A stretch of DNA of 64,000 nt from Gemmata massiliana. GTDB taxonomy: Bacteria; Planctomycetota; Planctomycetia; Gemmatales; Gemmataceae. This document shows, in pieces, positions 1 through 64,000 of this stretch (position 1 is the first letter of the stretch; each line of letters begins with the position of its first letter). Under the pieces are notes generated by a model. The model ran no database searches. It saw nothing but the letters and a program-made list of their open reading frames with translations, and had not been told where the DNA came from. Location of the stretch: contig NZ_LR593886.1 of NCBI RefSeq assembly GCF_901538265.1, positions 7,647,738 to 7,711,737 on the forward strand, given 5' to 3'. A program made the position numbers and the translations under genes.

Positions 1-2
1 AA

Positions 3-701
3 AAGGGCGGGCAGGTCGTCGGCAACGCGGTCGACGCCATGAGCGAGATCAACCAGTCGTCGAAGAAGATCGCGGACATCATCACGACGATCGACGAGAT
101 CGCGTTCCAGACCAACCTCCTGGCATTGAACGCCGCCGTCGAAGCCGCACGAGCCGGAGAACAGGGCCGCGGGTTCGCCGTCGTCGCATCCGAAGTGCGA
201 AACCTCGCTCAACGCTCCGCCACCGCCGCCAAAGAAATCAAGTCGCTCATCGAGGACTCGGTCAAGAAGGTCGACGCCGGAACCGAACTCGTCAACCGCT
301 CGGGATCGACCCTCGGCGACATCGTGACCTCCGTCAAGCGCGTCACGGACATCATCACCGAAATCGCCTCGGCTAGTAAGGAGCAGTCCACCGGGATCGA
401 TCAGGTCAACAAGGCCATCTCCCAGATGGACACCGTCACCCAGCGCAACGCCTCGCAGACCGAGGAGATGTCGGCCACCGCCCAAACGCTCACGGACCAA
501 GCCTCGCAACTCCGCGACCTCGTCGCGCGGTTCAAACTCGGGCACGACGAGCGCCCGGCCCCCAAGCCCGCACACAAGGCCGCCCGGAGCAAGCCCTCGA
601 ACCCTAAGCCCCGGCCCGCGGTCGCTCGGGCCATGAGCAACACCCACGAACTCGACCGGCTCGGTGGTGGCGGCGGGGACGACGGGTTCACTGAGTTCTA
701 A
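3..701 (+). CDS. Methyl-accepting chemotaxis protein, C-terminal part (5'-truncated by window edge)
   Basis: The reading frame is open from the first bases ([10 protein letters not shown]), so this is the end of a longer gene. It encodes the cytoplasmic MCP signalling domain, including the conserved hairpin tip with [22 protein letters not shown] and the following RNLAQRSA segment, which contacts CheA and CheW. The protein ends in a Pro/Lys-rich linker and the tail DDGFTEF. GFTEF fits the CheR/CheB tethering pentapeptide pattern x-[HFYW]-x-x-[HFYW]. The domain is nearly identical to the MCP at 1307-3154, including the tail, so the two are recent paralogues or homogenised copies. The sensor part lies outside the window. 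Confidence 0.93.
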
Positions 702-748
702 AGTCGGGCGCCCCGCGTTGAGTTGTTCTCGAATCTGAGGAACCGGTT

Positions 749-1297
749 GTGAAATGCGGTGGATGGATCGCGTTCGGGTGTTGGCTAACCGCGCTGATGG
801 GGGGAGTGGGCTTTTTGTCGGCCCACCAGTTCACCCCGGGCCAGAGCGGAACAGTCCCGCCCCACTTGAGCGAACCGGAGCCCGGCGCGCGAGAAACGAA
901 ACGCCCGCGTTTGATGATGTTCGTCCACCCGCACTGCCCGTGTAGCCCGGTCTCCCTGCGCAACTTCGCGAAGGTGATTGCGGGGACCGGGGCCGAGGCA
1001 GTGATTTACGTAACCGCAGAAAACCTGGCCGAAACTCCAAACGGCCGGGTTGCACGAGTTTGCGCGGCCGAGTTGCGTGCGGATTCAGACGGAGCGATCG
1101 CGAAACGGTTCGGGGCCATGACGTCCGGTCACGTGCTCCTGTACGCCGCCGACGGTCGACTGGTGTTCGAGGGCGGCATCACCGACGGGCGCGGGCACGA
1201 GGGGGACAACCCCGGGCTCCGCGCCGTCACCGCCCGCTTGTCCGGGACCGAAGACGAACCGGTGTCGTTCCCCGTATTCGGTTGCCCCCTAAACTGA
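749..1297 (+). CDS. RedB-like thioredoxin-fold protein
   Basis: A 182-residue protein with a GTG start. Residues 1-25 form a signal peptide or membrane anchor, so the protein probably acts outside the cytoplasmic membrane. A beta strand (LMMFVHPHC) leads into the HPHCPCS motif near residues 59-65. This is a C-P-C variant where a thioredoxin would have CxxC, as in planctomycete proteins annotated RedB. No other domain is visible. The stop is followed after 9 bp by an MCP gene, so the two are probably co-transcribed, and a redox link to the chemoreceptor is conceivable. The family name comes from general resemblance; the substrate is unknown. Confidence 0.7.
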   Translation: MKCGGWIAFGCWLTALMGGVGFLSAHQFTPGQSGTVPPHLSEPEPGARETKRPRLMMFVHPHCPCSPVSLRNFAKVIAGTGAEAVIYVTAENLAETPNGRVARVCAAELRADSDGAIAKRFGAMTSGHVLLYAADGRLVFEGGITDGRGHEGDNPGLRAVTARLSGTEDEPVSFPVFGCPLN

Positions 1298-1306
1298 TTT
1301 CCCGCT

Positions 1307-3154
1307 ATGAGCGCTGCACCGCTGAAACCCGCCACCGCCCAGGCCGAAGAACTGTTCCGCACCGCGGTGACCAACAACCGCGCCCGCGCCGACCGGCTCT
1401 TCGCCGGCCTCATGGTGGCGCAGTGGGTGCTGGTGATCGTGTTGGCCCTGGTCGTCAGCCCCCGGGCGTGGGCCGGGGCCGAGTCGGGAACCCACCTCCA
1501 CGTGTGGGTGGCAGTCCTGCTCGGCGCTATATGCGCGGCCGCGCCCGCGTACCTCGCCGTTAATAAGCCCGGGGACATGGCGAACGGGTTCGTGGTCGCC
1601 ATCTCCCAGATGGTCATGGGCATCCTGATTATGCACCTGACCGGCGGGCGCATCGAGTCCCACTTCCACGTGTTCGCGTCCATCGGGATGCTCGCCGTGT
1701 ACCGCGACTGGCGCGTGGTCGTGCTGGCCGTGGCGGTCGCGGCGGTGGATCACATCGCCCGCGGGTTCCTCTGGTGGCAGTCGGCCTACGGGTCCAGCCC
1801 GCCCAGCGACTGGCTGTGGCTGGAACACGCGGCCTGGGCGCTGTTCTCGATGCCCGTTCTGGCCTGGATGTGCGTGCTGAGCACGGACGAGATGCGCGCC
1901 CAGGCGGCGCGCGAGGCCGCGCTTGCCGAAGCCGAGCGCGAAGCGGGGGCGAACGTACAAGCGATTGCCACACAAGCGCAGGAGATGCGCGAGCGCGCCG
2001 AACGCGAGGCCACCGAACAGGTCACACGTGAGGTCGAGTCCGAACTGGCCCGCCAAGCGGAGCGCCAGCAGGCGGAAGAGCTGCGGCGCAAGGCGGACGT
2101 CATCCTGGCCGGGATCAACGCCCTGGCCGCGGGTGACTTCACGCACCAGACACCGGAGATGGGCACCGACGTCATCGGTCAGATGGCCGCCGCGCTCAAC
2201 AAGGCCGCGGTCGCGGTGCGCGAGGCCCTGGAGGGCGTGCGTGAGGTGTCCGAGCAACTCGCCGACGCCTCGGGCCAACTGTCCGCGGCCAGCGAGGAGA
2301 TCTCCACCGGCGCCCAAGAACAAGCGAGCAGCCTCGAAGAAACCGCCAGCACACTCGAACAGATTACGGCTCGCGTGCGCCAGAACTCCGACAGCGCCCA
2401 GCAAGCCCGCCAACTCGCCAACAACTCGAAAGAAGTGGCCGAGAAGGGCGGGCAGGTCGTTGGCAGCGCGGTGACCGCCATGAGCGCGATCAACGAATCG
2501 TCGAAGCGGATCGCGGACATCATCACCACCATCGACGAGATCGCGTTCCAGACCAACCTCCTCGCACTCAACGCCGCCGTCGAAGCCGCACGGGCCGGGG
2601 AACAGGGCCGCGGGTTCGCCGTCGTCGCCTCCGAGGTCCGAAACCTCGCACAGCGTTCCGCCACCGCAGCGAAGGAGATCAAAGACCTGATCGAGGACTC
2701 GGTCAAGAAGGTCGACGTCGGCACCGAACTCGTGAACCGGTCCGGGACCACGCTCGGGGACATCGTGACCAGCGTCAAGCGCGTCACCGATCTCATCACC
2801 GAGATCGCGGCCGCGGGCAAGGAACAGTCCACGGGCATCGACCAAGTCAGCAAAGCCATTTCGCAAATGGACGAAGTCACCCAGCGCAACGCGGCCCAGA
2901 CCGAGGAAATGTCGGCCACGGCCCAAACGCTTACCGATCAGGCAACTCAGCTCCGCGGCCTCGTCGCGCGGTTCCAACTCGGGCACGACGGAGGAATCGC
3001 TCCGTCCAGGCCAACGAGAGGCACCCGCCCCAAAGCCAAAGCACCGGCCCACAAGCCGCGCCCCGTCGCGAGCCGCTCGGTGAAGGTTAAGCGCCCCTCC
3101 CACGAACTCGACCGACTCGGCTCGGGCGGCGACGACGGGTTCACCGAATTCTGA
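1307..3154 (+). CDS. Methyl-accepting chemotaxis protein with multi-helix membrane sensor
   Basis: A 615-residue chemoreceptor. Residues about 25-205 form five or six hydrophobic helices, so the input domain is within the membrane rather than periplasmic. One helix boundary carries the His-rich segment [15 protein letters not shown] charged coiled coil (about 205-260) and a HAMP-like stretch ([21 protein letters not shown]) follow, then the MCP signalling domain with the conserved [19 protein letters not shown] tip. The C-terminus is [17 protein letters not shown], ending in a candidate CheR/CheB tether (GFTEF). The gene starts 9 bp after the RedB-like gene. Its signalling domain almost repeats the partial MCP upstream. 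Confidence 0.95.
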
Positions 3155-3180
3155 TCTCGGTACGTTTGTAGTGCCGAGAT
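3154..3180 (+). terminator. Hairpin after the second MCP gene
   Basis: A 10-bp stem (ATCTCGGTAC with GTGCCGAGAT, one G-T pair) and a 7-nt loop start at the last base of the MCP stop codon. The stem is followed by an A/T-rich stretch, CGATTTAAATC, rather than a clean T run. The convergent DUF2891 gene ends at 3195, so the hairpin may serve both strands. Confidence 0.5.
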
Positions 3181-3194
3181 CGATTTAAATCATA

Positions 3195-4304
3195 TCACTC
3201 CGGCGCGGGCAGCGAGAGCATCCACACCGCGAACGACGCGAGCCAGTGCTCGCCCGCGTAGTCCCCACTCGAAACGTGCTTTAACCCGGCCTCGGCGTGC
3301 TTCGCGACGGAAGCGGCCAGCGCCTTGCGCGCCGGGTCGTCTTTCGGGAGCGCGGTGATGATGCCGCGCAAACACCACGCACGACTGAGGTTCAGGCCGT
3401 CGAGGTGAACGAGCTGCGGGTCGGTGCGGTCGGTAACGGTCGCGGGGCCGAACAGGTTCGCGGGTTCACCTTTGGCCGCGCCGGGCAGGTACTTGTGGAA
3501 CCACGCGGCGAACTCGGCCGGTGGAAGTACCCGGCGCATGAGGTCCGCTTCACACAGGCTCGGGGAGAGGAAGTCGGCCCCGTCCGGTTCCCAGCGGGCG
3601 GGCGCGTCCACGTCCTTCGCGTAGTACGCCTTCGCCCGCTCCTCGATCAACTCTTGTAGTTTCTTGTTGCCGGTTGCTTTCGCGTAGTCGTGTGCGAACG
3701 TGAGCCCGAACGCGGTGTTCGAGTGAACCCCGGCGCGGATCGGGTACGTCTGCTTCGGGAAGTATTCGATGTACCGGTTGGCTATCAGCTCCGCGAGCGG
3801 GCGCAGGTTCCCGGCCCACGTCTTCGCGTCTGGGTCGTCCCAGGTGTGCAACTCTTCCGCGAGTTTGAGTAACCACGCCCAGCCGTAAGGCCGCTCGAAC
3901 GATTTCGCTTCTGATCGATTGAAATACTCGACTTCGGCCTTAATGTTCGCCGCAGTCAGGTGTTCCGCGAGAACGGCGCGGATGTCCTTCGCTTGCGGGA
4001 GCGTCGGGTGCGCACGCAGCACGCGGACCAGCATCCAGTGCCCGTGAACGGCGGAGTGCCAGTCGTAGCAGCCGTAGAACGCGGGGTGCAGCGCCTTGGG
4101 CGTCTTGGCGTCCTTGTCGTCGAGCAGCACGTGCCCGGGTTTGTTGGGGAACTCTTTCTTCGCGCCCTTCAGCGCGAGTTTGGCGAACGCGGACGCCCAC
4201 TCCGGAGTGAGCGTCTCGCCTTTCGGTGTCGCGGGCGGTTCGGCCGCTGGCATGGCACTAAATACCACAAAAGGAAGTAGAACCAGCAACAAGGTACGCG
4301 ACAT
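3195..4304 (-). CDS. DUF2891 family secreted protein
   Basis: A 369-residue protein with an N-terminal signal peptide (MSRTLLLVLLPFVVFSAMPAAE). The body matches DUF2891, an all-helical family reminiscent of alpha/alpha-barrel glycan enzymes. Characteristic segments are HPAFYGCYDWHSAVHGHWML near residue 75 and HSNTAFGLTFAHDYA near residue 197. The conserved His and Asp residues suggest a catalytic or metal site, but no reaction is established for the family. It is convergent with the MCP gene and lies 48 bp downstream of the serine hydrolase gene on the same strand, so the two could be co-transcribed. Confidence 0.8.
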   Translation of the reverse strand: MSRTLLLVLLPFVVFSAMPAAEPPATPKGETLTPEWASAFAKLALKGAKKEFPNKPGHVLLDDKDAKTPKALHPAFYGCYDWHSAVHGHWMLVRVLRAHPTLPQAKDIRAVLAEHLTAANIKAEVEYFNRSEAKSFERPYGWAWLLKLAEELHTWDDPDAKTWAGNLRPLAELIANRYIEYFPKQTYPIRAGVHSNTAFGLTFAHDYAKATGNKKLQELIEERAKAYYAKDVDAPARWEPDGADFLSPSLCEADLMRRVLPPAEFAAWFHKYLPGAAKGEPANLFGPATVTDRTDPQLVHLDGLNLSRAWCLRGIITALPKDDPARKALAASVAKHAEAGLKHVSSGDYAGEHWLASFAVWMLSLPAPE

Positions 4305-4352
4305 AGCAGCCTTAGTTTGTGTACAGCGGCCGGAACCACCGGTCGTCTTCCG

Positions 4353-5534
4353 TCACTTACCGTATATGTCCGCGGTGGCTTTCTCGAACGCCGAGCGCGC
4401 CTTCGCGCCGTCTCCCGAGAAGCCCGCGTGCTGGACCATGTACACCGTCACGAGCTTCTTGTCCGGGTCGATCCACACGTTCGTGGCAAACGCGCCGCCG
4501 TGACCGCACGGTCCCGCGACCGCCGGACCGTCCTTCTTCGACTTGCGCGTCGTGCTCAACCCCAAACCATACCCGCCCTCTCCCTTCGACTTGTCGAGCA
4601 GCGTGTCGGTTTGAGTGCCGGTCATTGCGCGAATCGAATCTTCGGAAAGCAGCCGCTTTTCGCCGTGCATACCGCCGCGCAGGATCATCTGCCCGAACGC
4701 GGCCACGTCCCGCGCTGTGGAGAACAATCCACCACCGGGGCACGGCTGCCGCGTCGAGTCGCTGAGCGGGTACGCCAGCGGCGAAATGGGCATTGCTTCC
4801 AGCCCCTTGCCGTTCTTACTCGGGCGGTAGGTTTTCGCGAGTCGCTTCAGTTGCTCGCTCGTGGGGCGCCAGGTCGTTTCGGTCATCCCGAGCGGCCCGA
4901 ACAACCGCTTCGCCATGAACTCTTCGTAGGAAAGGCCGCTGGCCACTTCGATGATGCGCCCCGCGGTGTTGATGCCCGCGTTCGAGTACACGTACTTCGT
5001 ACCCGGCTCGTACTGGAGCGGCGTGATGGCGTAACTGCCCACCGCGTCCTTGAGCAGCAGTTTGTCGATGGTCGGGGTTTCGAGTGCGGAGCCGAACGGC
5101 ATCCCGCTCGTGTGGCGCAGGCAGTCCCGGATCGTGGGCACGCGGCCCGGCTTCTTCAGCAGCACCGTGTCCTTATCCTGGAACACGGCCATCCACTGCG
5201 CTTTGAATTCCGGCAGGTACTTCTCGATCGGGTCGTCGAGCGTGACCTTCCCCTCGTCGACGAGCATCATGAGCGCCGCGGCCGTCATGGGTTTGGTCAT
5301 CGACGCGATCCAAAACAGGTCGTCCGACTTCATCGCGATCTTGGCCTCGCGGTCGGCGAAGCCCACGGTTTCGACGGTCAGCACCTTGTCCGGCGACGCG
5401 ACCAACACGACCGCACCCGCGAGCTCGTTCTTCTCGACGAACGGTTGCAGGCTATCCGCGACCCGCGGATCGGCGGCGCGAGCGGACGGGGTGAACACGA
5501 GCAGCGCGAACAGGAACGCGCGAGAGGGGCGCAT
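4353..5534 (-). CDS. Serine hydrolase, class C beta-lactamase/penicillin-binding-protein-like
   Basis: A 393-residue secreted serine hydrolase. The chosen ATG gives a clean signal peptide (MRPSRAFLFALLVFTPSARAA); the frame is open for 29 more codons upstream but lacks secretion features there. The SxxK nucleophile motif is S-M-T-K in WIASMTKPMT, about 55 residues into the mature protein. A YSN motif appears in KYVYSNAGINTAG, and a HGG motif (GHGGAFATN) near the C-terminus replaces KTG. This is the beta-lactamase-related (Pfam PF00144) esterase/D-aminopeptidase fold; the substrate cannot be inferred. The upstream gap carries a copy of the paired-box element and a possible promoter. Confidence 0.88.
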   Translation of the reverse strand: MRPSRAFLFALLVFTPSARAADPRVADSLQPFVEKNELAGAVVLVASPDKVLTVETVGFADREAKIAMKSDDLFWIASMTKPMTAAALMMLVDEGKVTLDDPIEKYLPEFKAQWMAVFQDKDTVLLKKPGRVPTIRDCLRHTSGMPFGSALETPTIDKLLLKDAVGSYAITPLQYEPGTKYVYSNAGINTAGRIIEVASGLSYEEFMAKRLFGPLGMTETTWRPTSEQLKRLAKTYRPSKNGKGLEAMPISPLAYPLSDSTRQPCPGGGLFSTARDVAAFGQMILRGGMHGEKRLLSEDSIRAMTGTQTDTLLDKSKGEGGYGLGLSTTRKSKKDGPAVAGPCGHGGAFATNVWIDPDKKLVTVYMVQHAGFSGDGAKARSAFEKATADIYGK

Positions 5535-5628
5535 CGGGTGAACCTTGGGTTCGGGAGGGAGGATGGCTGGCACCACGCAGATTACGGGATGTCCCGGACG
5601 TTTGCAGCCTTTTTCGCCCACCGAGGTC

Positions 5629-5871
5629 GTTAGCCCCGCGCGGCTAACATTTGCTAACGTTTCCGCCCCAGCCGCCTAAACAGTGCGTTTTCCCAGGCAA
5701 TTTTCACACCCACGGCTAACATTTGGTTAATGCCGCACACCGCCCTTTCCAGGTGTCCAGCCGGTGTGAGCCCACGTTCCAGGCGAACGGCTGGCGCAAG
5801 CCGATCTTCGCCAAACACTCGGCCGCATTGTGAACATAAATACATTATAACCACATCTCGGTGCGGTGCAA
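5629..5871 (-). repeat. Dispersed paired-box intergenic element, copy 1
   Basis: Boxes on the plus strand are GCTAACATTTGCTAAC at 5643-5658 and GGCTAACATTTGG at 5714-5726; a GTTAGCC arm at 5629-5635 also pairs with GGCTAAC. On the minus strand, a GGGAAAACGCACTGTTTAGG block precedes the first box, as in copy 4 (GGAAAAAGTGCTGTTTGGG). Box spacing here (62 nt) differs from the other copies, so this copy is partial or rearranged. A minus-strand promoter candidate (TTGCAC, 16 nt, TATAAT) lies at 5844-5871. Confidence 0.55.
5844..5871 (-). promoter_or_regulatory. Candidate sigma-70-like promoter for the serine hydrolase gene
   Basis: On the minus strand TTGCAC (5871-5866) and TATAAT (5849-5844) are separated by 16 nt. 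It would give a leader of about 300 nt running through the paired boxes to the ATG at 5534. No transcription data were available. Confidence 0.35.
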
Positions 5872-5982
5872 CCGAAATAAGCCGAACGATGACCCCAAAA
5901 TAGCGGGAGTAACCCACAGTCCGTTCACTCTTTACGGTTTGCTCTGGACGCGAGTCCGAGGGAAGGGCGTATACTAACTGCA

Positions 5983-6558
5983 ATGGCACAGGACGAACCC
6001 ATGACCCCGCGCCGCAAGAAGCCGCCCGTTCCGCTCCCGCCGCTGGACGGCCCGTTCGTGGCGATCGACTTCGAGACGGCCGACAACGGCCCCGATAGCG
6101 CCTGCGCGGTAGGGATAGTTCGAGTGGAAAACTCGAAGATCGTTCACCGCGAAGCGGTGCTGATCCGCCCGCCGCGCGAGCGCATTCTGTTCACCTACGT
6201 TCACGGCATCACGTGGCCGATGGTGAAAAGCGCGCCGGTCTTCAAAGACGTGTGGTCGAAGGTCGCGCCGGTACTCGAAGGTGCGGCGTTCCTCGCCGCG
6301 CACAACGCCCCGTTCGACCGGCGCGTGCTGTCCGCGTGCTGCGCCGCGGCGGAACTGACGGCCCCCGCCCTGCCCTTCGTCTGCACGGTTCAGCTCGCGC
6401 GCCGGAAGTGGGCACTCAAACCCGCGAACCTGCCCGCCGTGTGTCGGCGCCTCGGGATCGGCCTGATGCACCACGACGCCGGGTCAGACGCCGAAGCGTG
6501 TGCCCGGATCGTGATCGCCGCGGCGTTCCCGGGCAACGCGACCGACGCCGCGGGTTGA
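5983..6558 (+). CDS. DEDDh-family 3'-5' exonuclease (DNA polymerase III epsilon-like)
   Basis: A 191-residue protein with all visible DEDDh landmarks. They are DFET (FVAIDFETAD, near residue 27) for the first metal-binding Asp and Glu, HNAPFDRRVL near residue 106 for the second Asp, and the His-x4-Asp motif in HHDAGSDAEACA near residue 165. The product would degrade single-stranded nucleic acid from the 3' end, in proofreading or repair. It is shorter than full DnaQ and lacks other domains. An alternative ATG at 6001 would remove six residues and place the TATACT hexamer in a more usual position. It is followed by a convergent WD40 gene 5 bp away. Confidence 0.85.
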   Translation: MAQDEPMTPRRKKPPVPLPPLDGPFVAIDFETADNGPDSACAVGIVRVENSKIVHREAVLIRPPRERILFTYVHGITWPMVKSAPVFKDVWSKVAPVLEGAAFLAAHNAPFDRRVLSACCAAAELTAPALPFVCTVQLARRKWALKPANLPAVCRRLGIGLMHHDAGSDAEACARIVIAAAFPGNATDAAG

Positions 6559-6563
6559 GGGTG

Positions 6564-7508
6564 TTACAAGTCCCAATCCCAGAGCAAAATCTGCCCTCGG
6601 CCGTTCGCGACTGCGACGACTTGACCGTCGGGTGAAAACGTGAGACACGCGAGTCGCCCGGCCTTCCAGACAAAATCGCGACGCCTCATCCAACTTGTCG
6701 TGTCCCAAACTTGCACGGATTCACCGCTAACGACAGCTAGGTACTGGCCATCCGCCGAGAAATCGAATTGTGGTAAACCCGCTCCTTCAACCACCATCGA
6801 AACCACTGGCTCGCCACTATCCACGTCGGTAACCTGAATCCCTTCGTCACGGCACGCCCCAGCAACCAACCAAGTCGCGGGCGCCCACTTCAGCACTTCA
6901 CCCCAAAGATGCACCTCCAGCGCCCGCGTTCCGGTTACCACATCAAACACACCGACGTTTGTCGCGAGTAGCGTTCCGGACGAATCGAACGCGAGTCCCG
7001 AGAACAAATCTGCCTCCGCGCTCCGATAAAGTACCCGCTCGCTCTGATTATTGAGATCCCATACACGCAGGGTGTTGCTGAACGGTTCAGGAATCCAAAC
7101 GTTCGCGGCCACCATACCCTCGGGCGTGCAAGCGAGACCGTATTCGTATTGAGCACAGCCCCAACCCACAAGCACGGACCGGGGCTGTCGGTCAACGGCG
7201 TCCCAGACATGAATCCCTTCTGAGACAGAACGGCACACGAGGCAGCGTCCGGCGCTGGTAAACGCGAGTCGGTCAACACCGCGGCGCGTGTTTCGGCGCA
7301 CTTCAAACTCGCGCCGCTCAGCGACCTGCAACAGAACGGCGCCCTCACCCGTGCGCAGGCGGAACGACAGCGGCTCGCCGTCCAGCGGCACCCGCCCCAC
7401 GACCCACACCGAGCGCCCAGGGCCATTGAAGGTTTCACATTGGGGTAGGCCGTAGTGCGAAAATTCGCAGCGATTCCACCATGCAAAACGCAAACCTATT
7501 GGCGGCAT
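6564..7508 (-). CDS. WD40-repeat protein
   Basis: A 314-residue protein without an evident signal peptide. At least four WD40-type blades are recognisable from x-D-x-(S/G)-x-x-x-A/L and V-W-D ends: DAVDRQPRSVLVGWG, NTLRVWDLNNQSERVL, DFSADGQYLAVVSGESVQVWD and TFSPDGQVVAVANGRGQILLWDWD at the C-terminus. It probably forms a beta-propeller scaffold. No enzymatic domain is present. Codon use looks slightly less GC-rich than neighbouring genes. The ends are convergent with the exonuclease gene. Confidence 0.7.
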   Translation of the reverse strand: MPPIGLRFAWWNRCEFSHYGLPQCETFNGPGRSVWVVGRVPLDGEPLSFRLRTGEGAVLLQVAERREFEVRRNTRRGVDRLAFTSAGRCLVCRSVSEGIHVWDAVDRQPRSVLVGWGCAQYEYGLACTPEGMVAANVWIPEPFSNTLRVWDLNNQSERVLYRSAEADLFSGLAFDSSGTLLATNVGVFDVVTGTRALEVHLWGEVLKWAPATWLVAGACRDEGIQVTDVDSGEPVVSMVVEGAGLPQFDFSADGQYLAVVSGESVQVWDTTSWMRRRDFVWKAGRLACLTFSPDGQVVAVANGRGQILLWDWDL

Positions 7509-7872
7509 AATAGGCTAGACAGCCATTGTATATTCAGCAACGAATTATCTGAACCAAGTGGCTTATCGCCTTCGGGTCATAGCGGCACCGCTCAATGGAG
7601 CACAAAACTAGGCAATACCGTCCCACTGCAGAACAGTTAAGCTAAATCGGCGAGAGTGGAGACTGGGTACCTGAGCGATGAGAAGGGAGCTAGCGACTTC
7701 GCGTTACTCCACCCGACTATACTCGCCCGGATCGGACAAGGAATAACTGGTGCCATTGAGAAATGTCTCTCACGGGATTTTTCGGGAGGGTGATGCGCTT
7801 TTTAGGTACCGTAGACCTTGTCGCGATGTGCGTGGCCGGCGAGCTTTTTGTTCGGCCGTGGGAGGGCTTTCC
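7509..7872. other. 364-bp intergenic region, lower GC
   Basis: The stretch between the WD40 gene start and the downstream secreted protein is less GC-rich than the genes, especially 7500-7640. I see no RNA gene, repeat or convincing promoter in it. A GGAGGG ribosome binding site at 7860-7865 fixes the start of the following gene at 7873. Confidence 0.5.
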
Positions 7873-8469
7873 ATGCGAATCGGGTTGTCCCTACTCCTCG
7901 CTCTCGTCGCAACAGCGGCCGTGGCTGCGAACCCGCCCAAGGATGTGGACGCGCTGACGGTACGGGCGAAGCTCAGGGGGGATTGGCGGGAGCTCGACGT
8001 TCGCGTCCCCAGGGATCAGCAACTGCGCGCGAGTTTCGGCATCCAGTGGACCATGTACAAGCCCGCGGATCGTACCTCGCCGCCGAACCAGGCCCGGTTC
8101 ACCGATCATGACAACGAATCGACTCAGACGGACGGGGTATTGGTTCTGAACACCGACGCGAACCCGATGTGGCTCGACTTCCGGTTCAAGGACGGGACGG
8201 GTGAGTATGTGTGGGTCGGAATCTTTCGATTCGAGGGCGACCAGCCGCGGTGGGTTCTGAATAAAGAGTGGGTCAAACTCGACACGTGGGAAGCGGCAAA
8301 GGGGAAGGTACCCAAACGGCCGACGAGATTCGAGGACGATAAGAAGCAGCCCGTTGGCTACCGGCTGGAGCCGTTCACGTTCGGGAGGAATAAGTGTGAG
8401 CCTTCGTCGGATGGCCAGTCGAACCGCTGGTCGCGTAGTTCATCCCTACTGATCAGTGACACCCGTTGA
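7873..8469 (+). CDS. Secreted TIGR03067-like hypothetical protein
   Basis: The ATG at 7873 is preceded by GGAGGG with 7-nt spacing and opens a signal peptide (MRIGLSLLLALVATAAVAA), so it is preferred over in-frame starts upstream. The 198-residue product has the layout of the planctomycete TIGR03067-type domain: a GDWREL opening, a central strand with LVLNTDANPMWLDFRFKDG, then YVWVGIFRFEGDQPRWVLN and KRPTRFEDDKK near the end. Function is unknown. The last about 25 residues (CEPSSDGQSNRWSRSSS) look unlike the family and may follow a frameshift or lost stop after FTFGRNK. Confidence 0.6.
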   Translation: MRIGLSLLLALVATAAVAANPPKDVDALTVRAKLRGDWRELDVRVPRDQQLRASFGIQWTMYKPADRTSPPNQARFTDHDNESTQTDGVLVLNTDANPMWLDFRFKDGTGEYVWVGIFRFEGDQPRWVLNKEWVKLDTWEAAKGKVPKRPTRFEDDKKQPVGYRLEPFTFGRNKCEPSSDGQSNRWSRSSSLLISDTR

Positions 8470-8704
8470 CACCCGCGCGTCTGTCCAGCCGCGCGATAGA
8501 TGCGTGTGCGTCGATCACATTTTACACGAACCAGTTCCGTTCGCTTCCACAGCGATCCTACCGTAGTCGCGAACAAACAGAACAAACCGGACAGCCCGAA
8601 CGACCCCCATCCCAATTTTCCACCAGCGAGCCCGAAAAACTCGGCGCGCGGGGAGTGCGTTCGCGCGGTCTGCGTATGATCCCCCTATCCGCACGGACAA
8701 CGCT

Positions 8705-9481
8705 ATGACGCGAATTCACCACCTGAATTGTGGCACACTGCACGCCCCACCGAACCCGGCCGCGTCGTGCCACTGTTTGCTTCTGGAAGACGCGAACGGG
8801 CTGGCGCTCGTGGACACGGGGATCGGCCTCGCTGACGTGCGCAACCCGCTCGAACGGATCGGGCAGCCGCTCATCGACATCGCCGGGTTCCAGTTCCACG
8901 AAGATCAAACGGCCGTGCGCCGCGTCGAGGAACTCGGGTTCCGACCGGCCGACGTCGAACACATTGTCCTGACGCACTGCGATCCGGATCACACGGGGGG
9001 ACTGGCCGACTTTCCGCACGCGACCGTTCACGTCTCAACGGAAGAACAAGCGAGCGCGGAAGCGGGCCACTGGCGTTACTTGCCCGGTCACTTCGCGCAC
9101 GGCATTCAGTGGTGTGTTCACGCACCGAGTTCGGATCTGTGGTTCGGTTTAGAGGCCCGGCGCCTGGACCTCGGATTCGCCTCCGAAGTGCTACTCGTAC
9201 CGCTGTTCGGACACACGCTCGGGCACTGCGGGGTCGCGGTGAAACAGGGCGAGCGCTGGGTGCTGCACGTGGGCGACGCTTATTACCTGCGGGTCGAACT
9301 GGAACGCGACGACCACCCGGTATCGGCGCTCACCACGCAACGGGCGGACGACAACGCGAAGCGCGTCGCGAGTCTGGAACACCTCCGGCGACTGGCGCGC
9401 GATTATTCCCGCGACATCGATATGCTCGGCTACCACGACTTCAGTGAGTTTCCGCGCGCGCCCGAATCACCCGCTTTCTGA
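8705..9481 (+). CDS. MBL-fold metallo-hydrolase (lactonase-like)
   Basis: A 258-residue metallo-beta-lactamase-fold protein. The metal motif is HCDPDH at 91-96, an HxDxDH variant of HxHxDH in which Asp replaces the second His; this is also seen in quorum-lactonase-like members. Further ligand candidates are FGHTLGHCG near residue 180 and VGDAYYL near residue 195. LALVDTGIGL near residue 34 is the usual early strand. The product probably hydrolyses a small ester or lactone in the cytoplasm. Only 8 bp separate it from the GNAT-ACT gene, so they likely form an operon. Confidence 0.85.
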   Translation: MTRIHHLNCGTLHAPPNPAASCHCLLLEDANGLALVDTGIGLADVRNPLERIGQPLIDIAGFQFHEDQTAVRRVEELGFRPADVEHIVLTHCDPDHTGGLADFPHATVHVSTEEQASAEAGHWRYLPGHFAHGIQWCVHAPSSDLWFGLEARRLDLGFASEVLLVPLFGHTLGHCGVAVKQGERWVLHVGDAYYLRVELERDDHPVSALTTQRADDNAKRVASLEHLRRLARDYSRDIDMLGYHDFSEFPRAPESPAF

Positions 9482-9489
9482 ACAACACT

Positions 9490-10386
9490 ATGACGACAAT
9501 CGTTCGCCCGATTCGTGACACGGATCGGGCCGAGTGGCTGCGTATGCGGCACGTGCTCTGGCCGGAAGGAACGGCGGACGAACACGCCGCCGAGATCGCG
9601 GACTATTTGAACGGCCGGCCCCCGACCGAATCCGGGCTGCTTCTGGCGTCCGCGGTGTTTGTTGCGGAACGAGCGAGCGGTGGTTTGTGCGGGCTCCTGG
9701 AAGCGTCCATTCGGACGTGTGCGGAGGGCTGCGAAACCAATCGCGTGGGGTACGTTGAAGGCTGGTTCGTGGACCCGGACGTGCGCCGGAGTGGGATCGG
9801 GAAGCAACTCGTTGCGGCAGCGGAAGCGTGGGCCACCGAACGCGGGTGCCGGGAAATGGCGTCGGACGCCTACGTCGAAAACACCGTCAGCCGCGACGCC
9901 CACCGCGCGCTCGGGTTCACCGAATCGTGCCGGCTGGCCCACTTCAGCAAAACACTGTCCGGCCCGACAAGCGCCGATCGCACGAACGAACACCGACTCA
10001 CGCTGCTCGCGCTTGCCGGAACATTCGCGGTGTGCAAGTTGCCGGTCGGTTGTGCAATTCCGGAGTGGGCGACCACCGCAAAGGGCTTGTTCTCGATTAC
10101 CCGAACCGCGGATGAGCTTTCTATCGTGTGTGCAGAGGCTGCGGTGCCCGAAGACGTGCAATGCGAGCGCGACCGGCGGTGCTTGCGGGTCGCGGGCGCG
10201 ATGCCGTTCGCGCTGGTCGGTGTGCTGGCAGTGCTCACGGCCCCGCTCGCCAGTGCGGGCGTAAGCGTGTTCGCCGTTTCGACCTTCGACACCGACTATC
10301 TCTTGCTGAAAGCCCGCGACTTCGAGAACGCGATCCGTGCGTTGCGAGCAGCCGGACACGTTGTTGAAGCAAGAGCGGGCGAGTAA
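9490..10386 (+). CDS. GNAT acetyltransferase (AAC(6')-like) fused to an ACT domain
   Basis: A 298-residue two-domain protein. Residues 1-157 match AAC(6')-type aminoglycoside/small-molecule N-acetyltransferases: VGYVEGWFVDPDVRRSGIGK at 87-105 contains the acetyl-CoA loop R-R-S-G-I-G, and CREMASDAYVENTVSRDAHRALGF is the typical C-terminal half. Residues about 168-295 are an ACT domain of the type found as a free-standing protein (FSITRTADELSIVC, RCLRVAGAMPFALVGVLA, GVSVFAVSTFDTDYLLL). The ACT part suggests amino-acid sensing. The two halves are continuous in frame with a short linker and no internal start or stop. The substrate is unknown; resistance should not be assumed. Confidence 0.85.
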   Translation: MTTIVRPIRDTDRAEWLRMRHVLWPEGTADEHAAEIADYLNGRPPTESGLLLASAVFVAERASGGLCGLLEASIRTCAEGCETNRVGYVEGWFVDPDVRRSGIGKQLVAAAEAWATERGCREMASDAYVENTVSRDAHRALGFTESCRLAHFSKTLSGPTSADRTNEHRLTLLALAGTFAVCKLPVGCAIPEWATTAKGLFSITRTADELSIVCAEAAVPEDVQCERDRRCLRVAGAMPFALVGVLAVLTAPLASAGVSVFAVSTFDTDYLLLKARDFENAIRALRAAGHVVEARAGE

Positions 10387-10401
10387 CCCTTCTCCGCAGG
10401 G

Positions 10402-11226
10402 TTACTTGCAGTTCTTCTCGACGAACGCGCGAAACGCCTTGTTCAGCGGATCCGCGTCGTTCACGAACTGGATGATGATTGTGTAGTGGTTGCGCTCCTT
10501 GCACTTGATGAGTTCGGTCGGGCTATCGACTTTCTTCAGTGCCGCGTGCATGTCTTCGGCCATCTTGTCGAGTTGCGGGAAATCGTTGTCCGCGTAGGCG
10601 ATGAAGAACGGCGGGTGCTTGCCGGCCGCGTGGGTCAGCGGGGACGCGAGCTTGCACACCTTCTCGTCCTTACCGAACGGTCCGTCGAACACCCTTTCGC
10701 CCGCAATAATCCGGTACACACCGCTCAACGACGCGACGCCCTTAATCTCTTTCGGGGAATGTTTTTCCGCCTTGAGGTACTGCTCGTCTGTCACGAGTAG
10801 CGACACGAGGTGCCCGCCCGCGGAGTGCCCGCACAGGAAGAGCTGCTCCTGCTTGCCCCCGTACTTCGCGATGTTCTCGGCCGTCCACGCGAACGCCTTC
10901 GCCACGTCTTCAATATGGCCCGGGTGCTGCACTTGAGGTGAAAGGCGATAGTTGCAGATCACGCACCCGATGCCGTCGGCCGCGAGCGACTGACCGAGGG
11001 ACGCGTAGATGTTCTTGTTACCGCTCTTCCAGCTCCCACCGTGGACGAACAGCACGGTCGGAAAGCCCTTTTTGCCCTTCGGAACGTACACATCGAGGAC
11101 GTGTCGTGCCTTGTCTGCGCCCTTGTCCGTGCGGTACGCGATGTCGGCGTGTTTCTCGAACAGCGCCGATTTGTCGTCGGCCGGCGCGCTGACGCCCAGC
11201 GCCGCCAGCACCCACAGTACGTTCAT
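10402..11226 (-). CDS. Secreted alpha/beta-hydrolase (esterase/lipase-like)
   Basis: The ATG at 11226 gives a 274-residue protein with a signal peptide (MNVLWVLAALGVSAPADD). The in-frame ATG 18 codons upstream would bury it. The oxyanion motif HGGSW and the nucleophile elbow GHSAGGH are clear, and a C-terminal His occurs in RNHYTI. This is the carboxylesterase/BD-FAE-like group (HSL-type HGG). Substrates could be acylated sugars or other esters. The gene ends 15 bp from the convergent GNAT-ACT gene. Confidence 0.85.
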   Translation of the reverse strand: MNVLWVLAALGVSAPADDKSALFEKHADIAYRTDKGADKARHVLDVYVPKGKKGFPTVLFVHGGSWKSGNKNIYASLGQSLAADGIGCVICNYRLSPQVQHPGHIEDVAKAFAWTAENIAKYGGKQEQLFLCGHSAGGHLVSLLVTDEQYLKAEKHSPKEIKGVASLSGVYRIIAGERVFDGPFGKDEKVCKLASPLTHAAGKHPPFFIAYADNDFPQLDKMAEDMHAALKKVDSPTELIKCKERNHYTIIIQFVNDADPLNKAFRAFVEKNCK

Positions 11227-11342
11227 CGCGCTCGCCTCGTCGTCGAGTAGGGAGTCCAACTGGTGGTAATTGTAGCGCACGATACCTCTCGATGTGATGA
11301 AAGCTCACACCGAGATTAGATTCGCTCATCGGCGCAAGAGAT

Positions 11343-11696
11343 TCAGTCGGCAAACACGCGGGAGTAGACTTCGTCGTTGAACCCGACCACGAGTGTCCGA
11401 CCGACGCGGGCCGTCGGCGCCCGCAGGTTGCCCGTCGGCCCCATCATGCGTGCGAGGAGCGTCTCGTCGTCGGGGCGGTCGTTCTTCAAGTCGAACGTCT
11501 CGACCTTCGGCCCCTTCATGGCAATGAGCGTGTCGACGCCGTCGAGTAGCGCAAGCGCATCGTCCGCACTGTAGCGAACTTTGGTCGCGTTTACGATTTC
11601 CTTCACGGGCACACCGATGGCATCGCGCGACGCTTCCGCCCGTTTGCAGGTGATGCACGATTTTCGGTGATACAGCCAGTCGATTTGTTGGGGCAC
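11343..11696 (-). CDS. ArsC/Spx-like thioredoxin-fold protein
   Basis: A 117-residue protein read from GTG at 11696, preceded by GGAGG with 9-nt spacing, which decides the start within a much longer open frame. IDWLYHRKSCITCKRAEASRDAIG carries a C-x-x-C active site as in ArsC/Spx proteins. A later TGNLRAPTARVGRTLVVGFNDEVY segment includes the characteristic Leu-Arg-Ala-Pro and beta strand. It may be an arsenate-reductase-like or Spx-like redox protein; no arsenic genes are nearby. A strong hairpin lies 24 bp upstream of the start. Confidence 0.75.
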   Translation of the reverse strand: MPQQIDWLYHRKSCITCKRAEASRDAIGVPVKEIVNATKVRYSADDALALLDGVDTLIAMKGPKVETFDLKNDRPDDETLLARMMGPTGNLRAPTARVGRTLVVGFNDEVYSRVFAD

Positions 11697-11720
11697 GGGT
11701 GCGGACCTCCGGGGAAATCG

Positions 11721-11751
11721 GAAAGCCCGCGAACGTCGTTCGCGGGCTTTC
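11721..11751 (-). terminator. Strong hairpin upstream of the ArsC-like gene
   Basis: A perfect 14-bp stem (GAAAGCCCGCGAAC paired with GTTCGCGGGCTTTC) has a 3-nt loop, followed on the minus strand by TTTCCGATTTCC. It resembles an intrinsic terminator but sits just before the ribosome binding site of the downstream gene. It could end upstream transcription or act as a leader attenuator. Confidence 0.4.
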
Positions 11752-11793
11752 ACGTGTAACCGATTCGCCGGTCTACTTCTTAACCTGGTTCGC

Positions 11794-11921
11794 GGAACGC
11801 TCACGGCACCGCCGGGCGGCGCGCCCCTGCGCATGCAGGAGAACCACGACCAGCGGGGTTGTTCCAGACTCCTGCATGCGCAGGGGCGCGCCGCCCGAAA
11901 GCGGTGCTGGAACAGCGTTCC
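11794..11921. repeat. 128-bp palindromic element
   Basis: The arms 11813-11841 and 11869-11897 are perfect 29-bp inverted repeats (for example GCGCCCCTGCGCATGCAGG). Outer imperfect pairing extends to GGAACGCT at 11794 and AGCGTTCC at 11921, with GGCACCGC pairing with GCGGTGCT between. The loop is about 27 nt. It could be a palindromic intergenic unit or a MITE relic; no target-site duplication is visible. Confidence 0.75.
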
Positions 11922-12054
11922 CCGAGATGCATGGGATAGCAATCGCTCGGACGACGCAACATCGTCCTGCAGCAGAGCAGCGAGCTAAACCGTACTGAAT
12001 CGGTTGAATGCGTTGTAGTCGAGTGGAGTGCGGGGGCAAGCGCGAGGGAAGACA

Positions 12055-12295
12055 ACTTACCCCCGTCCCCCTCCCTAAAGGGAAGGAGAAAAGCAAAGGC
12101 AACCTAACTCCCTAACCCCCTTCGCCTCTGTTCTCGCCGGTCCTGTCAGCGGAGCTTCTCGCGGACCGGCGGCGAAGAAAGGGGGAACAGAACCAAATAG
12201 CAAACCAAACTCTAGTTACATCGCTGTTCACTCACCGACCTCCGGCGCCTGCTCCCCTTCCTTTCTAGGGAAGGGGTTGGGGGGTTAGGTTCCCC
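12055..12295. repeat. Two facing copies of a CCTAACCCCCT / CCCCTTCCCTA repeat
   Basis: A C-rich block with CCCCCTCCCTAAAGGGAAGG and CCTAACTCCCTAACCCCCTT (about 12055-12125) is followed by the reverse-oriented TAGGGAAGGGGTTGGGG and GGTTAGG (about 12265-12293). Another copy is at 20203-20242. This looks like a genome-wide intergenic repeat. Confidence 0.55.
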
Positions 12296-12297
12296 GA

Positions 12298-13197
12298 TCA
12301 ACTCCGCGGCAGCGCGAACTCGAACGTGTCTGTGTCCACGAACGCTCGCGTCGCCAGGTCGTACACGCGACGTTGCCCCTTCAGGTGCCAGCCATCGACG
12401 GTGTAATCGTGGTAGCCCCACCGGCGCGTTTGTGTGGAACTCCCAGTGCAGATCGTCGGGAACGGCAGGTTCGGTGCGGTCGGTAGCGTGTACCAGTGGT
12501 GCCGGTGCCCGTGCAACCACAAGCTCACGCCGCACTCGGCTGCGATGTCGCGTGCCGCGTGCCAGTCGTGGAGCCGGTGCCAGCGGGGTTCGATCTGGTG
12601 CCCCTCTTTCAAAAGCGGGTAATGACTTACGACGATGCGCGGGCCGGCGTCCAGCGTGGCGCACAGCGCTCGAAAGCTTTCGAGCTGCGGAACTCCGACG
12701 CGCCCGGTCGCGTCCCAGAAAAGAACGTTCGGCTTCGCGGAGTTGAGCGCGATCAGCCACACGTGCCCGACTTTCTGTGCAAACGGGTACGAGTGCGCGC
12801 TTACTCGCTGCCCTTGTTGCCACGGCGCGAAGGGCGTTTCAAAGAACCGGTCGCGGACCGAGCGCCGGATGTAGAGGTCGTGGTTGCCCGGAACGGCGAT
12901 CCCGGGCGGAAGGGCCGCGTCGCCCACCCCGAGCCGCGTCGCCGCTTCGGCCATCTCGGAGGGGAAGCCGAGTGCGGTCGCGTCGCCGGAGAACACGAGG
13001 TGGTCGAAGCCGCGCGACGCGAACTCGGTCCGGAGCGCGGCCGTGACGTCGTTCGCGTGGAAGAACCGCGCCCCGCGCCCGAGCAACCTCACGTTTATCA
13101 GGCCCGTGGTGCGCTTGTTGAACGTGTCCCGCACCCGCCAACCGAGCGGCCGGGCGGTCAGGTGAATGTCGCTGAAGTGCGCGAGTCGGATTGCCAT
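12298..13197 (-). CDS. Metallophosphoesterase (calcineurin-like)
   Basis: A 299-residue protein starting at ATG 13197 (MAIRLAHFSDIHLT), which puts the first metal motif D-x-H at the N-terminus as usual. Other metal-ligand motifs are FSGDAT (GDxx), PGNHDLY (GNHD), VVSHYPLL and WLHGHRHHW (GHxH). It is a phosphodiesterase/phosphatase of the 3',5'-cAMP phosphodiesterase-like group acting in the cytoplasm, with unknown substrate. It is divergent from the SDR gene across 128 bp that contains an imperfect TTCCGTGCTCCGCACTCCGC low-complexity stretch. Confidence 0.88.
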   Translation of the reverse strand: MAIRLAHFSDIHLTARPLGWRVRDTFNKRTTGLINVRLLGRGARFFHANDVTAALRTEFASRGFDHLVFSGDATALGFPSEMAEAATRLGVGDAALPPGIAVPGNHDLYIRRSVRDRFFETPFAPWQQGQRVSAHSYPFAQKVGHVWLIALNSAKPNVLFWDATGRVGVPQLESFRALCATLDAGPRIVVSHYPLLKEGHQIEPRWHRLHDWHAARDIAAECGVSLWLHGHRHHWYTLPTAPNLPFPTICTGSSTQTRRWGYHDYTVDGWHLKGQRRVYDLATRAFVDTDTFEFALPRS

Positions 13198-13325
13198 GTT
13201 CGGAAGTTGTCGTGCGGCCCCGGGCGGTACGGAATACAACCGACCATTGTAGGGTATCGCGGCGCGCGACCGGTGGCAGGTGCCTTCCGTTCCGTGCTCC
13301 GCACTCCGCGTTCCGCGTTGAGAGC

Positions 13326-14090
13326 ATGATTACTTACAACTTCTCCGGCAAAGTGGTTCTCGTTACCGGTAGCTCGCGCGGGATCGGCGCGGGCGTGCTG
13401 ACCGCGTTCGCGCGGGCCGGCGCGACGTGCGTGCTCCACTTCTGGGACGACCCCACGGGCGCGAACCGCAAGGACGCCGAAGCGCTGGCGGCCGAGTTCC
13501 GCGGACTGGAGAGCAAGCCGCCGGTTCACATTTTCGCGGGCGACGTGCGCAACGCGGCCCAGGTCGAAGCCCTCATGAAGCAGGTGAAGGACCAGTGCGG
13601 CGGGCTGGACGTGCTCGTGAACAACGCGGGCATCATCAAGGACCGCACGCTGAAAAAGATGACGCTCGACGAATGGCACGCGGTCATTCAGACGAACCTC
13701 GACGGCGTGTTCCACTGCTGCAAGTACGGCACCGAGATCCTGCGCGACGGCGGGCGCATCGTGAACGTCGCATCGGTCGCGGGGCTGGTCGGCTTCCACG
13801 GCCAGACCAACTACGCCGCCGCGAAAGCCGGGGTGATCGGCCTCACGCGCGTGCTGTCGAAGGAACTCGCGCGTCGGCAGATCACCGCCAACGCGGTCGC
13901 GCCGGGCGTGATCCAGACGCCGATGCTCGGCGAGATCAAGCCCGAGGTCATGACCGAATACCTGAAGCAGATCCCCGCGGGGCGCCTGGGCAAACCGGAA
14001 GACATCGCGAACGCGGTGCTGTTCCTCGCGGCCGAGGAGAGCGGGTACATCACCGGGCAGGTGCTCCCCGTCACCGGCGGGTGGGTGTGA
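13326..14090 (+). CDS. SDR-family oxidoreductase, 3-oxoacyl-ACP-reductase-like
   Basis: A 254-residue classical short-chain dehydrogenase. The nucleotide-binding loop TGSSRGIG lies at 14-21, NNAG near residue 100, the catalytic Ser in NVASVAGLVGF, and Tyr/Lys in NYAAAKAGVIG (Y-x3-K). The C-terminus AEESGYITGQVLPVTGGWV is typical of FabG. The expected reaction is NADPH-dependent reduction of a 3-oxoacyl thioester. No acyl-carrier-protein or other fatty-acid gene is adjacent, so a different ketone substrate is possible. The start at 13326 gives the normal SDR N-terminus. Confidence 0.88.
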   Translation: MITYNFSGKVVLVTGSSRGIGAGVLTAFARAGATCVLHFWDDPTGANRKDAEALAAEFRGLESKPPVHIFAGDVRNAAQVEALMKQVKDQCGGLDVLVNNAGIIKDRTLKKMTLDEWHAVIQTNLDGVFHCCKYGTEILRDGGRIVNVASVAGLVGFHGQTNYAAAKAGVIGLTRVLSKELARRQITANAVAPGVIQTPMLGEIKPEVMTEYLKQIPAGRLGKPEDIANAVLFLAAEESGYITGQVLPVTGGWV

Positions 14091-14154
14091 TTTCTGGCCG
14101 GGCGCCCGACGACAAGGTAAGCTGAATCGACTCGACACTCTGGAACCAATCTCC

Positions 14155-15231
14155 ATGAAACGACACGTAACTCGCGGTCTGGTGGCGCTGGGGTTGATGA
14201 CACTGGCGGCCACGGTGAGCGCGCAGAGCGTCCCGGACACGGTCGAGGTGCGTAACCGCAAGGACGGGACCACAAAGACCTACTCCGGGCAGTTAAAGGC
14301 CGGCCCCGCAGGGTTCCAGGTGTTCAGCGGGGAGAAGCTCGACAAGGCCAGTGAAACGTTCGCGCCGGACGACATCCTCAAAGTCTCGATCGGAGACTTG
14401 CCCGGCGTGGAGCGAAATGCCTTCACCGCGGCCAAGGTCAAAGAAGACAAGAAGACCGCGAAGGACTACACGGAAGCCAACGATGGCTACAAGGCGCTCA
14501 TCAAACCGGGACTCGCGGAGCGGAGCAAGCGGCACCTGGAATTCCGAATCGCGAGTGTGAAGCAGAAGCTCGCGGACGACCTCGAAGGCGACGCCTGGGC
14601 CAAAGCCGTGGACGCCGCGATCCTCAACTGGAAAGAGTTCTGCGATGTCTACTGGGCTGCTCCCGGGTGGGAACTGTGGCCCGCGGTGCGAGCAATGACG
14701 CGCCTCCAGATCGAGCGCCGAAAATACAGCGACGCGGCCTCCGCGTGGGCGAAACTACGGGGCGCCGCGGACCTGTCGCCCGAAGCGAAACTCGAAGCCG
14801 GACTCCAGGAGATCGACTGCCGGATTCGCGGTAAGGAGTACGCATTGGTCGCGAGCACTGCGGACGATCTCATGAAAACTGTCACCGGGGCCCGCAAGGA
14901 GCGACTCGCCATCTACCAACTGGCCGCAAAAGAGGGGGGTAGCGGAAGGTACCAGGAGGGCATCGACAAGGTCAAAGCCGAGATGGACAAGTCGAAAGAC
15001 CCGTCCGTTCACGCTACCGGGTTCGCAGTGACAGGCGAATTGTACCTCGCGGCCGGCAAGCCCCGCGACGCGATGTGGGCGTACCTGTTCGTGGAAACGG
15101 TCGTGAACCAGGACAAAGAAGAAGTGTTCAAAGCGGTTTCGCGCCTCACCGAAATCTTCGAGGCCCAAATGGACGAGGAACAGGCCAAGAAATACCGCGA
15201 GAAGATTAAACGCTCCCGCGGCACGTTGTAA
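14155..15231 (+). CDS. Secreted hypothetical protein, TPR-like helical
   Basis: A 358-residue protein with a signal peptide (MKRHVTRGLVALGLMTLAATVSAQ). A short beta-rich start (TVEVRNRKDGTTKTYSGQL ... DDILKVSIGDLPG) is followed by a long amphipathic helical region with hairpin repeats rich in Ala, Lys and Glu (DAASAWAKLR, YLAAGKPRDAMWAYLFVETVV), suggesting TPR-like packing. I do not recognise the family. It starts 64 bp after the SDR gene on the same strand and may share its transcript. Confidence 0.65.
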   Translation: MKRHVTRGLVALGLMTLAATVSAQSVPDTVEVRNRKDGTTKTYSGQLKAGPAGFQVFSGEKLDKASETFAPDDILKVSIGDLPGVERNAFTAAKVKEDKKTAKDYTEANDGYKALIKPGLAERSKRHLEFRIASVKQKLADDLEGDAWAKAVDAAILNWKEFCDVYWAAPGWELWPAVRAMTRLQIERRKYSDAASAWAKLRGAADLSPEAKLEAGLQEIDCRIRGKEYALVASTADDLMKTVTGARKERLAIYQLAAKEGGSGRYQEGIDKVKAEMDKSKDPSVHATGFAVTGELYLAAGKPRDAMWAYLFVETVVNQDKEEVFKAVSRLTEIFEAQMDEEQAKKYREKIKRSRGTL

Positions 15232-15739
15232 AAGACAGGGCAAAGAACAGAGCCGCGGATAACGCAGATCACGCAGATCAAGACCAAAACAGAATTGTGG
15301 ACGGGATCAACAAGATTAGCAGGATTCGGAACAGGGCCGTCTAGTTCTCACGGTTACGTAGTTCCACCCGCTCGTTGACACTCGCGGTTCGCCAAGAGGC
15401 TCAGGCGAACCGCGAGTGTCAACGAGCGGGTGGGCGCCAGCACCTGCCCACTTCCACACATCAAAACAGCCCTGGGATTCGGATTTCTGACCCGGTTGAT
15501 CCTGTTAATCCTGTCAAATGCCCTTCTGTTTCTTGTCTTGATCTGCGTGATCCGCGGTTCTGTCTTCTGCTCTCTATCCTTTGCTCTCGCCCTAACTCCT
15601 TACCCCTTCCGATTCTTCTACCTGTTCGCATTGCCGCGCCCCAATTCCCCATCTTCCCGTGTCTTTGGATTGTCGCGGTTTGGCTAGCGGGGTAAACTGT
15701 GCAAAGATTGCCCGTTGTTGTCGGTACGAGGCGATTTGC
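15232..15739. other. 508-bp intergenic region with nested inverted repeats
   Basis: No gene is visible. The region holds a perfect 30-bp inverted repeat at its centre (15364-15433), flanked by two inverted copies of a dispersed repeat (ACGCAGATCACGCAGATCAAG near 15258 and CTTGATCTGCGTGATCCGCG near 15537; AACAAGATTAGCAGGATT near 15308 and TTGATCCTGTTAATCCTGTC near 15497). Confidence 0.65.
15364..15433. repeat. Perfect 30-bp inverted repeat with 10-nt loop
   Basis: The left arm 15364-15393 (beginning CCACCCGCTCGTTGACACTC) is the exact reverse complement of the right arm 15404-15433, with AAGAGGCTCA as the loop. There is no T tract, so a terminator role is unlikely. It sits at the centre of a larger imperfect inverted repeat. 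Confidence 0.85.
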
Positions 15740-16159
15740 ATGTGGGCGTTTTCCCTTCTCGCGGCCGAAGACCCGTTGACGCGACCGGAAATCATTTACG
15801 GCGTCGCCGGCCTTGTGGGTGCGATGCTCGTCGGGGCCATTGCCATTTCGCTCACGGACAAGTGGCGCAAACGGGCCACGGCTCCGGCGCACGACGCGAC
15901 GGACATGCTCACCAATTACCGTGACATGTACGAGCACGGCGAGATCACGGAAGCGGAATACACGGAACTGCGGCGCAAAGTGGCGGACAAGGTGAAGAAC
16001 ACGCCCGCACCGGTCGTTCCCCCGCAGCCCGACCCGTCCGGGCGCCCCGACCCCGCGAAATTCGCGATCCCCGCGTCGTCCGATTCCGGGGCAAAAATCG
16101 ACCCACCCGCGCCGCCCGCGGTGCCGCCCGAATCGCCCCCAACACCAGGAGCCGCCTAA
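15740..16159 (+). CDS. Small membrane protein with SHOCT-like domain
   Basis: A 139-residue protein. The ATG at 15740 follows GAGG with about 9-nt spacing, supporting this start. One membrane helix (residues about 18-38, IIYGVAGLVGAMLVGAIAISL) is followed by a short helical hairpin, DMLTNYRDMYEHGEITEAEY, typical of SHOCT-type oligomerisation motifs (G-x-I-T-x-x-E-Y). A Pro-rich C-terminal tail completes it. Function is unknown. It precedes clpX by 220 bp on the same strand. Confidence 0.7.
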   Translation: MWAFSLLAAEDPLTRPEIIYGVAGLVGAMLVGAIAISLTDKWRKRATAPAHDATDMLTNYRDMYEHGEITEAEYTELRRKVADKVKNTPAPVVPPQPDPSGRPDPAKFAIPASSDSGAKIDPPAPPAVPPESPPTPGAA

Positions 16160-16379
16160 CTGTCGCTCCGGGTAGAATCCGTACCACTAGCCGGGCAGTC
16201 GGCGCGATTGCGCCTGTTCTCCGGTTCTCGCGCGACTCGACTCCTACCCGGCGGTATGATTAGGCTGAAGTCGAGGAGCCGACGGTTTCTCGCGAACGAC
16301 CGAACCAGTGCGGGGACCGAGTCTCTTCCGCACGCCGCGAAACAACAATCCATCCGGCACCACCAGATCGGGGAGCCCA

Positions 16380-17678
16380 ATGCCTTCGGACCGCACCACC
16401 GGTGACTCTGGCGGACGCCGCCCACCCGGAACCGCCGGCCGCAACCGCAACGCATATTGCTCGTTTTGCCGCCGCAGCCACCGCGACGTCGGCCCCCTCG
16501 TCGAAGGACCGGGCGACGTCTACATCTGCGGCGAGTGCATCGAGCTGTGCCAGTCGATCATCGACCAGGAGAAGAAGCGCCGCGGCCCGGCCAAGGCGTC
16601 CGCGTCCAACACGCCGGCCCCGCGCAGCATTAAGGAAAAGCTCGACGGGTACGTGATCGGGCAGCAGCGCGCGAAGAAGGTGCTCTCCGTCGCGGTCCAC
16701 AACCACTACAAGCGCCTCAGCCTCGACGCCAGCAGCCGGCACGAGGTCGAGATCGAGAAGAGCAACATCCTCTTCGTCGGCCCGACCGGGAGCGGTAAGA
16801 CGCTCCTCGCCCGCACGCTCGCGAAGATCCTCGACGTGCCGTTCGCGATCGGCGACGCGACCACGCTCACCGAGGCCGGGTACGTCGGCGAGGACGTCGA
16901 GAACCTGCTCCTCAAGTTGCTCCACGCCGCGGACTTCGACATCGAAGCGGCGCAGCGCGGCATCATCTACATCGACGAAATCGACAAAATCGCGAAGACG
17001 AGCCAGAACGTCTCGATTACCCGTGACGTGTCCGGCGAAGGCGTGCAGCAGGCCCTGCTGAAGATGCTCGAAGGGACCGTGAGTAACGTCCCCCCGCAGG
17101 GCGGGCGCAAGCACCCGGAGCAGCAGTACATTCAGGTCGATACGTCCAACATCCTGTTCATCTGCGGCGGCACGTTCGTCGGCCTCGAGGACATCATCTC
17201 GCGGCGCCTGGGGCGCAAGTCGATCGGCTTCGGCGCGGTCGATAAGGAGCACCGGGAGAAGTCGCTGGGCGAGCTCCTGAGCCAAGTCACCGCCGACGAC
17301 CTGATCGAGTTCGGGATGATCCCGGAGTTCGTGGGGCGGTTGCCGGTTCTGGCCCCGCTCGATCCGCTCGACGAGGAAGCGATGCTCCGCATCCTCACCG
17401 AACCGAAGAACGCGCTGGTGCGGCAGTACCAGAAGCTCTTCGAGATGGAAGGCGCCGAGGTCGAGTTCGAGATCAACGCCCTGAAAGAGATCGCGCGGCT
17501 GGCGAAGGCCCGCGACACGGGCGCCCGCGGGCTGCGGGCCATCGTGGAAGACGTGATGCTCGACGTGATGTACGACCTGCCCGAAATGGAACACAAGGGC
17601 AAGCACATAATCACCGCCGAGGTGGTCCGCGGGGAGCGCAAGTTGGGCGAGAAGAAGCCCGGCAAGAAGAGCGCGTGA
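16380..17678 (+). CDS. clpX: ATP-dependent Clp protease ATP-binding subunit ClpX
   Basis: A 432-residue AAA+ unfoldase. The N-terminal C4 zinc finger ([14 protein letters not shown]...CGECIELC, about 22-55) is the ClpX-specific substrate/adaptor domain. Walker A is GPTGSGKT, Walker B is IIYIDEIDK, and the ClpP-docking loop I-G-F is present in RKSIGFGAV. The sensor-2 region [18 protein letters not shown] is near the C-terminus. The start is set by GGGGAG just upstream. It partners with ClpP in regulated proteolysis; clpP is not adjacent. A classic intrinsic terminator follows. Confidence 0.97.
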
Positions 17679-17700
17679 GTATCGGGGGAGGGTGAGCAAC

Positions 17701-17740
17701 GAGCGCCCGCGGGTCGGACCCCGCGGGCGCTCTCGTTTTT
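17701..17740 (+). terminator. Intrinsic terminator of clpX
   Basis: A 13-bp perfect GC-rich stem (GAGCGCCCGCGGG with CCCGCGGGCGCTC) and a 6-nt loop are followed by TCGTTTTT. Confidence 0.88.
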
Positions 17741-17836
17741 GTGCCTTCAACGGCCGCAGGAATTCTCGAACGGACCACGTCCTTTCTCCGCGTCCCGGAC
17801 CTCGCCAGAAGCGCCGTATGAATACGCCGAAACTAT

Positions 17837-17865
17837 TTGTATTCCTTTGTCCACTATCGTATAAT
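17837..17865 (+). promoter_or_regulatory. Sigma-70-like promoter upstream of the Uma2 gene
   Basis: TTGTAT (17837-17842) and TATAAT (17860-17865) are separated by exactly 17 nt. The spacer and -10, TTTGTCCACTATCGTATAAT, recur on the minus strand at 52199-52218 upstream of cbiO. It predicts a leader of about 300 nt to the ATG at 18170. Confidence 0.65.
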
Positions 17866-18106
17866 TTGTTTGTGGGCACGGGACGTGGTGCTTGCTGCGC
17901 TGCGAAATGACGCTCGACGAGCAAAATTTGTGGCCGGATGTGGGCCAAAATCACAGAAATGTTAGCCGTTGTTGGCCGCTGACAAGGGGGCATTTAAACA
18001 GTAATAAGCCCGAAGTTACTAAAGCAATGAATGTTACGTCATCGGCAAAGATCGCGGTCCGATGCGATGTACCCACTCCTCCCGAAAAGTTAGCAATTGT
18101 TACTTT
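17837..18106 (+). repeat. Dispersed paired-box intergenic element, copy 2
   Basis: Box B is GAAATGTTAGCCGTTGTTGG at 17955-17974, preceded by GGATGTGGGCCAAAATCAC. Box A is CCCGAAAAGTTAGCAATTGT at 18081-18100. The GTTAGC cores are 128 nt apart. Both boxes and the GGATRTGGGYCRAAATCAC block recur in copy 3 (minus strand, 33219-33382). The element begins with the promoter at 17837. Confidence 0.7.
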
Positions 18107-18169
18107 CGATCGGAGAGCGAGCCAGAACTAAGATCGAAACGGCCACTTCAACATCGTGTAAGTGCGAGT

Positions 18170-18811
18170 ATGAACATTCGCTTTCACCCGCCCGTGCGAA
18201 CCGTCGCCGATCTGCTCCACCGCCTCGGGGACATTCCGGCAGACCGCGTTCGGTTCAACCCGGTTCCGGGCACCGCGACCGTTGAAGACCTTTTGCGCGA
18301 CGAAAATCGCCGGTGCGAATTGGTCGACGAAACTCTCGTGGAGAAGCCGATGGGGGTCCGAGAATCGCTCCTCGCGATCTACCTGGGCGAGTTAATCGGC
18401 CCGCTCGTGCGGCGCCAGAATCTCGGAATCCTGACCGGTGCGGACGGAACTTACGAACTGCTCTCTGGTCTGGTCCGGTTGCCGGATCTGGCCTTTGTTT
18501 CGTGGGACCGCTTACCGGGTCGGCGCCTCCCGGACGAACCGGTGCCGAACGTCGTGCCGGACTTGGCCGTGGAAGTGCTGAGCGCGAGTAACACGCTCGG
18601 CGAAATGGCCCGCAAGCGCGGCGAATATTTCAAAGCCGGCGTGCGGCTCGTGTGGGAGATCGATCCTCGGGCACGCACCGTTCGTGTTTACTCGTCAGAA
18701 GTTGCGTTCGCCGATCTGACCGGGGCCGATACGCTCGACGGCGGAACAGTTTTGCCGGGCTTCACACAGTCGCTCGTTCAGTTCTTCGCGGAACTCGATC
18801 GCCACGGTTAG
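18170..18811 (+). CDS. Uma2 family protein (DUF820, PD-(D/E)XK-like putative endonuclease)
   Basis: A 213-residue protein. Family landmarks are CELVDETLVEKPMG (E-L-x-x-G/E-x-L/I-x-x-K/M-P-x-G) near residue 45, LPDLAFVSWDRLP, and PDLAVEVLSASNTLGEMARKRGEYFKAGVRLVWEIDP, in which PDLAVEVLS...K-x-x-x-Y forms the PD-(D/E)XK-like core. The Uma2 fold is nuclease-like and the family is greatly expanded in planctomycetes and cyanobacteria, but no physiological role is established. A 300-nt leader with paired boxes precedes it. Confidence 0.85.
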   Translation: MNIRFHPPVRTVADLLHRLGDIPADRVRFNPVPGTATVEDLLRDENRRCELVDETLVEKPMGVRESLLAIYLGELIGPLVRRQNLGILTGADGTYELLSGLVRLPDLAFVSWDRLPGRRLPDEPVPNVVPDLAVEVLSASNTLGEMARKRGEYFKAGVRLVWEIDPRARTVRVYSSEVAFADLTGADTLDGGTVLPGFTQSLVQFFAELDRHG

Positions 18812-18921
18812 AACGATTCGCGCCGTGTCGCGTGCCGGCGCGGTTCGTGTTGCACGCGGGGGCGATTCTGGGTCTACTCTGCCAACGTCCGGAGGACCGA
18901 CTTGAGCGGAGAAATGAGAAC

Positions 18922-20196
18922 ATGACCACATCACGGATGATACTCGGTGTCGCGACGGGTTTCGCGCTGGTGCTCGCGATCGGATGTGGTTCAAAGCCAG
19001 AACCGGCTCCAGCCCCATCAAGCGCTCTCGAACCCGATCCGAAGCCGAACGACCCCTCTTCTGCGTCGCCGGAACAGAAGGCAGTGGTTGAGGCGCCAAA
19101 AGCCGGCGAGCCGAAAGTTGCCTGGGAGCTGGACGCGGACAAGCACGTGATCCCCGCCGCGCCCGTTCGCGGGAGCATCGCGGGCGTCGAACTGGTGCCG
19201 GAGGTTGCGGTAACGAATGACGACCTGGCGTTTCGCCTGACGAAGCCCGGCGCGCTGATGCCGGAGCGGTCGGTGTCGATCAAATTCCCGGCAGGCCAAC
19301 AATCCCTGGGTCGCAACTGGAAGGTGAAGGGGGGCGACGAACCGGGGCCGAAGGTGCCGGAAGTGTGGATCGAGGTCCAGGGACAACCGATTCACCTGCA
19401 CCCCTCCGGGTACGCGATGACGCTCGAACTCGGCGCGCGCAAAGACGGGAAAGTGAACGGCAAGATTTACATCAGCTTGCCGGACAAGGATCAAACGGTG
19501 CTCGCGGGCACCTTTGCGGCGGACTACACCCGCTTACACACCGAGAAACCCGGTTCGGACGAGGTGCCCTACGTTACCGGTGAAGTGACCGTCACCGGGG
19601 CGCCCGCGAGTGCCGAACTGCGGGTCGCGTATGCCGCGTTCTTGCCCACGGGACCGGTGGCGTTCAAGGAACTGCAACTCGCGGCCGATCCGCTGCCGAT
19701 CGAGCAGGCACGCTGGACGAGTGACAACGAGAAGCCGCGCTCCAGCACGCTGCTCCCCGGCGACGGTAAGGCGCGCCCGTTCCGCTACGAGCACGCGAAA
19801 CTTCCGCCCGGTCGTTATTTGCTCTCGGCCGCCGTCACGGGCGGTCCGGCCGTGTGGAAATGGGTCGACGTCGCCGCAACCGGCACGCTGACGGAGAACT
19901 TCACACTCGACGCATCGAAGACGGGTGGACTCGAAATCACAGCCCCGCAAGGCGCGACTGGCAAAGTGTTTCTCGCTCCCGCCGATGAACCGAACCGGCC
20001 GACTTTGGACGCCCGGCTGTTCGAGGGCATCTCGATTCAGGTCGTGCGCACCGAAGTTGAAGTGATTGGTGGCAAAGCGATTGTGAAGAACCTCGGTCCG
20101 GGTCGTTACGAAGTGCGATTGGGCGATGAGCGCCGGTTTGTGGACGTCGTCGCCGGCAAGACCGCCGAAGTGAACATGACGCCGCCGAAGAAGTGA
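18922..20196 (+). CDS. Putative lipoprotein, secreted, function unknown
   Basis: A 424-residue protein starting at ATG 18922. The hydrophobic leader ILGVATGFALVLAIGC ends in a plausible lipobox (L-A-I-G-C), followed by a Pro/Ala-rich linker (KPEPAPAPSSALEPDPKPND). The body is beta-rich: LHPSGYAMTLELGARKDGKV, YVTGEVTVTGAP and LPPGRYLLSAAVTGGPAVWKWVDV look like repeated immunoglobulin/CNA-B-like sheets. The C-terminal GPGRYEVRLGDERRFVDVVAGKTAEVNM resembles a PEGA/carboxypeptidase-regulatory-like strand order. No enzyme motif is seen. The 5' extension of the open frame to 18652 overlaps the Uma2 gene and is discarded. Confidence 0.65.
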   Translation: MTTSRMILGVATGFALVLAIGCGSKPEPAPAPSSALEPDPKPNDPSSASPEQKAVVEAPKAGEPKVAWELDADKHVIPAAPVRGSIAGVELVPEVAVTNDDLAFRLTKPGALMPERSVSIKFPAGQQSLGRNWKVKGGDEPGPKVPEVWIEVQGQPIHLHPSGYAMTLELGARKDGKVNGKIYISLPDKDQTVLAGTFAADYTRLHTEKPGSDEVPYVTGEVTVTGAPASAELRVAYAAFLPTGPVAFKELQLAADPLPIEQARWTSDNEKPRSSTLLPGDGKARPFRYEHAKLPPGRYLLSAAVTGGPAVWKWVDVAATGTLTENFTLDASKTGGLEITAPQGATGKVFLAPADEPNRPTLDARLFEGISIQVVRTEVEVIGGKAIVKNLGPGRYEVRLGDERRFVDVVAGKTAEVNMTPPKK

Positions 20197-20202
20197 AGAA
20201 CC

Positions 20203-20242
20203 TAACCCCCTGACCCCCTTCCCTAAAAAGGTAAGGGGGAAA
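20203..20242. repeat. Dispersed CCTAACCCCCTGACCCCCTT repeat
   Basis: CCTAACCCCCTGACCCCCTT is followed by CCCTAAAAAGGTAAGGGGG, which also forms a weak hairpin. It is the same family as the two copies at 12055-12295. Confidence 0.55.
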
Positions 20243-20282
20243 GAGCCACACAAACAGGGGCGTAGAATGAGCGCAAAGGCTC

Positions 20283-20594
20283 TCAGAACGCGGCTTGTGA
20301 CACGACCAGTTTGACGCCGGTCACGAAGTTCTTCACCTTCTCGCGGTACTCGACCATGTGCGGTGCCGCGCTGTGTGCGTAGAGGGCTTCGACGCTCTCC
20401 CACTTCTCAACCACTGTTACCACGTTGTCGCGCGGGCCGTCCTGCACCGCGACCGTTGTCGGGACATCGATCGTGGCTACGTACTCGATGCACCCGGCTT
20501 CCGCTCGCACGAGCGGTGTGACCCACCGGAACACTTCCAGATAGGGTTCGCGCACTCCGGGGTGAAGTGTGATCGTCGCAATAACGTGAATCAT
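20283..20594 (-). CDS. Antibiotic biosynthesis monooxygenase (ABM) family protein
   Basis: A 103-residue single ferredoxin-like ABM domain: MIHVIATITLHPG, then VTPLVRAEAGCIEYVA (the E-x-G-C-x-x-Y signature), VVTVVEKWESVEALYAHSAAPHM (W-x-x-x-x-x-x-x-H) and a final VVSQAAF strand. Such proteins (YgiN-like) act on quinols or aromatic compounds without cofactor, usually as dimers. It lies 45 bp downstream of the start side of nothing obvious and 87 bp from the convergent lipoprotein gene; it may be co-transcribed with the SRAP gene upstream on the same strand. Confidence 0.88.
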   Translation of the reverse strand: MIHVIATITLHPGVREPYLEVFRWVTPLVRAEAGCIEYVATIDVPTTVAVQDGPRDNVVTVVEKWESVEALYAHSAAPHMVEYREKVKNFVTGVKLVVSQAAF

Positions 20595-20639
20595 TGGGTT
20601 CCTTGGCGTCTCTGCAAACGGGGAAGCAACCGAATTTGG

Positions 20640-21323
20640 TTATAGCGGGCCGGCGAGCGGCACGAGCAGGTCCGCGTCGTCTTCGACCGGATCGTTTACC
20701 CGGGTGCCGATCGGCCAGCACTTCATCTGGTCGGCCGGATAAGGAGTGAAGCGCGAGAGCAGTTTTTCGGGATTCGCCTCGTTGGGATCGAGCCACGCGG
20801 CGAAGTGCTCCTCACCTACAACGACCGGCATACGCTCGTCCATCGGCTTCACCAGCGCGTTCGAGGGCATCGTCAGCACCGAGACCGTTTCAACCGGCCC
20901 ACGGGGGCTGTCCCACTGGTCCCAAATGCCGGCGCACACGAACACTCCGTTTCCCGACGGGCGGAAGTAATAAGGCTGTTTCCGCCGGAGGCCCGGCTTC
21001 CAGCCGTAGAAACCGCTCGCGGGGACCAGGCACCGGCGCGACTGAAACGCACTGCGAAACGAGGGCTTTTGTGCCACAGTTTCGGATCGCGCGTTCACGA
21101 ACCCTTCGTGGGCCGGATCGGTGTTCCAGTGGGGAACGAGTCCCCAACGCAGGTCCGCCAGTTCGCGTGCGCCGTTCGTTAATCGCACAACGGGAACGTC
21201 GTGTAGCGGCGCGACGTTGTATCGTGTCCTCGATAGCGACCGGGCGTTGTTCGCGCCGGGCGCCAGACCGAATAGAGCGGCGAGTTCCGATTCCGTGGCA
21301 GTAATGACGAGTCGCGCGGGCAT
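20640..21323 (-). CDS. SRAP-family protein (YedK/HMCES-like) lacking most catalytic residues
   Basis: A 227-residue SOS-response-associated peptidase-family protein. The fold is evident from VNARSETVAQKPSFRSAF, RRCLVPASGFYGWK and ERMPVVV. In active YedK, Cys2, Asn75, Arg77, Glu105 and His160 act in crosslinking to abasic sites. Here the aligned positions (offset of two after position 2) are Pro2, Asn77, Arg79, Gly107 and Asp162: Cys, Glu and His are missing, whereas the DNA-contacting Asn and Arg are kept. The N-terminus is MPAR instead of MCGR, and no upstream start restores a Cys at position 2. It is probably a DNA-binding, non-crosslinking paralogue. Confidence 0.85.
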   Translation of the reverse strand: MPARLVITATESELAALFGLAPGANNARSLSRTRYNVAPLHDVPVVRLTNGARELADLRWGLVPHWNTDPAHEGFVNARSETVAQKPSFRSAFQSRRCLVPASGFYGWKPGLRRKQPYYFRPSGNGVFVCAGIWDQWDSPRGPVETVSVLTMPSNALVKPMDERMPVVVGEEHFAAWLDPNEANPEKLLSRFTPYPADQMKCWPIGTRVNDPVEDDADLLVPLAGPL

Positions 21324-21639
21324 GGGGCGTCCGGGTTGGTGTGAGGGCGCGGAGCATACCGCGCACCCGGTGGTGAGCCGATGTCGGTGGGCAAACCCCG
21401 CAAGGGCGGGGTATTCGCTATGAAACGCGCCCGCGGCCCTTGCAAGTAGCGCCACTACCCTCGCGGTTCCTTCACCGTGACGGGCTTCTTGACGTTCGAC
21501 ATTGCGTTCACCCGTGGGAAAGGAACGGCGGGTTCCCACAATACCACCCGGGAGAACCGCGGGGTAACGCTTTCTCAGTTGCGTTCTCGTCAACCTGGTT
21601 CGACAATTTCTGCGTGTTCTCTCCAACCCGGAGCCTCTC
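21324..21639. other. 316-bp intergenic region, divergent
   Basis: The gap lies between the divergent SRAP and DUF1080 genes. It contains a small hairpin (ACCCCGC, loop AAGG, GCGGGGT at 21395-21412) resembling hairpins at 33189 and 61827. I see no gene or clear promoter. Confidence 0.45.
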
Positions 21640-22413
21640 ATGGCGAATAAGCGTTTAGTGATTCTGGCGGCGGTCGGCGGGGCGGTCGCCGCGTTCGGCG
21701 TAATGACCGCGTGCGCGGCGCTGCAACGGGAGTACAAGAGCGGGATCGTGTGGCCGGAACCGGCGGTGGTCATCCCCGGTAAGACGGACAGCGAACCGCC
21801 CTCGGACGCGACCGTACTCTTCGATGGCAAAGACCTCTCGAAGTGGGCCAACGGCGACAAGTGGGAAATCAAGGACGGCTATGCCGTGGTGCAGAAATCG
21901 GACATCGTCACGAAGGACTCGTTCGGCGACTACCAGTTGCACGTCGAGTTCGCGACGCCGGAGAAGGTTAGTGGAAGCGGCCAGGGGCGCGGGAACAGCG
22001 GCGTGTTCCTGGCGAACCGCTACGAGGTGCAGGTGCTCGACTCCTTCGACAACAAGACGTACTTCGACGGCCAGTGCGGGAGCCTCTACAAGCAGACACC
22101 GCCGATGGTGAACGCTTGCAAGAAGCCGGGCGAGTGGCAGACCTACGACATCCTCTTCACCGCACCGCGGTTCGACGAGGCCGCGAAGGAAGTGAAGGTT
22201 CTGACGCCCGGGTACGTCACGGTGATTCACAACGGCGTCGCGGTGCAGAACCACTTCGCGCTGCAGGGCAACACGAACTACGACCGCCCGGCGGCCTACG
22301 AGAAGCACCCGCTGAAGCAGCCGATCCGCCTCCAGAACCACAGCAACCCGGTGAAGTACCGGAACATCTGGATTCGCGAGATCAAGGCACTCGAAGGCAA
22401 GAAGCCGCAGTAA
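21640..22413 (+). CDS. DUF1080 (3-keto-disaccharide hydrolase-type) secreted protein
   Basis: A 257-residue protein with an N-terminal hydrophobic segment ending TACAAL, so either a lipoprotein or a cleaved signal. The DUF1080 lamin-G/concanavalin-like sheet is recognisable from TVLFDGKDLSKWANGDKWEIKDG, YQLHVEFATPEK, RGNSGVFLANRYEVQVLDSF, and RLQNHSNPVKYRNIWIREIK at the end. The family is very abundant in planctomycetes and some members hydrolyse 3-keto-glycosides in periplasmic sugar breakdown. No other sugar gene is next to it. Confidence 0.88.
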   Translation: MANKRLVILAAVGGAVAAFGVMTACAALQREYKSGIVWPEPAVVIPGKTDSEPPSDATVLFDGKDLSKWANGDKWEIKDGYAVVQKSDIVTKDSFGDYQLHVEFATPEKVSGSGQGRGNSGVFLANRYEVQVLDSFDNKTYFDGQCGSLYKQTPPMVNACKKPGEWQTYDILFTAPRFDEAAKEVKVLTPGYVTVIHNGVAVQNHFALQGNTNYDRPAAYEKHPLKQPIRLQNHSNPVKYRNIWIREIKALEGKKPQ

Positions 22414-22420
22414 CGGCGCG

Positions 22421-22451
22421 GTAGCTCCCGACCTCAAGGCTCGGGAGCTAC
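22421..22451 (+). terminator. Hairpin after DUF1080 gene
   Basis: A perfect 11-bp stem (GTAGCTCCCGA with TCGGGAGCTAC) and 9-nt loop lie 8 bp after the stop. The downstream T content is low (TCTGCT), so termination may be weak or act on the convergent ECF-WD40 gene. Confidence 0.5.
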
Positions 22452-22507
22452 TCTGCTCCGCCGAACTGGTTGCGGGTATCGGCGGGCGAGGTACAATCGC
22501 AGCGTCG

Positions 22508-25498
22508 TTACGGCTTCCGCTCCCACACCACCACCTCACCTACGCGCGGTGCGGCCTGACCACCCGCGCGGGCGGCCGGCATGCCACAGCCGGTCACCAG
22601 GAACTTACCATCACTCGACCACACCAGCGACGAAACCGCTGTCTCTTCTGGTCCCAAGAGGTGGCGAATCTCTGCCCCGTCTTTCGCGGCGAGTAGTACG
22701 ACACGCTCGGGGCCTTTGCGGGCGCCGAGGTGGGAGGCGATCGCAACGGTGTTGTCCTCGGGCGAAATTGCCAGTGCGTGAATACGACCGGCACCGTCGC
22801 CGTACCGCTTCCGCCACAGTTCTTTGTGGGTTCGCGCGTCCCACAGGATCACCGTTCCCTTGTCGTCTCCTGACGCGATCACATCGCCGTCCTGCGACCA
22901 CACGACACAGGTGATTCGCTCCGCGTGCCCGGTCAGTTCCACTTCCGATTCGGCTCGCCCCGGCTCCCAGAGGACGACACAGCTCTTGTCTTGCTTGTGT
23001 CGAATCAGGGCAAGCTGCTTACCGCCTTTTGACCACGCGACACTCGCGGGTAGCACCGGCAGTGGCTTGCTCTCTTCCGGGCGCTCACCATTAAAAACGC
23101 CTTCACTCTCTTGGGCCAAGTTCTGCACCTTCGTGGCGTACCCGTCACTGGCCGCGAGTCGCTCCCTCTCCGGGTGATACGCGAGCGCGTGCATCTTGCC
23201 GAATCGCACCACGATTTCGTTCTGGTCGTACCACGCGGCCGACTTGCCGGTCGCGATATCTAGTCGCATCACGTCGATCGGCCCGGCAACGCACAGGTGC
23301 TTGCTGTCCGGGCTGTACGCGAGAGCGAGAACCGGCGCGTTCCCGTTGAACGGCTTGTACGTCCACAACACCCTGCGCGTGACCGTGTCCCAGCACGTGA
23401 CGTTGGCGTCGGTCGCGGCGGCGAACGATTTGCCATCGGGCGCGACCGCAACGCCATTCACAAGCGCAGCGTGGTCGGTCAGTACGGAGGACTGGCTCCA
23501 ATTGTGGTCCGCGGCGGGTTTAGGCGCGGGCTTCTCCGGCACCGAAAGTGTGAATACCCGCACTTTCCCGGTCAATTCGCCGAGCTTGGAAAGGTGATCG
23601 AAGTTCGCAAAAGCGGATGTGAGTTCCGTGCCATCCGGGTGGAACGCGAGTGACGCGATGCCGGCAAACGGCCCGCCTACCGGGTGACTGGAGATCAACT
23701 CCGGCTTCTCCGGGGGACGTGCTGTCGGCCACACGAAAACCTCTTCGGAATAGGCACGTTCTCTCCGTTCTTGTGGTTGCACCACTGCCGCTGCCGTGTG
23801 CTTACCGTCGGCCGAAACTGTTACCGCAGCAATTCGCCCACCGAGCGCCAGGCGCGACTTTTCCTTGAATTTGACCGCGTCCCAGACGATGACGGTCCCG
23901 TCGGCGTCACCCGTAACGATCCACTTGCCGTCCTTTGACCACGCGGCCGAAACAACGGTCGCCTTGTGTCCTTCGAGGAGTTCATTTCCTGCGCCCGAAC
24001 CAGCCGCCCACGCCCACAGCACGTTCTTGCCCGTGGCCTTGTCGAGCGACCCCGTCACCACCACCCGCTTACCATCCGGGTCGACCGCGAGCGGAACCGC
24101 GTGCGAATCGGACGGTTGTTTGTCAGCAGCACGTGCCTGCAATGTGATCGTGGACACGTTCGGCCACTTTAGCCAACTCTTTACGGTAGCTTCTCTCGCG
24201 CTGCCGAAAATTACCTTGCGGCTTGTGGCGACAAGCTGACCGTCGCTCAAGATCGGAGTATCGGGGAAGAACGCGACCGCGTAAGGGGCGCTCTCACGAA
24301 CTTCGAGGGTGTCATTGGCCTTGCCCGTTAAAGCATCAAGGAACATCACACCGTCTTTTGTGGTAACTGCGAGTTCCTTACCGTCGGGAACAACGGCTAG
24401 CGCCGCGAAGTGCCCCGCGCCTCGGTACTCCCAGAGCTTCTTCCACGAAACCACATCGTAAGCGTGAACGTGACCGTCTGTCCCACCGATGAATAGCACT
24501 TTGCCGTCGGCCGAATACACAGCGGAGCCGCCGAGCCAGCCAGTGAGTTCGAGTACCTTCGCTTCTTTCCACAAACTTGAAGCGGCTTTCGCACGCGGCT
24601 CAGCCCCGGAAACGGTAGCGGCCCCAGTACTCGGTGGGGCGATAGGTTCCGGGTGCGCGTACCAAGCGGGCGCGGTGGCGACGGCTGTGAGTAACGCACC
24701 GACCGTAAGCACGGTCGTGACCAACTTCGTTGACGTCGAGGAGAGACTTCGCATCACACCCTCTGCTAACGCGAGGACGGAATCGGAAACGCCGCGACCG
24801 ACAAACGAGCCGATCGTGACGGAAGTGAGTTCAGCGGAAACGATGGACGGAGTAACAACCGTGACCAACCCGGTTGCGGGTAGCGAGACTCCACGGCGTG
24901 CGAGTCGATTTGCGAGCGTTTTGCGCCCGCGTGCGAGCCACGCCGCGACCGTGCCTTCTGCCCGATCGAGTTCGAGAGCCGCTTCGGAGCGCGTTTTGCC
25001 TTGCAAGTCGCACAGCACGATCGCAGCGCGGTGCGTGTCGGGCAGCACAGCGAGTTCGGCATCGATGATCGCGCGCAATTCAGCGCGTTCGAGTTCGCCG
25101 GGAGCCGCACTTCCTGTGCTTGTAGGGGCAGAGCCCGCCGAAACGATCGCTGCCATTTCGCGCCTCCGCTGTCGAACAGTAGCCGTCTTCGATTTGCGTG
25201 CCGTGCGCACCGCGACGCCGTACAGCCATCCCCCAACCGCACCCGGCGGGTGAATCGAGTTCGCCTTGCGTGCGAGAACGAGAAACACAGCCTGGAACGC
25301 ATCTTCGGCGGCGTGCGAATCGGCGAGCACCCCGCGACACACGCCCAGCACCATCGGTCCGTGCCGGTTCACCAGTTCTGCGAACGCGGACTCGCGGTCG
25401 ACACCGTCAGGCGCAATCGCGCGGACCAGTTCGGCGTCGGTTCGGGGGCCACCGGGTTCGAGCCGGCTCACGACCCGGCGGACGGCAGCAACGGACAT
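22508..25498 (-). CDS. ECF sigma factor fused via a membrane helix to WD40 repeats
   Basis: A 996-residue planctomycete-type fusion. Residues about 39-110 form sigma region 2 (ELVNRHGPMVLGVCRGVL, AEDAFQAVFLVLARK) and about 138-200 region 4 (LPDTHRAAIVLCDLQGKTRSEAA, EGTVAAWLARGRKTL). A single helix at 259-277 follows, then about 700 residues of WD40 blades (YSADGKVLFIGGTDGHVHAYD, WSKDGKWIVTGDADGTVIVWD, WSQDGDVIASGDDKGTVILWD). GGAGG lies 7 nt before the ATG. The topology suggests a sigma domain tethered to the membrane with the propeller outside as sensor or scaffold. No anti-sigma gene is adjacent, as usual for this class. Confidence 0.95.
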   Translation of the reverse strand: MSVAAVRRVVSRLEPGGPRTDAELVRAIAPDGVDRESAFAELVNRHGPMVLGVCRGVLADSHAAEDAFQAVFLVLARKANSIHPPGAVGGWLYGVAVRTARKSKTATVRQRRREMAAIVSAGSAPTSTGSAAPGELERAELRAIIDAELAVLPDTHRAAIVLCDLQGKTRSEAALELDRAEGTVAAWLARGRKTLANRLARRGVSLPATGLVTVVTPSIVSAELTSVTIGSFVGRGVSDSVLALAEGVMRSLSSTSTKLVTTVLTVGALLTAVATAPAWYAHPEPIAPPSTGAATVSGAEPRAKAASSLWKEAKVLELTGWLGGSAVYSADGKVLFIGGTDGHVHAYDVVSWKKLWEYRGAGHFAALAVVPDGKELAVTTKDGVMFLDALTGKANDTLEVRESAPYAVAFFPDTPILSDGQLVATSRKVIFGSAREATVKSWLKWPNVSTITLQARAADKQPSDSHAVPLAVDPDGKRVVVTGSLDKATGKNVLWAWAAGSGAGNELLEGHKATVVSAAWSKDGKWIVTGDADGTVIVWDAVKFKEKSRLALGGRIAAVTVSADGKHTAAAVVQPQERRERAYSEEVFVWPTARPPEKPELISSHPVGGPFAGIASLAFHPDGTELTSAFANFDHLSKLGELTGKVRVFTLSVPEKPAPKPAADHNWSQSSVLTDHAALVNGVAVAPDGKSFAAATDANVTCWDTVTRRVLWTYKPFNGNAPVLALAYSPDSKHLCVAGPIDVMRLDIATGKSAAWYDQNEIVVRFGKMHALAYHPERERLAASDGYATKVQNLAQESEGVFNGERPEESKPLPVLPASVAWSKGGKQLALIRHKQDKSCVVLWEPGRAESEVELTGHAERITCVVWSQDGDVIASGDDKGTVILWDARTHKELWRKRYGDGAGRIHALAISPEDNTVAIASHLGARKGPERVVLLAAKDGAEIRHLLGPEETAVSSLVWSSDGKFLVTGCGMPAARAGGQAAPRVGEVVVWERKP

Positions 25499-25624
25499 CC
25501 GGCGCCCTCCTTGATTGGCAACGATTAGAAGCGCGAAACGATCCGCACTCGGTGCGTTCTGTTATTGTTTGCCCACCGAGCGAAAAAGTGATGCAGTAAA
25601 TTGCAGCGAACGCTGTCAGCGCTC

Positions 25625-25654
25625 TTGACTCTGCTTTGCGGCACAAAGTATACT
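25625..25654 (+). promoter_or_regulatory. Sigma-70-like promoter of the membrane protein/regulator pair
   Basis: TTGACT (25625-25630) and TATACT (25649-25654) are separated by 18 nt, about 37 bp before the ATG at 25691. Confidence 0.6.
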
Positions 25655-25690
25655 TCCCCGACCTCATTCTTCGTGGAGCGTGCCACACGC

Positions 25691-26284
25691 ATGGAAGTTC
25701 GCGACGCTCTCGACCAACTCGACCGCATTCACGATCAGCTCACCAAGAGCGAGGTGTACCGGGGGTTTCGCGTACCAACCGTGGCAATGGTCGGCGCGCT
25801 GGGGTTGCTCGCTGCGGTCGGGCAGCGGTGGGTCGTTCCGGATGGTGAGCCGCGGGCGTTCGTGTGGTACTGGTCGATCGTCGGTGGAATTGGCACGTTG
25901 CTTGGTTTCGGCGCCGCGATTCGTTCGTACCTGTTCCGCGAAGACGATTTCGAGCGCCGGCGCACGCGGCGCGTGATGGGGCAGTTCCTGCCGTGCGTGC
26001 TCGCCGGAGCGCTGCTTACGGTTGCCTTCGCCCGTACCGACGGGTTCGTTCCGCTGCTACCGGGAATGTGGGCGATCGTGTTCGGGCTGGGTGTGGTGTC
26101 CGTTCGCCCGCACTTGCCGCGCGCGGTCGGGCTGATCGGAATCGTTTACGTGTTAACGGGCGGCCTTCTGCTCGCGTGGCTCCCTCCGGAACCGTCGGGC
26201 TGGTGCGTTGGGGGCGTGTTCGGTATCGGGCACCTGGTCACCGCGCTCGCGCTGCAATCCACGAAGGAATACCACGATGACTGA
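25691..26284 (+). CDS. Multi-pass membrane protein paired with a winged-helix regulator
   Basis: A 197-residue protein from ATG 25691 (MEVRDALDQLDRIHDQL), placed just after a good promoter; the open frame upstream overlaps that promoter. An amphipathic cytoplasmic N-terminus is followed by five or six membrane helices (VAMVGALGLLAAVGQRW, YWSIVGGIGTLLGFGAAI, FLPCVLAGALLTVAFA, MWAIVFGLGVVSV, IGIVYVLTGGLLLAWL, GGVFGIGHLVTALAL). I do not recognise an enzymatic family. It overlaps the regulator gene by 8 bp, so translation is coupled. Confidence 0.75.
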   Translation: MEVRDALDQLDRIHDQLTKSEVYRGFRVPTVAMVGALGLLAAVGQRWVVPDGEPRAFVWYWSIVGGIGTLLGFGAAIRSYLFREDDFERRRTRRVMGQFLPCVLAGALLTVAFARTDGFVPLLPGMWAIVFGLGVVSVRPHLPRAVGLIGIVYVLTGGLLLAWLPPEPSGWCVGGVFGIGHLVTALALQSTKEYHDD

Positions 26285-26693
26285 CCGCGAGAAACAACCC
26301 GAATCCGAGGACGCGGGCCGCTTCGCCTACGAGGGCCTCGACCCCGTACTGCACTCGAAGGCGCGCATCGGCATTCTGACCGCGCTGGCGACTCACCCGG
26401 ACGGGCTGTCGTTCGCCGACCTCACGCGCCTGTGCAGCCTCACGGACGGTAACCTGAGTCGGCACCTGGACACGCTCGCCAAGACCGAGGACTCGAAGCC
26501 CGCACTGGTGAAGATCACGAAGACCTTCCAGAACCGGCGCCCGCTCACCACCGTTGTTCTCACTAGCAGTGGCCGTAAGCGATTCCGCGAGTACCTCGCA
26601 CACTTGGAACAAGTGCTCCACGACGCGGCCGAAGAAGCAGACGCCACGGACACCGCAAAGACCAAGACACGCCCGGGACTGGCAGGGGCGTAA
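26277..26693 (+). CDS. Winged-helix transcriptional regulator
   Basis: A 138-residue protein with one winged helix-turn-helix of the HTH_34/MarR-like group: LDPVLHSKARIGILTALATHPDGLSFADLTRLCSLTDGNLSRHLDTLAK, then a wing (VKITKTFQNRRPLTTVVLTSSGRKRF). It ends with an acidic, low-complexity tail. The start overlaps the upstream membrane protein gene by 8 bp. The pairing suggests that it controls its own operon, with the membrane protein as sensor or effector. Confidence 0.85.
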   Translation: MTDREKQPESEDAGRFAYEGLDPVLHSKARIGILTALATHPDGLSFADLTRLCSLTDGNLSRHLDTLAKTEDSKPALVKITKTFQNRRPLTTVVLTSSGRKRFREYLAHLEQVLHDAAEEADATDTAKTKTRPGLAGA

Positions 26694-26765
26694 GCTCGTT
26701 GACCTTTGCTGGGTAGAGATCAACTGTTCGTGCGGGTAATCGCCCGCTTTATTTTTGCTCTTTAA

Positions 26766-26780
26766 CTTTGCATTGCAAAG
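26766..26780. promoter_or_regulatory. Odd palindrome CTTTGCATTGCAAAG upstream of ferritin-like gene
   Basis: A 15-bp dyad (CTTTGCA, central T, TGCAAAG) lies 29 bp before the chosen ATG. Its position and symmetry suit an operator for a dimeric regulator. There is only one copy in the window. Confidence 0.35.
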
Positions 26781-26809
26781 AAATCTGCGAATCCATAATG
26801 GAGGCCGGT

Positions 26810-27664
26810 ATGAGGAGCGCGATGTTGGAAGCTCTGACTCTGACCACCGAAAGTACGGAGCCAGCCGCATACGTAAACACAGCACCCGTTGTTCGGGCTT
26901 CAGCGGAATGGGTCGCGTACTTCCGGCACAACGCGGCCAACCGGATACCCGTTCCGTGGGACGAAGGCGCTGGGGCGTCGCCGGAAGAACTGGCAGAGAT
27001 CATCGAGTCGCTCCGCGCGTGGCAACTCGGGGAGACGTCCGACGGTTCGCGTCTCATGAGAGCCGCTTCGCGATACGCGGTGCGAATGAACGAGCCCGGT
27101 TTCGTGGATGCGATCCAACTATTCATCGCGGAAGAACAGCGCCACGGAGCGGAACTCGGCAAATACCTCGACTTGGCAGGCGTGCCGCGAAAGGGACGCG
27201 ATTGGGGTGATACCGTGTTTCGGTGCTTTCGTCACTTACTGCACCAGATGGAAGTCTGGGCGACGACGGTGGTCATGGTCGAATCGCACGCGATGCTGTA
27301 CTACGCCGCCATTCGACGCGCAACCAGTTCCACCGTGTTGCGCAAGATCTGTCACCAAATTCTGCGAGATGAAGTACCGCACCTGCGATTCCAGTGTGAG
27401 CGCCTCGCGATCCTGCACCGCGAGCGGAGTCGGGGGCTTTTGGCGCTGACGATGGGTTTCCATCGCGTGCTGTTTACCGGTATCACGCTCGCGGTGTGGG
27501 TGGGACACCGGCGAGCGCTCCGCGCGGGAGGATTCACGTTCGGGCGGTTCTGGCGCTCGGCCTGGACGCAGATGGGCAAGGCGTGGCGCGCGATGAATCC
27601 GCGCGCGTATCACTGGCCCGTTACTTCGCGAGCGCTGAGCGCGCTTTCAGCCCGCGCCGGATGA
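26810..27664 (+). CDS. Ferritin-like diiron-domain protein
   Basis: A 284-residue protein. GGAGG lies 5 nt before ATG 26810, which is preferred over in-frame ATGs at 26768 and 26798. Two Glu-rich helices suit a diiron four-helix bundle: IQLFIAEEQRHGAELGKYLDL (E-E-x-x-H) near residue 110, then VVMVESHAMLYYAA and ILRDEVPHLRFQCERLAIL (E-x-x-H) near residue 190. A hydrophobic segment (LFTGITLAVWVGHRRAL) comes later. Oxidation or oxygen/iron chemistry is likely, but the substrate is unknown. Its 3' end overlaps the convergent DapA-like gene by 44 bp. Confidence 0.7.
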   Translation: MRSAMLEALTLTTESTEPAAYVNTAPVVRASAEWVAYFRHNAANRIPVPWDEGAGASPEELAEIIESLRAWQLGETSDGSRLMRAASRYAVRMNEPGFVDAIQLFIAEEQRHGAELGKYLDLAGVPRKGRDWGDTVFRCFRHLLHQMEVWATTVVMVESHAMLYYAAIRRATSSTVLRKICHQILRDEVPHLRFQCERLAILHRERSRGLLALTMGFHRVLFTGITLAVWVGHRRALRAGGFTFGRFWRSAWTQMGKAWRAMNPRAYHWPVTSRALSALSARAG

Positions 27665-28523
27665 TCCCGAGCACGTGCTCGCGCTCGGCTCCGGCGAGCG
27701 GCCGGCGGGGTTCCCGGACCCACTCGGCCCCCAAACCGGCTTCCTGGATCATGAGCTTGATGTACTGCACGAACTTCGGGTGCGTGTCGAGCTTCATCAG
27801 CGGGGCGGCCCACCGGTAGAGGCGCCGGGCCTCGTCCCACTTGCCCGCGCGCGTCAGTTCCCAGAGGCGCTGGTTCTCTTCGGGGAACGCGATCCCCGAC
27901 CCCGCGATCCACCCGTCGATCCCGAGGATCGAGGATTCGAGAATCAGGTCGTCCACGCCCGCGAAAACGGCCAGTCGGTCGCCGAGTGCCAGCCGGATCT
28001 CCGTCACCCGGCGCGGGTCGCCGGAGCTTTCTTTGATCGCGGCCAAGTTGGGGATGTCGGCGAACTCGGTCAGGCGCTCGGGCGTGACGTCGACGGTGTA
28101 CGCGAGAGGGTTGTTGTAAAGCATCCACGACAGGTCCGTCGCCGCGGCCACCGCGCGGAAGTAGCCCGCCGCTTCGCCCGGATCGGCCTTGTAGACCATC
28201 GGGGGCATAACCATAAAGCCGGATGCCCCGATCCGCGCACAATCCCGCACGTAGCGAACCGCTGCGCCGGTCGACGATTCCGCGACCCCCGCGACGACCG
28301 GCACGCGCCCGCCCGACACCCGGACGGCGTTCTCCACCACTTGCCGCTTCTCGTCCGGATCGAGCGTCTGGTTCTCACCGAGCGACCCACACACAACGAG
28401 CCCGCTCACCCCAGACGCGATGAGTGCCTCCAAATGGCGGGCCGTGGCCCCGAGATCAAGCGACTGATCGGACCGGAACTGGGTCGTCACGGCCGGGAAA
28501 ACACCGGCCCAGCGAACGCTCAT
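27621..28523 (-). CDS. Dihydrodipicolinate synthase/N-acetylneuraminate lyase family protein
   Basis: A 300-residue class I aldolase-family (beta/alpha)8 barrel. GVFPAVTTQF opens the barrel, VCGSLGENQTLDPDEK is the pyruvate-carboxylate loop with a G-S-L-G-E variant of G-T-T-G-E, MLYNNPLAY carries the catalytic Tyr, and NLAAIKESSGD carries the Schiff-base Lys. A paralogous function rather than lysine synthesis is likely. With a ketoglutarate-semialdehyde-type dehydrogenase 3 kb away, a role as 4-hydroxy-pyrroline-carboxylate deaminase or sugar-acid dehydratase is plausible. It is divergent from the AraC-PAS regulator over 121 bp. Confidence 0.88.
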   Translation of the reverse strand: MSVRWAGVFPAVTTQFRSDQSLDLGATARHLEALIASGVSGLVVCGSLGENQTLDPDEKRQVVENAVRVSGGRVPVVAGVAESSTGAAVRYVRDCARIGASGFMVMPPMVYKADPGEAAGYFRAVAAATDLSWMLYNNPLAYTVDVTPERLTEFADIPNLAAIKESSGDPRRVTEIRLALGDRLAVFAGVDDLILESSILGIDGWIAGSGIAFPEENQRLWELTRAGKWDEARRLYRWAAPLMKLDTHPKFVQYIKLMIQEAGLGAEWVREPRRPLAGAEREHVLGIIRRGLKARSALAK

Positions 28524-28644
28524 GAGATTTCCGTGGACGGAGGCAATGATTATTGGCAAAGCAGTATAATTTGTGAGCGAGCGCGGAGTCTTGACCGGGC
28601 GTTGACTCAAGGCTGTATTTCGCGCACAAATTGCGGAGTTTGCT

Positions 28645-29403
28645 GTGACCGGTTCCAGTCTCGTTACCGGGCTGTTCGAGCGCCTGGCAGAACCGTTCAC
28701 CGCCGAGGGCGTGTTTGACTGTTTGGCCGGCGTCGTGTACTTCGTGAAGAACGAGCGCGCCGAGTACGTCGTCGTGAACCGCACGCTGGCCGAGCGGTGC
28801 GGCACACAGGACAAGCGCACGTTGCTCGGCAAAACGGCGGCCCAGGCGTTCCCCCCCCCACTCGGGCGGTCGTTCTGGGAACAGGACATGCAGTTAATCG
28901 CAAGCGGGCAACCGGTCGTTAACCAGCTCGAACTGCACCTGTACCCAACGGGCCTGACCGGGTGGTGCCTGACCAACAAGTTCCCGCTTCGTGGGTCGGG
29001 AGACACGATCGTGGGGCTTGTTGGTGTGTCTCACGACCTGCACCCGCCGAACGAGAGTGCGGAGGAGTACAACAGCGTGGCCGCGGCCGTTGGTCACGCG
29101 CGAGCACACCTCGACCGGCGGCTGGTGACCGAGGATCTGGCCGTGATCGCCGGACTTTCGGCGTACCAGTTCGACCAGCGCGTGCGCCGGCTGTTCCGGC
29201 TCTCAACCGGCCAACTGCTGCTCAAGCTCCGAATGGACTCCGCCGCCGAACAGTTGCGCGACACCGACAGCCCGGTGGTCGAAGTCGGGATGGGGTGCGG
29301 GTACGCCGACCAGAGCGCGTTCACGCGGCAGTTCCGCCGAACCACCGGCATGACGCCGGGCGAGTATCGCCGAACGTTCCGCCCTCTCGCCACCGACGAG
29401 TAA
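28645..29403 (+). CDS. AraC-family transcriptional regulator with PAS domain
   Basis: A 252-residue protein with a GTG start. Residues about 20-140 form a PAS-like sensor (VVYFVKNERAEYVVVNRTLAERCG ... LTGWCLTNKFPLRGSGDTIVGLVGVSHDL). Residues 150-248 are the double HTH of AraC: LVTEDLAVIAGLSAYQFDQRVRRLFRLSTGQLLLKLRM and VVEVGMGCGYADQSAFTRQFRRTTGMTPGEYRR. The divergent DapA-family gene is the obvious target. A TATAAT occurs at 28565-28570 but without a convincing -35. Related AraC-PAS/DapA pairs are familiar from planctomycetes. Confidence 0.88.
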   Translation: MTGSSLVTGLFERLAEPFTAEGVFDCLAGVVYFVKNERAEYVVVNRTLAERCGTQDKRTLLGKTAAQAFPPPLGRSFWEQDMQLIASGQPVVNQLELHLYPTGLTGWCLTNKFPLRGSGDTIVGLVGVSHDLHPPNESAEEYNSVAAAVGHARAHLDRRLVTEDLAVIAGLSAYQFDQRVRRLFRLSTGQLLLKLRMDSAAEQLRDTDSPVVEVGMGCGYADQSAFTRQFRRTTGMTPGEYRRTFRPLATDE

Positions 29404-29437
29404 GCCGGCAATGCCGGCCTTGCTCCCACAGACTCGG

Positions 29438-31270
29438 TCACTCAGTTTGCAGTCGGCAAATCAAGAGTTCGCGCTCGTAGACCATCTCCGGTGGGAGCCG
29501 ACTGTGCAGGTCGATGAACAGTTCCTCGTGGTTGAGTACCTCGGCCCTCCACGCGACGCGGTCACACGATTGCAACTGGTCGAACGCTTCGCGCGAGAAG
29601 GATAGCCCTCGCCACTCGATGTCCTCGTACTTGGGCATCCAGCCGATCGGTGTTTCGCGGCCCAGGGCGCGCCCGCGGACGCGGTCCACGATCCACTTCA
29701 GCACCCGCATGTTGTCGCCGAACCCCGGCCACAAGAACCGGCCGGCCGAGTCCTTCCGAAACCAGTTGACGTGGAAGATCCGCGGCGTTTCCGACAGCGC
29801 ACGCTGCATCCGAATCCAGTGCCGGAAGTAGTCCCCCATGTGGTACCCGCAGAACGGGAGCATCGCCATCGGGTCGCGGCGCACCTTGCCGACCGCGCCG
29901 CCGGCCGCCGCGGTCGTCTCCGAGCCAGTGGTGGCCCCGATATAAACGCCCGAGGTCCAGTTGAACGATTGGTACAGGAGCGGGACCGTCGTCGCGCGCC
30001 GGCCGCCGAAAATGATCGCGCTGATCGGCACGCCCGCGGGGTCTTCCCACGCCGGATCGATCGTCGGGCACTGTGAAGCCGGAGCGGTAAACCGGGCGTT
30101 CGGGTGAGCGGCTTTCGCGCCCGTCTCCTTCGCGAGTTCCGGCGTCCATCGGTTCCCGCGCCAGTCGAGGCACTCGGCCGGCGGGTCGTCGGTCATCCCC
30201 TCCCACCACACTCCACCCTCGGTCGTGAGCGCGACGTTCGTGAAGATCGTGTTCCGCGATAGCGCGGCCATCGCGTTCGGGTTAGTTTTCGCGGACGTGC
30301 CGGGCGCGACGCCGAAGAACCCGGCCTCGGGGTTGATCGCCCGCAGTCGGTGGTCCGCGTCCGGCTTCAACCAGGCGATGTCATCGCCGACGGTCCAGAC
30401 CTTCCACCCCTCGAACCCGGCCGGCGGGATCAGCATCGCGAAGTTCGTTTTCCCGCACGCGGACGGGAACGCGGCCGAGACATACGTCTTCTCGCCCTGC
30501 GGGTTCTCGACCCCCAGGATGAGCATGTGCTCGGCCATCCACCCTTCGTCCCGGGCGATGTTCGACGCAATCCGCAGTGCGAAGCACTTCTTGCCGAGCA
30601 ACGCGTTCCCGCCGTACCCGGACCCGTAGGACCAGATCTGGCGCGTTTCCGGGAAGTGAACGATGTACTTCTCCGCGTTGCACGGCCAGGGCACGTCCGC
30701 TTGCCCCGGGGCGAGCGGGGCACCGAGCGTGTGCATACACGGCACCACGCGCTTCTCGCCTTTATCGATCTCCGCGAACACAGCGCGCCCGATCCGGGCC
30801 ATGATTCGCGTGCTGACGACGACGTAGGGCGAATCGGTGAGCTGGACCCCGATCTGGGACATGGGCGACCCGACCGGCCCCATGCTGAACGCCAGCACGT
30901 ACATCGTGCGCCCGCGCATCGCGCCGTCGAAGAGTTGCTTCAGCCGCTGCCGCATCTTGTACGGGTCTTCCCAGTTGTTGGTCGGACCGGCGGCCTCCTT
31001 CGAGAAGGAGCAGACGAAAGTGCGGTCCTCGACTCGGGCGACGTCACTGGGGTCCGAGCGCGCATAGTAACAGCCGGGCCACAACTCCTCGTTGAGCTTG
31101 AGGAACGTCCCCTTCTCCACCATCTGCGCACAAAGGGCGTCATACTCTTCCTTCGAGCCGTCCACCCAGTGGATGGCGGCCGGCTTGGTGAGCCGGGCCA
31201 TCTTCTCGACCCATTTGAGGAGGTGGGTGTTCTCACTCAGTGCGTTTGCCGGGTCACGGCCATTGAACAT
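29438..31270 (-). CDS. pckG: Phosphoenolpyruvate carboxykinase (GTP)
   Basis: A 610-residue GTP-type PEPCK catalysing oxaloacetate + GTP to PEP + CO2 + GDP in gluconeogenesis. The start at 31270 ([14 protein letters not shown]) has AAGGAG about 9 nt upstream; the frame is open further but is non-homologous there. Landmarks are the kinase-1a P-loop FPSACGKTN, the metal/oxaloacetate region [30 protein letters not shown] (GTP-type R/G-loop), [13 protein letters not shown], and [14 protein letters not shown] near the end. Length is normal. It is divergent from the aldehyde dehydrogenase gene. Confidence 0.96.
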
Positions 31271-31602
31271 GGGATCGATCTCCTTCACGGCCTGCTCGTC
31301 GCTCGGGCCAACAAAATGGTACCCGATCGCAACCGTGGGCTTTGACGCGATTGAACGCCCCGGGTGCGTTTTGCGCACAGTTTGACTGTTACGCCCACTT
31401 TGGGCGGACGGTTCACTTACCGCTACGCGATAGGCCGATACGCTTTTTCAGTGCTTCTATTTTCAGCATACCCCCGCAGCAGTTCGACGCCAACCGAAGA
31501 CCACCGGGCGAGAACTGTACGAAAGGTGGAAGACGCACGGGGCACTATTCCTCAATATGGAAACTGACTACTCACGCTTATCACGAACCGGACCGGAACA
31601 CT
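31271..31602. other. 332-bp divergent intergenic region between pckG and dehydrogenase gene
   Basis: It carries the pckG ribosome binding site (AAGGAG on the minus strand) and a small inverted repeat (CGCCCA-CTT-TGGGCG) near 31393-31407. No small gene is supported. Promoters for both genes must lie here but no clear -35/-10 pair stands out. Confidence 0.45.
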
Positions 31603-33162
31603 ATGCAGCTTGAAGGTAAATCACTCATTGGCTTTGCGACCTCGGGCGGTGGAACCGCATTTCGCGCCGCGGACCCGAGCAGCGGCGAGTCTCTGGAGCC
31701 AGCGTTTCACAATACCACGTCAGACGATGTGGCTCGCGCGGCACAGCTCGCGCAAGCCGCGTTCGCCAGTTACGGACAAGCGAGCGGGAAGCAAAAGGGC
31801 GCGTTCCTGCGCCGTATCGCTGAGGGACTTCTGGCTGCTCAGGACGCCATCGTGGAGCGCGCGGGGCGCGAAACCGCCCTTCCGCAAGCCCGTCTCACGG
31901 GCGAAATGGCCCGCACCGTCGGACAACTGAGACTGTTCGCCACGCTCGTTGAAGAAGGCTCGTGGGTCGACGCGCGCATCGATCACGGTGACCCGGCCCG
32001 CGCCCCCATCCCGAAGCCGGACGTGCGCTCGATGCAGCGCCCGCTCGGTCCGGTGGTGGTGTTCGGCGCGAGCAACTTCCCGCTAGCGTTCTCTGTTGCG
32101 GGCGGCGACACCGCTGCGGCCCTGGCTTCGGGGTGCCCGGTCATCGTCAAAGCTCACCCCGCGCACCCCGGAACCAGCGAACTGGTCGGCCGCGTGATTC
32201 AGCACGCGGTGCGCGAAAGCAACTTGCACGAAGGCGTGTTCTCCTTGCTCTTTGACGCCGGGCACGAGGTCGGCCTCGCACTCGTGCGCCACCCGGTCGT
32301 GAAAGCGGTCGGGTTCACAGGATCGCGAACCGGTGGTCGCGCACTGATGGAAGCCGCTGCCGCGCGTGCTGTACCCATTCCGGTCTTCGCCGAAATGAGC
32401 AGCGTCAATCCGGTGGTGATCCTCCCCGGCGCGCTGACGAAGGACGTCAAGGCGTTGGCGGCCGGCTTGCACGGCGCGGTGACGCTCGGCGTGGGGCAGT
32501 TCTGTACGAACCCGGGACTGGTGTTCGTTCCGCAAGGCGCGGATGGCGACCGCTTCGTTAACGAACTAGCCACCCTCATCGGGGGCACCGCACCCGGTAC
32601 GATGCTCACCGCGGGGATTCGGACGTCCTTCGCCGCGGGTGTGGAGCAGCTTTCCACCCGTGCAGAACAGCGCACCCGCGTCGCAATGGCTCCGAACCGC
32701 GCGGGCGCGGCCCTGCTCGTCACTGATACGGTCGCGCTGCGTGCGAAGCCCGAACTCGCACACGAAGTCTTCGGCCCGTCCACAGTTGTCGTTCGGTACC
32801 GCGGCGGCGCCGAACTGCGAGAGACGCTGGGCGGTCTTGAGGGGCAGTTGACCGCGACGGTCCACGCGACTCCGGACGAACTCGCGGCGAACGGGGATCT
32901 CGTAGTGCTCCTTGGGGAAAAGGCCGGGCGCCTGCTGTTCGGCGGGTTCCCGACCGGCGTCGAGGTGTGCCACGCGATGGTCCACGGGGGACCGTACCCG
33001 GCCACGAGCGACGGGCGCTCCACGTCGGTCGGCACGCGGGCGATCTCCCGGTTCGCGCGCCCGCTCTGCTGGCAGAACTTCCCCGACGCTGCGCTGCCCG
33101 ATGAACTCAAGGAAGCCAATCCGCTCGGCATCTCGCGCTTGGTGGACGGGAAACTCGGCTAA
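31603..33162 (+). CDS. Aldehyde dehydrogenase (NADP+), 2,5-dioxovalerate/ketoglutarate-semialdehyde type
   Basis: A 519-residue protein of the alpha-ketoglutaric-semialdehyde-dehydrogenase branch. RPLGPVVVFGASNFPLAFSVAGGDTAAALASGCPVIVKAHPAHPGTSEL includes the branch-typical K-A-H-P. FTGSRTGGRAL is the cofactor loop, PVFAEMSSVNPVVILP holds the catalytic Glu, and GQFCTNPGLVFVP the catalytic Cys. It oxidises 2,5-dioxopentanoate to 2-oxoglutarate in hydroxyproline or pentose/uronate breakdown. Together with the DapA-family gene at 27621 it could complete the last two steps of trans-4-hydroxyproline catabolism. Confidence 0.9.
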   Translation: MQLEGKSLIGFATSGGGTAFRAADPSSGESLEPAFHNTTSDDVARAAQLAQAAFASYGQASGKQKGAFLRRIAEGLLAAQDAIVERAGRETALPQARLTGEMARTVGQLRLFATLVEEGSWVDARIDHGDPARAPIPKPDVRSMQRPLGPVVVFGASNFPLAFSVAGGDTAAALASGCPVIVKAHPAHPGTSELVGRVIQHAVRESNLHEGVFSLLFDAGHEVGLALVRHPVVKAVGFTGSRTGGRALMEAAAARAVPIPVFAEMSSVNPVVILPGALTKDVKALAAGLHGAVTLGVGQFCTNPGLVFVPQGADGDRFVNELATLIGGTAPGTMLTAGIRTSFAAGVEQLSTRAEQRTRVAMAPNRAGAALLVTDTVALRAKPELAHEVFGPSTVVVRYRGGAELRETLGGLEGQLTATVHATPDELAANGDLVVLLGEKAGRLLFGGFPTGVEVCHAMVHGGPYPATSDGRSTSVGTRAISRFARPLCWQNFPDAALPDELKEANPLGISRLVDGKLG

Positions 33163-33188
33163 GTGACACGGCCCCGCTCCTCGTGATT

Positions 33189-33206
33189 CCCGCCCACGAG
33201 GGCGGG
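33189..33206. terminator. Short GC-rich hairpin after the dehydrogenase gene
   Basis: CCCGCCC, loop ACGA, GGGCGGG lies 26 bp after the stop with no T tract. It is similar to 21395-21412 and 61827-61863, so it may be a repeat rather than a terminator. Confidence 0.35.
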
Positions 33207-33216
33207 GCGTCCCCCG

Positions 33217-33460
33217 TCAGTAACAATTGCTAACCTTTCGGGAACCGCGACCGCCATTCGGAGTAAATTCTCACCTCAAGCCGTTACCAGTTCGATATTT
33301 CCGACTAACTGCCGCATCTGGATGCCAGTTACACTTCGCTAACAAATGCTAAAATTGCCGTGATTTCGACCCATATCCGGTTAACCCGTAGCCCGGTTTA
33401 TCACCGAACTACGCACCAAGTATCGGCGCCGAATCTGTCCAATTGTATACGTTCACGAGA
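33217..33460 (-). repeat. Dispersed paired-box intergenic element, copy 3
   Basis: On the minus strand, GGATATGGGTCGAAATCAC is followed by box B (TTTTAGCATTTGTTAGCG) and, 119 nt further (core to core), box A (CCCGAAAGGTTAGCAATTGT). Both match copy 2 closely. A promoter-like TATACA near 33443 is weak. No minus-strand gene follows, because the element points into the 3' end of the dehydrogenase gene. Confidence 0.65.
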
Positions 33461-33575
33461 CCCGGCTCCAAACGTTTTTGGAGCGCCGTGAAAGATTTAC
33501 TGAGGACTGGTTTGGCTGGTGCGCGCGTTGAGTTGAGACGAAGGGCGGCGGAACAAACAAACGCCAGCCAGTCAA

Positions 33576-33998
33576 TTACTTACACGAACCCAGCCCTCGG
33601 TCCGGGGACGACAACAGGCTGCGCACACGGGCCAAAAGTGTCGTAAGGGCTACCGGGTCTGCGGGCTTGGTGAGGTGCAAATCGATGCCAGCGTCTGCCG
33701 ACCGACGCCGATCGTCATCGGCCCCAAGCCCCGTTACGGCAACGACTACCGGCTGTTTGCCGTTCAGTTGCGAGCGGAGCCGACGGGCGACTTCCCAACC
33801 GTCCATCCCGGGAAGGCCAATATCCAAAAGCACAACGTCCGGCGGGTCCGCCAGAGCCGCGAGAAGTGCATCCGAGCCGCACGACGCGACCCGAACTGCG
33901 TGGCCGCTGATGGTCAACAAATCGGCGACGGATTCGGCCACGTCCAGCAAATCTTCGACCACGAGCACGGACAGCGGGGGGCGCGGTGACTCATTCAT
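33576..33998 (-). CDS. Single-domain response regulator (CheY-like)
   Basis: A 140-residue receiver domain. The acidic pair appears in [10 protein letters not shown], the phosphoacceptor is Asp59 in [16 protein letters not shown], the switch Thr is in [12 protein letters not shown], and the Lys is in LHLTKPADP. There is no output domain. The short tail [13 protein letters not shown] is unremarkable. It lies 351 bp downstream of the split hybrid kinase on the same strand and may be the final receiver of that cluster. Confidence 0.92.
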
Positions 33999-34349
33999 CG
34001 TTCTTCGTCCTGAGCGGCCCCGTGAAGAGGTCGGGAGAGGCGTTCACTGCAGTAATACCCTCTCAGGTTATCGAACCTTAATGGTCGCGTCCCGTTCCCA
34101 ACCGATTGCGTCATTGGCGACAAGAGAACCGAAAACAACACGAATCCCAGAAACTATCTGGTGTTCTCTGAGGCTCGTGGGCGCCGTTACACTCACGAGA
34201 TTTGGTTTGCCAATGAGGAAGCCAATTTTACAGTCAAAAACAAGACTATTAAGCTATATATATATAGCTTAATCTATAATTAATCTGACAACGCAATTGT
34301 TGAAGTAAAAGGAATTGCGGCAATTGCACCGGTCGATTGATCGGCCCGC
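33999..34349. other. 351-bp intergenic region with AT-rich palindrome
   Basis: This is among the least GC-rich DNA in the window (34200-34330). It includes a perfect 26-bp palindrome at 34248-34273. No gene is visible. Confidence 0.55.
34248..34273. repeat. Perfect 26-bp AT-rich palindrome
   Basis: ATTAAGCTATATA followed directly by its reverse complement TATATAGCTTAAT, with no loop. It lies upstream of the CheY-like gene in a locally AT-rich island of an otherwise GC-rich genome. It could be a regulator operator, a cruciform or a recombination relic. Confidence 0.85.
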
Positions 34350-34709
34350 TCAGTTCCTTTGCTCACTGAGCGGAATCGAACCCAGTAACCGCCTCACTTC
34401 GTTCAGATCCACGGGTTTGACGAGGTGGTGGTTGAATCCTGCCTCTTGTGATTTTCGACGATCTTCTTCCTGACCGTACCCGGTCATCGCGATGAGTGTC
34501 GTAGTTCCTAGGTTCGGGATCTGTCGCACCCGACGAGCTACTTCGTACCCGTCCATGCGCGGGAGCCCGATATCGAGAAGAATGATCTCCGGTAAATGCG
34601 ATTGGACCTCGCGCAGCGCGTTCGGCCCGTCGTGAGCCGTCCAGACTTTGTGACCCGCGAGGGCGAGCACTTCGGCCAAGCTCTCGGCTGAGTCGACGTT
34701 ATCGTCCAC
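34350..34709 (-). CDS. Receiver domain, probably the frameshifted C-terminus of the adjacent hybrid kinase
   Basis: A 119-residue receiver with phosphoacceptor Asp46 (IILLDIGLPRMDGYE), Thr in LIAMTGYGQEED and Lys in HHLVKPVDL. Read from GTG 34709 it begins MDDNVDS and would lack the first beta strand. The missing strand (RRLLIV) and a linker (LPASPTGAKEANERSAPRPT) are encoded in frame directly upstream, inside the 3' end of the kinase ORF. The intact gene was therefore most likely one hybrid kinase, split by a one-base change near 34800. Confidence 0.85.
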   Translation of the reverse strand: MDDNVDSAESLAEVLALAGHKVWTAHDGPNALREVQSHLPEIILLDIGLPRMDGYEVARRVRQIPNLGTTTLIAMTGYGQEEDRRKSQEAGFNHHLVKPVDLNEVRRLLGSIPLSEQRN

Positions 34710-34711
34710 GA

Positions 34712-36400
34712 TTAGTAACCGGCGTGCTGGTTCGACCGTCGGGCGCGGGGCGCTCCGCTCGTTGGCTTCCTTCGCACCGGTCGGCGACGCGGGCAGGCAA
34801 CGAACTCGCTGCCGAGTCCCGGTCCGTCGCTAAATGCGCGGACGGTGCCGCCGTGGAGTTCGACCAAGCTGCGGACCAACGTCAGTCCGATCCCGAGCCC
34901 GCCCTGCGCGCGGTCGAGCGTGCGGCTCTCTTGTGTGAACAGGTCAAACGCCCGGAGTAGCATCTCGGGAGCCAGCCCGATCCCGGTATCACGAACGCGG
35001 ACGACCGCCTCGTCGCCGTTGCGGGCCGCGGAAAGCCAGATGCGGCCGCCGTCTTCCGTGTACTTTGCAGCGTTATTGAGCAGGTTCCCCAGGATCTGAG
35101 TGAGTCGCGTCGGGTCCGCGTCGAGGTGGATTGGTTCCGCGGGGACGGATACCTCGATCGCGTGGTGCCGGGCATCGATCAGTGGGCGCGCGGTTTCTAC
35201 GGCGCGAGTTACTGCGTCCGCGAGAACCAGCAGCTCCTTCCTCAATTCAACCTTCCCGCGAGTGAAACGCGAGACGTCGAGCAGGTCGTCCACCATGTGA
35301 ACCATTTGCCCCACCTGACGGCCCAACATTTCGGCCAGCCGCGTCACAACGGGGTCGTGGGTGTACGTCGCTTGAAGAATCTGAACAGCGTTCCGCACCG
35401 GAGCGAGTGGATTACGAAGTTCGTGGGCCAACATTGCCAGGAACTCGTCCTTGCGGCGGTCGGCCTCGGCCAACTCCCCGACCCGCAGTCGTAGTTCCGC
35501 GTCCAATTGTTTGCGCTCGGCCGCCGTTCCAATGATGTCGGCCAGTGCCTGAACGTACTGGCGCTCGTCCGGAGTGAACCGGCGCGGGGTGCGCGAGTAA
35601 ACGCCCAAGAGCCCGAACGATTGGTTCCCGCGCCCGGGGATTCGGACGACGAACCCGCTCACGATTCCTTGGCTTCGGAGGTACGCATCGGCGGCGAACC
35701 GGGAAGCGCCTTCGGGTTCTCCCAGTACTGCCGATTCGGAATCGAGGACCGCGCGGACGTGCGCCGTCTCCGCGGTTTGAAAAATGGGACCGGGCGCCTC
35801 CGACCACCCGGTGCCCGCGAGTCTGGCCCAAGCTGTAGTGTTCGGCTGGTGCTCGAGAACTTCCGCGCAATCTGCTCCAACGGTGTCTGCGAGTTGGTGA
35901 ACCGATTCACTACACAGAGCCGCGATGTCGTGGCCCGCAAGGGCCGCCCGTGCCGAGAGTGCGAGAGCCGCTTGTTGGCGCCCGCGCGAGCGGAGTTCGG
36001 CGTCCCGAACGACTCGCTCCGTCACATCTTCGACAAGCGTGAGCGTCCCAAGAACATTGGCCCCGGCCGCGAGCGGCAGGATGCGCGCCGATTGCTGCAT
36101 GCGCCCCTGGTTGGCGCCAGCGATGGGTGTCGGAATCGGAAGAATGTACGAGTGGAAGCGCTGAGACAAGATGGCGGTTTGACCCGCGAGAACCTGTCGA
36201 AAATACCGATCCAGCCCGCGCGCCGGTAGGTCGGGAAAGAGGTCGAACAGCTTCCGGCCGAGAACGTCTTCGGCCGCCAACCCGGTCTGGCGTTCGAGCC
36301 ACCGGTTCCAACCGGTGACCGTGAGTTCGGTGTCGGTAGCGAGCAACCCCCAATCGCCGACGGCATCGAGTTGATTCAGCAGTCCCGCCGAAAGCCCCAT
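34712..36400 (-). CDS. PAS-GAF sensor histidine kinase (hybrid kinase split by frameshift)
   Basis: A 562-residue kinase. The start at 36400 (MGLSAGLLNQLDAVGDW) has AGGGGA just upstream. Order: PAS (about 15-130), GAF (about 150-300), HisKA with phosphoacceptor His in LAHELRNPLAPVRNA, and HATPase_c with NLLNNAAKYTE (N box), RDTGIGLAPEML (G1) and GGLGIGLTLVRSLV (G2). After GLGSEFV the sequence turns into Arg-rich non-homologous residues (ACPRRRPVRRKPTSGAP) and stops, while the -1 frame continues with a normal linker and receiver. No transmembrane helix is seen, so it is cytoplasmic. Confidence 0.92.
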   Translation of the reverse strand: MGLSAGLLNQLDAVGDWGLLATDTELTVTGWNRWLERQTGLAAEDVLGRKLFDLFPDLPARGLDRYFRQVLAGQTAILSQRFHSYILPIPTPIAGANQGRMQQSARILPLAAGANVLGTLTLVEDVTERVVRDAELRSRGRQQAALALSARAALAGHDIAALCSESVHQLADTVGADCAEVLEHQPNTTAWARLAGTGWSEAPGPIFQTAETAHVRAVLDSESAVLGEPEGASRFAADAYLRSQGIVSGFVVRIPGRGNQSFGLLGVYSRTPRRFTPDERQYVQALADIIGTAAERKQLDAELRLRVGELAEADRRKDEFLAMLAHELRNPLAPVRNAVQILQATYTHDPVVTRLAEMLGRQVGQMVHMVDDLLDVSRFTRGKVELRKELLVLADAVTRAVETARPLIDARHHAIEVSVPAEPIHLDADPTRLTQILGNLLNNAAKYTEDGGRIWLSAARNGDEAVVRVRDTGIGLAPEMLLRAFDLFTQESRTLDRAQGGLGIGLTLVRSLVELHGGTVRAFSDGPGLGSEFVACPRRRPVRRKPTSGAPRARRSNQHAGY

Positions 36401-36447
36401 CTGTTCCCCTGATCGGGTCGGCAAATGCCAGCCGCCCCCGTTAAGAG

Positions 36448-36924
36448 CTACGGGCGCGTGATCCGCTCCGCCCATTCTTCAATCGCCTGGACGAACAGGT
36501 CCAGCGAACTCACTCCCAGTACCAGAACCATGCACCCGGTCACCTCGCTCGCGCGCACGCGGAACCGCGCACCGACGAGCAGCGCGTGCCGGATCTCGTC
36601 GTCCCCGATGACCAGGGAATCGAGCATCGAACCGAGCGAATCCAGGTGGAGCCGAGGGACCGCGAAAGTAAAACGCACTTGCAGCAAATCGCCGAACACA
36701 CCGAGGCAGGCGTTGAGCAAGATGTTCCCGACCTCGGCGAGCACCTCGCGGGCCGACGCTCCCATTTGCGCGGTCGGGGCGCCGGCATCGGCCAACAGGC
36801 TCACGAGTCGAGTGGCCCCTTCAATATCCAGCAAGAGAAACGCATCGCCCGAGACCGGGCCGCCGAAAATCTGGTGAACGGTCGCCACTTCTCCGCGCAC
36901 GAACCGGCTGAGTGCCGGGAGCAA
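36448..36924 (-). CDS. CheC-like protein, N-terminally truncated
   Basis: A frame of 158 residues from TTG 36924 matching the second half of CheC-type phosphatases: VSGDAFLLLDIEGATRLVSLL, then SAREVLAEVGNILLNACLGVFG (E-x-x-N-I-x-x-N active-site helix), RFTFAVPRL and VLVLGVSSLDLFVQAIEEW. The usual N-terminal about 60 residues, including the first E-x-x-N helix, are absent. Its 5' end overlaps the 3' end of the truncated cheA by 104 bp in another frame, indicating a deletion joining the two genes. It is probably non-functional or altered. Confidence 0.7.
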   Translation of the reverse strand: MLPALSRFVRGEVATVHQIFGGPVSGDAFLLLDIEGATRLVSLLADAGAPTAQMGASAREVLAEVGNILLNACLGVFGDLLQVRFTFAVPRLHLDSLGSMLDSLVIGDDEIRHALLVGARFRVRASEVTGCMVLVLGVSSLDLFVQAIEEWAERITRP

Positions 36925-38035
36925 CCCGCTGATGGGTTTCGCGTGTGAGATCGCGCACGACGAACCGCATCCGCGTGAATACGTCCCGTATGGGAACGAG
37001 GCGGACGCGCATCACCCCGTCGCGGAGCGTGCGCAACTGGCGCTCGACGGTCAGACTCGTCTCTTGCAACTCGCGCCGTTCGGCGGCCGGGAGCAGAGTG
37101 GATACTCGCCCCAAAACTCCATCGAGTCGCGCCCGTGTAATGACCAGTTCGCTGAGCGTTCGCATCAGTTCATCGAGTTTCCCCAGATCCACGCGGACGA
37201 TGTTACTGGGCGCGAGGGGGGCGGAGCGAGACGGCTCGACAACCGGTTCTGGGGTAGGTGACTCGTAAGACTCGACCCTCAACCCGTCGCCGGCAAAGTG
37301 GGACGGGAAATCCGCGTTCGAGCTGGTGACGAGGAACGCGAACGAGATTCCGCCACCGGGGACGGTGATCGGTTCGGCCCGGACGATCTCACCCGCGACG
37401 CGCAAGCGCTCGCGAACCGTGCTCACGTTCACCCCGCGCTCGGATAGAACCGGCGTCGGGGTGAACGTCACCCGCCACACCCGGTTACCCGCGCGCAGAA
37501 CTTCGGGTATGTGATCCGGTTTATCCGGTGGGTGCGCAGAACTGATTGGGGTTTGACGTCGAGTTGCGCTCGCGTTCGCGGTTGGTACGGCGTTCCCATT
37601 TGTTAGGGCCGTCAACTGCGCGATCAGCGCATTAAACTCGGGCGGCGGTGTCCCATCGCGCCGGGCGCTGATCGTGCCTTCGAGTGTTCGGGCACCCGCG
37701 ACAAGGGCGTCCACGCCCGCGGGAGTCAGCGACACGAGATTCTTACGAAGTGCGCCGAGGTACTCTTCCAAATGGTGCGCGAGTAACTCGGCTTCTCGTA
37801 CCGCGGCGATCCCGGACAACCCTTTGATTGTGTGGAAGTGCCGGAACAGACCGTCGAGGTGCTCGCGCCGGGCTTCCGCTGGGTTCGATTCGAGTTGAAG
37901 CAACAAACGCCTGGCCCCGGTCAGGTGCTCGTCGCACTCGACCAGATAGTCGGGGAACAGGTCGCTCGTATCAATCGGCTCGTTCGTCGGCACAGAGTTC
38001 AGCTTTGGCGTCGCGTTGATTTCGGAATCCGTCAC
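36821..38035 (-). CDS. CheA-like kinase, truncated before the ATPase domain
   Basis: A 404-residue remnant from GTG 38035 (TTG 38044 also possible). The Hpt domain is intact with phospho-His in FRHFHTIKGLSG (about 25-125). A Pro-rich linker, a middle domain and the dimerisation segment follow (IVRVDLGKLDELMRTLSELVITRARL, LQETSLTVERQLRTLRDGVMRVRLVPIRDVFTRMRFVVRDLTRET). At about 36934 homology ends: the HATPase and CheW-like domains of CheA are missing and 37 unrelated residues follow. It cannot autophosphorylate. The cluster below it (CheC fragment, kinase, receivers) is co-directional. Confidence 0.8.
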   Translation of the reverse strand: MTDSEINATPKLNSVPTNEPIDTSDLFPDYLVECDEHLTGARRLLLQLESNPAEARREHLDGLFRHFHTIKGLSGIAAVREAELLAHHLEEYLGALRKNLVSLTPAGVDALVAGARTLEGTISARRDGTPPPEFNALIAQLTALTNGNAVPTANASATRRQTPISSAHPPDKPDHIPEVLRAGNRVWRVTFTPTPVLSERGVNVSTVRERLRVAGEIVRAEPITVPGGGISFAFLVTSSNADFPSHFAGDGLRVESYESPTPEPVVEPSRSAPLAPSNIVRVDLGKLDELMRTLSELVITRARLDGVLGRVSTLLPAAERRELQETSLTVERQLRTLRDGVMRVRLVPIRDVFTRMRFVVRDLTRETHQRVAPGTQPVRARRSGDRSPDFRRPGLGRCVSLAGY

Positions 38036-38223
38036 CAGAAGCAACTAAGGAATAATTACCCCAAAATTACCAATTTACCCAGATATCAAATTCGCATCCC
38101 GCGGCTCCGTAACGATGCTTAACCCACATCAGCACTGCAATCGATTCAATCCGCACATTTGAAAGACCGTCTGACAGGAGGTTACTCGGCGGACCCTGAA
38201 TAGGGCCGGATATGCCCTCATGA

Positions 38224-38490
38224 ATTCCGCGGATACCCCGCTTGGTATTCGTGCTACGGCTCAACACGAACGCGGTCGCCAAATCTATCGACCGAGCGAG
38301 TGGCGAGTCGGGCCTCGCACAAACATTCCCGCTGGCAACGGTGACGAAGTGGCTCGGGAACACGCCTTCGGTGGCGCTACGACACTACGTCGACCCGACC
38401 GAATCCGCGCTCGAGCGAGCCGTTACCTGGATACCAAGAAGCGGCGCAGCCGGCGCAAACGACGGCACGGCAGGTTCCGGCAGCGAATAG
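38224..38490 (+). pseudogene. Tyrosine recombinase (integrase) C-terminal remnant
   Basis: The frame after an in-frame TGA at 38221 encodes SIDRASGESGLAQTFPLAT, VTKWLGNTPSVALRHYVDPT and ESALERAV, matching the end of phage-type integrases (R-x-S-x-x-x-L, W-x-G-N-T/S, the nucleophile Tyr in R-H-Y, T-E-x-x-x-x-x-A). The N-terminal and most of the catalytic domain are gone. It lies 94 bp from the 3' end of ssrA, a classic integration site, so it is probably the decayed end of an integrated element. Confidence 0.7.
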
Positions 38491-38522
38491 CAAGGAGCCG
38501 CAAGAGGGGACTGCAAACGCCG

Positions 38523-38549
38523 ACGGAGTAGCGACTTACGCCACTCCGT
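38523..38549 (-). terminator. Hairpin downstream of ssrA
   Basis: ACGGAGTAGCG pairs with CGCCACTCCGT (one G-T pair) over a 5-nt loop, 35 bp beyond the tmRNA 3' end. The following minus-strand bases CGGCGTTT give a weak U tract. Confidence 0.45.
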
Positions 38550-38583
38550 GCGACAATTCGCGAGACACTGCAAATCTGACCAG

Positions 38584-38989
<406 letters not shown>

Positions 38990-39103
38990 GGTTAAATACC
39001 TACTCCTTCGATAGGCACCGGTATTATACGATTCACCCTGGCGGAAAAAAGTTCGGTTCCCACCGCTCCCACTCACCGTTCCTCCCACGCGGAGTTCCCG
39101 AGC

Positions 39104-39997
39104 ATGTTCTGTGCCCCTCTGCTTTTCGCGCTCGTCGCGGCCGATCCCGCGCCGAAACCGTTCCCACTGTGGTCCGGCAAAGCGCCGCACGCGGTCGGAG
39201 ACTCGGCGACCGACAAACCGGAACTCACCGCGTACCGGCCCGCGAAGCCCAACGGCGCCGCGGTCGTCGTTTGTCCCGGGGGTGGGTACGGGTTCCTGGC
39301 CGACGACCACGAGGGCAAGCAGGTCGCGGAGTTCTTCACCAAGGCTGGGGTGACCGCGTTCGTGCTGAAGTACCGGATTGTGGGAAAGGACCGCCCCGGT
39401 CCGCTCGGCGAGGCCCCGCTCGCGGACGCGCAGCGCGCCATCCGCTTGGTGCGCGCGAAGGCGAAAGACTACGGCGTCGATCCCAAGCGCGTCGGCATCA
39501 TGGGCTTCTCGGCGGGTGGGCACCTGGCGAGCACCGCAGCCACGCATTTCGACAAGGGCGGATTGAAAAACGACGACGATGTCGAGAAGGAGAGCTGCCG
39601 TCCAGACTTCGCGATCCTCGCGTACCCGGTCATCTCGATGGAGGACGGCGTGACGCACGGCGGGAGCCGCAAGAACCTGCTCGGCGACAACCCGGGCGCG
39701 AAACTCATCGAGCTGTATTCGAACGAGAAGCAGGTGACGAAGGACACCCCGCCGACGTTCCTGTTCCACACGAGCGCGGACACGGCCGTGGTGCCCGAGA
39801 ACGCGGTGCGTTTCTACCTCGCGTGCAAGAAGGCCGGCGTGCCGATCGAGATGCACATTTACGAAAAGGGGTGGCACGGGGTCGGGTTGGGCCGCGACCC
39901 GAAGTGGACCGGCGGCGAGAAGTCGGTCGAGACGTGGCCCGATCGACTCCTCGATTGGATGAAGGCCCGCGACCTGCTGGGCAAGGCGGAAAAGTAA
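39104..39997 (+). CDS. Alpha/beta-hydrolase, acetyl-xylan-esterase-like
   Basis: A 297-residue secreted hydrolase with a short signal peptide (MFCAPLLFALVAADPAP). AVVVCPGGGYGFLADDHEG holds the oxyanion glycines, GIMGFSAGGHLAST the nucleophile Ser, FHTSADTAVVPENAV the Asp, and YEKGWHGVGL the His. FPLWSGKAPHAVGD near the N-terminus is typical of the BD-FAE/Axe-like group acting on acetylated carbohydrates. It is the convergent neighbour (4 bp) of the SGNH array and could in principle deacetylate what that array acetylates; this is inference. Confidence 0.88.
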   Translation: MFCAPLLFALVAADPAPKPFPLWSGKAPHAVGDSATDKPELTAYRPAKPNGAAVVVCPGGGYGFLADDHEGKQVAEFFTKAGVTAFVLKYRIVGKDRPGPLGEAPLADAQRAIRLVRAKAKDYGVDPKRVGIMGFSAGGHLASTAATHFDKGGLKNDDDVEKESCRPDFAILAYPVISMEDGVTHGGSRKNLLGDNPGAKLIELYSNEKQVTKDTPPTFLFHTSADTAVVPENAVRFYLACKKAGVPIEMHIYEKGWHGVGLGRDPKWTGGEKSVETWPDRLLDWMKARDLLGKAEK

Positions 39998-40001
39998 GTC
40001 G

Positions 40002-41252
40002 CTATTCGCGCGCCTTCGCCAACCAGGGGCGGAGGTGCGTGTCGGCGAACCACCGGCTGTACTTCGCGGCCCCGTCCGGGGTCAGGTGGTAGCCGTCAAC
40101 GAAGTCCTCTTCGGCGAAATGGGTCGGGGCCGGAAACACCGTGACCCCGACTTCGTCTACTAGCGTTTGGGTGTAATACTCGACGCGCCCGTGCGCACAC
40201 GGGCAGTACAACCCGCGCAGCCACGGCGATTCGGGAGCCCACACGACCGCGACCGTGATCCCCTCCATGCGGCACCGCGCCACCAAATCGCGTATCGCCC
40301 GGTCCGAGACGTCGCTGATGTCCTTGCGGTTGGTCACCCGGGCCTGTGCGCGTGCGTTCTCCCGCAATATTTCGCGCTTCGTTTCCCAGAGGTGTTCGAC
40401 CGGGAACCGGACGAAGCCGAACGAATCCATCTCTTCCCACGAACGGCTCTCGAACTTCACCGATCCGGCTCGCATGTCCGGGGCCACCTCGCCGACGATC
40501 GCGTCCCAGCGCACGGACCAGGGATTAATCCGCGCCGTTCGGAGTGCGCGGCGCAGCTCCGTTCCGCCCGCCTCGTAGGGCGCGAGCCGGCGGAGGTCGG
40601 CACCCGAAAGTCCGTCGCGCCGCGGCCAGGCTTGTACCTCGGCCGGTCCGCCCGTGACCGTTTCGGCTTGGCCGACAAACAGCAACACCGCACGGGGCTT
40701 CACACCGTCGTCGAGGGCACGAGCGAGTGTCAGCCACGAGACGAGCGGCGGCGCGGCGCGGTACCCGAAGTTGTAGACGACCGGTGCGCCGGGTTCGTCC
40801 GGGAAGTTCATTGCAGCCGGCGAGACGCCCATCTGGGCGCGCGACGAACCGAGGACCAGAACCAGCGGGCGCTCGGGGCGCTCCGCCTGCCACTTCTGCA
40901 CGTGCTTCAGCCGGTACGCATATTCCGGGTCTCGTAACTCCGGCTTCACCGTTTCTGATGCTATGGTCAGCGCGCCGGTGAGTACCGCGAACAATCCGAA
41001 CCCGATCCCCAGCGCGATCCGGGCCGACCGCCCCCGGTTCGTGAGCGCCGCGCGCGTCGCACGCAGAGTACGAGAGGAGCCGCCCGCGGTGCCGGTTTTG
41101 ACTTCCTGGTACCGGGCCGCAACGACCCGTTCCCGAGAAGCGTCGCTTTCGAGCGACCGCGCGTCGCCAAACCCGTCGCGGCGCTCGCGGAACGGGAAGA
41201 CGCGGGACAGTTGACCCAATATCAGCGAATTCAGGCGCGGCGAACCGGGCAT
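40002..41252 (-). CDS. Membrane-anchored SGNH-like protein, array copy 5
   Basis: A 416-residue protein, last of five paralogues. A long Arg-rich cytoplasmic N-terminus precedes one helix (ALGIGFGLFAVLTGALTIAS). Then come the family motif RDPEYAYRL, block I VLVLGSSRAQMG with the presumed nucleophile Ser, block II VYNFGYRAAPP, and block V DGYHLTPDG (D-x-x-H catalytic Asp/His). This is the AlgX/AlgJ/DltD/PatB-like SGNH fold, expected to face outward and accept acyl groups from an MBOAT. It starts 30 bp after copy 4 stops. The true start may lie further downstream. Confidence 0.8.
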   Translation of the reverse strand: MPGSPRLNSLILGQLSRVFPFRERRDGFGDARSLESDASRERVVAARYQEVKTGTAGGSSRTLRATRAALTNRGRSARIALGIGFGLFAVLTGALTIASETVKPELRDPEYAYRLKHVQKWQAERPERPLVLVLGSSRAQMGVSPAAMNFPDEPGAPVVYNFGYRAAPPLVSWLTLARALDDGVKPRAVLLFVGQAETVTGGPAEVQAWPRRDGLSGADLRRLAPYEAGGTELRRALRTARINPWSVRWDAIVGEVAPDMRAGSVKFESRSWEEMDSFGFVRFPVEHLWETKREILRENARAQARVTNRKDISDVSDRAIRDLVARCRMEGITVAVVWAPESPWLRGLYCPCAHGRVEYYTQTLVDEVGVTVFPAPTHFAEEDFVDGYHLTPDGAAKYSRWFADTHLRPWLAKARE

Positions 41253-41282
41253 CAGCGAACCTGGCGAAAGAAGTAAGTGTGC

Positions 41283-42410
41283 CTACCGAATAGACTCGAG
41301 CCACGGTCGGAGGTGCCGGTCCGCCAGCCCGCGACTGAACCGGGCGGCGGTGCGGCGCAGAGCATGGTGCCCGTCGGCGAAGTCCTCTTCCGCGAAATCG
41401 GTCGGCGCATCAAATACCGGGCACTTCAACTCGTCTGACAACATTCGCGCGAACGCGCCCAGCGCCGACCGGGACTCGGGCGAGTACCAGCTTTGGAAGA
41501 TCGGCGATTCGGGCGAGAGGTAGAACGCGACCGGGACGCCCGCGGCGCGGCAATCGCTCACGAGATCGCGGACCGCGCGTTCGGCCAGTTCACTCACTCG
41601 GAGGTCGCGGACCACGGGACCGTAACAAGCAAATGCGTAGTCCCGTTTGCGCTCGCGGTCCGCGGGGGAGACCGCTTGGGGGTACGCACTGAACCCCCAA
41701 GCGTCGGTCATGGTCCACTGGAACGCCACACGCTCCCGCCACGGTTGGAGCTCCGGTGCTAGGTGGCTGAGGATCGTCATGTGGAACGCCTCCCACGAGT
41801 TCACTCGCGTGCCGAGCCACCGGCGCCGGAGCGCGGCCGGGTCGTCGAGATACGGTTCCAGGCGCTTCAGATCGGTCGCGGTGAGGCGCGCGGGCTGGTC
41901 GAACAGGTCGTCGACGGAGCCGTGGTACGCGAGCGTCCCGGGGAGAATTTCGACCACAACCGCGGCCGGGCGCACGCCGTCATCGAACAGGCGCTGGAGC
42001 GTCAGGCGCAGGTGCGGCGGTCGGGCACCGGACTGCCCGAAATTGAACACGAGTGGCGATCCGGCTTCGTCCGGAAACTCCATCGCCGACGGGTCGATCA
42101 CGTTCTGTGTGCGCGACGTGCCGACCACGAGTACCAGCGGCCGGTCCGGGTGGGCACGCTGCTGCGCCCGCGTGCGCACGAGCCGGTAGCCGTACTCCGG
42201 GTCGCGCACTTGCGGCAGCGCCGTTTCAACCGAAACGGACAGGACCGCGTTCGCGACGAGAAGTGCAACCGCGCCCCACAACACCGTTCGCAGGGCGCGC
42301 CGGCGGGTTCTGGACCCGGACGAGGAAGATACTTGTACGACCACGGGTTTACGCAATTGAGGAACGAACCGTGAGCGAGTAAGGGGCGATGCGCCGGGCG
42401 CTTGGTTCAC
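41283..42410 (-). CDS. Membrane-anchored SGNH-like protein, array copy 4
   Basis: A 375-residue paralogue with a helix near residues 40-60 (LWGAVALLVANAVLSVSVETA). RDPEYGYRLV follows, then block I VLVVGTSRTQNV, block II VFNFGQSGARPPHL and block V DGHHALRRTA (D-x-x-H). The mid-region AFYLSPESPIFQSWYSPES shares P-E-S with the other copies. It overlaps copy 3 by 4 bp (ATGA), indicating translational coupling. Confidence 0.82.
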   Translation of the reverse strand: MNQAPGASPLTRSRFVPQLRKPVVVQVSSSSGSRTRRRALRTVLWGAVALLVANAVLSVSVETALPQVRDPEYGYRLVRTRAQQRAHPDRPLVLVVGTSRTQNVIDPSAMEFPDEAGSPLVFNFGQSGARPPHLRLTLQRLFDDGVRPAAVVVEILPGTLAYHGSVDDLFDQPARLTATDLKRLEPYLDDPAALRRRWLGTRVNSWEAFHMTILSHLAPELQPWRERVAFQWTMTDAWGFSAYPQAVSPADRERKRDYAFACYGPVVRDLRVSELAERAVRDLVSDCRAAGVPVAFYLSPESPIFQSWYSPESRSALGAFARMLSDELKCPVFDAPTDFAEEDFADGHHALRRTAARFSRGLADRHLRPWLESIR

Positions 42411-43543
42411 GGGGGCTCTCCGGGCGCGGGGAACGCGGCACTAATGGCACGGCCGAACCGCGCGGTAAACGCCCCGGCACCGGTGCGCGACAGGTGGTGA
42501 CCGTCCGCGAGTTGGTCTTCCGCCATCCAGTTCCGCGCGTCAATCGCTGGAACATCCACTTCGCGCACGAGGCCCGCGAAGTGTTCGCGGGCGGCACGTT
42601 CCACAGCGGGCGGGTACCAGCTCTGAAACTCGGGCGATTCTGGAAGATAGAAGAGGCCGACCCGCGCGCCTTGCGCACGAGCGAATGAAACGGCCTCGCG
42701 CAGCGCGCGATCCGAGTCCGGGTGGATCGCGTGCCCAGCGAACTGGCGCTGATAGTCGGGACGGTAGTGATCGAGGAACAGGCACCGGGTGTCCGCGTCG
42801 TCGGGTCGCACGTCCATTCCGGGCAACCACCCCCAACGGTCCAGTTCCCTCCAGGGCACGTTGGCGTGCTGGTTCATCGCGAGATACTTGGGTGACGCTA
42901 GTGCCAGCCACCGCTCCCGGTTCGCGAAGATCGGGTTCGCACGCGCGATAATCATCGAGCGCTCGGTGCGAGCGGAATCGCGGAAGTAATTGCGAACAAT
43001 GGGGACGTCATCAAATCGCAACCGCTGACCGACGCGGTACTGTTCAGCGAACGACCCGTCCTGGCGGAGCACCGGCGGCCAGTATTCGAGCAAGACGACC
43101 GTGGGGTGAAACCCGTCCGCATATGCGCGCCGGAGTGCGATCAGTTGCTGAATCGGTCCCGCTCCGACCGTTCCGAAGTTGAACAGGAGCGGATCGCTCG
43201 GCGTTCCGGGTCGCTCGGCTTCCCACGAATCCGGCTTCACACCCATACACGTGCGCGAGGAACCGAACACCAGCACGAGCGGTCGGCCCGGGTTTTCGGC
43301 AACGCGCTCGCGCAGGCGCGAAACGCGCTTCCCGTATTCCGGATCGCGCAGGTTCGGCCAGGGGGCGTCGAGTGCCACGAATGCCGCGACGTGCAAAAGC
43401 AGCGCGGCCGCGACAAACCACCCCAACGCGGTCCACGGCCGGCGCGGGCTTCGGCGCGTGACGCGATCAGGCGGCCGGAACAGCCCAACGAGGCGGAGTC
43501 GTGGGCGTGTTCGCGACGTATTCGGGAGGCAGGTCGCGTTCAC
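42407..43543 (-). CDS. Membrane-anchored SGNH-like protein, array copy 3
   Basis: A 378-residue paralogue: helix near residues 40-60 (LGWFVAAALLLHVAAFVAL), LRDPEYGKRVSRL, block I VLVFGSSRTCMGV, block II LFNFGTVGAGPIQQL, LFYLPESPEFQSWYPP, and block V DGHHLSRTG. All presumed catalytic Ser, Asp and His positions are retained. Start and stop are joined to its neighbours by 4-bp overlaps on both sides. Confidence 0.82.
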   Translation of the reverse strand: MNATCLPNTSRTRPRLRLVGLFRPPDRVTRRSPRRPWTALGWFVAAALLLHVAAFVALDAPWPNLRDPEYGKRVSRLRERVAENPGRPLVLVFGSSRTCMGVKPDSWEAERPGTPSDPLLFNFGTVGAGPIQQLIALRRAYADGFHPTVVLLEYWPPVLRQDGSFAEQYRVGQRLRFDDVPIVRNYFRDSARTERSMIIARANPIFANRERWLALASPKYLAMNQHANVPWRELDRWGWLPGMDVRPDDADTRCLFLDHYRPDYQRQFAGHAIHPDSDRALREAVSFARAQGARVGLFYLPESPEFQSWYPPAVERAAREHFAGLVREVDVPAIDARNWMAEDQLADGHHLSRTGAGAFTARFGRAISAAFPAPGEPP

Positions 43544-44688
43544 GACTCACCTCCGCGACAGAACCCCCGGAGCCACGGGCCGAGTTTTTCGCGCCCGAGC
43601 CGCTCGGTGAATACGTCCGCGCCGGCACCGCTCAGGTGATGGCCGTCCCCGAGGAACTCGTCCGCGATCCACTCGCGCGCATCGAAGAACGGCACGCGGA
43701 ACTCCTCCGCGAGTTCGGACACGAGCGGCACAATCTGTGAGCGACCCGGTTCCGGGAACCAACTGCGGAACTCGGTCGATTCGGGCGTGATAAGCAGAGC
43801 TGCGCGGATGCCGGCGGTGCGGCAGGTTTTGAGTGCGTCGCGCAAACCTTTCATCCCACTCCCGCCCGGTCGATAGTCGGCCCAGCAATCGGAATATTGT
43901 TTGCGGGTCAGTTCTCGCAGGCGCGCACGTTGAATTTCGGGCACTTCGGGAGTGCGCACAAAACCGTGCGGATCGGTCGCGTGCTCCGCAAGACGGAACT
44001 GCAAAGCTGAAAACACGGGCGCATAACGGTCGAGTAACTGAACGCGGTACTCGTGCCACGGTGTGATCCACCCGCGCGGGCCGTGAGTCGCGGGCGTGGG
44101 TATCGGAAGCCCGAGTTCGCTCACGAGCGCGAGCTCGTCTCGTCGTAAGCGGACGGGGTGAAGCCACCGCGCTTCCGGGGGCTGCGATGTTTGTGCCGCA
44201 AGGAATGCCGGGTGAACTTCAATTACCACCGCACCCGGCTTCACGCCCGCTTTCAGCAATCGGCGCAGGTACACCGCGGTGGTGACAGGGCCGGCGCCGG
44301 CGTGTGCGAAGTTGAATACCTCAACGGGCGTGCCGAGGTCGTGCGACAGGGCTGAACTGAGGGTTCCGGCACCAATCGCGTCGAACGTGCGCGAACTGCC
44401 GAGGAACAGGAGCGTCGTCTGACCGTTGTTCTCGCTCGCGAAGCCCGAATGCGTGCGAAGCAGAGCAAGCTTATCACTGTACTGCGGATCGCTGAGCGGT
44501 ACGCGATCGGTGCGTGCGATCCACCCGGTTGCAAGTTGGATTGTCAACGCGACCGCGAAGCCGAACGCGACCGCGAGGGCCGCGCCGCGTGCCTTCTGCC
44601 CGTGGGCGAAGTGTAGACGGCGTGATGGTTCCGCACCCGTTTGCGTCAGGCGCGGGAGCCGAATCGCGGGTGCGGTGACCGCCATCAA
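43540..44688 (-). CDS. Membrane-anchored SGNH-like protein, array copy 2
   Basis: A 382-residue paralogue with a helix (GAALAVAFGFAVALTIQLATGW), SDPQYSDKLALL, block I LLFLGSSRTFDAI, block II VFNFAHAGAGPVTT, ALLITPESTEFRSWFPEPG and block V DGHHLSGAG. Block II ends in Ala instead of Gly, the only deviation seen among the motifs. It overlaps copy 1 and copy 3 by 4 bp each. Confidence 0.82.
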   Translation of the reverse strand: MMAVTAPAIRLPRLTQTGAEPSRRLHFAHGQKARGAALAVAFGFAVALTIQLATGWIARTDRVPLSDPQYSDKLALLRTHSGFASENNGQTTLLFLGSSRTFDAIGAGTLSSALSHDLGTPVEVFNFAHAGAGPVTTAVYLRRLLKAGVKPGAVVIEVHPAFLAAQTSQPPEARWLHPVRLRRDELALVSELGLPIPTPATHGPRGWITPWHEYRVQLLDRYAPVFSALQFRLAEHATDPHGFVRTPEVPEIQRARLRELTRKQYSDCWADYRPGGSGMKGLRDALKTCRTAGIRAALLITPESTEFRSWFPEPGRSQIVPLVSELAEEFRVPFFDAREWIADEFLGDGHHLSGAGADVFTERLGREKLGPWLRGFCRGGES

Positions 44689-45833
44689 CGCCCCTCCCGC
44701 GAACTTCGCGCGCGAAGGAAGGGGAGAATCACGTCCTCCGCGAGCCGGTCCGTGAAAGTTGTGGCCCCGGTGCGCAACAGGTGGTGGTTATCGAGGAACA
44801 CGTCGTCGGCGATCCAGGTTCGTGCGTCGGTGAACGAGCACCCGAATTCGGTCGTCAGTTCGGCAAAGAATCGCGCCAGTTTCGATTCCACTGATGCGGG
44901 ATAAAGTGCGCGGAACGTGATGGCTTCGGGGAAAACTACGAGCGCGACGGGAATGTGTTCGTCGCGGCACAGCGTCAGCAAGTCGCGCAGCGCAGCGACG
45001 GACGGGCCAGCGGGGAGTTCGTGCTTAAAGAGATCGCGGTACTCGGCTGTCGCCCCCGCAATCCCCTTTTGGCGCTGCTCGTCACCAACCGTTTCGACAT
45101 CAGAAGCGTTCCAGCCGTTCGGGTCCGGGGTGCGGCCCCAGTCGTACCGGAGCTGCCACGGCAGCGCACTGGGGAAGATTCGACCAACTAGCTTGAAACG
45201 GTGTTCGTAAAGGGGCGAGAGTGCTGCGTCGCGCCACTGCCGGCGCAGGCGCTCTGTCGGCATCGCGTACCGGTCTACGGCTTCGATTTCCCCGCGTGTA
45301 AGGAGATCGCCTTTGAGCATCCGCGCTTCAAACGGACCATCGGGCAGGTCCACGAGTAGCGGCGGGAGCACTTCCAGAATGAGCAGGCCCGGGCGGTGAC
45401 CGTCGGCCAACAGGCGCTTCAGGTAGATCAGGTGCGTGATCGGCCCCGCGCCGGGAACGCCGAAGTTGAACACCACAGCCGGCGAACCGGCTTCTGTCGC
45501 CGCGGCTTGCACGCGCCCCGCAACGAATCCGTACCCCGTGCGTGAGGTGCCGAGCAGGATTACGCGCGGCGCGCCGGTCGGAGCCGCGCGTTCGAGGCGA
45601 CTGAGCCGGCGCTCTTTGTCGCCGTAAACCGGGTCGGCGATCAAATGCGTCACGATCGAGGCACCTGACAGCACCACCTGAATCGCGACGAACGCCAACA
45701 CCCCGGCCACGACCGCAACGACGGCTCCCCGGCGCGCGAACCCGCGTGTCGCAAGCGCTCGCGACCGCTTCGTGAGAAGGGGTTTGAGCCAATCGAAGGT
45801 GAGGTGGGTCAACTTCACGTCACGGGCCGCCAT
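44685..45833 (-). CDS. Membrane-anchored SGNH-like protein, array copy 1
   Basis: A 382-residue paralogue and the first after the MBOAT gene (76 bp gap). The helix is at 36-58 (GAVVAVVAGVLAFVAIQVVL), followed by ADPVYGDKERRL, block I VILLGTSRTGYGF (G95-T-S-R98), block II VFNFGVPGAGPITHL, and block V DNHHLLRTG (D-x-x-H). VVFPEAITFRALYP replaces the P-E-S segment of the other copies. Copies 1-4 share the phrase GAGP or GARP after block II, which copy 5 lacks. Confidence 0.82.
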   Translation of the reverse strand: MAARDVKLTHLTFDWLKPLLTKRSRALATRGFARRGAVVAVVAGVLAFVAIQVVLSGASIVTHLIADPVYGDKERRLSRLERAAPTGAPRVILLGTSRTGYGFVAGRVQAAATEAGSPAVVFNFGVPGAGPITHLIYLKRLLADGHRPGLLILEVLPPLLVDLPDGPFEARMLKGDLLTRGEIEAVDRYAMPTERLRRQWRDAALSPLYEHRFKLVGRIFPSALPWQLRYDWGRTPDPNGWNASDVETVGDEQRQKGIAGATAEYRDLFKHELPAGPSVAALRDLLTLCRDEHIPVALVVFPEAITFRALYPASVESKLARFFAELTTEFGCSFTDARTWIADDVFLDNHHLLRTGATTFTDRLAEDVILPFLRARSSREGR

Positions 45834-45909
45834 CCGGTGCAGCGCGGGTCAAAGTGTAGCTCGGTGGAGCGGACGTGTCGCCCGCCGCCACCGAGGTCGT
45901 ACCCGAAAC

Positions 45910-47442
45910 TCAAAACTGGAAGTAGATGAACGTGGTGCCATTGTCCGGCGCCAGTACGAGCGCGGTGCAAAGGCAGATCGCGTAGCCCCCGCCCAGCACC
46001 GGGGCCGGCAGGCGCGGGTAGATCTTCGCCCACAGGCCGGACCTCACGAGCCACTGGCACGCGAACAGGAACACGACCGTGTACCACAGGCTGCGGTTGT
46101 TCATGTCCAGCTTCAGCCCGCGCTGGATGTGGAACAGTTTCTCGAAGATGGCGAACGCCTTACTCAACTCGGGCTGGAATAGAACCCAACACAGGCTCAC
46201 GCACAGGAACGTGAAGAAGATCCGCAGGCCCGTACCGAACGCCGTTTCCAGGAAGGCGGTGAGCCGCGGCCTGTCATCGCAGAAGTCCTTGAATTGCTTG
46301 TGGCCCACAAGCATCGCACCGTGCGCGAACCCCCACAGGAGGTAGCCCCAGGCCGCGCCGTGCCACAACCCGCCGACCGTCATCGTGATGAGCAGGTTGC
46401 GGTAGTTGAGCCAGCGCGACCCGCGGCTCCCGCCGAGCGGGATGAACACGTAGTCGCGCAGCCACGACGAGAGCGAGATGTGCCACCGGCGCCAGAAATC
46501 GGACACGTTGGTGGCCAGGTACGGCATGTTGAAGTTGTTGATGAGCTTGTAGCCGAGCAGGTGCGCGGCGCCGACGGCCATGTCGGAGTAGCCCGAGAAG
46601 TCGCAGTAAATGCGAATCGCGTAGGCCAATACCGCGAACCACACCGCGACCGAGTTGTACGCTTCCGGGTCTTTGAACACCGGGTCACAGAACATCGCCA
46701 TCCGGTCCGCGATCGCCATTTTCTTGAATGCGCCGACCAGGAAGAGCTGGACCCCGACCTGCACGCGGACCCAGTTCCACCGCTTCGGGCGCCGGGTCTG
46801 CGTAAGGAAGTCACCGGCCCGGACGATCGGCCCGGCAACTAGGTGCGGGAAGAACAGGATGAACAGCAGGAACCGCGGGAGGCTCTTTTCCGGCTGGATC
46901 TTCCGCTTGTACACGTCGACCGCGTAGCTGATCGCCTCAAACGTGTAAAACGAGATACCGAAAGGGATAAAGATCGCGAGCGGGTTCAGTTTCTCGTAGC
47001 CCGGCTCCATGCCGAGTTTCACCATTCCGTCGAACAGTTCGTTCAGGAAGAACCCGCGGTACTTGAAGTAGCAGAGAATCCCGAGGTTCATGCCGACGCT
47101 GGTGTACAGAATCAGCTTGCGGAACCGCGGTCGCTCGGACGAACCCATCATTCGACCGAACAGGTAGTCCGCGAACGTCGTTCCCGTGACCAGGAACGCC
47201 AGTTCGTAGCTCCACGCGGCGTAAAAGTGGAAGCTCGCGACCACGAGCAACCAGATCCGCGTCATCGCGAAGCGCCGCGGAATGCTCCAGTACACGAGCA
47301 ACACGAGCGCGAAGAACGCGAGAAACGCCTGCGTGTGGAAGAACGGGGCCGGCAGCAGGTCGTGGAGCCAACGGAAATACGCGAACCCGGATTGGTACAC
47401 CGGTTCCGCGGTAGTGTGCGTGGTCGATGCGAGCAGAGACAT
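45910..47442 (-). CDS. MBOAT family O-acyltransferase (AlgI-like)
   Basis: A 510-residue multi-pass membrane acyltransferase. Family landmarks are PHLVAGPIVRAGDFL, FWRRWHISLSSWLRDYVFIPLGGSRGS, and NLLITMTVGGLWHGAAWGYLLWGFAHG with the conserved catalytic His in L-W-H-G. Start ATG 47442 has AAGGA about 9 nt upstream; 47466 is an alternative. MBOATs such as AlgI move acyl groups from the cytoplasm across the membrane for O-acylation of glycans by SGNH partners. It leads an array of five such partners, so it is probably the shared translocating component. Confidence 0.95.
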   Translation of the reverse strand: MSLLASTTHTTAEPVYQSGFAYFRWLHDLLPAPFFHTQAFLAFFALVLLVYWSIPRRFAMTRIWLLVVASFHFYAAWSYELAFLVTGTTFADYLFGRMMGSSERPRFRKLILYTSVGMNLGILCYFKYRGFFLNELFDGMVKLGMEPGYEKLNPLAIFIPFGISFYTFEAISYAVDVYKRKIQPEKSLPRFLLFILFFPHLVAGPIVRAGDFLTQTRRPKRWNWVRVQVGVQLFLVGAFKKMAIADRMAMFCDPVFKDPEAYNSVAVWFAVLAYAIRIYCDFSGYSDMAVGAAHLLGYKLINNFNMPYLATNVSDFWRRWHISLSSWLRDYVFIPLGGSRGSRWLNYRNLLITMTVGGLWHGAAWGYLLWGFAHGAMLVGHKQFKDFCDDRPRLTAFLETAFGTGLRIFFTFLCVSLCWVLFQPELSKAFAIFEKLFHIQRGLKLDMNNRSLWYTVVFLFACQWLVRSGLWAKIYPRLPAPVLGGGYAICLCTALVLAPDNGTTFIYFQF

Positions 47443-47681
47443 TACCAACCGTCCTTGGTTGCGCATTGGCGCGGACGGGGAACTCGCTGAGACCCGCCGC
47501 GGGCGGGGACTATAGCGGGATTATGAGAAGTGGGTCAATGCCGGGTCTTGGGGAAAGACCCGCTCCGTGATTCCTTCCCTAAGACATACAGGGGAACGGG
47601 ATTAATTGCGGTACACAGCCACCGGCTTCCGTTTCGCCCGGCAAACAACGGGCGAGCGAAACGAGCGCGAAGGGGTTTTCG

Positions 47682-48755
47682 ATGTCCGAGCAGTGGAGTT
47701 ACAAGAAGGTCGGGTTGGACCTCGATAAGTACGAGCAGACCATTTCCGGCATCCAGGCGCACATCAAGCGCGCCCAGCGCTCGGGCGTAATCCAGCCGCC
47801 GTTCCCGGCGCGTAAGGGCGGAAAGGGTGTAGGCGGGTTCGCGAGTCTCTTCGACCTCTCGGTCGCGGGCAAGTACACGAATCCAGTGCTGGTTACGTGT
47901 ACCGACGGTGTCGGCAGCAAGCTCAAGATCGCGTGCATGGCGGGGAAATTCGACACCGTGGGCATCGACTTGGTCGCGATGTCGGTGAACGACCTCATCT
48001 GCACGGGGGGCGAACCACTCACGTTCCTCGACTATTTGGCGATGCCGAAGGACGATCCCGACCTTACTTCGCAGCTCGTTAAGGGAATCGCGGACGGGTG
48101 CCTCGAATCCGGGTGCGCGCTCGTGGGCGGCGAAACCGCGATTCTGCCGGACTTTTACCAGCCGGGTGACTTCGACCTCGCGGGATTCGCCGCGGGTGTG
48201 GTCGAACGCGACAAGATCATTGATGGCCAAGCCATTCGTGCAGGTGACGCGGTGATCGGCCTCGCATCAAGTGGCGTTCACTCAAACGGTTACAGCCTCG
48301 TGCGCAAGGTCGTATTCGAGGCCGCCGGCCTGAAAGTGACCGATCACGTGCCGGAGCTGGGCAAAACCGTGGGTGAGGAGCTACTCACTCCCACGCGACT
48401 TTACGTGAAGCCGGTTCGCCGGCTGCTCGAAGCACACGCGGACGCGATTCACGGTCTGGCGAACATCACGGGCGGCGGATTGCCCGATAACGTCGGCCGC
48501 ATTCTTCCGCCGGACAAGCGCGTCCATGTGACCCGCAACTCGTGGCCGGCCGCACCCGTGTTTACGTGGCTCCAAAAGTGTGGTAACGTCGCCGACGCCG
48601 AGATGTTCCGTGTGTTCAACGTGGGCATCGGCTTCGTCGTGATCGCGGACCCGAGCGCAGTCGATAGCATTGTGAAGCAACTGGCAACGGACGGTATCTC
48701 CGCGTGGAAGATCGGCGATGTGCGTGACGGCACCGTGGGCGTGGAGATCGCGTAA
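47682..48755 (+). CDS. purM: Phosphoribosylformylglycinamidine cyclo-ligase
   Basis: A 357-residue AIR synthetase, the fifth step of purine synthesis (FGAM + ATP to AIR). Landmarks are the N-terminal YKKVGLDLDKYEQ, the ATP/Gly-rich region RKGGKGVGGFASLFDL, VTCTDGVGSKLKIA, GIDLVAMSVNDLICTGGEPLTFLDY, LVGGETAILPDFY, GLASSGVHSNGYSLVRK and ITGGGLPDNVGRILP. Length is normal. GAAGG lies upstream of ATG. No other pur gene is adjacent. It is divergent from the MBOAT operon. Confidence 0.97.
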   Translation: MSEQWSYKKVGLDLDKYEQTISGIQAHIKRAQRSGVIQPPFPARKGGKGVGGFASLFDLSVAGKYTNPVLVTCTDGVGSKLKIACMAGKFDTVGIDLVAMSVNDLICTGGEPLTFLDYLAMPKDDPDLTSQLVKGIADGCLESGCALVGGETAILPDFYQPGDFDLAGFAAGVVERDKIIDGQAIRAGDAVIGLASSGVHSNGYSLVRKVVFEAAGLKVTDHVPELGKTVGEELLTPTRLYVKPVRRLLEAHADAIHGLANITGGGLPDNVGRILPPDKRVHVTRNSWPAAPVFTWLQKCGNVADAEMFRVFNVGIGFVVIADPSAVDSIVKQLATDGISAWKIGDVRDGTVGVEIA

Positions 48756-48781
48756 ACGAACCCCTCCGATGAGCACAATGT

Positions 48782-48805
48782 CCCTCCACAATTCCCCGTG
48801 GAGGG
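48782..48805 (+). promoter_or_regulatory. Hairpin sequestering the ribosome binding site of the downstream gene
   Basis: CCCTCCAC (48782-48789) pairs perfectly with GTGGAGGG (48798-48805) over an 8-nt loop. The 3' arm contains the Shine-Dalgarno sequence GGAGGG 6 nt before GTG 48812, so folding would block initiation. Confidence 0.5.
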
Positions 48806-48811
48806 TTAGCC

Positions 48812-49261
48812 GTGACCGACGACGAATTCCTGACCGCGTTCGAGGAGTGCAGTCTCGTGCGAACCGACTGGACGCACGAAGCCCACATCCGCATGGCGTG
48901 GCTGTACTTAATGCGGGGTAATGCTAGGGCCGAGGCGCTTGACTGCGTGCGAGGCGGCATCCAGAAGTTGAACGCGACGTTCGTCCATCGCGACCAACTG
49001 GAGAACCCGAACCGACCGCCCAAGCCCAAAGATCCACGCGGGTTGGATGGTTACCACGAGACCGTTACCGTCGCGTTCGTGACCGTGATCGCGTCTCGGG
49101 TAAAAGCTAACGAGGATTTCGCCGCGTTTCGCACTCGCAATCCCGATCTCTTCAACCGCAATCTTTCGGCACTTCTGCGGCACTACACACCCGAACGACT
49201 TTATTCCCTACCCGCCCGAACGGAGTTCCTGGAACCCGATTTGGAACCTTTGCCGGGATGA
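48812..49261 (+). CDS. Small protein of unknown family, tandem copy 1
   Basis: A 149-residue soluble protein with a GTG start and GGAGGG ribosome binding site. Conserved features shared with its tandem copy are WTHEAHIRMAWLYL near residue 22 (H-x-x-H), a helix GGIQKLNA, YHETVTVAFVTVIASRV near residue 83, FRTRNPDLFNRNLSALLRHY, and FLEPDLEPLPG at the end. The H-x-x-H and Y/F-H-E-T motifs could bind metal. I recall similar uncharacterised proteins in other bacteria but cannot name a family. It follows purM by 56 bp. Confidence 0.75.
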   Translation: MTDDEFLTAFEECSLVRTDWTHEAHIRMAWLYLMRGNARAEALDCVRGGIQKLNATFVHRDQLENPNRPPKPKDPRGLDGYHETVTVAFVTVIASRVKANEDFAAFRTRNPDLFNRNLSALLRHYTPERLYSLPARTEFLEPDLEPLPG

Positions 49262-49426
49262 GCACTTGCGTTCGGGGCGGTCGCGATCGCACCTGTTCTT
49301 TTGTTACGCTACGGAGATGGTGGCCCGTGATTTGATGGGGTATATGGGTGGGAAAGAATGATTGGGGGAGCGAACCTCTCCCTCAACAAACTTGTCCACT
49401 CAACCACCCGTCCGGAGGAACCGCCG

Positions 49427-49909
49427 ATGACTGACAGCGAATTCCTGACCAAGTTTGAAAATCGCACGATCACCCGCGAGGAGTGGACGCACGACGCCCA
49501 CGTCCGCATGGCGTGGCTCTACGTAACGCGAAGCGACAACTACCGCACCGCCCGGAGCAAGGTGCGGACCGGCATCAAGAAGCTGAACGCCGCGTTCATC
49601 GCCCAGGAATCCCGGCCGTGCGGCGCGACCCGACCGGCCGACGCGAGCACGGAACCCGCGGCCGAATCCAAGCCCATCGGCTTCCACGAAACCATTACGA
49701 CGGCGTTCGTTCGGGTCATCTCGATGCGGGTCGAAGCCGGGGAAAAGTTCGCCAGTTTCCGCAAGCGCAACCCCGATCTCTTCGACCGCAACCTCTCGGC
49801 GCTCCTGGCCCACTACTCGCCGGCCCAACTGTTCTCCGAAGAAGCGAAGATCAAGTTCGTTGAACCGGACCTCGAACCGCTCCCGAAGCCGTGGCTCGCC
49901 CGTGTGTGA
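49427..49909 (+). CDS. Small protein of unknown family, tandem copy 2
   Basis: A 160-residue paralogue of the preceding gene, starting at ATG 49427 with GGAGG 8 nt upstream. It keeps EEWTHDAHVRMAWLYV, GFHETITTAFVRVISMRV, FRKRNPDLFDRNLSALLAHY and FVEPDLEPLP, with an inserted Ala/Pro/Thr-rich loop (SRPCGATRPADASTEPAAES). It does not have the sequestering hairpin of copy 1. Function is unknown. It is convergent with the glycosyltransferase gene, 12 bp away. Confidence 0.75.
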   Translation: MTDSEFLTKFENRTITREEWTHDAHVRMAWLYVTRSDNYRTARSKVRTGIKKLNAAFIAQESRPCGATRPADASTEPAAESKPIGFHETITTAFVRVISMRVEAGEKFASFRKRNPDLFDRNLSALLAHYSPAQLFSEEAKIKFVEPDLEPLPKPWLARV

Positions 49910-49921
49910 ACCGGCTCGCGG

Positions 49922-50761
49922 TCACCCCTTCGGCTTGAACAACGGGCTTTTCCAGAGCTTCAGCTTGTTCATCCAGTATTTGTTGACAGTGGTCAGAGTC
50001 TGGATGCCGTACTTCGTGCTGCGGCGGAAGTTGATCTGACTGGCCTCGTCGAAGTACCGCACGGGAACCGGGATATCGCCCAACCGGAACCCGAAGTGGA
50101 CCGCCTGCACCAGAAACTCCGTGTCGAACACAAAGTCGTTGCTGTTCCGCTCGAACGGGAGCGTTTCCAACACGTTCCGGCGGTACACGCGGAACCCGCT
50201 GTGGAACTCACCCAAATTCTGACCGAGCATCAGGTTCTCGAATGCGGTCAATCCGCGGTTGCTCACGTACTTCCACCACGGCATCCCGCACTTCAGCGCT
50301 TCGGCCCGGCTCCGCACTCGGTTGCCCAGAATCACGTCGCAGATACCCAACTCGATCATCCCGCAAGCGTGCGGAATCACCCGCGCGTCGTACTGGTAGT
50401 CCGGGTGGATCATCACCACGATGTCAGCGCCGCGCTCTAAACAGTAGCGGTAGCACGTCTTCTGATTACCGCCGTAGCCGGTATTCTTTTCGTGAACGAT
50501 GACCGTTAGGCCCATCTCGCGTGCGATGGCGACGGTGTTATCCTTGCTGCCGTCGTCGACGAGGAGGATTTCGTCGACGCTCCCCACGGGGAAGTCCGCG
50601 ATGGTGGCGGCGAGCGTCTTTTCCGCGTTGTAGGCCGGGAGAACGGCGATGATCTTGTGCTTTCGAGGCGGGGTGATTTCCTCGGGCTTCAGGACGCGGT
50701 CCACGTGAAAGATCTCGTGGACCGGATTTAGCGGCGGCTCAGCAAGCAAGGTGGAAGGCAT
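49922..50761 (-). CDS. Family 2 glycosyltransferase
   Basis: A 279-residue GT-A-fold transferase. [19 protein letters not shown] opens the nucleotide-sugar domain, [13 protein letters not shown] is the first Asp motif, and [16 protein letters not shown] holds a D-x-D-like metal site. [17 protein letters not shown] and [38 protein letters not shown] are typical of dolichyl-phosphate-mannose-synthase-like members. It has no membrane helix. It probably transfers a sugar to a lipid carrier or glycan in envelope biosynthesis. Confidence 0.88.
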
Positions 50762-50877
50762 GAGGGTGAATCGTGGTGTAAGTGGCGTAACCGACGTTTC
50801 GCTCAGTATATGATGCGAAAAACAGTGTCCGAATTCCCGAAATCCGGCCCTTCCCGGCGAACCCGTACTGCGTGGAC

Positions 50878-51696
50878 CTACCGTAGTCGATACGGGATCT
50901 CTAACCCGTGTTGCTCCATCAGGTTAGCATCCGCCAGCAGTTTCTCGGCGGGGCCATCCGCCGCAAGTTTCCCGCCATCCAGCACCAGCACACGCGAACA
51001 CGAATCCAGCACCAAGTCGAGGTCGTGTGTTGCGATGAGTTTCGTACCGGGTAGTCCGCGGATAACACCGATCAGTTCGCGCCGGCCGCGTGGATCGAGG
51101 AACATGCTTGGTTCGTCGAGCAGCAGCACCGAAGGATGCATCGCGAGCACGCCCGCGAGCGCCGCCCGGCGCTTCTGCCCACCCGATAACTGAAACGGCA
51201 CGCGATCGGCCGCGTCCGTCATCCCCACGGCCGCAAGTGCTTCGCTCACACGCACATTGGCCTCTGCGATCGTCGCCCCCATGTTCAGCGGACCGAACGC
51301 GACATCCTCTGCAACCGTGGGGCTGAAGAGTTGGTCGTCCGGGTTCTGGAACACCACGCCGACCACTTCAGGCAGCTTCTTCCGGTGTTCGGGGACCGCG
51401 GGGTCGAGTCCACTCACTGAAACCTGCCCCGGTTTCCCCGGCAGCACACCACACAGCCGCAGAAACAGCGTCGTTTTGCCCGCTCCATTGGGGCCGACGA
51501 GGGCGACGCATTCGCCCGGTTCAATGGCGAATGAGACATCGTCAAGCGCAACGCGACCGTCCGCGAAGCGGTGAGACAGATTCCGAGCGGTCAGTGCCGA
51601 GTGGGGCAAGTCAGTTCCGGTCAGTGGCTTGGTGGAAACGGCGATTTCGGTGTTCGGGAAGCTGGTTCGCGGGACCGCATTGTTGCTGGCTAACAT
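50878..51696 (-). CDS. cbiO: Energy-coupling-factor ABC transporter ATPase (cobalt/nickel type)
   Basis: A 272-residue ATPase. Walker A is GPNGAGKTT, the Q-loop with [22 protein letters not shown] is diagnostic of CbiO/EcfA, the signature is [16 protein letters not shown], Walker B is VLLLDEPS, and the His is in [10 protein letters not shown]. The only ATG, at 51696, lies inside the box of the repeat element, so a downstream TTG (residue 29) is possible. A promoter of its own lies at 52199-52227. The transmembrane partner CbiQ is 550 bp upstream. No CbiM/NikM substrate component is in the window. Confidence 0.9.
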
Positions 51697-51955
51697 TTGC
51701 TAACATTCCCCGATTACCGGAGCGACACTTCGGATGCGATACGCACGAAACACTGATATTTCTGAGCAATCGACGTTAGGGCGTCTTTCGGGGGTACCGG
51801 TTCAGTTACCAATAACTGCTAACATTTCTCCAAAATCGCGGCCCAAACAGCACTTTTTCCGTCGCTTCCAGCCATTTTCTCGCCGCGTAACTCTCAGTGT
51901 TCTGGGCGAACGGTCGGTGTAAGCCGGCCTGTGGTGGCTTCGGAGCTACGTGTTT

Positions 51956-52054
51956 ACGAGCCGCGACCGCAAGAGAGCGGGAGGCGTCACCAATTCTCTG
52001 CGACCGCACCCAACTCGGGATGCCTCTGCACCGCTCCTTGCGGTCGCGGCTCGT
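51956..52054. repeat. 99-bp hairpin element with GAGCCGCGACCGCAAG arms
   Basis: ACGAGCCGCGACCGCAAG-A-GAGCGG (51956-51980) pairs with CCGCTC-CTTGCGGTCGCGGCTCGT (52031-52054), with one bulged base. It resembles a dispersed palindromic unit common in Gemmata-type genomes. Confidence 0.7.
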
Positions 52055-52106
52055 TTACTCACTTGTGTCAGGCAACCGGCCGATGATGGCTTCTCGGCTC
52101 TTCTCA

Positions 52107-52135
52107 ATCCGGTTGATCCTGTTAATCCTGTCAAA
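52107..52135. repeat. Copy of the GGTTGATCCTGTTAATCCTG repeat
   Basis: CCGGTTGATCCTGTTAATCC followed by TGTCAAA matches 15494-15518 and, inverted and diverged, 15303-15325. Confidence 0.6.
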
Positions 52136-52198
52136 AGCTCCTCGCTGCTCTCACCGGCCGTTCGCCTGAAGCCGGTTTCTTCACCAACCGCACGCCAA

Positions 52199-52227
52199 AT
52201 TATACGATAGTGGACAAAAGATTACAA
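52199..52227 (-). promoter_or_regulatory. Sigma-70-like promoter upstream of cbiO
   Basis: On the minus strand TTGTAA (52227-52222) and TATAAT (52204-52199) are 17 nt apart. The spacer differs from that of the promoter at 17837-17865 at a single position. It lies just 3' of cbiQ and would give cbiO its own transcript. Confidence 0.6.
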
Positions 52228-52246
52228 GCGATTCGGAGGGGGCACC

Positions 52247-53008
52247 TCAATCCAACACCAAGCGATCCCAGGCAACGAGAGTGGCAACGGCGGCGGTGAG
52301 GGCCACGAAGGAAATGATATCGGCGGGCGTAGTACGAAATCGTGAAAGTGTGTGAAAGGTACCATCGAACCCGCGGCACCGCATCGCAGCGGCGACATGG
52401 TCGGCTCGCTCCGACCCGCGAACGAGGAGCGCGCCGGTCGCGTGCCCGAGGGCGCGGTAGCCGTGTCGCGTGGCCCGCATCTGGTACCCGCGTGTGCGCA
52501 TCGCGACGCGGAGCCGGCGCATTTCTTCGGCCAGCAAGAATGCGTACCGATAGGCGAGCAGCGTGAGTTGCACCAGTAGGCCAGGCACCTTCAGTTTGTG
52601 TGCCGCTGCGAGCGTATGGTGGAGCGGAGCCGTACCGATCAGGAGCAGCGCGAAGCACCCGATTGCAAGACTGCGACAGAGTACACCCAGCCCCGCGATC
52701 AGACCGTGCAGGGAAACGTGGACGGGACCAATGTCCCATCCGGGGCCGTCCAGGGTGAACGGCAGCACGAGCAGGAACGGTAGCGCGGAGAACGCGAAGA
52801 GGATCAGCCGCGAGCGCACCCACCCGCCGGGTAAGCGGGCGAGTACCAGCAGGAAGAAGCCGAGCGCGAACGCGACGGCGGCCGGCAGCAGGTGGTCGAG
52901 GGCCGCGAACCCGCTGACGGCCAACAGTGCGGCCGCGAGTTTCCAGCGGGCGTCCCAGTGCGCGAGCGGGGAATCGGGTATCGGACGGTGACGGAACGCC
53001 AGTGTCAT
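52247..53008 (-). CDS. cbiQ: Energy-coupling-factor transporter transmembrane protein (cobalt/nickel type)
   Basis: A 253-residue CbiQ/EcfT protein with five or six membrane helices (LAAALLAVSGFAALDHLLPAAVAFALGFFLLVL, LILFAFSALPFLLVLPF, GVLCRSLAIGCFALLLIGTAP). Two cytoplasmic coupling motifs follow: LRVAMRTRGY (A-x-R-x-R-G) and VAAAMRCRGFDG (A-M-x-x-R-G). The C-terminal helix is IISFVALTAAVATLVAW. It overlaps the DUF2934 gene by 4 bp (ATGA). It forms the membrane scaffold with CbiO for Co/Ni or vitamin uptake. Confidence 0.92.
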   Translation of the reverse strand: MTLAFRHRPIPDSPLAHWDARWKLAAALLAVSGFAALDHLLPAAVAFALGFFLLVLARLPGGWVRSRLILFAFSALPFLLVLPFTLDGPGWDIGPVHVSLHGLIAGLGVLCRSLAIGCFALLLIGTAPLHHTLAAAHKLKVPGLLVQLTLLAYRYAFLLAEEMRRLRVAMRTRGYQMRATRHGYRALGHATGALLVRGSERADHVAAAMRCRGFDGTFHTLSRFRTTPADIISFVALTAAVATLVAWDRLVLD

Positions 53009-53262
53009 CGCGGTTTTCGCGGCAGCGGTTCGGGGGCGGAATTTGTGGCGAACTCGGATCGCAGTTCCGCCTCGGCTTCCATCCAGTTCTGTACGTCCTG
53101 GTCGTGCGGTCGGCCCTTCCGGTCCCAGATTTCGGCCGCGCGAGCCGCGATTTTGTCGTGCGGGATCTCGACTTGCGTTGGTTCCGGTGGAGTCACGGGC
53201 GCACCATCTGCGCCGAGCAGCGGATCGGTCTTTGCGAGTCGCCGTTTGAACCAGCGCAGCAT
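53005..53262 (-). CDS. DUF2934 domain protein
   Basis: An 85-residue protein whose core HDKIAARAAEIWDRKGRPHDQDVQNWMEAEAELRSE fits DUF2934 (I-x-x-R-A-x-E-x-W-x-x-R-G, D-W-x-x-A-E-x-E-L). It has a basic N-terminus and a Pro-rich linker and no membrane segment. Function is unknown. The ATGA overlap with cbiQ implies coupled translation, an unusual partner for this domain. Confidence 0.85.
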   Translation of the reverse strand: MLRWFKRRLAKTDPLLGADGAPVTPPEPTQVEIPHDKIAARAAEIWDRKGRPHDQDVQNWMEAEAELRSEFATNSAPEPLPRKPR

Positions 53263-53365
53263 GCCCGTTCCTCCGGAGGAGTTCGCGTCACGTTAGTATG
53301 CGTCACAATGTGGAGAAACGGCAACGCGCTCGAAGTGACCTCACGTAACCTTCACGCCCTACCAA

Positions 53366-53407
53366 AAATGCCCCGGGCCGACGAAGTCACGCTTCGTCGG
53401 CCCGGGG
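53366..53407 (-). terminator. Intrinsic terminator of the large secreted protein gene
   Basis: A perfect 16-bp stem (CCCCGGGCCGACGAAG with CTTCGTCGGCCCGGGG) and 5-nt loop lie 24 bp after the stop. On the minus strand they are followed by CATTTTTGG. Confidence 0.85.
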
Positions 53408-53430
53408 AAGAACTCCGTTCTTTCGCAGCA

Positions 53431-56400
53431 TCAATAGATGCCGCCGTGAACTCGTTCGGGCGTCAGATGACTGGGGTGGTCGTTGAACCAGAATTGACGC
53501 CATTCCAAATAAATCCGGCGCAAACCTTCTGATTGCTTCGGTATGGAGTACCCGGGGCTGATTGGCTCGCTTGAGTAGGCGTTCAAGAGAGTGCTCGGTA
53601 TCACGGCTTTGTCCGTGATTTTCGCATTGTTCGCAGCAGTAGTTTTGGACTCCGAAGCGGGAGCCGGTTGCACTTCGGGCTTCGCCGGTTCGCTCATCGC
53701 CGGAACCGTCTCTTTCGGCTTATCGGACCGCGCGCGAGGGTCTTGTGTCCCGGTCGCATCGATCATAATTGTGGTCGGCGCCGCGAACAGCGTGTGGCCG
53801 GTGTCTGCGTCGAAGCGGGCGGAGATGCGCACGTGCGTGATGTCCGATGTGTACGCCGACCACGGGAGGAACAGCACATAACTCTTCTCATATCTCTTGT
53901 CCGGGATCGCCCATTTTTCCAGATCTTCTCTGCTGAATTGCCAGCGTTCCGGCGCGGCCGCGTGCTTCCCCGGGGTTTCGTCAACCAAATCCACAGTGAG
54001 TGTACCGCCGGTCTTGGTGAATTCCTGTTTCGACACATCAAAGAGGAACATCCGACCCACGATACCCGGACTCAGGCGCAGGGTGTGCGATAGATCCGGC
54101 ATCACGCTGATTCGGTTTTGCCAACCCACTACCATCGCGGACGCGACCGGCCTCTTCTTATCAAAAGACGACAGGTCCGGTGGGGTCGGCTGCTTCATGA
54201 GCGGCGGGCTCGATTGGGGCGCCGACGGTGTGGCCGGCGGCGAGCCGCTCGACGGCACGATTCGCGGCGCGGGGAGGGATTGTGGCGGGAGCAGGTCGCC
54301 GTTCGACGCGGGGGGCGTGTTGTACGGTTGTGGGTACGCGCCTCCGGGTAACGGAACGCTGTACGGCTGCGGGTACACGCCCCCGGGCTGCGGATACGCG
54401 GAAGCCGGCGGGATCGCCAGGCTCGGTACCGCAGTCGGTGCCCCCGGCATCTGGCGCAGGGCCGGATCGGTCAGCTTGGTCGGTTTCGGTTTCGGCAGCT
54501 TGTCGCCGGCGCTCTTGTAGCGCCCGGCCATGTACCCGCCCGGTTGCACGTCCATCCGGTCCGACACCGTTGGCATCCGCACGTTCCCGATGACGAGCGC
54601 GTCCCCGTAGGGGCGGAACGTCAGGGCGAACGGCTTGTCTTCCAAGACTTTTTGAAGTTCGCCGAGCATCTCGAAGAACGGTTTCGCGTCTTCCTGCGGG
54701 AAGTCGCCCTCGAAGCTGACGTCGACGCTGGTGATGAGGCCCACCGCGGTCACGCCGTCGCGGGCCATGTGGTAATCGGCGGTGAAGACCAGACTCGCGG
54801 TCGAAACCTTGCCGTCCTCCTCGACCGCCTCGTGAACGGTGAGCGTCAGGTGGTCCGGGGACACCTTCACGACGCACTGCTTGCCCGCCACGTCGCGGTA
54901 CCACGTCCCTACGATACCCCGTTTGGCAGGCGGCTCTGTGGACGCGATCGGGATCATGGGAGCAGCCGTCGTCGCAGCCGCTCGGCGCACCGCGCTCTCC
55001 GCTTCTTCTTTCGCCAGTTCACGCGGGAGCGGGAACGCCGGGTCCGGCGCGAAGTATTGCGGGTAGTGCTCCAGGTACCGCGGGCTCGGCAGCGTCAGGC
55101 CGCCCGGCGCACCGCCACTTCGTTGCAGCATCTGGCCGAACGCTTCCGACACTAGCGACTTCATCGTATCGGGTACGGCGGTGTCGCACACGGGCCGCAG
55201 CGGAGTGCCCACGGCAGCGGGGGGGATAACCGGGGGCGGGGGTGGTAGCGTGCAGGCGCCACCAATCGGCTTCGGCGGAATCATCACGGGCGGATTGAAG
55301 TTGAAGTCGATTCCGACGCGCTGGCAATCCGGCGGATTCGTTACAGCTTGTGGGGCCGGGACGGGTTTATCGACTACGTTGCCAATAGTGCTGCCCGCCG
55401 CCGGATCTACTATCGGGCCTATGACCGCCCCCAAGGACACGTCCGTCTTACCCGCGCCCGCGTTCAGCGGCACCGGGGCCGGCACGCGCCCGTCCTTCGC
55501 GAACTTGAACATCCCGCCGAACGGATTCACTTCAATCTTGTCCAGGAGCGCGCCACACTTCACGCTGCTCACCATCAGACCGGCCGAGGGCATTTTCGTG
55601 CGGAACGAGAACGGCGCGTCGACGAACGCCTGCAACATCATCGACAGTTCGGCCAAGTCCGAGCTGACCGGTGCGGTTTTCGCGGCACCTTGTTTCACAT
55701 CGGCGTCGGTGCCGGTGACGGCCCCGTACACGAGCCCGTCTTTCGTGAGCGTGTAATGCGCGGTGAGTGTGAACGTTGCGGTACTCCCGTCGACGGCCTG
55801 AACCATACACAACTTGAGTTCGTCGTTCGTAAAGGTCACGGAGAGTACTGTCCCGGGTAGTTCACGGTACCACGTCCCGCTCAGCGCGTTCGCGGGCGGG
55901 CTCGCTTTTGTGCTCGCGAACGGGGTAACTTCGACCGTTTTCCCTTCGTACTGGTACTTCACAACGTTCTGAATTGGGAACGTCCACGTCATCGAGTCGC
56001 ACTGCGGGAGCGGCGGTTCGTCGTGGCGCGCGGCGCCGCTCTCCACGCCTTCACCGATCCGGATGACGAAGATGTCAGTATTGGCTTGGACGTGTTGGCA
56101 CTGCGCGAGTTGCAGCGCACCGGTGGACGGCGCGGGGCGTTCGAGTCCGCGCGCACCGATCACGAGCACTGCATGTTGCGCCGGCGCAACGTGACCTCGC
56201 ATAGCGCGGCCACTTCCCATTGCGAACTCACTGCCACAGTAGAAACCGGGCGTGTCGTTCACGGGCGGCGGAAGCATGTTGTCGCTGTTGAGCGGCACCT
56301 GAAATTCGCCATTCGGTTGGGCGTGGATGTCGCGATGAATTGTAACTTTAGTCCGAGGCGCGTTCGTCGGTGGCGTGGGAGTGTGGAGGCCGATCCCGGT

Positions 56401-56598
56401 CATGTCGAATTGCGAGAAATACTGGAGATCGGTCCTGTTTATCTTGACCCGCGGCATCGGGGCAACGGGGGGCGGTGCTGGGATCGGATCGGAGTTGAGA
56501 GGGCCTTGGAACCCTCCCTCTTGAGCCACGGCGGGGGCGGCGAGTGCTACGGCGAGCAACCCGACCGGGACGAATCGCGGGACCGTCCGACCTGACAT
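53431..56598 (-). CDS. Large secreted Pro-rich protein with an internal duplicated domain
   Basis: A 1055-residue protein with a signal peptide from ATG 56598 (MSGRTVPRFVPVGLLAVALAAPAVAQ). Two related domains are visible: LSGTWYRELPGTVLSVTFTNDELKL with FTLTAHYTLTKDGLVYGAVTG, and VGTWYRDVAGKQCVVKVSPDHLTL with LVFTADYHMARDGVTAVGLIT; both continue with similar MLQ/MLG helices and a C-terminal GG strand. A long Pro/Gln/Tyr-rich linker separates them from a third beta domain. The C-terminus is RRIYLEWRQFWFNDHPSHLT-PERVHGGIY, a tail type I have seen in other planctomycete proteins. Function is unknown; probably cell-surface. Confidence 0.75.
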   Translation of the reverse strand: MSGRTVPRFVPVGLLAVALAAPAVAQEGGFQGPLNSDPIPAPPPVAPMPRVKINRTDLQYFSQFDMTGIGLHTPTPPTNAPRTKVTIHRDIHAQPNGEFQVPLNSDNMLPPPVNDTPGFYCGSEFAMGSGRAMRGHVAPAQHAVLVIGARGLERPAPSTGALQLAQCQHVQANTDIFVIRIGEGVESGAARHDEPPLPQCDSMTWTFPIQNVVKYQYEGKTVEVTPFASTKASPPANALSGTWYRELPGTVLSVTFTNDELKLCMVQAVDGSTATFTLTAHYTLTKDGLVYGAVTGTDADVKQGAAKTAPVSSDLAELSMMLQAFVDAPFSFRTKMPSAGLMVSSVKCGALLDKIEVNPFGGMFKFAKDGRVPAPVPLNAGAGKTDVSLGAVIGPIVDPAAGSTIGNVVDKPVPAPQAVTNPPDCQRVGIDFNFNPPVMIPPKPIGGACTLPPPPPVIPPAAVGTPLRPVCDTAVPDTMKSLVSEAFGQMLQRSGGAPGGLTLPSPRYLEHYPQYFAPDPAFPLPRELAKEEAESAVRRAAATTAAPMIPIASTEPPAKRGIVGTWYRDVAGKQCVVKVSPDHLTLTVHEAVEEDGKVSTASLVFTADYHMARDGVTAVGLITSVDVSFEGDFPQEDAKPFFEMLGELQKVLEDKPFALTFRPYGDALVIGNVRMPTVSDRMDVQPGGYMAGRYKSAGDKLPKPKPTKLTDPALRQMPGAPTAVPSLAIPPASAYPQPGGVYPQPYSVPLPGGAYPQPYNTPPASNGDLLPPQSLPAPRIVPSSGSPPATPSAPQSSPPLMKQPTPPDLSSFDKKRPVASAMVVGWQNRISVMPDLSHTLRLSPGIVGRMFLFDVSKQEFTKTGGTLTVDLVDETPGKHAAAPERWQFSREDLEKWAIPDKRYEKSYVLFLPWSAYTSDITHVRISARFDADTGHTLFAAPTTIMIDATGTQDPRARSDKPKETVPAMSEPAKPEVQPAPASESKTTAANNAKITDKAVIPSTLLNAYSSEPISPGYSIPKQSEGLRRIYLEWRQFWFNDHPSHLTPERVHGGIY

Positions 56599-56709
56599 GC
56601 ACGCGCTCCTTGTCGGAGAAATGTGGGCGAACCGGGCGGGATCATGCCGTGGGTGCCCCGAACGCACAACCCCGAACAATCCGGCCCGAAATGTGCGCAC
56701 ACAAGATCA

Positions 56710-56729
56710 CACAGGGCGGAAGCCCTGTG
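56710..56729. repeat. Palindromic repeat CACAGGGCGGAAGCCCTGTG, copy 1
   Basis: Arms CACAGGGC and GCCCTGTG surround GGAA. Other copies are at 56864-56883 and 63281-63300 (GGGA loop), plus a decayed copy near 63374-63398. Confidence 0.75.
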
Positions 56730-56863
56730 CTACGAACGCCGGCCGCTCCGCGGCGGAAAGGCATTGGGCGCGCCACTCGTAGAATGAGGCACGCGACAAA
56801 TGCCGACCGCTCCGCGGCGGAAGATGGCTCTGGCCTTCGCCCCGGAGGGGCCGTCTTCCGTAG

Positions 56864-56883
56864 CACAGGGCGGAAGCCCTGTG
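56864..56883. repeat. Palindromic repeat CACAGGGCGGAAGCCCTGTG, copy 2
   Basis: Identical to copy 1 across 20 bases, and flanked by an extra G and C that extend the stem by one pair. It ends 12 bp before the gluQRS ATG, so it is in that gene's leader. Confidence 0.75.
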
Positions 56884-56895
56884 CGGTCTTGTGCC

Positions 56896-57855
56896 ATGCC
56901 TTCACACCTTCAGTTCACCGGGCGCCTGGCGCCGTCACCGACCGGCGCACAGCACGTCGGGAACGCGCGCACGTACCTGGTCGCGTGGCTCTCGGCGCGG
57001 GCGCGCGGAGGGGCGGTGAAGCTCCGGATCGAGGACATCGATTCCCCGCGAATCAAGATGGGCGCGGCCGAACAAGCGATGCACGACCTGCGCTGGCTCG
57101 GTCTGGATTGGGACGGCGAACCTGTGGTCCAAACGCAACGGTTGTCGCACTACGAAGCCGCACTGGACGTGCTCAAACAGAACGAGTTGATCTACCCCTG
57201 TACTTGCACGCGGTCGGACATCGCGTCTGCTGCGAGTGCGCCGCACGCGGGGGAAGAGGTCACGTACCCGGGGACGTGTGCGTACCGCTGTGTGGCGGAC
57301 GCGCAGAAGCTGCACGACGAGGGGCGGTCGTTCGCGTGGCGCTTCCGCGTGGCGGAGAACGTGCCGTTCACGGACCTGTTTGCGGGGGAGCACCACATCG
57401 ACCTGAAGCACGCGGGCGGCGACTTCGTGGTGTGGAAGAATCGAGGTGGGCCGGCGTATCAACTCGCAGTGGTGGTTGATGATGCGGCGATGGGCGTCAC
57501 GGAAGTGGTTCGCGGCGACGACCTCATTCCGTCCACACCGCGACAACTGCTCCTCTACCGCGCACTGAACCTGACTTCTCCCCAATTCGCCCACGTACCG
57601 CTTGTGGTGGGTGAAGACGGCCGACGGCTGGCCAAGCGGCACGGCGACACGCGGCTCTCCGCGCTCCGCGATGCGGGCGTGAAGCCGGAGGCGCTGGTGG
57701 GATTGCTCGCGTGGTCGTGCGACTGGCTCGATCGGCCGGAACCGATTTCGCCGCGCGAACTACTCCCGCGCTTCCGACTGGAGAGCATCCCGGCGCAGCC
57801 GTTCGTGCTGACCGCCGAGTTGCTCCGCCAGATCGGGTACTCGGCGGCTACTTAA
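56896..57855 (+). CDS. gluQ: Glutamyl-Q tRNA(Asp) synthetase
   Basis: A 319-residue GluRS-like catalytic core without the anticodon-binding domain. FTGRLAPSPTGAQHVGNART is the HIGH region, KLRIEDIDSPR follows, the zinc knuckle is CTCTRSDI...YPGTCAYRC, and VVRGDDLIPSTPRQLLLYRAL and GRRLAKRHGD (KMSKS region) follow. It attaches glutamate to the queuosine base of tRNA-Asp. Length and zinc site distinguish it from full GluRS. It overlaps the convergent methyltransferase gene by 8 bp. Confidence 0.93.
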   Translation: MPSHLQFTGRLAPSPTGAQHVGNARTYLVAWLSARARGGAVKLRIEDIDSPRIKMGAAEQAMHDLRWLGLDWDGEPVVQTQRLSHYEAALDVLKQNELIYPCTCTRSDIASAASAPHAGEEVTYPGTCAYRCVADAQKLHDEGRSFAWRFRVAENVPFTDLFAGEHHIDLKHAGGDFVVWKNRGGPAYQLAVVVDDAAMGVTEVVRGDDLIPSTPRQLLLYRALNLTSPQFAHVPLVVGEDGRRLAKRHGDTRLSALRDAGVKPEALVGLLAWSCDWLDRPEPISPRELLPRFRLESIPAQPFVLTAELLRQIGYSAAT

Positions 57856-59419
57856 CGAGCAGCGCGTCGCGGGCGAGTGTTTCCAGCATGGGGTTCAGTG
57901 TCGCGGTGAGGGCCGTGCGGAGTTCGTCCGCGTCGGTGATCGGCTGACCCGCACGCTGAACGGTCAGTTCGTCTGCAACTGCCAGTGCGGTCAGAGCTTC
58001 CACCAGCGCCTCGCGGTCGCGCGTGCCGTCGAGGAGCGGGACGAGTCGGAACGCCATGTCCGAGAGTTTCACCGTTTCGTGGCGCCGGTTCGTGACCGAG
58101 GGCTGACCGCTTGCGGCTCGCACTCGTGCGTGGACCAGCGCGACCGGGTTCTCGCCCGGCGTTCGCGCGAACGTGACCGGCGCCGCGTGCAGTTCGAGCA
58201 GGTCGGACGAGATGTAGGCGTTCAGCAGCCCGAGCGCGAGCGTCTGCATGTCGTCGTTGGTCGCGATCCGGTTGAGCTTCGCGGTCGCGTGCTGGAGCAG
58301 TTCCACGAACGGGATCGTTCCCGGCCACGCTTCGATGAGCGCCAGCATCGCCGCTTTGAACACGGCTCCGCTCGCGGAGATCACCATTCCGCTGCGACTC
58401 TGGAACTGTGCGGCGGTGTTCGTGGTGAGGTTCACCGGGCGCCCGCTCACCTTCGCGTTGCACGCGACGTGAAGGCCGTACACGCGCTCCGGCACGATCG
58501 CCCAGTTCGGCACCGCTTCGGCACGCACCAGGAGCGTTTCGCGGAAGGTCCGGTTGCGCACGAAGTCGAGGTACTGTTCCGTCTGGATCTGGTCCGTCGC
58601 CAGAACCGCGAGCGTCTTCTGCACTTCTGGGCCGAAGTTGCCCGTCACCATCGTGTTAATGCGCGACTCACCCAAATAGCGCAACCCCTGCGCTTCGGCC
58701 CGCGCCATGAACTGGTGGAAGTAGACCGGCTCGTTGAACTCTTCGAGCTGCTCGTGGTAGAGGTAGTGATCGGACTGGCGCTTCAGGAGATCGAGTTCGG
58801 ACCGCAGCAGCACGCCGTAGGCGCCGGAGTCCTTTTCGGTCGATTGCGCGAGGAAGTCGAGTAGCGCGCGAGCCTGCCCGATGCGCTGATCCGGGCCGGC
58901 GAACCGGAAGGCGTGGTAGCGCATCATGTCGCGGATCATGCCGCGCATGTGCCAGCCCGGGTACGTGTTGTAGGAGATGTACGCGATCCCCGTGGGCGTG
59001 AGGTGATTCGCGCACACGTCGAAGATCTTCTGCTGCACCTCGGGCGGAACCCACGAGAACACGCCGTGGCAGAGGATGTAGTCGAAGTGCCCGTAAGTTT
59101 CGTCGATGTCGCTGATGCTCGCGTGCCGGAGGCTCACGTTCGTGAGGCCCGTTTTGCGCAGCGCCACTTCGCCGTCGGCGATTTGCCGCCCCGAAAGATC
59201 GACCCCCACGAACCACGAATCGGGGAACGCTTCCGCCACCGGGATCAGGTTCCCGCCCGCCGCGCACCCGAGTTCGAGCACGCGGCACCGCGTGACGTCC
59301 GGCGGCGTCAGGCCGAACAGCGTGGCGATCGTCGCGAGGCGCGACGGGTGCGTTTGCGGGTACGCGAAGCTGTCGTAGGGCACATCGTCGTAACTGTTGC
59401 TGGCGGGAGTTTCATTCAT
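57848..59419 (-). CDS. Class I SAM-dependent methyltransferase with methyltransferase regulatory domain
   Basis: A 523-residue protein from ATG 59419 (MNETPASNSYDDVPYDSFAYPQTHP). VLELGCAAGGNLIPVAEAF is SAM motif I, and VGVDLSGRQIADG, ILCHGVFSWVPPEVQ and AYISYNTYPGWHMRGMIRDMMRYH follow. The latter is typical of the MethyTransf_Reg family (PF10119), whose central domain spans about 230-310. The C-terminal half (SGMVISASGAVFKAAM, LVPLLDGTRDREALVEAL) is a PKMT-type winged-helix region. It probably methylates a protein or peptide side chain; the target is unknown. Confidence 0.88.
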   Translation of the reverse strand: MNETPASNSYDDVPYDSFAYPQTHPSRLATIATLFGLTPPDVTRCRVLELGCAAGGNLIPVAEAFPDSWFVGVDLSGRQIADGEVALRKTGLTNVSLRHASISDIDETYGHFDYILCHGVFSWVPPEVQQKIFDVCANHLTPTGIAYISYNTYPGWHMRGMIRDMMRYHAFRFAGPDQRIGQARALLDFLAQSTEKDSGAYGVLLRSELDLLKRQSDHYLYHEQLEEFNEPVYFHQFMARAEAQGLRYLGESRINTMVTGNFGPEVQKTLAVLATDQIQTEQYLDFVRNRTFRETLLVRAEAVPNWAIVPERVYGLHVACNAKVSGRPVNLTTNTAAQFQSRSGMVISASGAVFKAAMLALIEAWPGTIPFVELLQHATAKLNRIATNDDMQTLALGLLNAYISSDLLELHAAPVTFARTPGENPVALVHARVRAASGQPSVTNRRHETVKLSDMAFRLVPLLDGTRDREALVEALTALAVADELTVQRAGQPITDADELRTALTATLNPMLETLARDALLVK

Positions 59420-59595
59420 GGTGAATTTACTGTAGAAGAATACCCGCGCCGTAACCGTCGGTTCGTCGACAGGGCCGGTTTCCGTGGCGCCGCGCGGCCA
59501 GTTCCCCAAGAACGGATCTGGGCGCTAGTCGCGGCGCGGATCAGTCGGTATCATCGACGCATCCCGCCTGAGATTCCCCTCCCAGAGGTCGCAGC

Positions 59596-61821
59596 ATGTC
59601 GTCGCGCCGTCCCCCCTGGATCATTGCGCTGGTCGGATTCGCGTTCGGTGTCGCACTGGTGATGTCCGCCGGCACGCGCACCGCGATCGCACAGCCGAAA
59701 GCCCCCGCGATCGTACCCGCACCGCAAGCGCCCACGCTCACGACACCGGCCACGCTCGGGGCCAAACCCGGCGACGAGGTCGAACTTACTCTGACCGGCA
59801 CCAACCTCGCTGACGCGGTCGGCATAACGCTGGGCTGCCCGGCGAAAATCACGATCCCCGGCGACAACAAGAACGGCACCGACGCGGGCAAGCTCCGCGT
59901 GAAGGTCGCCGTTGATCCGAAGTGTGCGATCGGACTGTACACGGTCCGGGTCGCGACCAAGAACGGTATCTCGAACGCGCGCCCCTTCATCGTGGACACG
60001 CTCCCGCTCGTCGCCTCCACCAACGCAAACCGCGCGAAGGACACAGCGCAGGCGGTTACCACGCCGTGCGTCGCGAGCGGAGCGGTCGCGGCCGAAGCCT
60101 CCGAGTTCTACAAGGTGAAGGTGGACGCGGGACAGAAGCTCGCGTTCGAGGTGCTGGCCCGCCGAATCGGGTCGCCGCTCGACCCGATCGTCGTTCTGCA
60201 TGACGCGAAGACGAAGCGCGAGCTCGTTAGCCTGTACGCGGACGACACGCCCGGAATGCAGGGCGACTGCCGGCTCGCACATACGTTCAAGGAAGCCGGC
60301 GAGGTGCTGGTCGAGGTGCGCGACACGACCCACCGCGGGGGCGGGGACTTCTTCTACCGGCTGCGCATCGGCGACTTCCCCGGCGCAACGACCGCGTACC
60401 CGCTCGCGGCTGAGCGCGGCAAGTCCGTGAGCGTCGGGTTCTCCGGTCCGGACACGATCCCGGCCGTCAGCACCACCGCGCCGAAAGACCCCAGCGTCGC
60501 CGCGTTCTATGCCGTACCGACGAGCGGGAAGGACGCGGGGTGGCCGGTGCCCGTGCTGCTCACCGACTACCCGCAAGCGACCGAGCAGGAGCCGAACGAC
60601 GAACCGGCGAAGGCGAACAAGCTGCCGGTGCCGGGCGGCGTGTCCGCGCGTTTCGACAAAGCGAAGGACATGGACCACTTCGCCATTACAGGAAAGAAGG
60701 GCCAGAAGCTTGTCATTTCCGTGGCCACGTTTGAAGTGAACGCACCGACCGAGGTTCTGGTGCGGGTACTCGACGCGAAGGGCGTGGAAGTGGCAAAGAG
60801 CAACCCGGCCGCGCCCGTGAATCGGCTCGAATTCACCCCGCCCGCCGACGGCGAGTACGTCCTCGCGTGCGAGCAGCAGAACTTCCTGAACGGGCCGAAC
60901 GAGGTGTACTACCTCTCCGTTGTCCCGGCCGGACCGGACTTCAGCGTTGCCCTCGCGTTCGATCGCGCCGAAGTGCCGGTCGGTGGGTCCACCGGCATTC
61001 TTGCCACTGTTACGCGGTTGAACGGCTTCGCAGGCGCCGTGGACCTGTCGATCGACGGGGATACAGCCCTGAGCGGCAAAGTGACGCTCCCCGCGAACCA
61101 GACGATCGTGTTCGTGCCGCTCCAAGCGAAAGAGGGCGCCAAGGCGGGGGCATACCCGTTCCGCGTGAAGGCGACTGCGACCGCGGGTGACGCGACCGTC
61201 ACCCGTTACGGCACGCTCCTGGACGCGGTGCGAGCCGGTCTCAGCGGGATGCCGAACCCGCCCGCGGAACTGCTCAACCAGTGCGCGGTCGGCGTTGTTG
61301 AGAAGCCGCCGTTCGTGCTCAAAGCAACGTTCGCCCCGGCCCCACTTGAGAAGGGCAAGCCGGGCAAACTGCTGCTCGACGCGACACGCGGTGAGGGAGC
61401 CGGCGAAGACATCGTGATCGCCCCGCTGTTCCTCCCGCCGACCATTGTCCCCGCCGTGAAGCCGATCGCGAAGGGCCAGACGAAGGGCGAAATCGGCCTG
61501 ACCGTGCAACCGGCCACGCCCGTCGGTTCGACGCAGCTCGTGTTCCGCGTGACCACGAAGGCCGGCGGAAAAGACTATGCGTTTACGGTAATTACGACCG
61601 CAGACGTGATCGAAGCGAAGAAAGAAGAGCCCAAGAAAGATCCGCCGAAGAAGGAAGAACCCAAGAAGGACGCTCCGAAAAAAGAGGAGCCGAAAAAGGA
61701 CGTCCCGAAGAAAGAAGAACCGAAAAAAGACGTGAAGAAAGAGGAGCCCAAAAAGGATGCTCCAAAAAAGGAGGAGCCCAAGAAAGATGTGAAGAAGGAA
61801 GAACCCAAGAAGGACAAGTGA
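59596..61821 (+). CDS. Secreted PPC-domain protein with Lys/Glu/Pro repeat tail
   Basis: A 741-residue exported protein. A membrane-spanning or signal segment (9-30, IIALVGFAFGVALVMSAG) is followed by beta-sandwich domains. A pre-peptidase C-terminal (PPC) domain begins at ATEQEPNDEPAKANKLPVPG (E-x-E-P-N-D), with another PPC-like stretch upstream (FYKVKVDAGQKLAFEVLARR). An Ig-like region (VTRLNGFAGAVDLSIDGD) follows. The last about 68 residues are repeats of K-K-E-E-P-K-K-D with variants. No protease domain is attached. It is probably a surface or periplasmic binding protein. Confidence 0.8.
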   Translation: MSSRRPPWIIALVGFAFGVALVMSAGTRTAIAQPKAPAIVPAPQAPTLTTPATLGAKPGDEVELTLTGTNLADAVGITLGCPAKITIPGDNKNGTDAGKLRVKVAVDPKCAIGLYTVRVATKNGISNARPFIVDTLPLVASTNANRAKDTAQAVTTPCVASGAVAAEASEFYKVKVDAGQKLAFEVLARRIGSPLDPIVVLHDAKTKRELVSLYADDTPGMQGDCRLAHTFKEAGEVLVEVRDTTHRGGGDFFYRLRIGDFPGATTAYPLAAERGKSVSVGFSGPDTIPAVSTTAPKDPSVAAFYAVPTSGKDAGWPVPVLLTDYPQATEQEPNDEPAKANKLPVPGGVSARFDKAKDMDHFAITGKKGQKLVISVATFEVNAPTEVLVRVLDAKGVEVAKSNPAAPVNRLEFTPPADGEYVLACEQQNFLNGPNEVYYLSVVPAGPDFSVALAFDRAEVPVGGSTGILATVTRLNGFAGAVDLSIDGDTALSGKVTLPANQTIVFVPLQAKEGAKAGAYPFRVKATATAGDATVTRYGTLLDAVRAGLSGMPNPPAELLNQCAVGVVEKPPFVLKATFAPAPLEKGKPGKLLLDATRGEGAGEDIVIAPLFLPPTIVPAVKPIAKGQTKGEIGLTVQPATPVGSTQLVFRVTTKAGGKDYAFTVITTADVIEAKKEEPKKDPPKKEEPKKDAPKKEEPKKDVPKKEEPKKDVKKEEPKKDAPKKEEPKKDVKKEEPKKDK
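61615..61818 (+). repeat. Tandem repeat coding for K-K-E-E-P-K-K-D units
   Basis: About eight degenerate units of AAGAAAGAAGAGCCCAAGAA type encode alternating Lys-Lys-Glu-Glu-Pro-Lys-Lys-Asp with Pro/Ala/Val spacers. Copy number may vary by slippage. Confidence 0.8.
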
Positions 61822-61826
61822 ACCAC

Positions 61827-61863
61827 GCCCACAAGGGCGGCGGGTAAATGCACCCTTGTGGGC
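61827..61863 (+). terminator. Hairpin after the PPC-domain gene
   Basis: GCCCACAAGGG and CCCTTGTGGGC form an 11-bp stem with a 15-nt loop, 5 bp after the stop. ATAGTTTCC follows. Confidence 0.5.
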
Positions 61864-61877
61864 ATAGTTTCCACCTG

Positions 61878-61926
61878 AAAATCGAACGGCCGACGAGGAT
61901 GATTCCCTCGTCGGCCGCTCGATTTT
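61878..61926. terminator. Bidirectional intrinsic terminator
   Basis: CGGCCGACGAGG pairs with CCTCGTCGGCCG over a 7-nt loop, extended by AAAATCGA pairing with TCGATTTT. T tracts occur on both strands. It serves the convergent PPC-domain and ECF sigma factor genes. Confidence 0.85.
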
Positions 61927-61947
61927 GACGTTCCGGGTTGCCGGGCT

Positions 61948-63057
61948 TCACGGTTCGATCGGCGTGGCGCCCCCACCGGTGCCGGCCCCGAACCCTGGAC
62001 CCGCGCCGGGCTTCGTCTTCATCGGCTTGCTCGCCTCACCTGGCGCAGGGGCCGCGCCCGGCCCGAAGCCAGCGCCGCCCCCCGGCCCCACGCCGGGCTT
62101 CGTCTTCACGGGGCCGTTCGACGCGCGTGGCGTAATTTCTGTCTGTGATTTCACCGGAGTAGCCGCCCCGCGTGTTGTAGCCGGTGTGGTCTGACTCACT
62201 CGCGGGGCCGGGGCTAACGCCACAACACTTTGATTGTCTGCGGCCGAACCAGTGTTCGCCCCGGCAGCTCCGACGAGGGCTGCGGTGCATGTCACCAAAG
62301 CGGCCCCGATCGCGAAATTCACCTTCGTCCAGAACATGGCTGTGAGCACTCCGTCGGTGATCTGGGAAACCCGCGCCCCCGGCGCGCCGGTCATGGCGCG
62401 GACGATGTCGCGGGCGGCAGCTCGGGTCACCGGGCCGGCCGCCAATTGGAACAGGAGCCCGACGACTCCACCGGCCCCCAGGGTTACACCGCGTGCAGTC
62501 AACCGCTGGCGTAGGCGGACCTTCGCCCACGCTAACCGGGTGAGGACGGTCCCTCGTGCCCACCCGAACTCGCGTGCGGCCTCGGACGCACTCAGGCCGT
62601 CGAGATAGCACCGCCGAACGATCGCCCGGTAATGGTCCGGGAGGCCGGCGATCTCCTCGGCGAGAGCACACCGCCACCCGTCGTCGGGCGCCGGCGTGGA
62701 GGCCGGCACGTCGACCGTGATCGGGGCGTGCCGCGCGGCCCAAACCGCATTCGCCTGGCGGAGACGGCGGGCGGCGTGAGCCGCGACCCGGGCGAGCCAC
62801 GGGCCGACCGAACGCACCGAGTGGGCTCTGCGTGCGAGGGCGATGAACGCGGCCTGGGTCGCGTCATCGATGTCCGCGGGGTCGGCCAGGTACCGGCGAC
62901 ACACGCCACGGACCAGCCCGCCGTGTCGCCACACCAGCACCTCGAACGCCACCGGATCGCGGTCTGCGGCGAACCGCGCCAGGAGCGCGGCATCGTCGAT
63001 GTCCCGAGCCGCGTTGAGGCGTCCCGCCGTAGCGAGCAGTTCGGTGATCTTGTTCAC
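61948..63057 (-). CDS. ECF sigma factor with membrane helix and Gly/Pro-rich tail
   Basis: A 369-residue protein. Sigma region 2 is DDAALLARFAADRDPVAFEVLVWRHGGLVRGVCRRYL with DATQAAFIALARRA. Region 4 is LAEEIAGLPDHYRAIVRRCYLDGLSASEAAREFGWARGTVLTRLAWAKVRLRQRL. A hydrophobic stretch (VNFAIGAALVTCTAALVGAAG) suggests a membrane helix, followed by a Pro/Gly/Thr-rich tail with a near-repeat (KTKPGVGPGGGAGFGPG, MKTKPGAGPGFGAGTGG). It is a smaller relative of the ECF-WD40 fusion at 22508 without a recognisable sensor domain. Confidence 0.9.
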   Translation of the reverse strand: MNKITELLATAGRLNAARDIDDAALLARFAADRDPVAFEVLVWRHGGLVRGVCRRYLADPADIDDATQAAFIALARRAHSVRSVGPWLARVAAHAARRLRQANAVWAARHAPITVDVPASTPAPDDGWRCALAEEIAGLPDHYRAIVRRCYLDGLSASEAAREFGWARGTVLTRLAWAKVRLRQRLTARGVTLGAGGVVGLLFQLAAGPVTRAAARDIVRAMTGAPGARVSQITDGVLTAMFWTKVNFAIGAALVTCTAALVGAAGANTGSAADNQSVVALAPAPRVSQTTPATTRGAATPVKSQTEITPRASNGPVKTKPGVGPGGGAGFGPGAAPAPGEASKPMKTKPGAGPGFGAGTGGGATPIEP

Positions 63058-63403
63058 GTTCGCCCCCCGTGGGTCGTCACCCGGTATGAGTCCGCGTGCG
63101 GCCGATTGATTTTGCTTTTGTCGCTATTTTGCGCGGCGCGTGTGAACGCACCTGAGTTGACTGCCGGTTTTCCCGCACCAGATCGCGTCCCCGTGGAACG
63201 ACAGGGCGCGGCGACCAAATCACGCGAGAACGGCTGGCGCGGCGAGAATTGTTGGCCGAGGAGATTCGGACAAAAAGTGCCACAGGGCGGGAGCCCTGTG
63301 CTACGTCAGACGGCCCCTCCGGGGCGAGTACCAGTAGACTCGACGCCTTTTCACGCCGCGGAGCTGCCGGCTTCGTAGCACAAGTCATCCGCCCTGTGTG
63401 CGG
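63058..63403. other. 346-bp intergenic region with palindromic repeats
   Basis: It contains a CACAGGGCGGGAGCCCTGTG copy at 63281-63300, a GGCCCCTCCGGGGC stretch at 63311-63324 related to 56840-56853, and a decayed repeat near 63374-63398. No gene is seen. Confidence 0.55.
63281..63300. repeat. Palindromic repeat CACAGGGCGGGAGCCCTGTG, copy 3
   Basis: Same arms as the copies at 56710 and 56864, with one loop base changed. Confidence 0.75.
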
Positions 63404-64000
63404 TTACCCCCACACCGCGAGCAGTCGCGTGTGATCAGAGAGGTCGTCGAAAATCAGGTCCGGCTGACACCCCGCAAGTTCTTCGACCGGGTGCCAACCG
63501 GTCGCGACGGCCACCGCGTTCGCACCGATGGCCCGTGCGCAACTCACGTCTAAGGGCGTATCGCCGATCACCCATACGTCGGTCGGGTCCACGTCCTTCC
63601 CCACGTGCTCGCGCACACACGCGAGGGCCGCGCGGGCCACATCGTCGCGGTCGTAGTGGTCGTCCCCGAACCCGCCGCACGTGAAGTGCTCCCACAACTG
63701 GAAGTACCCGAGTTTGTGCCGCGCGCCGGCCCGCACGTTTCCGGTAAGCAATCCCAGCACCACGTCCGGCTTTCCCCCAATCGCCGCGAGCAGTTCGGGC
63801 ACGCCGGGGCACACTTCGCCGCCTCGCGCCTCCAGGCTGCCGGGCAAGCGCGCGAGGTACTCGTCGCGGAGCCGGTGCTGGTTCGCGAGCGTGGGGCTGA
63901 CGCCGTGGGCTTCGAGGAGGTCGCGCGTGATGGCGACGTCCGTGCGCCCGCTGTACTTCACCACATCGCGGATCTCGGTTACCCCGAACGCCGAAACGAG
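63404..64000 (-). CDS. HAD-family hydrolase, N-terminus beyond window edge
   Basis: The frame is open to the last base, so the start and the nucleophile motif D-x-D-x-T/V lie outside the window. The visible 198 residues include the helical cap (SGRTDVAITRDLLEAHGVSP, YLARLPGSLEARGGEVCPG), motif II in LGLLTGNVRAGARHKLGYF, and motif IV in VWVIGDTPLDVSCARAIGANAVAVATGW with G-D-T-P-x-D. It resembles phosphoglycolate-phosphatase-like members. The substrate is not determinable. Confidence 0.85.
   Translation of the reverse strand, partial: LVSAFGVTEIRDVVKYSGRTDVAITRDLLEAHGVSPTLANQHRLRDEYLARLPGSLEARGGEVCPGVPELLAAIGGKPDVVLGLLTGNVRAGARHKLGYFQLWEHFTCGGFGDDHYDRDDVARAALACVREHVGKDVDPTDVWVIGDTPLDVSCARAIGANAVAVATGWHPVEELAGCQPDLIFDDLSDHTRLLAVWG

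What the first reader, a model, noticed from the sequence alone, without database searches (positions are those of the whole stretch)
40002..47442. One MBOAT acyltransferase with a tandem array of five paralogous SGNH-like proteins
Seen: five consecutive minus-strand genes share one membrane helix, a D-P-x-Y motif after it, G-[ST]-S-R (block I), F-N-F-[GA] or Y-N-F-G (block II) and D-x-x-H (block V). They follow an AlgI-like MBOAT, and copies 1 to 4 are joined by 4-bp ATGA overlaps. Known: MBOAT/SGNH pairs (AlgI with AlgJ/AlgX, PatA/PatB, DltB/DltD) O-acylate glycans or teichoic acids, normally with one or two SGNH partners. Inference: one shared translocator feeds five diverged transferases, giving position- or glycan-specific acylation of a planctomycete envelope polymer, or acyl removal by some copies. 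I do not know of a described system with this layout.
Basis: partly seen in the sequence, partly recalled or inferred. Interest (0 to 1): 0.72.

Follow-up and report, generated by a model that had tools for sequence, protein, structure and literature searches.

The report
One acyl donor, five transferase genes
A planctomycete operon encodes one membrane protein that probably carries acyl groups out of the cell on a tyrosine tail, followed by five related enzymes that probably attach those groups to surface polymers; the subtypes and their gene order are kept across the family Gemmataceae, so the layout looks like an old, maintained division of labour.

Summary
Window 40002-47466 (minus strand) holds one MBOAT gene followed by five paralogous SGNH genes. 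It is not a local oddity. MBOAT-plus-SGNH arrays occur across Gemmataceae (2-5 copies on uncut contigs; at least 3 in 18 of 61 sampled genomes). Their SGNH genes fall into ancient subtypes A1, A2, B and C, which follow the MBOAT in the same order in 25 of 25 loci and in one held-out genome. The nucleophile motif GxSR is present in 94 of 94 copies and the D-H pair in 91 of 91 that reach it; all five window copies are under purifying selection. AlphaFold models of copies 1 and 5 (pLDDT 94 and 91) match DltD best. The MBOAT resembles DltB but its longer C-terminus ends in FIYFQF, the FxYxxF acyl-tyrosine shuttle shown experimentally for PatA. The only other MBOAT found in this genome lacks that tail.

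Most likely one acyl-Tyr tail supplies several dedicated transferases; acyl-CoA is the inferred donor, because no true DltA was found. Subtypes A1, A2 and C are lost separately while B is kept, which argues against an obligatory five-step relay. Polymer, acyl group and specificities are unknown. This is a new variant of the known MBOAT-SGNH kind.

The parts
45910..47466 (-). MBOAT acyltransferase, first gene of the operon; catalytic-His motif GLWHGAAWG; C-terminus FIYFQF (acyl-Tyr shuttle motif FxYxxF)
   Evidence: Pfam MBOAT 2e-34; DltB-related, NCBIfam 1e-48 below cut-off and PDB DltB 6bug E 1.3e-28; tail conserved in relatives; motif function in PMC12148441
44685..45833 (-). SGNH-like copy 1, subtype A1
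   Evidence: AlphaFold pLDDT 93.8, best PDB match DltD
43540..44688 (-). SGNH-like copy 2, subtype A2; overlaps copy 1 by TTGA, or starts at the ATG in TGATG
   Evidence: DUF1574 43.1 bits, above cut-off
42407..43543 (-). SGNH-like copy 3, subtype B (the subtype found in every locus whose array is not cut before it); overlaps copy 2 by GTGA
41283..42410 (-). SGNH-like copy 4, subtype C; overlaps copy 3 by GTGA
40002..41252 (-). SGNH-like copy 5, subtype C (diverged)
   Evidence: AlphaFold pLDDT 90.7, best PDB matches DltD
47509..47538 (-). Single sigma-70-like promoter match just upstream of the MBOAT start
   Evidence: one found against a shuffle mean of 1.0, so only suggestive

Best explanation
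This is an envelope-polymer acylation operon of the MBOAT-SGNH kind with a one-to-many layout. Inferred mechanism: (1) the MBOAT uses its catalytic His to take an acyl group, probably acetyl, from acyl-CoA in the cytoplasm and puts it on the tyrosine of its own C-terminal FIYFQF tail outside the membrane; (2) the tail docks in turn with any of the membrane-anchored, DltD-like SGNH proteins and passes the acyl group to the serine of GxSR; (3) each SGNH passes it from serine to a hydroxyl of its own acceptor. The subtypes act in parallel on different positions or polymers: B is the core transferase, and A1, A2 and C are optional. Shown: gene layout, motifs, fold class, conservation, order, retention pattern. 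Inferred by homology: steps 1 and 2. Inferred only: parallel specificity, and acetyl as the acyl group.
For: Gene layout and coupling. FIYFQF tail and WHG motif in the MBOAT; an FxYFxF tail is kept in the Gemmataceae homologues whose contig reaches the C-terminus. The same motif in PatA is auto-acetylated at its Tyr by acetyl-CoA, and PatB uses the acetylated peptide as donor (PMC12148441). The only other MBOAT (PF03062) hit in the genome ends in LLFVKV, without the motif. No DltA above cut-off. DltD is the top PDB fold match for both modelled copies. GxSR in 94/94, D and H in 91/91. dN/dS 0.12-0.22 for the five copies. Deep subtypes, constant order in 25/25 loci, repeated in a genome left out of the classification (G037/L075). 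Subtype residues next to the catalytic His and in the E-x-x-P loop. A1, A2 or C is missing in different genomes while B is in all 24 loci whose array is not cut before it.
Against: No biochemistry. No polysaccharide-synthesis gene is a conserved neighbour, so the acceptor is unknown. Retention of all copies would also fit a relay or a multi-subunit complex. The lone sixth SGNH and scattered copies in other genomes show that operon linkage is not required. AT3-type acyl donors in this genome were not searched.
Confidence: 0.62

Rival explanations
1. Relay or complex: the SGNH proteins hand the acyl group from one to the next, or form one multi-subunit transferase, as proposed for AlgI to AlgJ to AlgX; all present copies are needed for one product.
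For: AlgJ and AlgX are both required and non-redundant for alginate acetylation (PMC4148444). Conserved order and translational coupling fit a complex with fixed stoichiometry.
Against: A1, A2 and C are each missing in some genomes while the rest stay (B+C only in L016 and L036; A1+A2+B only in L027, L030 and L042; A1+B+C in many). All copies keep the full triad.
Confidence: 0.2
2. Redundant paralogues of one activity, kept for dosage or as a reserve for divergence.
For: Subtype C has lineage-specific duplicates (L018 has three C copies).
Against: A, B and C are older than the sampled genera, with constant order and subtype-specific residues near the active site; purifying selection on every copy.
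Confidence: 0.1
3. Some copies are esterases that remove the acyl groups added by others (writer and eraser in one operon, like Ape1 beside PatA/PatB).
For: Operons with transferase and esterase exist (PatA/PatB/Ape1, PMC12148441). SGNH folds do both chemistries, and fold matches include acetylesterases.
Against: All copies keep the same architecture: N-terminal membrane helix, GxSR, block V. Best fold match for both modelled copies, one from subtype A1 and one from C, is DltD, a transferase. No copy shows a distinct esterase signature.
Confidence: 0.08

Closest known systems
PatA/PatB peptidoglycan O-acetylation (PMC12148441)
   Same: MBOAT with catalytic His and C-terminal FxYxxF acyl-Tyr shuttle; separate membrane-anchored SGNH partner with canonical Ser ... 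Asp-x-x-His order; operon
   Different: One SGNH transferase per MBOAT (plus Ape1); here up to five SGNH paralogues of another, uncharacterised SGNH family
DltB/DltX/DltD teichoic acid D-alanylation
   Same: Closest solved MBOAT relative is DltB; closest solved fold of the SGNH copies is DltD
   Different: No DltA over cut-off, no DltD-family hit; the shuttle motif is on the MBOAT itself, not on DltX; five SGNH genes
AlgI/AlgJ/AlgX alginate and WssH/WssI cellulose O-acetylation (PMC4148444, PMC9487903)
   Same: One MBOAT serves more than one SGNH-like protein
   Different: AlgJ and AlgX are circularly permuted (H before S) and AlgX has a carbohydrate-binding module; here order is S then DxxH and the partners are paralogues in tandem
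Plant RWA / TBL wall O-acetylation (PMC6110886)
   Same: Few multi-TM acyl translocators supply many one-TM SGNH-like transferases with different acceptors
   Different: Unrelated translocator (not MBOAT), Golgi, no operon; analogy only
DUF1574 (PF07611), SGNH clan, no known function (PMC9487903)
   Same: Copy 2 scores above the Pfam cut-off (43.1 vs 29.1 bits) and the other copies weakly over the GxSR/NFG region
   Different: Four of five copies are below cut-off; matches are N-terminal only

Membership tests
Bacterial MBOAT-SGNH acyltransferase system (PatA/PatB type) | MBOAT with catalytic His in WHG | tested here: met
   PF03062 2e-34; GLWHGAAWG; aligned to DltB around that His
Bacterial MBOAT-SGNH acyltransferase system (PatA/PatB type) | C-terminal FxYxxF acyl-shuttle motif on the MBOAT (or on DltX) | tested here: met
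   C-terminus FIYFQF; residues 438-518 lie beyond the DltB-like part
Bacterial MBOAT-SGNH acyltransferase system (PatA/PatB type) | Extracytoplasmic SGNH partner with Ser, Asp, His triad in canonical order, one N-terminal membrane helix | tested here: met
   GxSR 94/94 and D, H 91/91; long N-terminal helix and SGNH-type fold in models; side-chain distances not measured
Bacterial MBOAT-SGNH acyltransferase system (PatA/PatB type) | Acyl transfer from acyl-CoA via Tyr to Ser to polymer | not testable with these tools
   needs biochemistry
Dlt D-alanylation system | DltA ligase (with its carrier DltC) | tested here: not met
   no hit over the DltA cut-off; best 221 of 560 bits. DltC was not searched
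Dlt D-alanylation system | DltD family profile (PF04914) | tested here: not met
   no hit in the genome while controls ring
Dlt D-alanylation system | DltB equivalog cut-off (TIGR04091) | tested here: not met
   166.5 of 375 bits
AlgI/AlgJ/AlgX | Circularly permuted SGNH (DxH motif before Ser) | tested here: not met
   Ser97 precedes D348/H351; permutation described in PMC9487903
DUF1574 (PF07611) | Score over the Pfam gathering cut-off | tested here: inconclusive
   copy 2 over, copies 1, 3, 4 and 5 under

The most novel reading that the evidence does not exclude
A bacterial 'one donor, many writers' acylation system: one acyl-tyrosine tail is shared by up to five operon-encoded transferases, each writing a different position or polymer, so that subtype gain and loss tunes an acylation pattern of the planctomycete envelope.
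Probability: 0.4. Interest if true: 0.7.

Novelty: new variant of a known kind. Interest (0 to 1): 0.52.

Why it matters
Systems described in the papers found here pair one MBOAT with one or two SGNH proteins. A conserved one-to-many array makes a clear question testable: how one acyl-Tyr tail chooses among several acceptor enzymes, and whether bacteria write acylation patterns the way plants do with RWA and TBL proteins. It also gives a likely function to SGNH proteins related to DUF1574, a family with no known activity, and points to an unknown acylated polymer in Gemmataceae.

Tried and rejected
Pfam and NCBIfam give no functional name for the SGNH copies, and a profile search of PDB sequences finds no credible relative, so fold comparison was needed. 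Neighbour search for polysaccharide-synthesis genes: only purM upstream (12 loci) and a BD-FAE esterase downstream (4 loci) clearly recur, so the substrate cannot be read from context. DltA/DltC-fed D-alanylation considered and rejected as most likely. AlgJ/AlgX membership rejected on domain order. Recent tandem duplication of the whole array rejected by the tree. Papers on Gemmata O-acetylation and on planctomycete MBOAT/SGNH systems: nothing relevant in the held library. Phylum-wide search outside the family: only three weak single hits in 195 other genomes (only the 10 best candidates per genome were scored).

Full report
What is there. On the minus strand of window 40002-47466 lie one MBOAT gene and five paralogous genes. 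The window is part of a 10.1-Mb single-contig genome. Its closest named relative among the fetched MBOAT loci is Gemmata sp. IIL30, 98% identical over the MBOAT. The five paralogues align end to end with invariant D-P-x-Y, G-x-S-R, N-F and D-x-x-H positions. Junctions are tight: GTGA twice, TTGA or TGATG once, 30 bp before copy 5, 76 bp after the MBOAT. Codon-position GC and dN/dS of 0.12-0.22 against L009 show that all five are real genes under purifying selection.

What the proteins are. The MBOAT matches Pfam MBOAT at 2e-34 and is nearest to DltB among solved structures (6bug, 1.3e-28; alignment covers residues 153-437). It has about 80 more residues at the C-terminus, ending in FIYFQF. Anderson et al. 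2025 (PMC12148441) showed that PatA acetylates the Tyr of such a C-terminal FxYxxF motif with acetyl-CoA, that this needs the MBOAT His, and that PatB uses an acetylated hexapeptide as donor. The tail is kept in the Gemmataceae homologues whose contig reaches the end of the gene. The only other MBOAT family hit in this genome ends in LLFVKV without the motif. AlphaFold models of copies 1 and 5 are confident (pLDDT 93.8 and 90.7). In both, DltD is the best match in the PDB, and SGNH esterases also match. E-values are modest (1e-4 to 5e-5) and whole-chain TM-scores about 0.45, so this shows the fold class, not close kinship. The serine sits after strand 1 and D-x-x-H before the last helix, in canonical SGNH order, unlike the permuted AlgJ/AlgX.

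Conservation. A scan of a collection of 84,980 species genomes with the MBOAT gave 64 loci. In Gemmataceae the MBOAT is followed by two to five SGNH genes where the contig is not cut (one exception, L025, has none), and by one in two Isosphaeraceae loci; a third has one on the other strand. Among 94 such SGNH sequences, GxSR is present in 94 of 94 and the block V D and H in 91 of 91 that extend that far. In a sample of 61 genomes of the same family, 41 have the SGNH family and 18 have an array of at least three next to the MBOAT; fragmented assemblies make this a lower bound. Deeper genera of the family have several MBOATs, each with one or two SGNH genes. Outside the family, a phylum-wide draw found only three weak single hits. 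Among more distant MBOAT relatives, mostly from other phyla (L043-L072), no tandem SGNH paralogues were seen downstream: the only tandem paralogues in L046 look like MFS transporters, and the single L045 pair is overlapping ORFs that were not identified.

Ancient subtypes in fixed order. A maximum-likelihood tree divides the SGNH genes into A (A1, A2), B and C, with strong support for most deep branches. In all 25 loci with two or more classified copies the order after the MBOAT is A1, A2, B, C(C), with members missing but never exchanged. These loci share ancestry, so this is conservation, not 25 independent events. A genome left out of the classification (G037, locus L075) has A1, A2, B, C in that order. 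B is present in all 24 loci whose array is not cut before it, while A1, A2 and C are each absent in some. Subtypes differ at residues beside catalytic positions: the residue before the catalytic His is Phe in most B and His in most A1, A2 and C, and the E-V/Y-x-P loop carries Leu (A1), His (A2) or Trp (B) (residue numbers printed there are one too high).

Mechanism. Shown elsewhere for PatA/PatB: CoA to Tyr to Ser to polymer. Here the same parts are present in homologous form, so steps CoA to Tyr and Tyr to Ser are likely. There is no true DltA over cut-off and no DltD-family protein, so acyl-CoA is more likely than D-alanyl carrier protein. With one shuttle-bearing MBOAT and five coupled SGNH genes (plus a lone sixth at G000:C1:439755), the simplest model is one tail that serves several transferases. 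The loss pattern, with B kept and the others lost independently, favours parallel action over an obligatory five-member relay. It does not prove it: a shorter relay or optional complex members remain possible.

Comparison with what is known. In PMC4148444, known systems are grouped as one-protein, two-protein and four-protein types, the last with two SGNH proteins. I found no description of an MBOAT with three to five tandem SGNH paralogues in the held library. The nearest functional parallel is plant RWA/TBL acetylation (PMC6110886), which is an analogy and not homology. I rate it a new variant of the MBOAT-SGNH kind.

Limits. No polymer, acyl group or acceptor is identified; flanking genes do not help. 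AT3-type donors in the genome were not searched. The library holds only open-licence papers.

Noticed in passing
window 36821-38044 (-): CheA-like gene with Hpt and dimerisation domains but no ATPase domain; the open frame ends soon after the dimerisation domain, so it may be frameshifted or truncated, next to a weakly CheX-like gene (36448-36924).
   Followed up: partly
window 48812-49261 and 49358-49909 (+): Two tandem, similar small proteins without any Pfam match, next to purM.
   Followed up: no
window 39104-39997 (+): BD-FAE-type esterase convergent with the array, kept beside it in the window and three close relatives (L009, L010, L012); could remove the acyl groups, but not conserved further.
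   Followed up: partly
L073 8741-9787 (G000:C1:439755-440690): Lone sixth SGNH paralogue with intact triad, without a nearby MBOAT, close to an AcrB-type pump and a DUF4058 gene; would have to share the array's MBOAT.
   Followed up: partly
L074 6073-8614 (-): Second MBOAT of the genome lacks the FxYxxF tail and overlaps a 420-aa open frame with no Pfam match.
   Followed up: partly
L077 4644-8673 (-) (G031): MBOAT flanked by one SGNH gene on each side, both placed near subtype A: another arrangement of the cassette.
   Followed up: no
L033: Contig labelled Bacteroidales carries a typical Gemmataceae A1-A2-B-C array; probably a misbinned contig.
   Followed up: no
L025 9893-11488 (+): Close MBOAT homologue (69% identity) with the tail but no SGNH copy of this family within 10 kb.
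   Followed up: no
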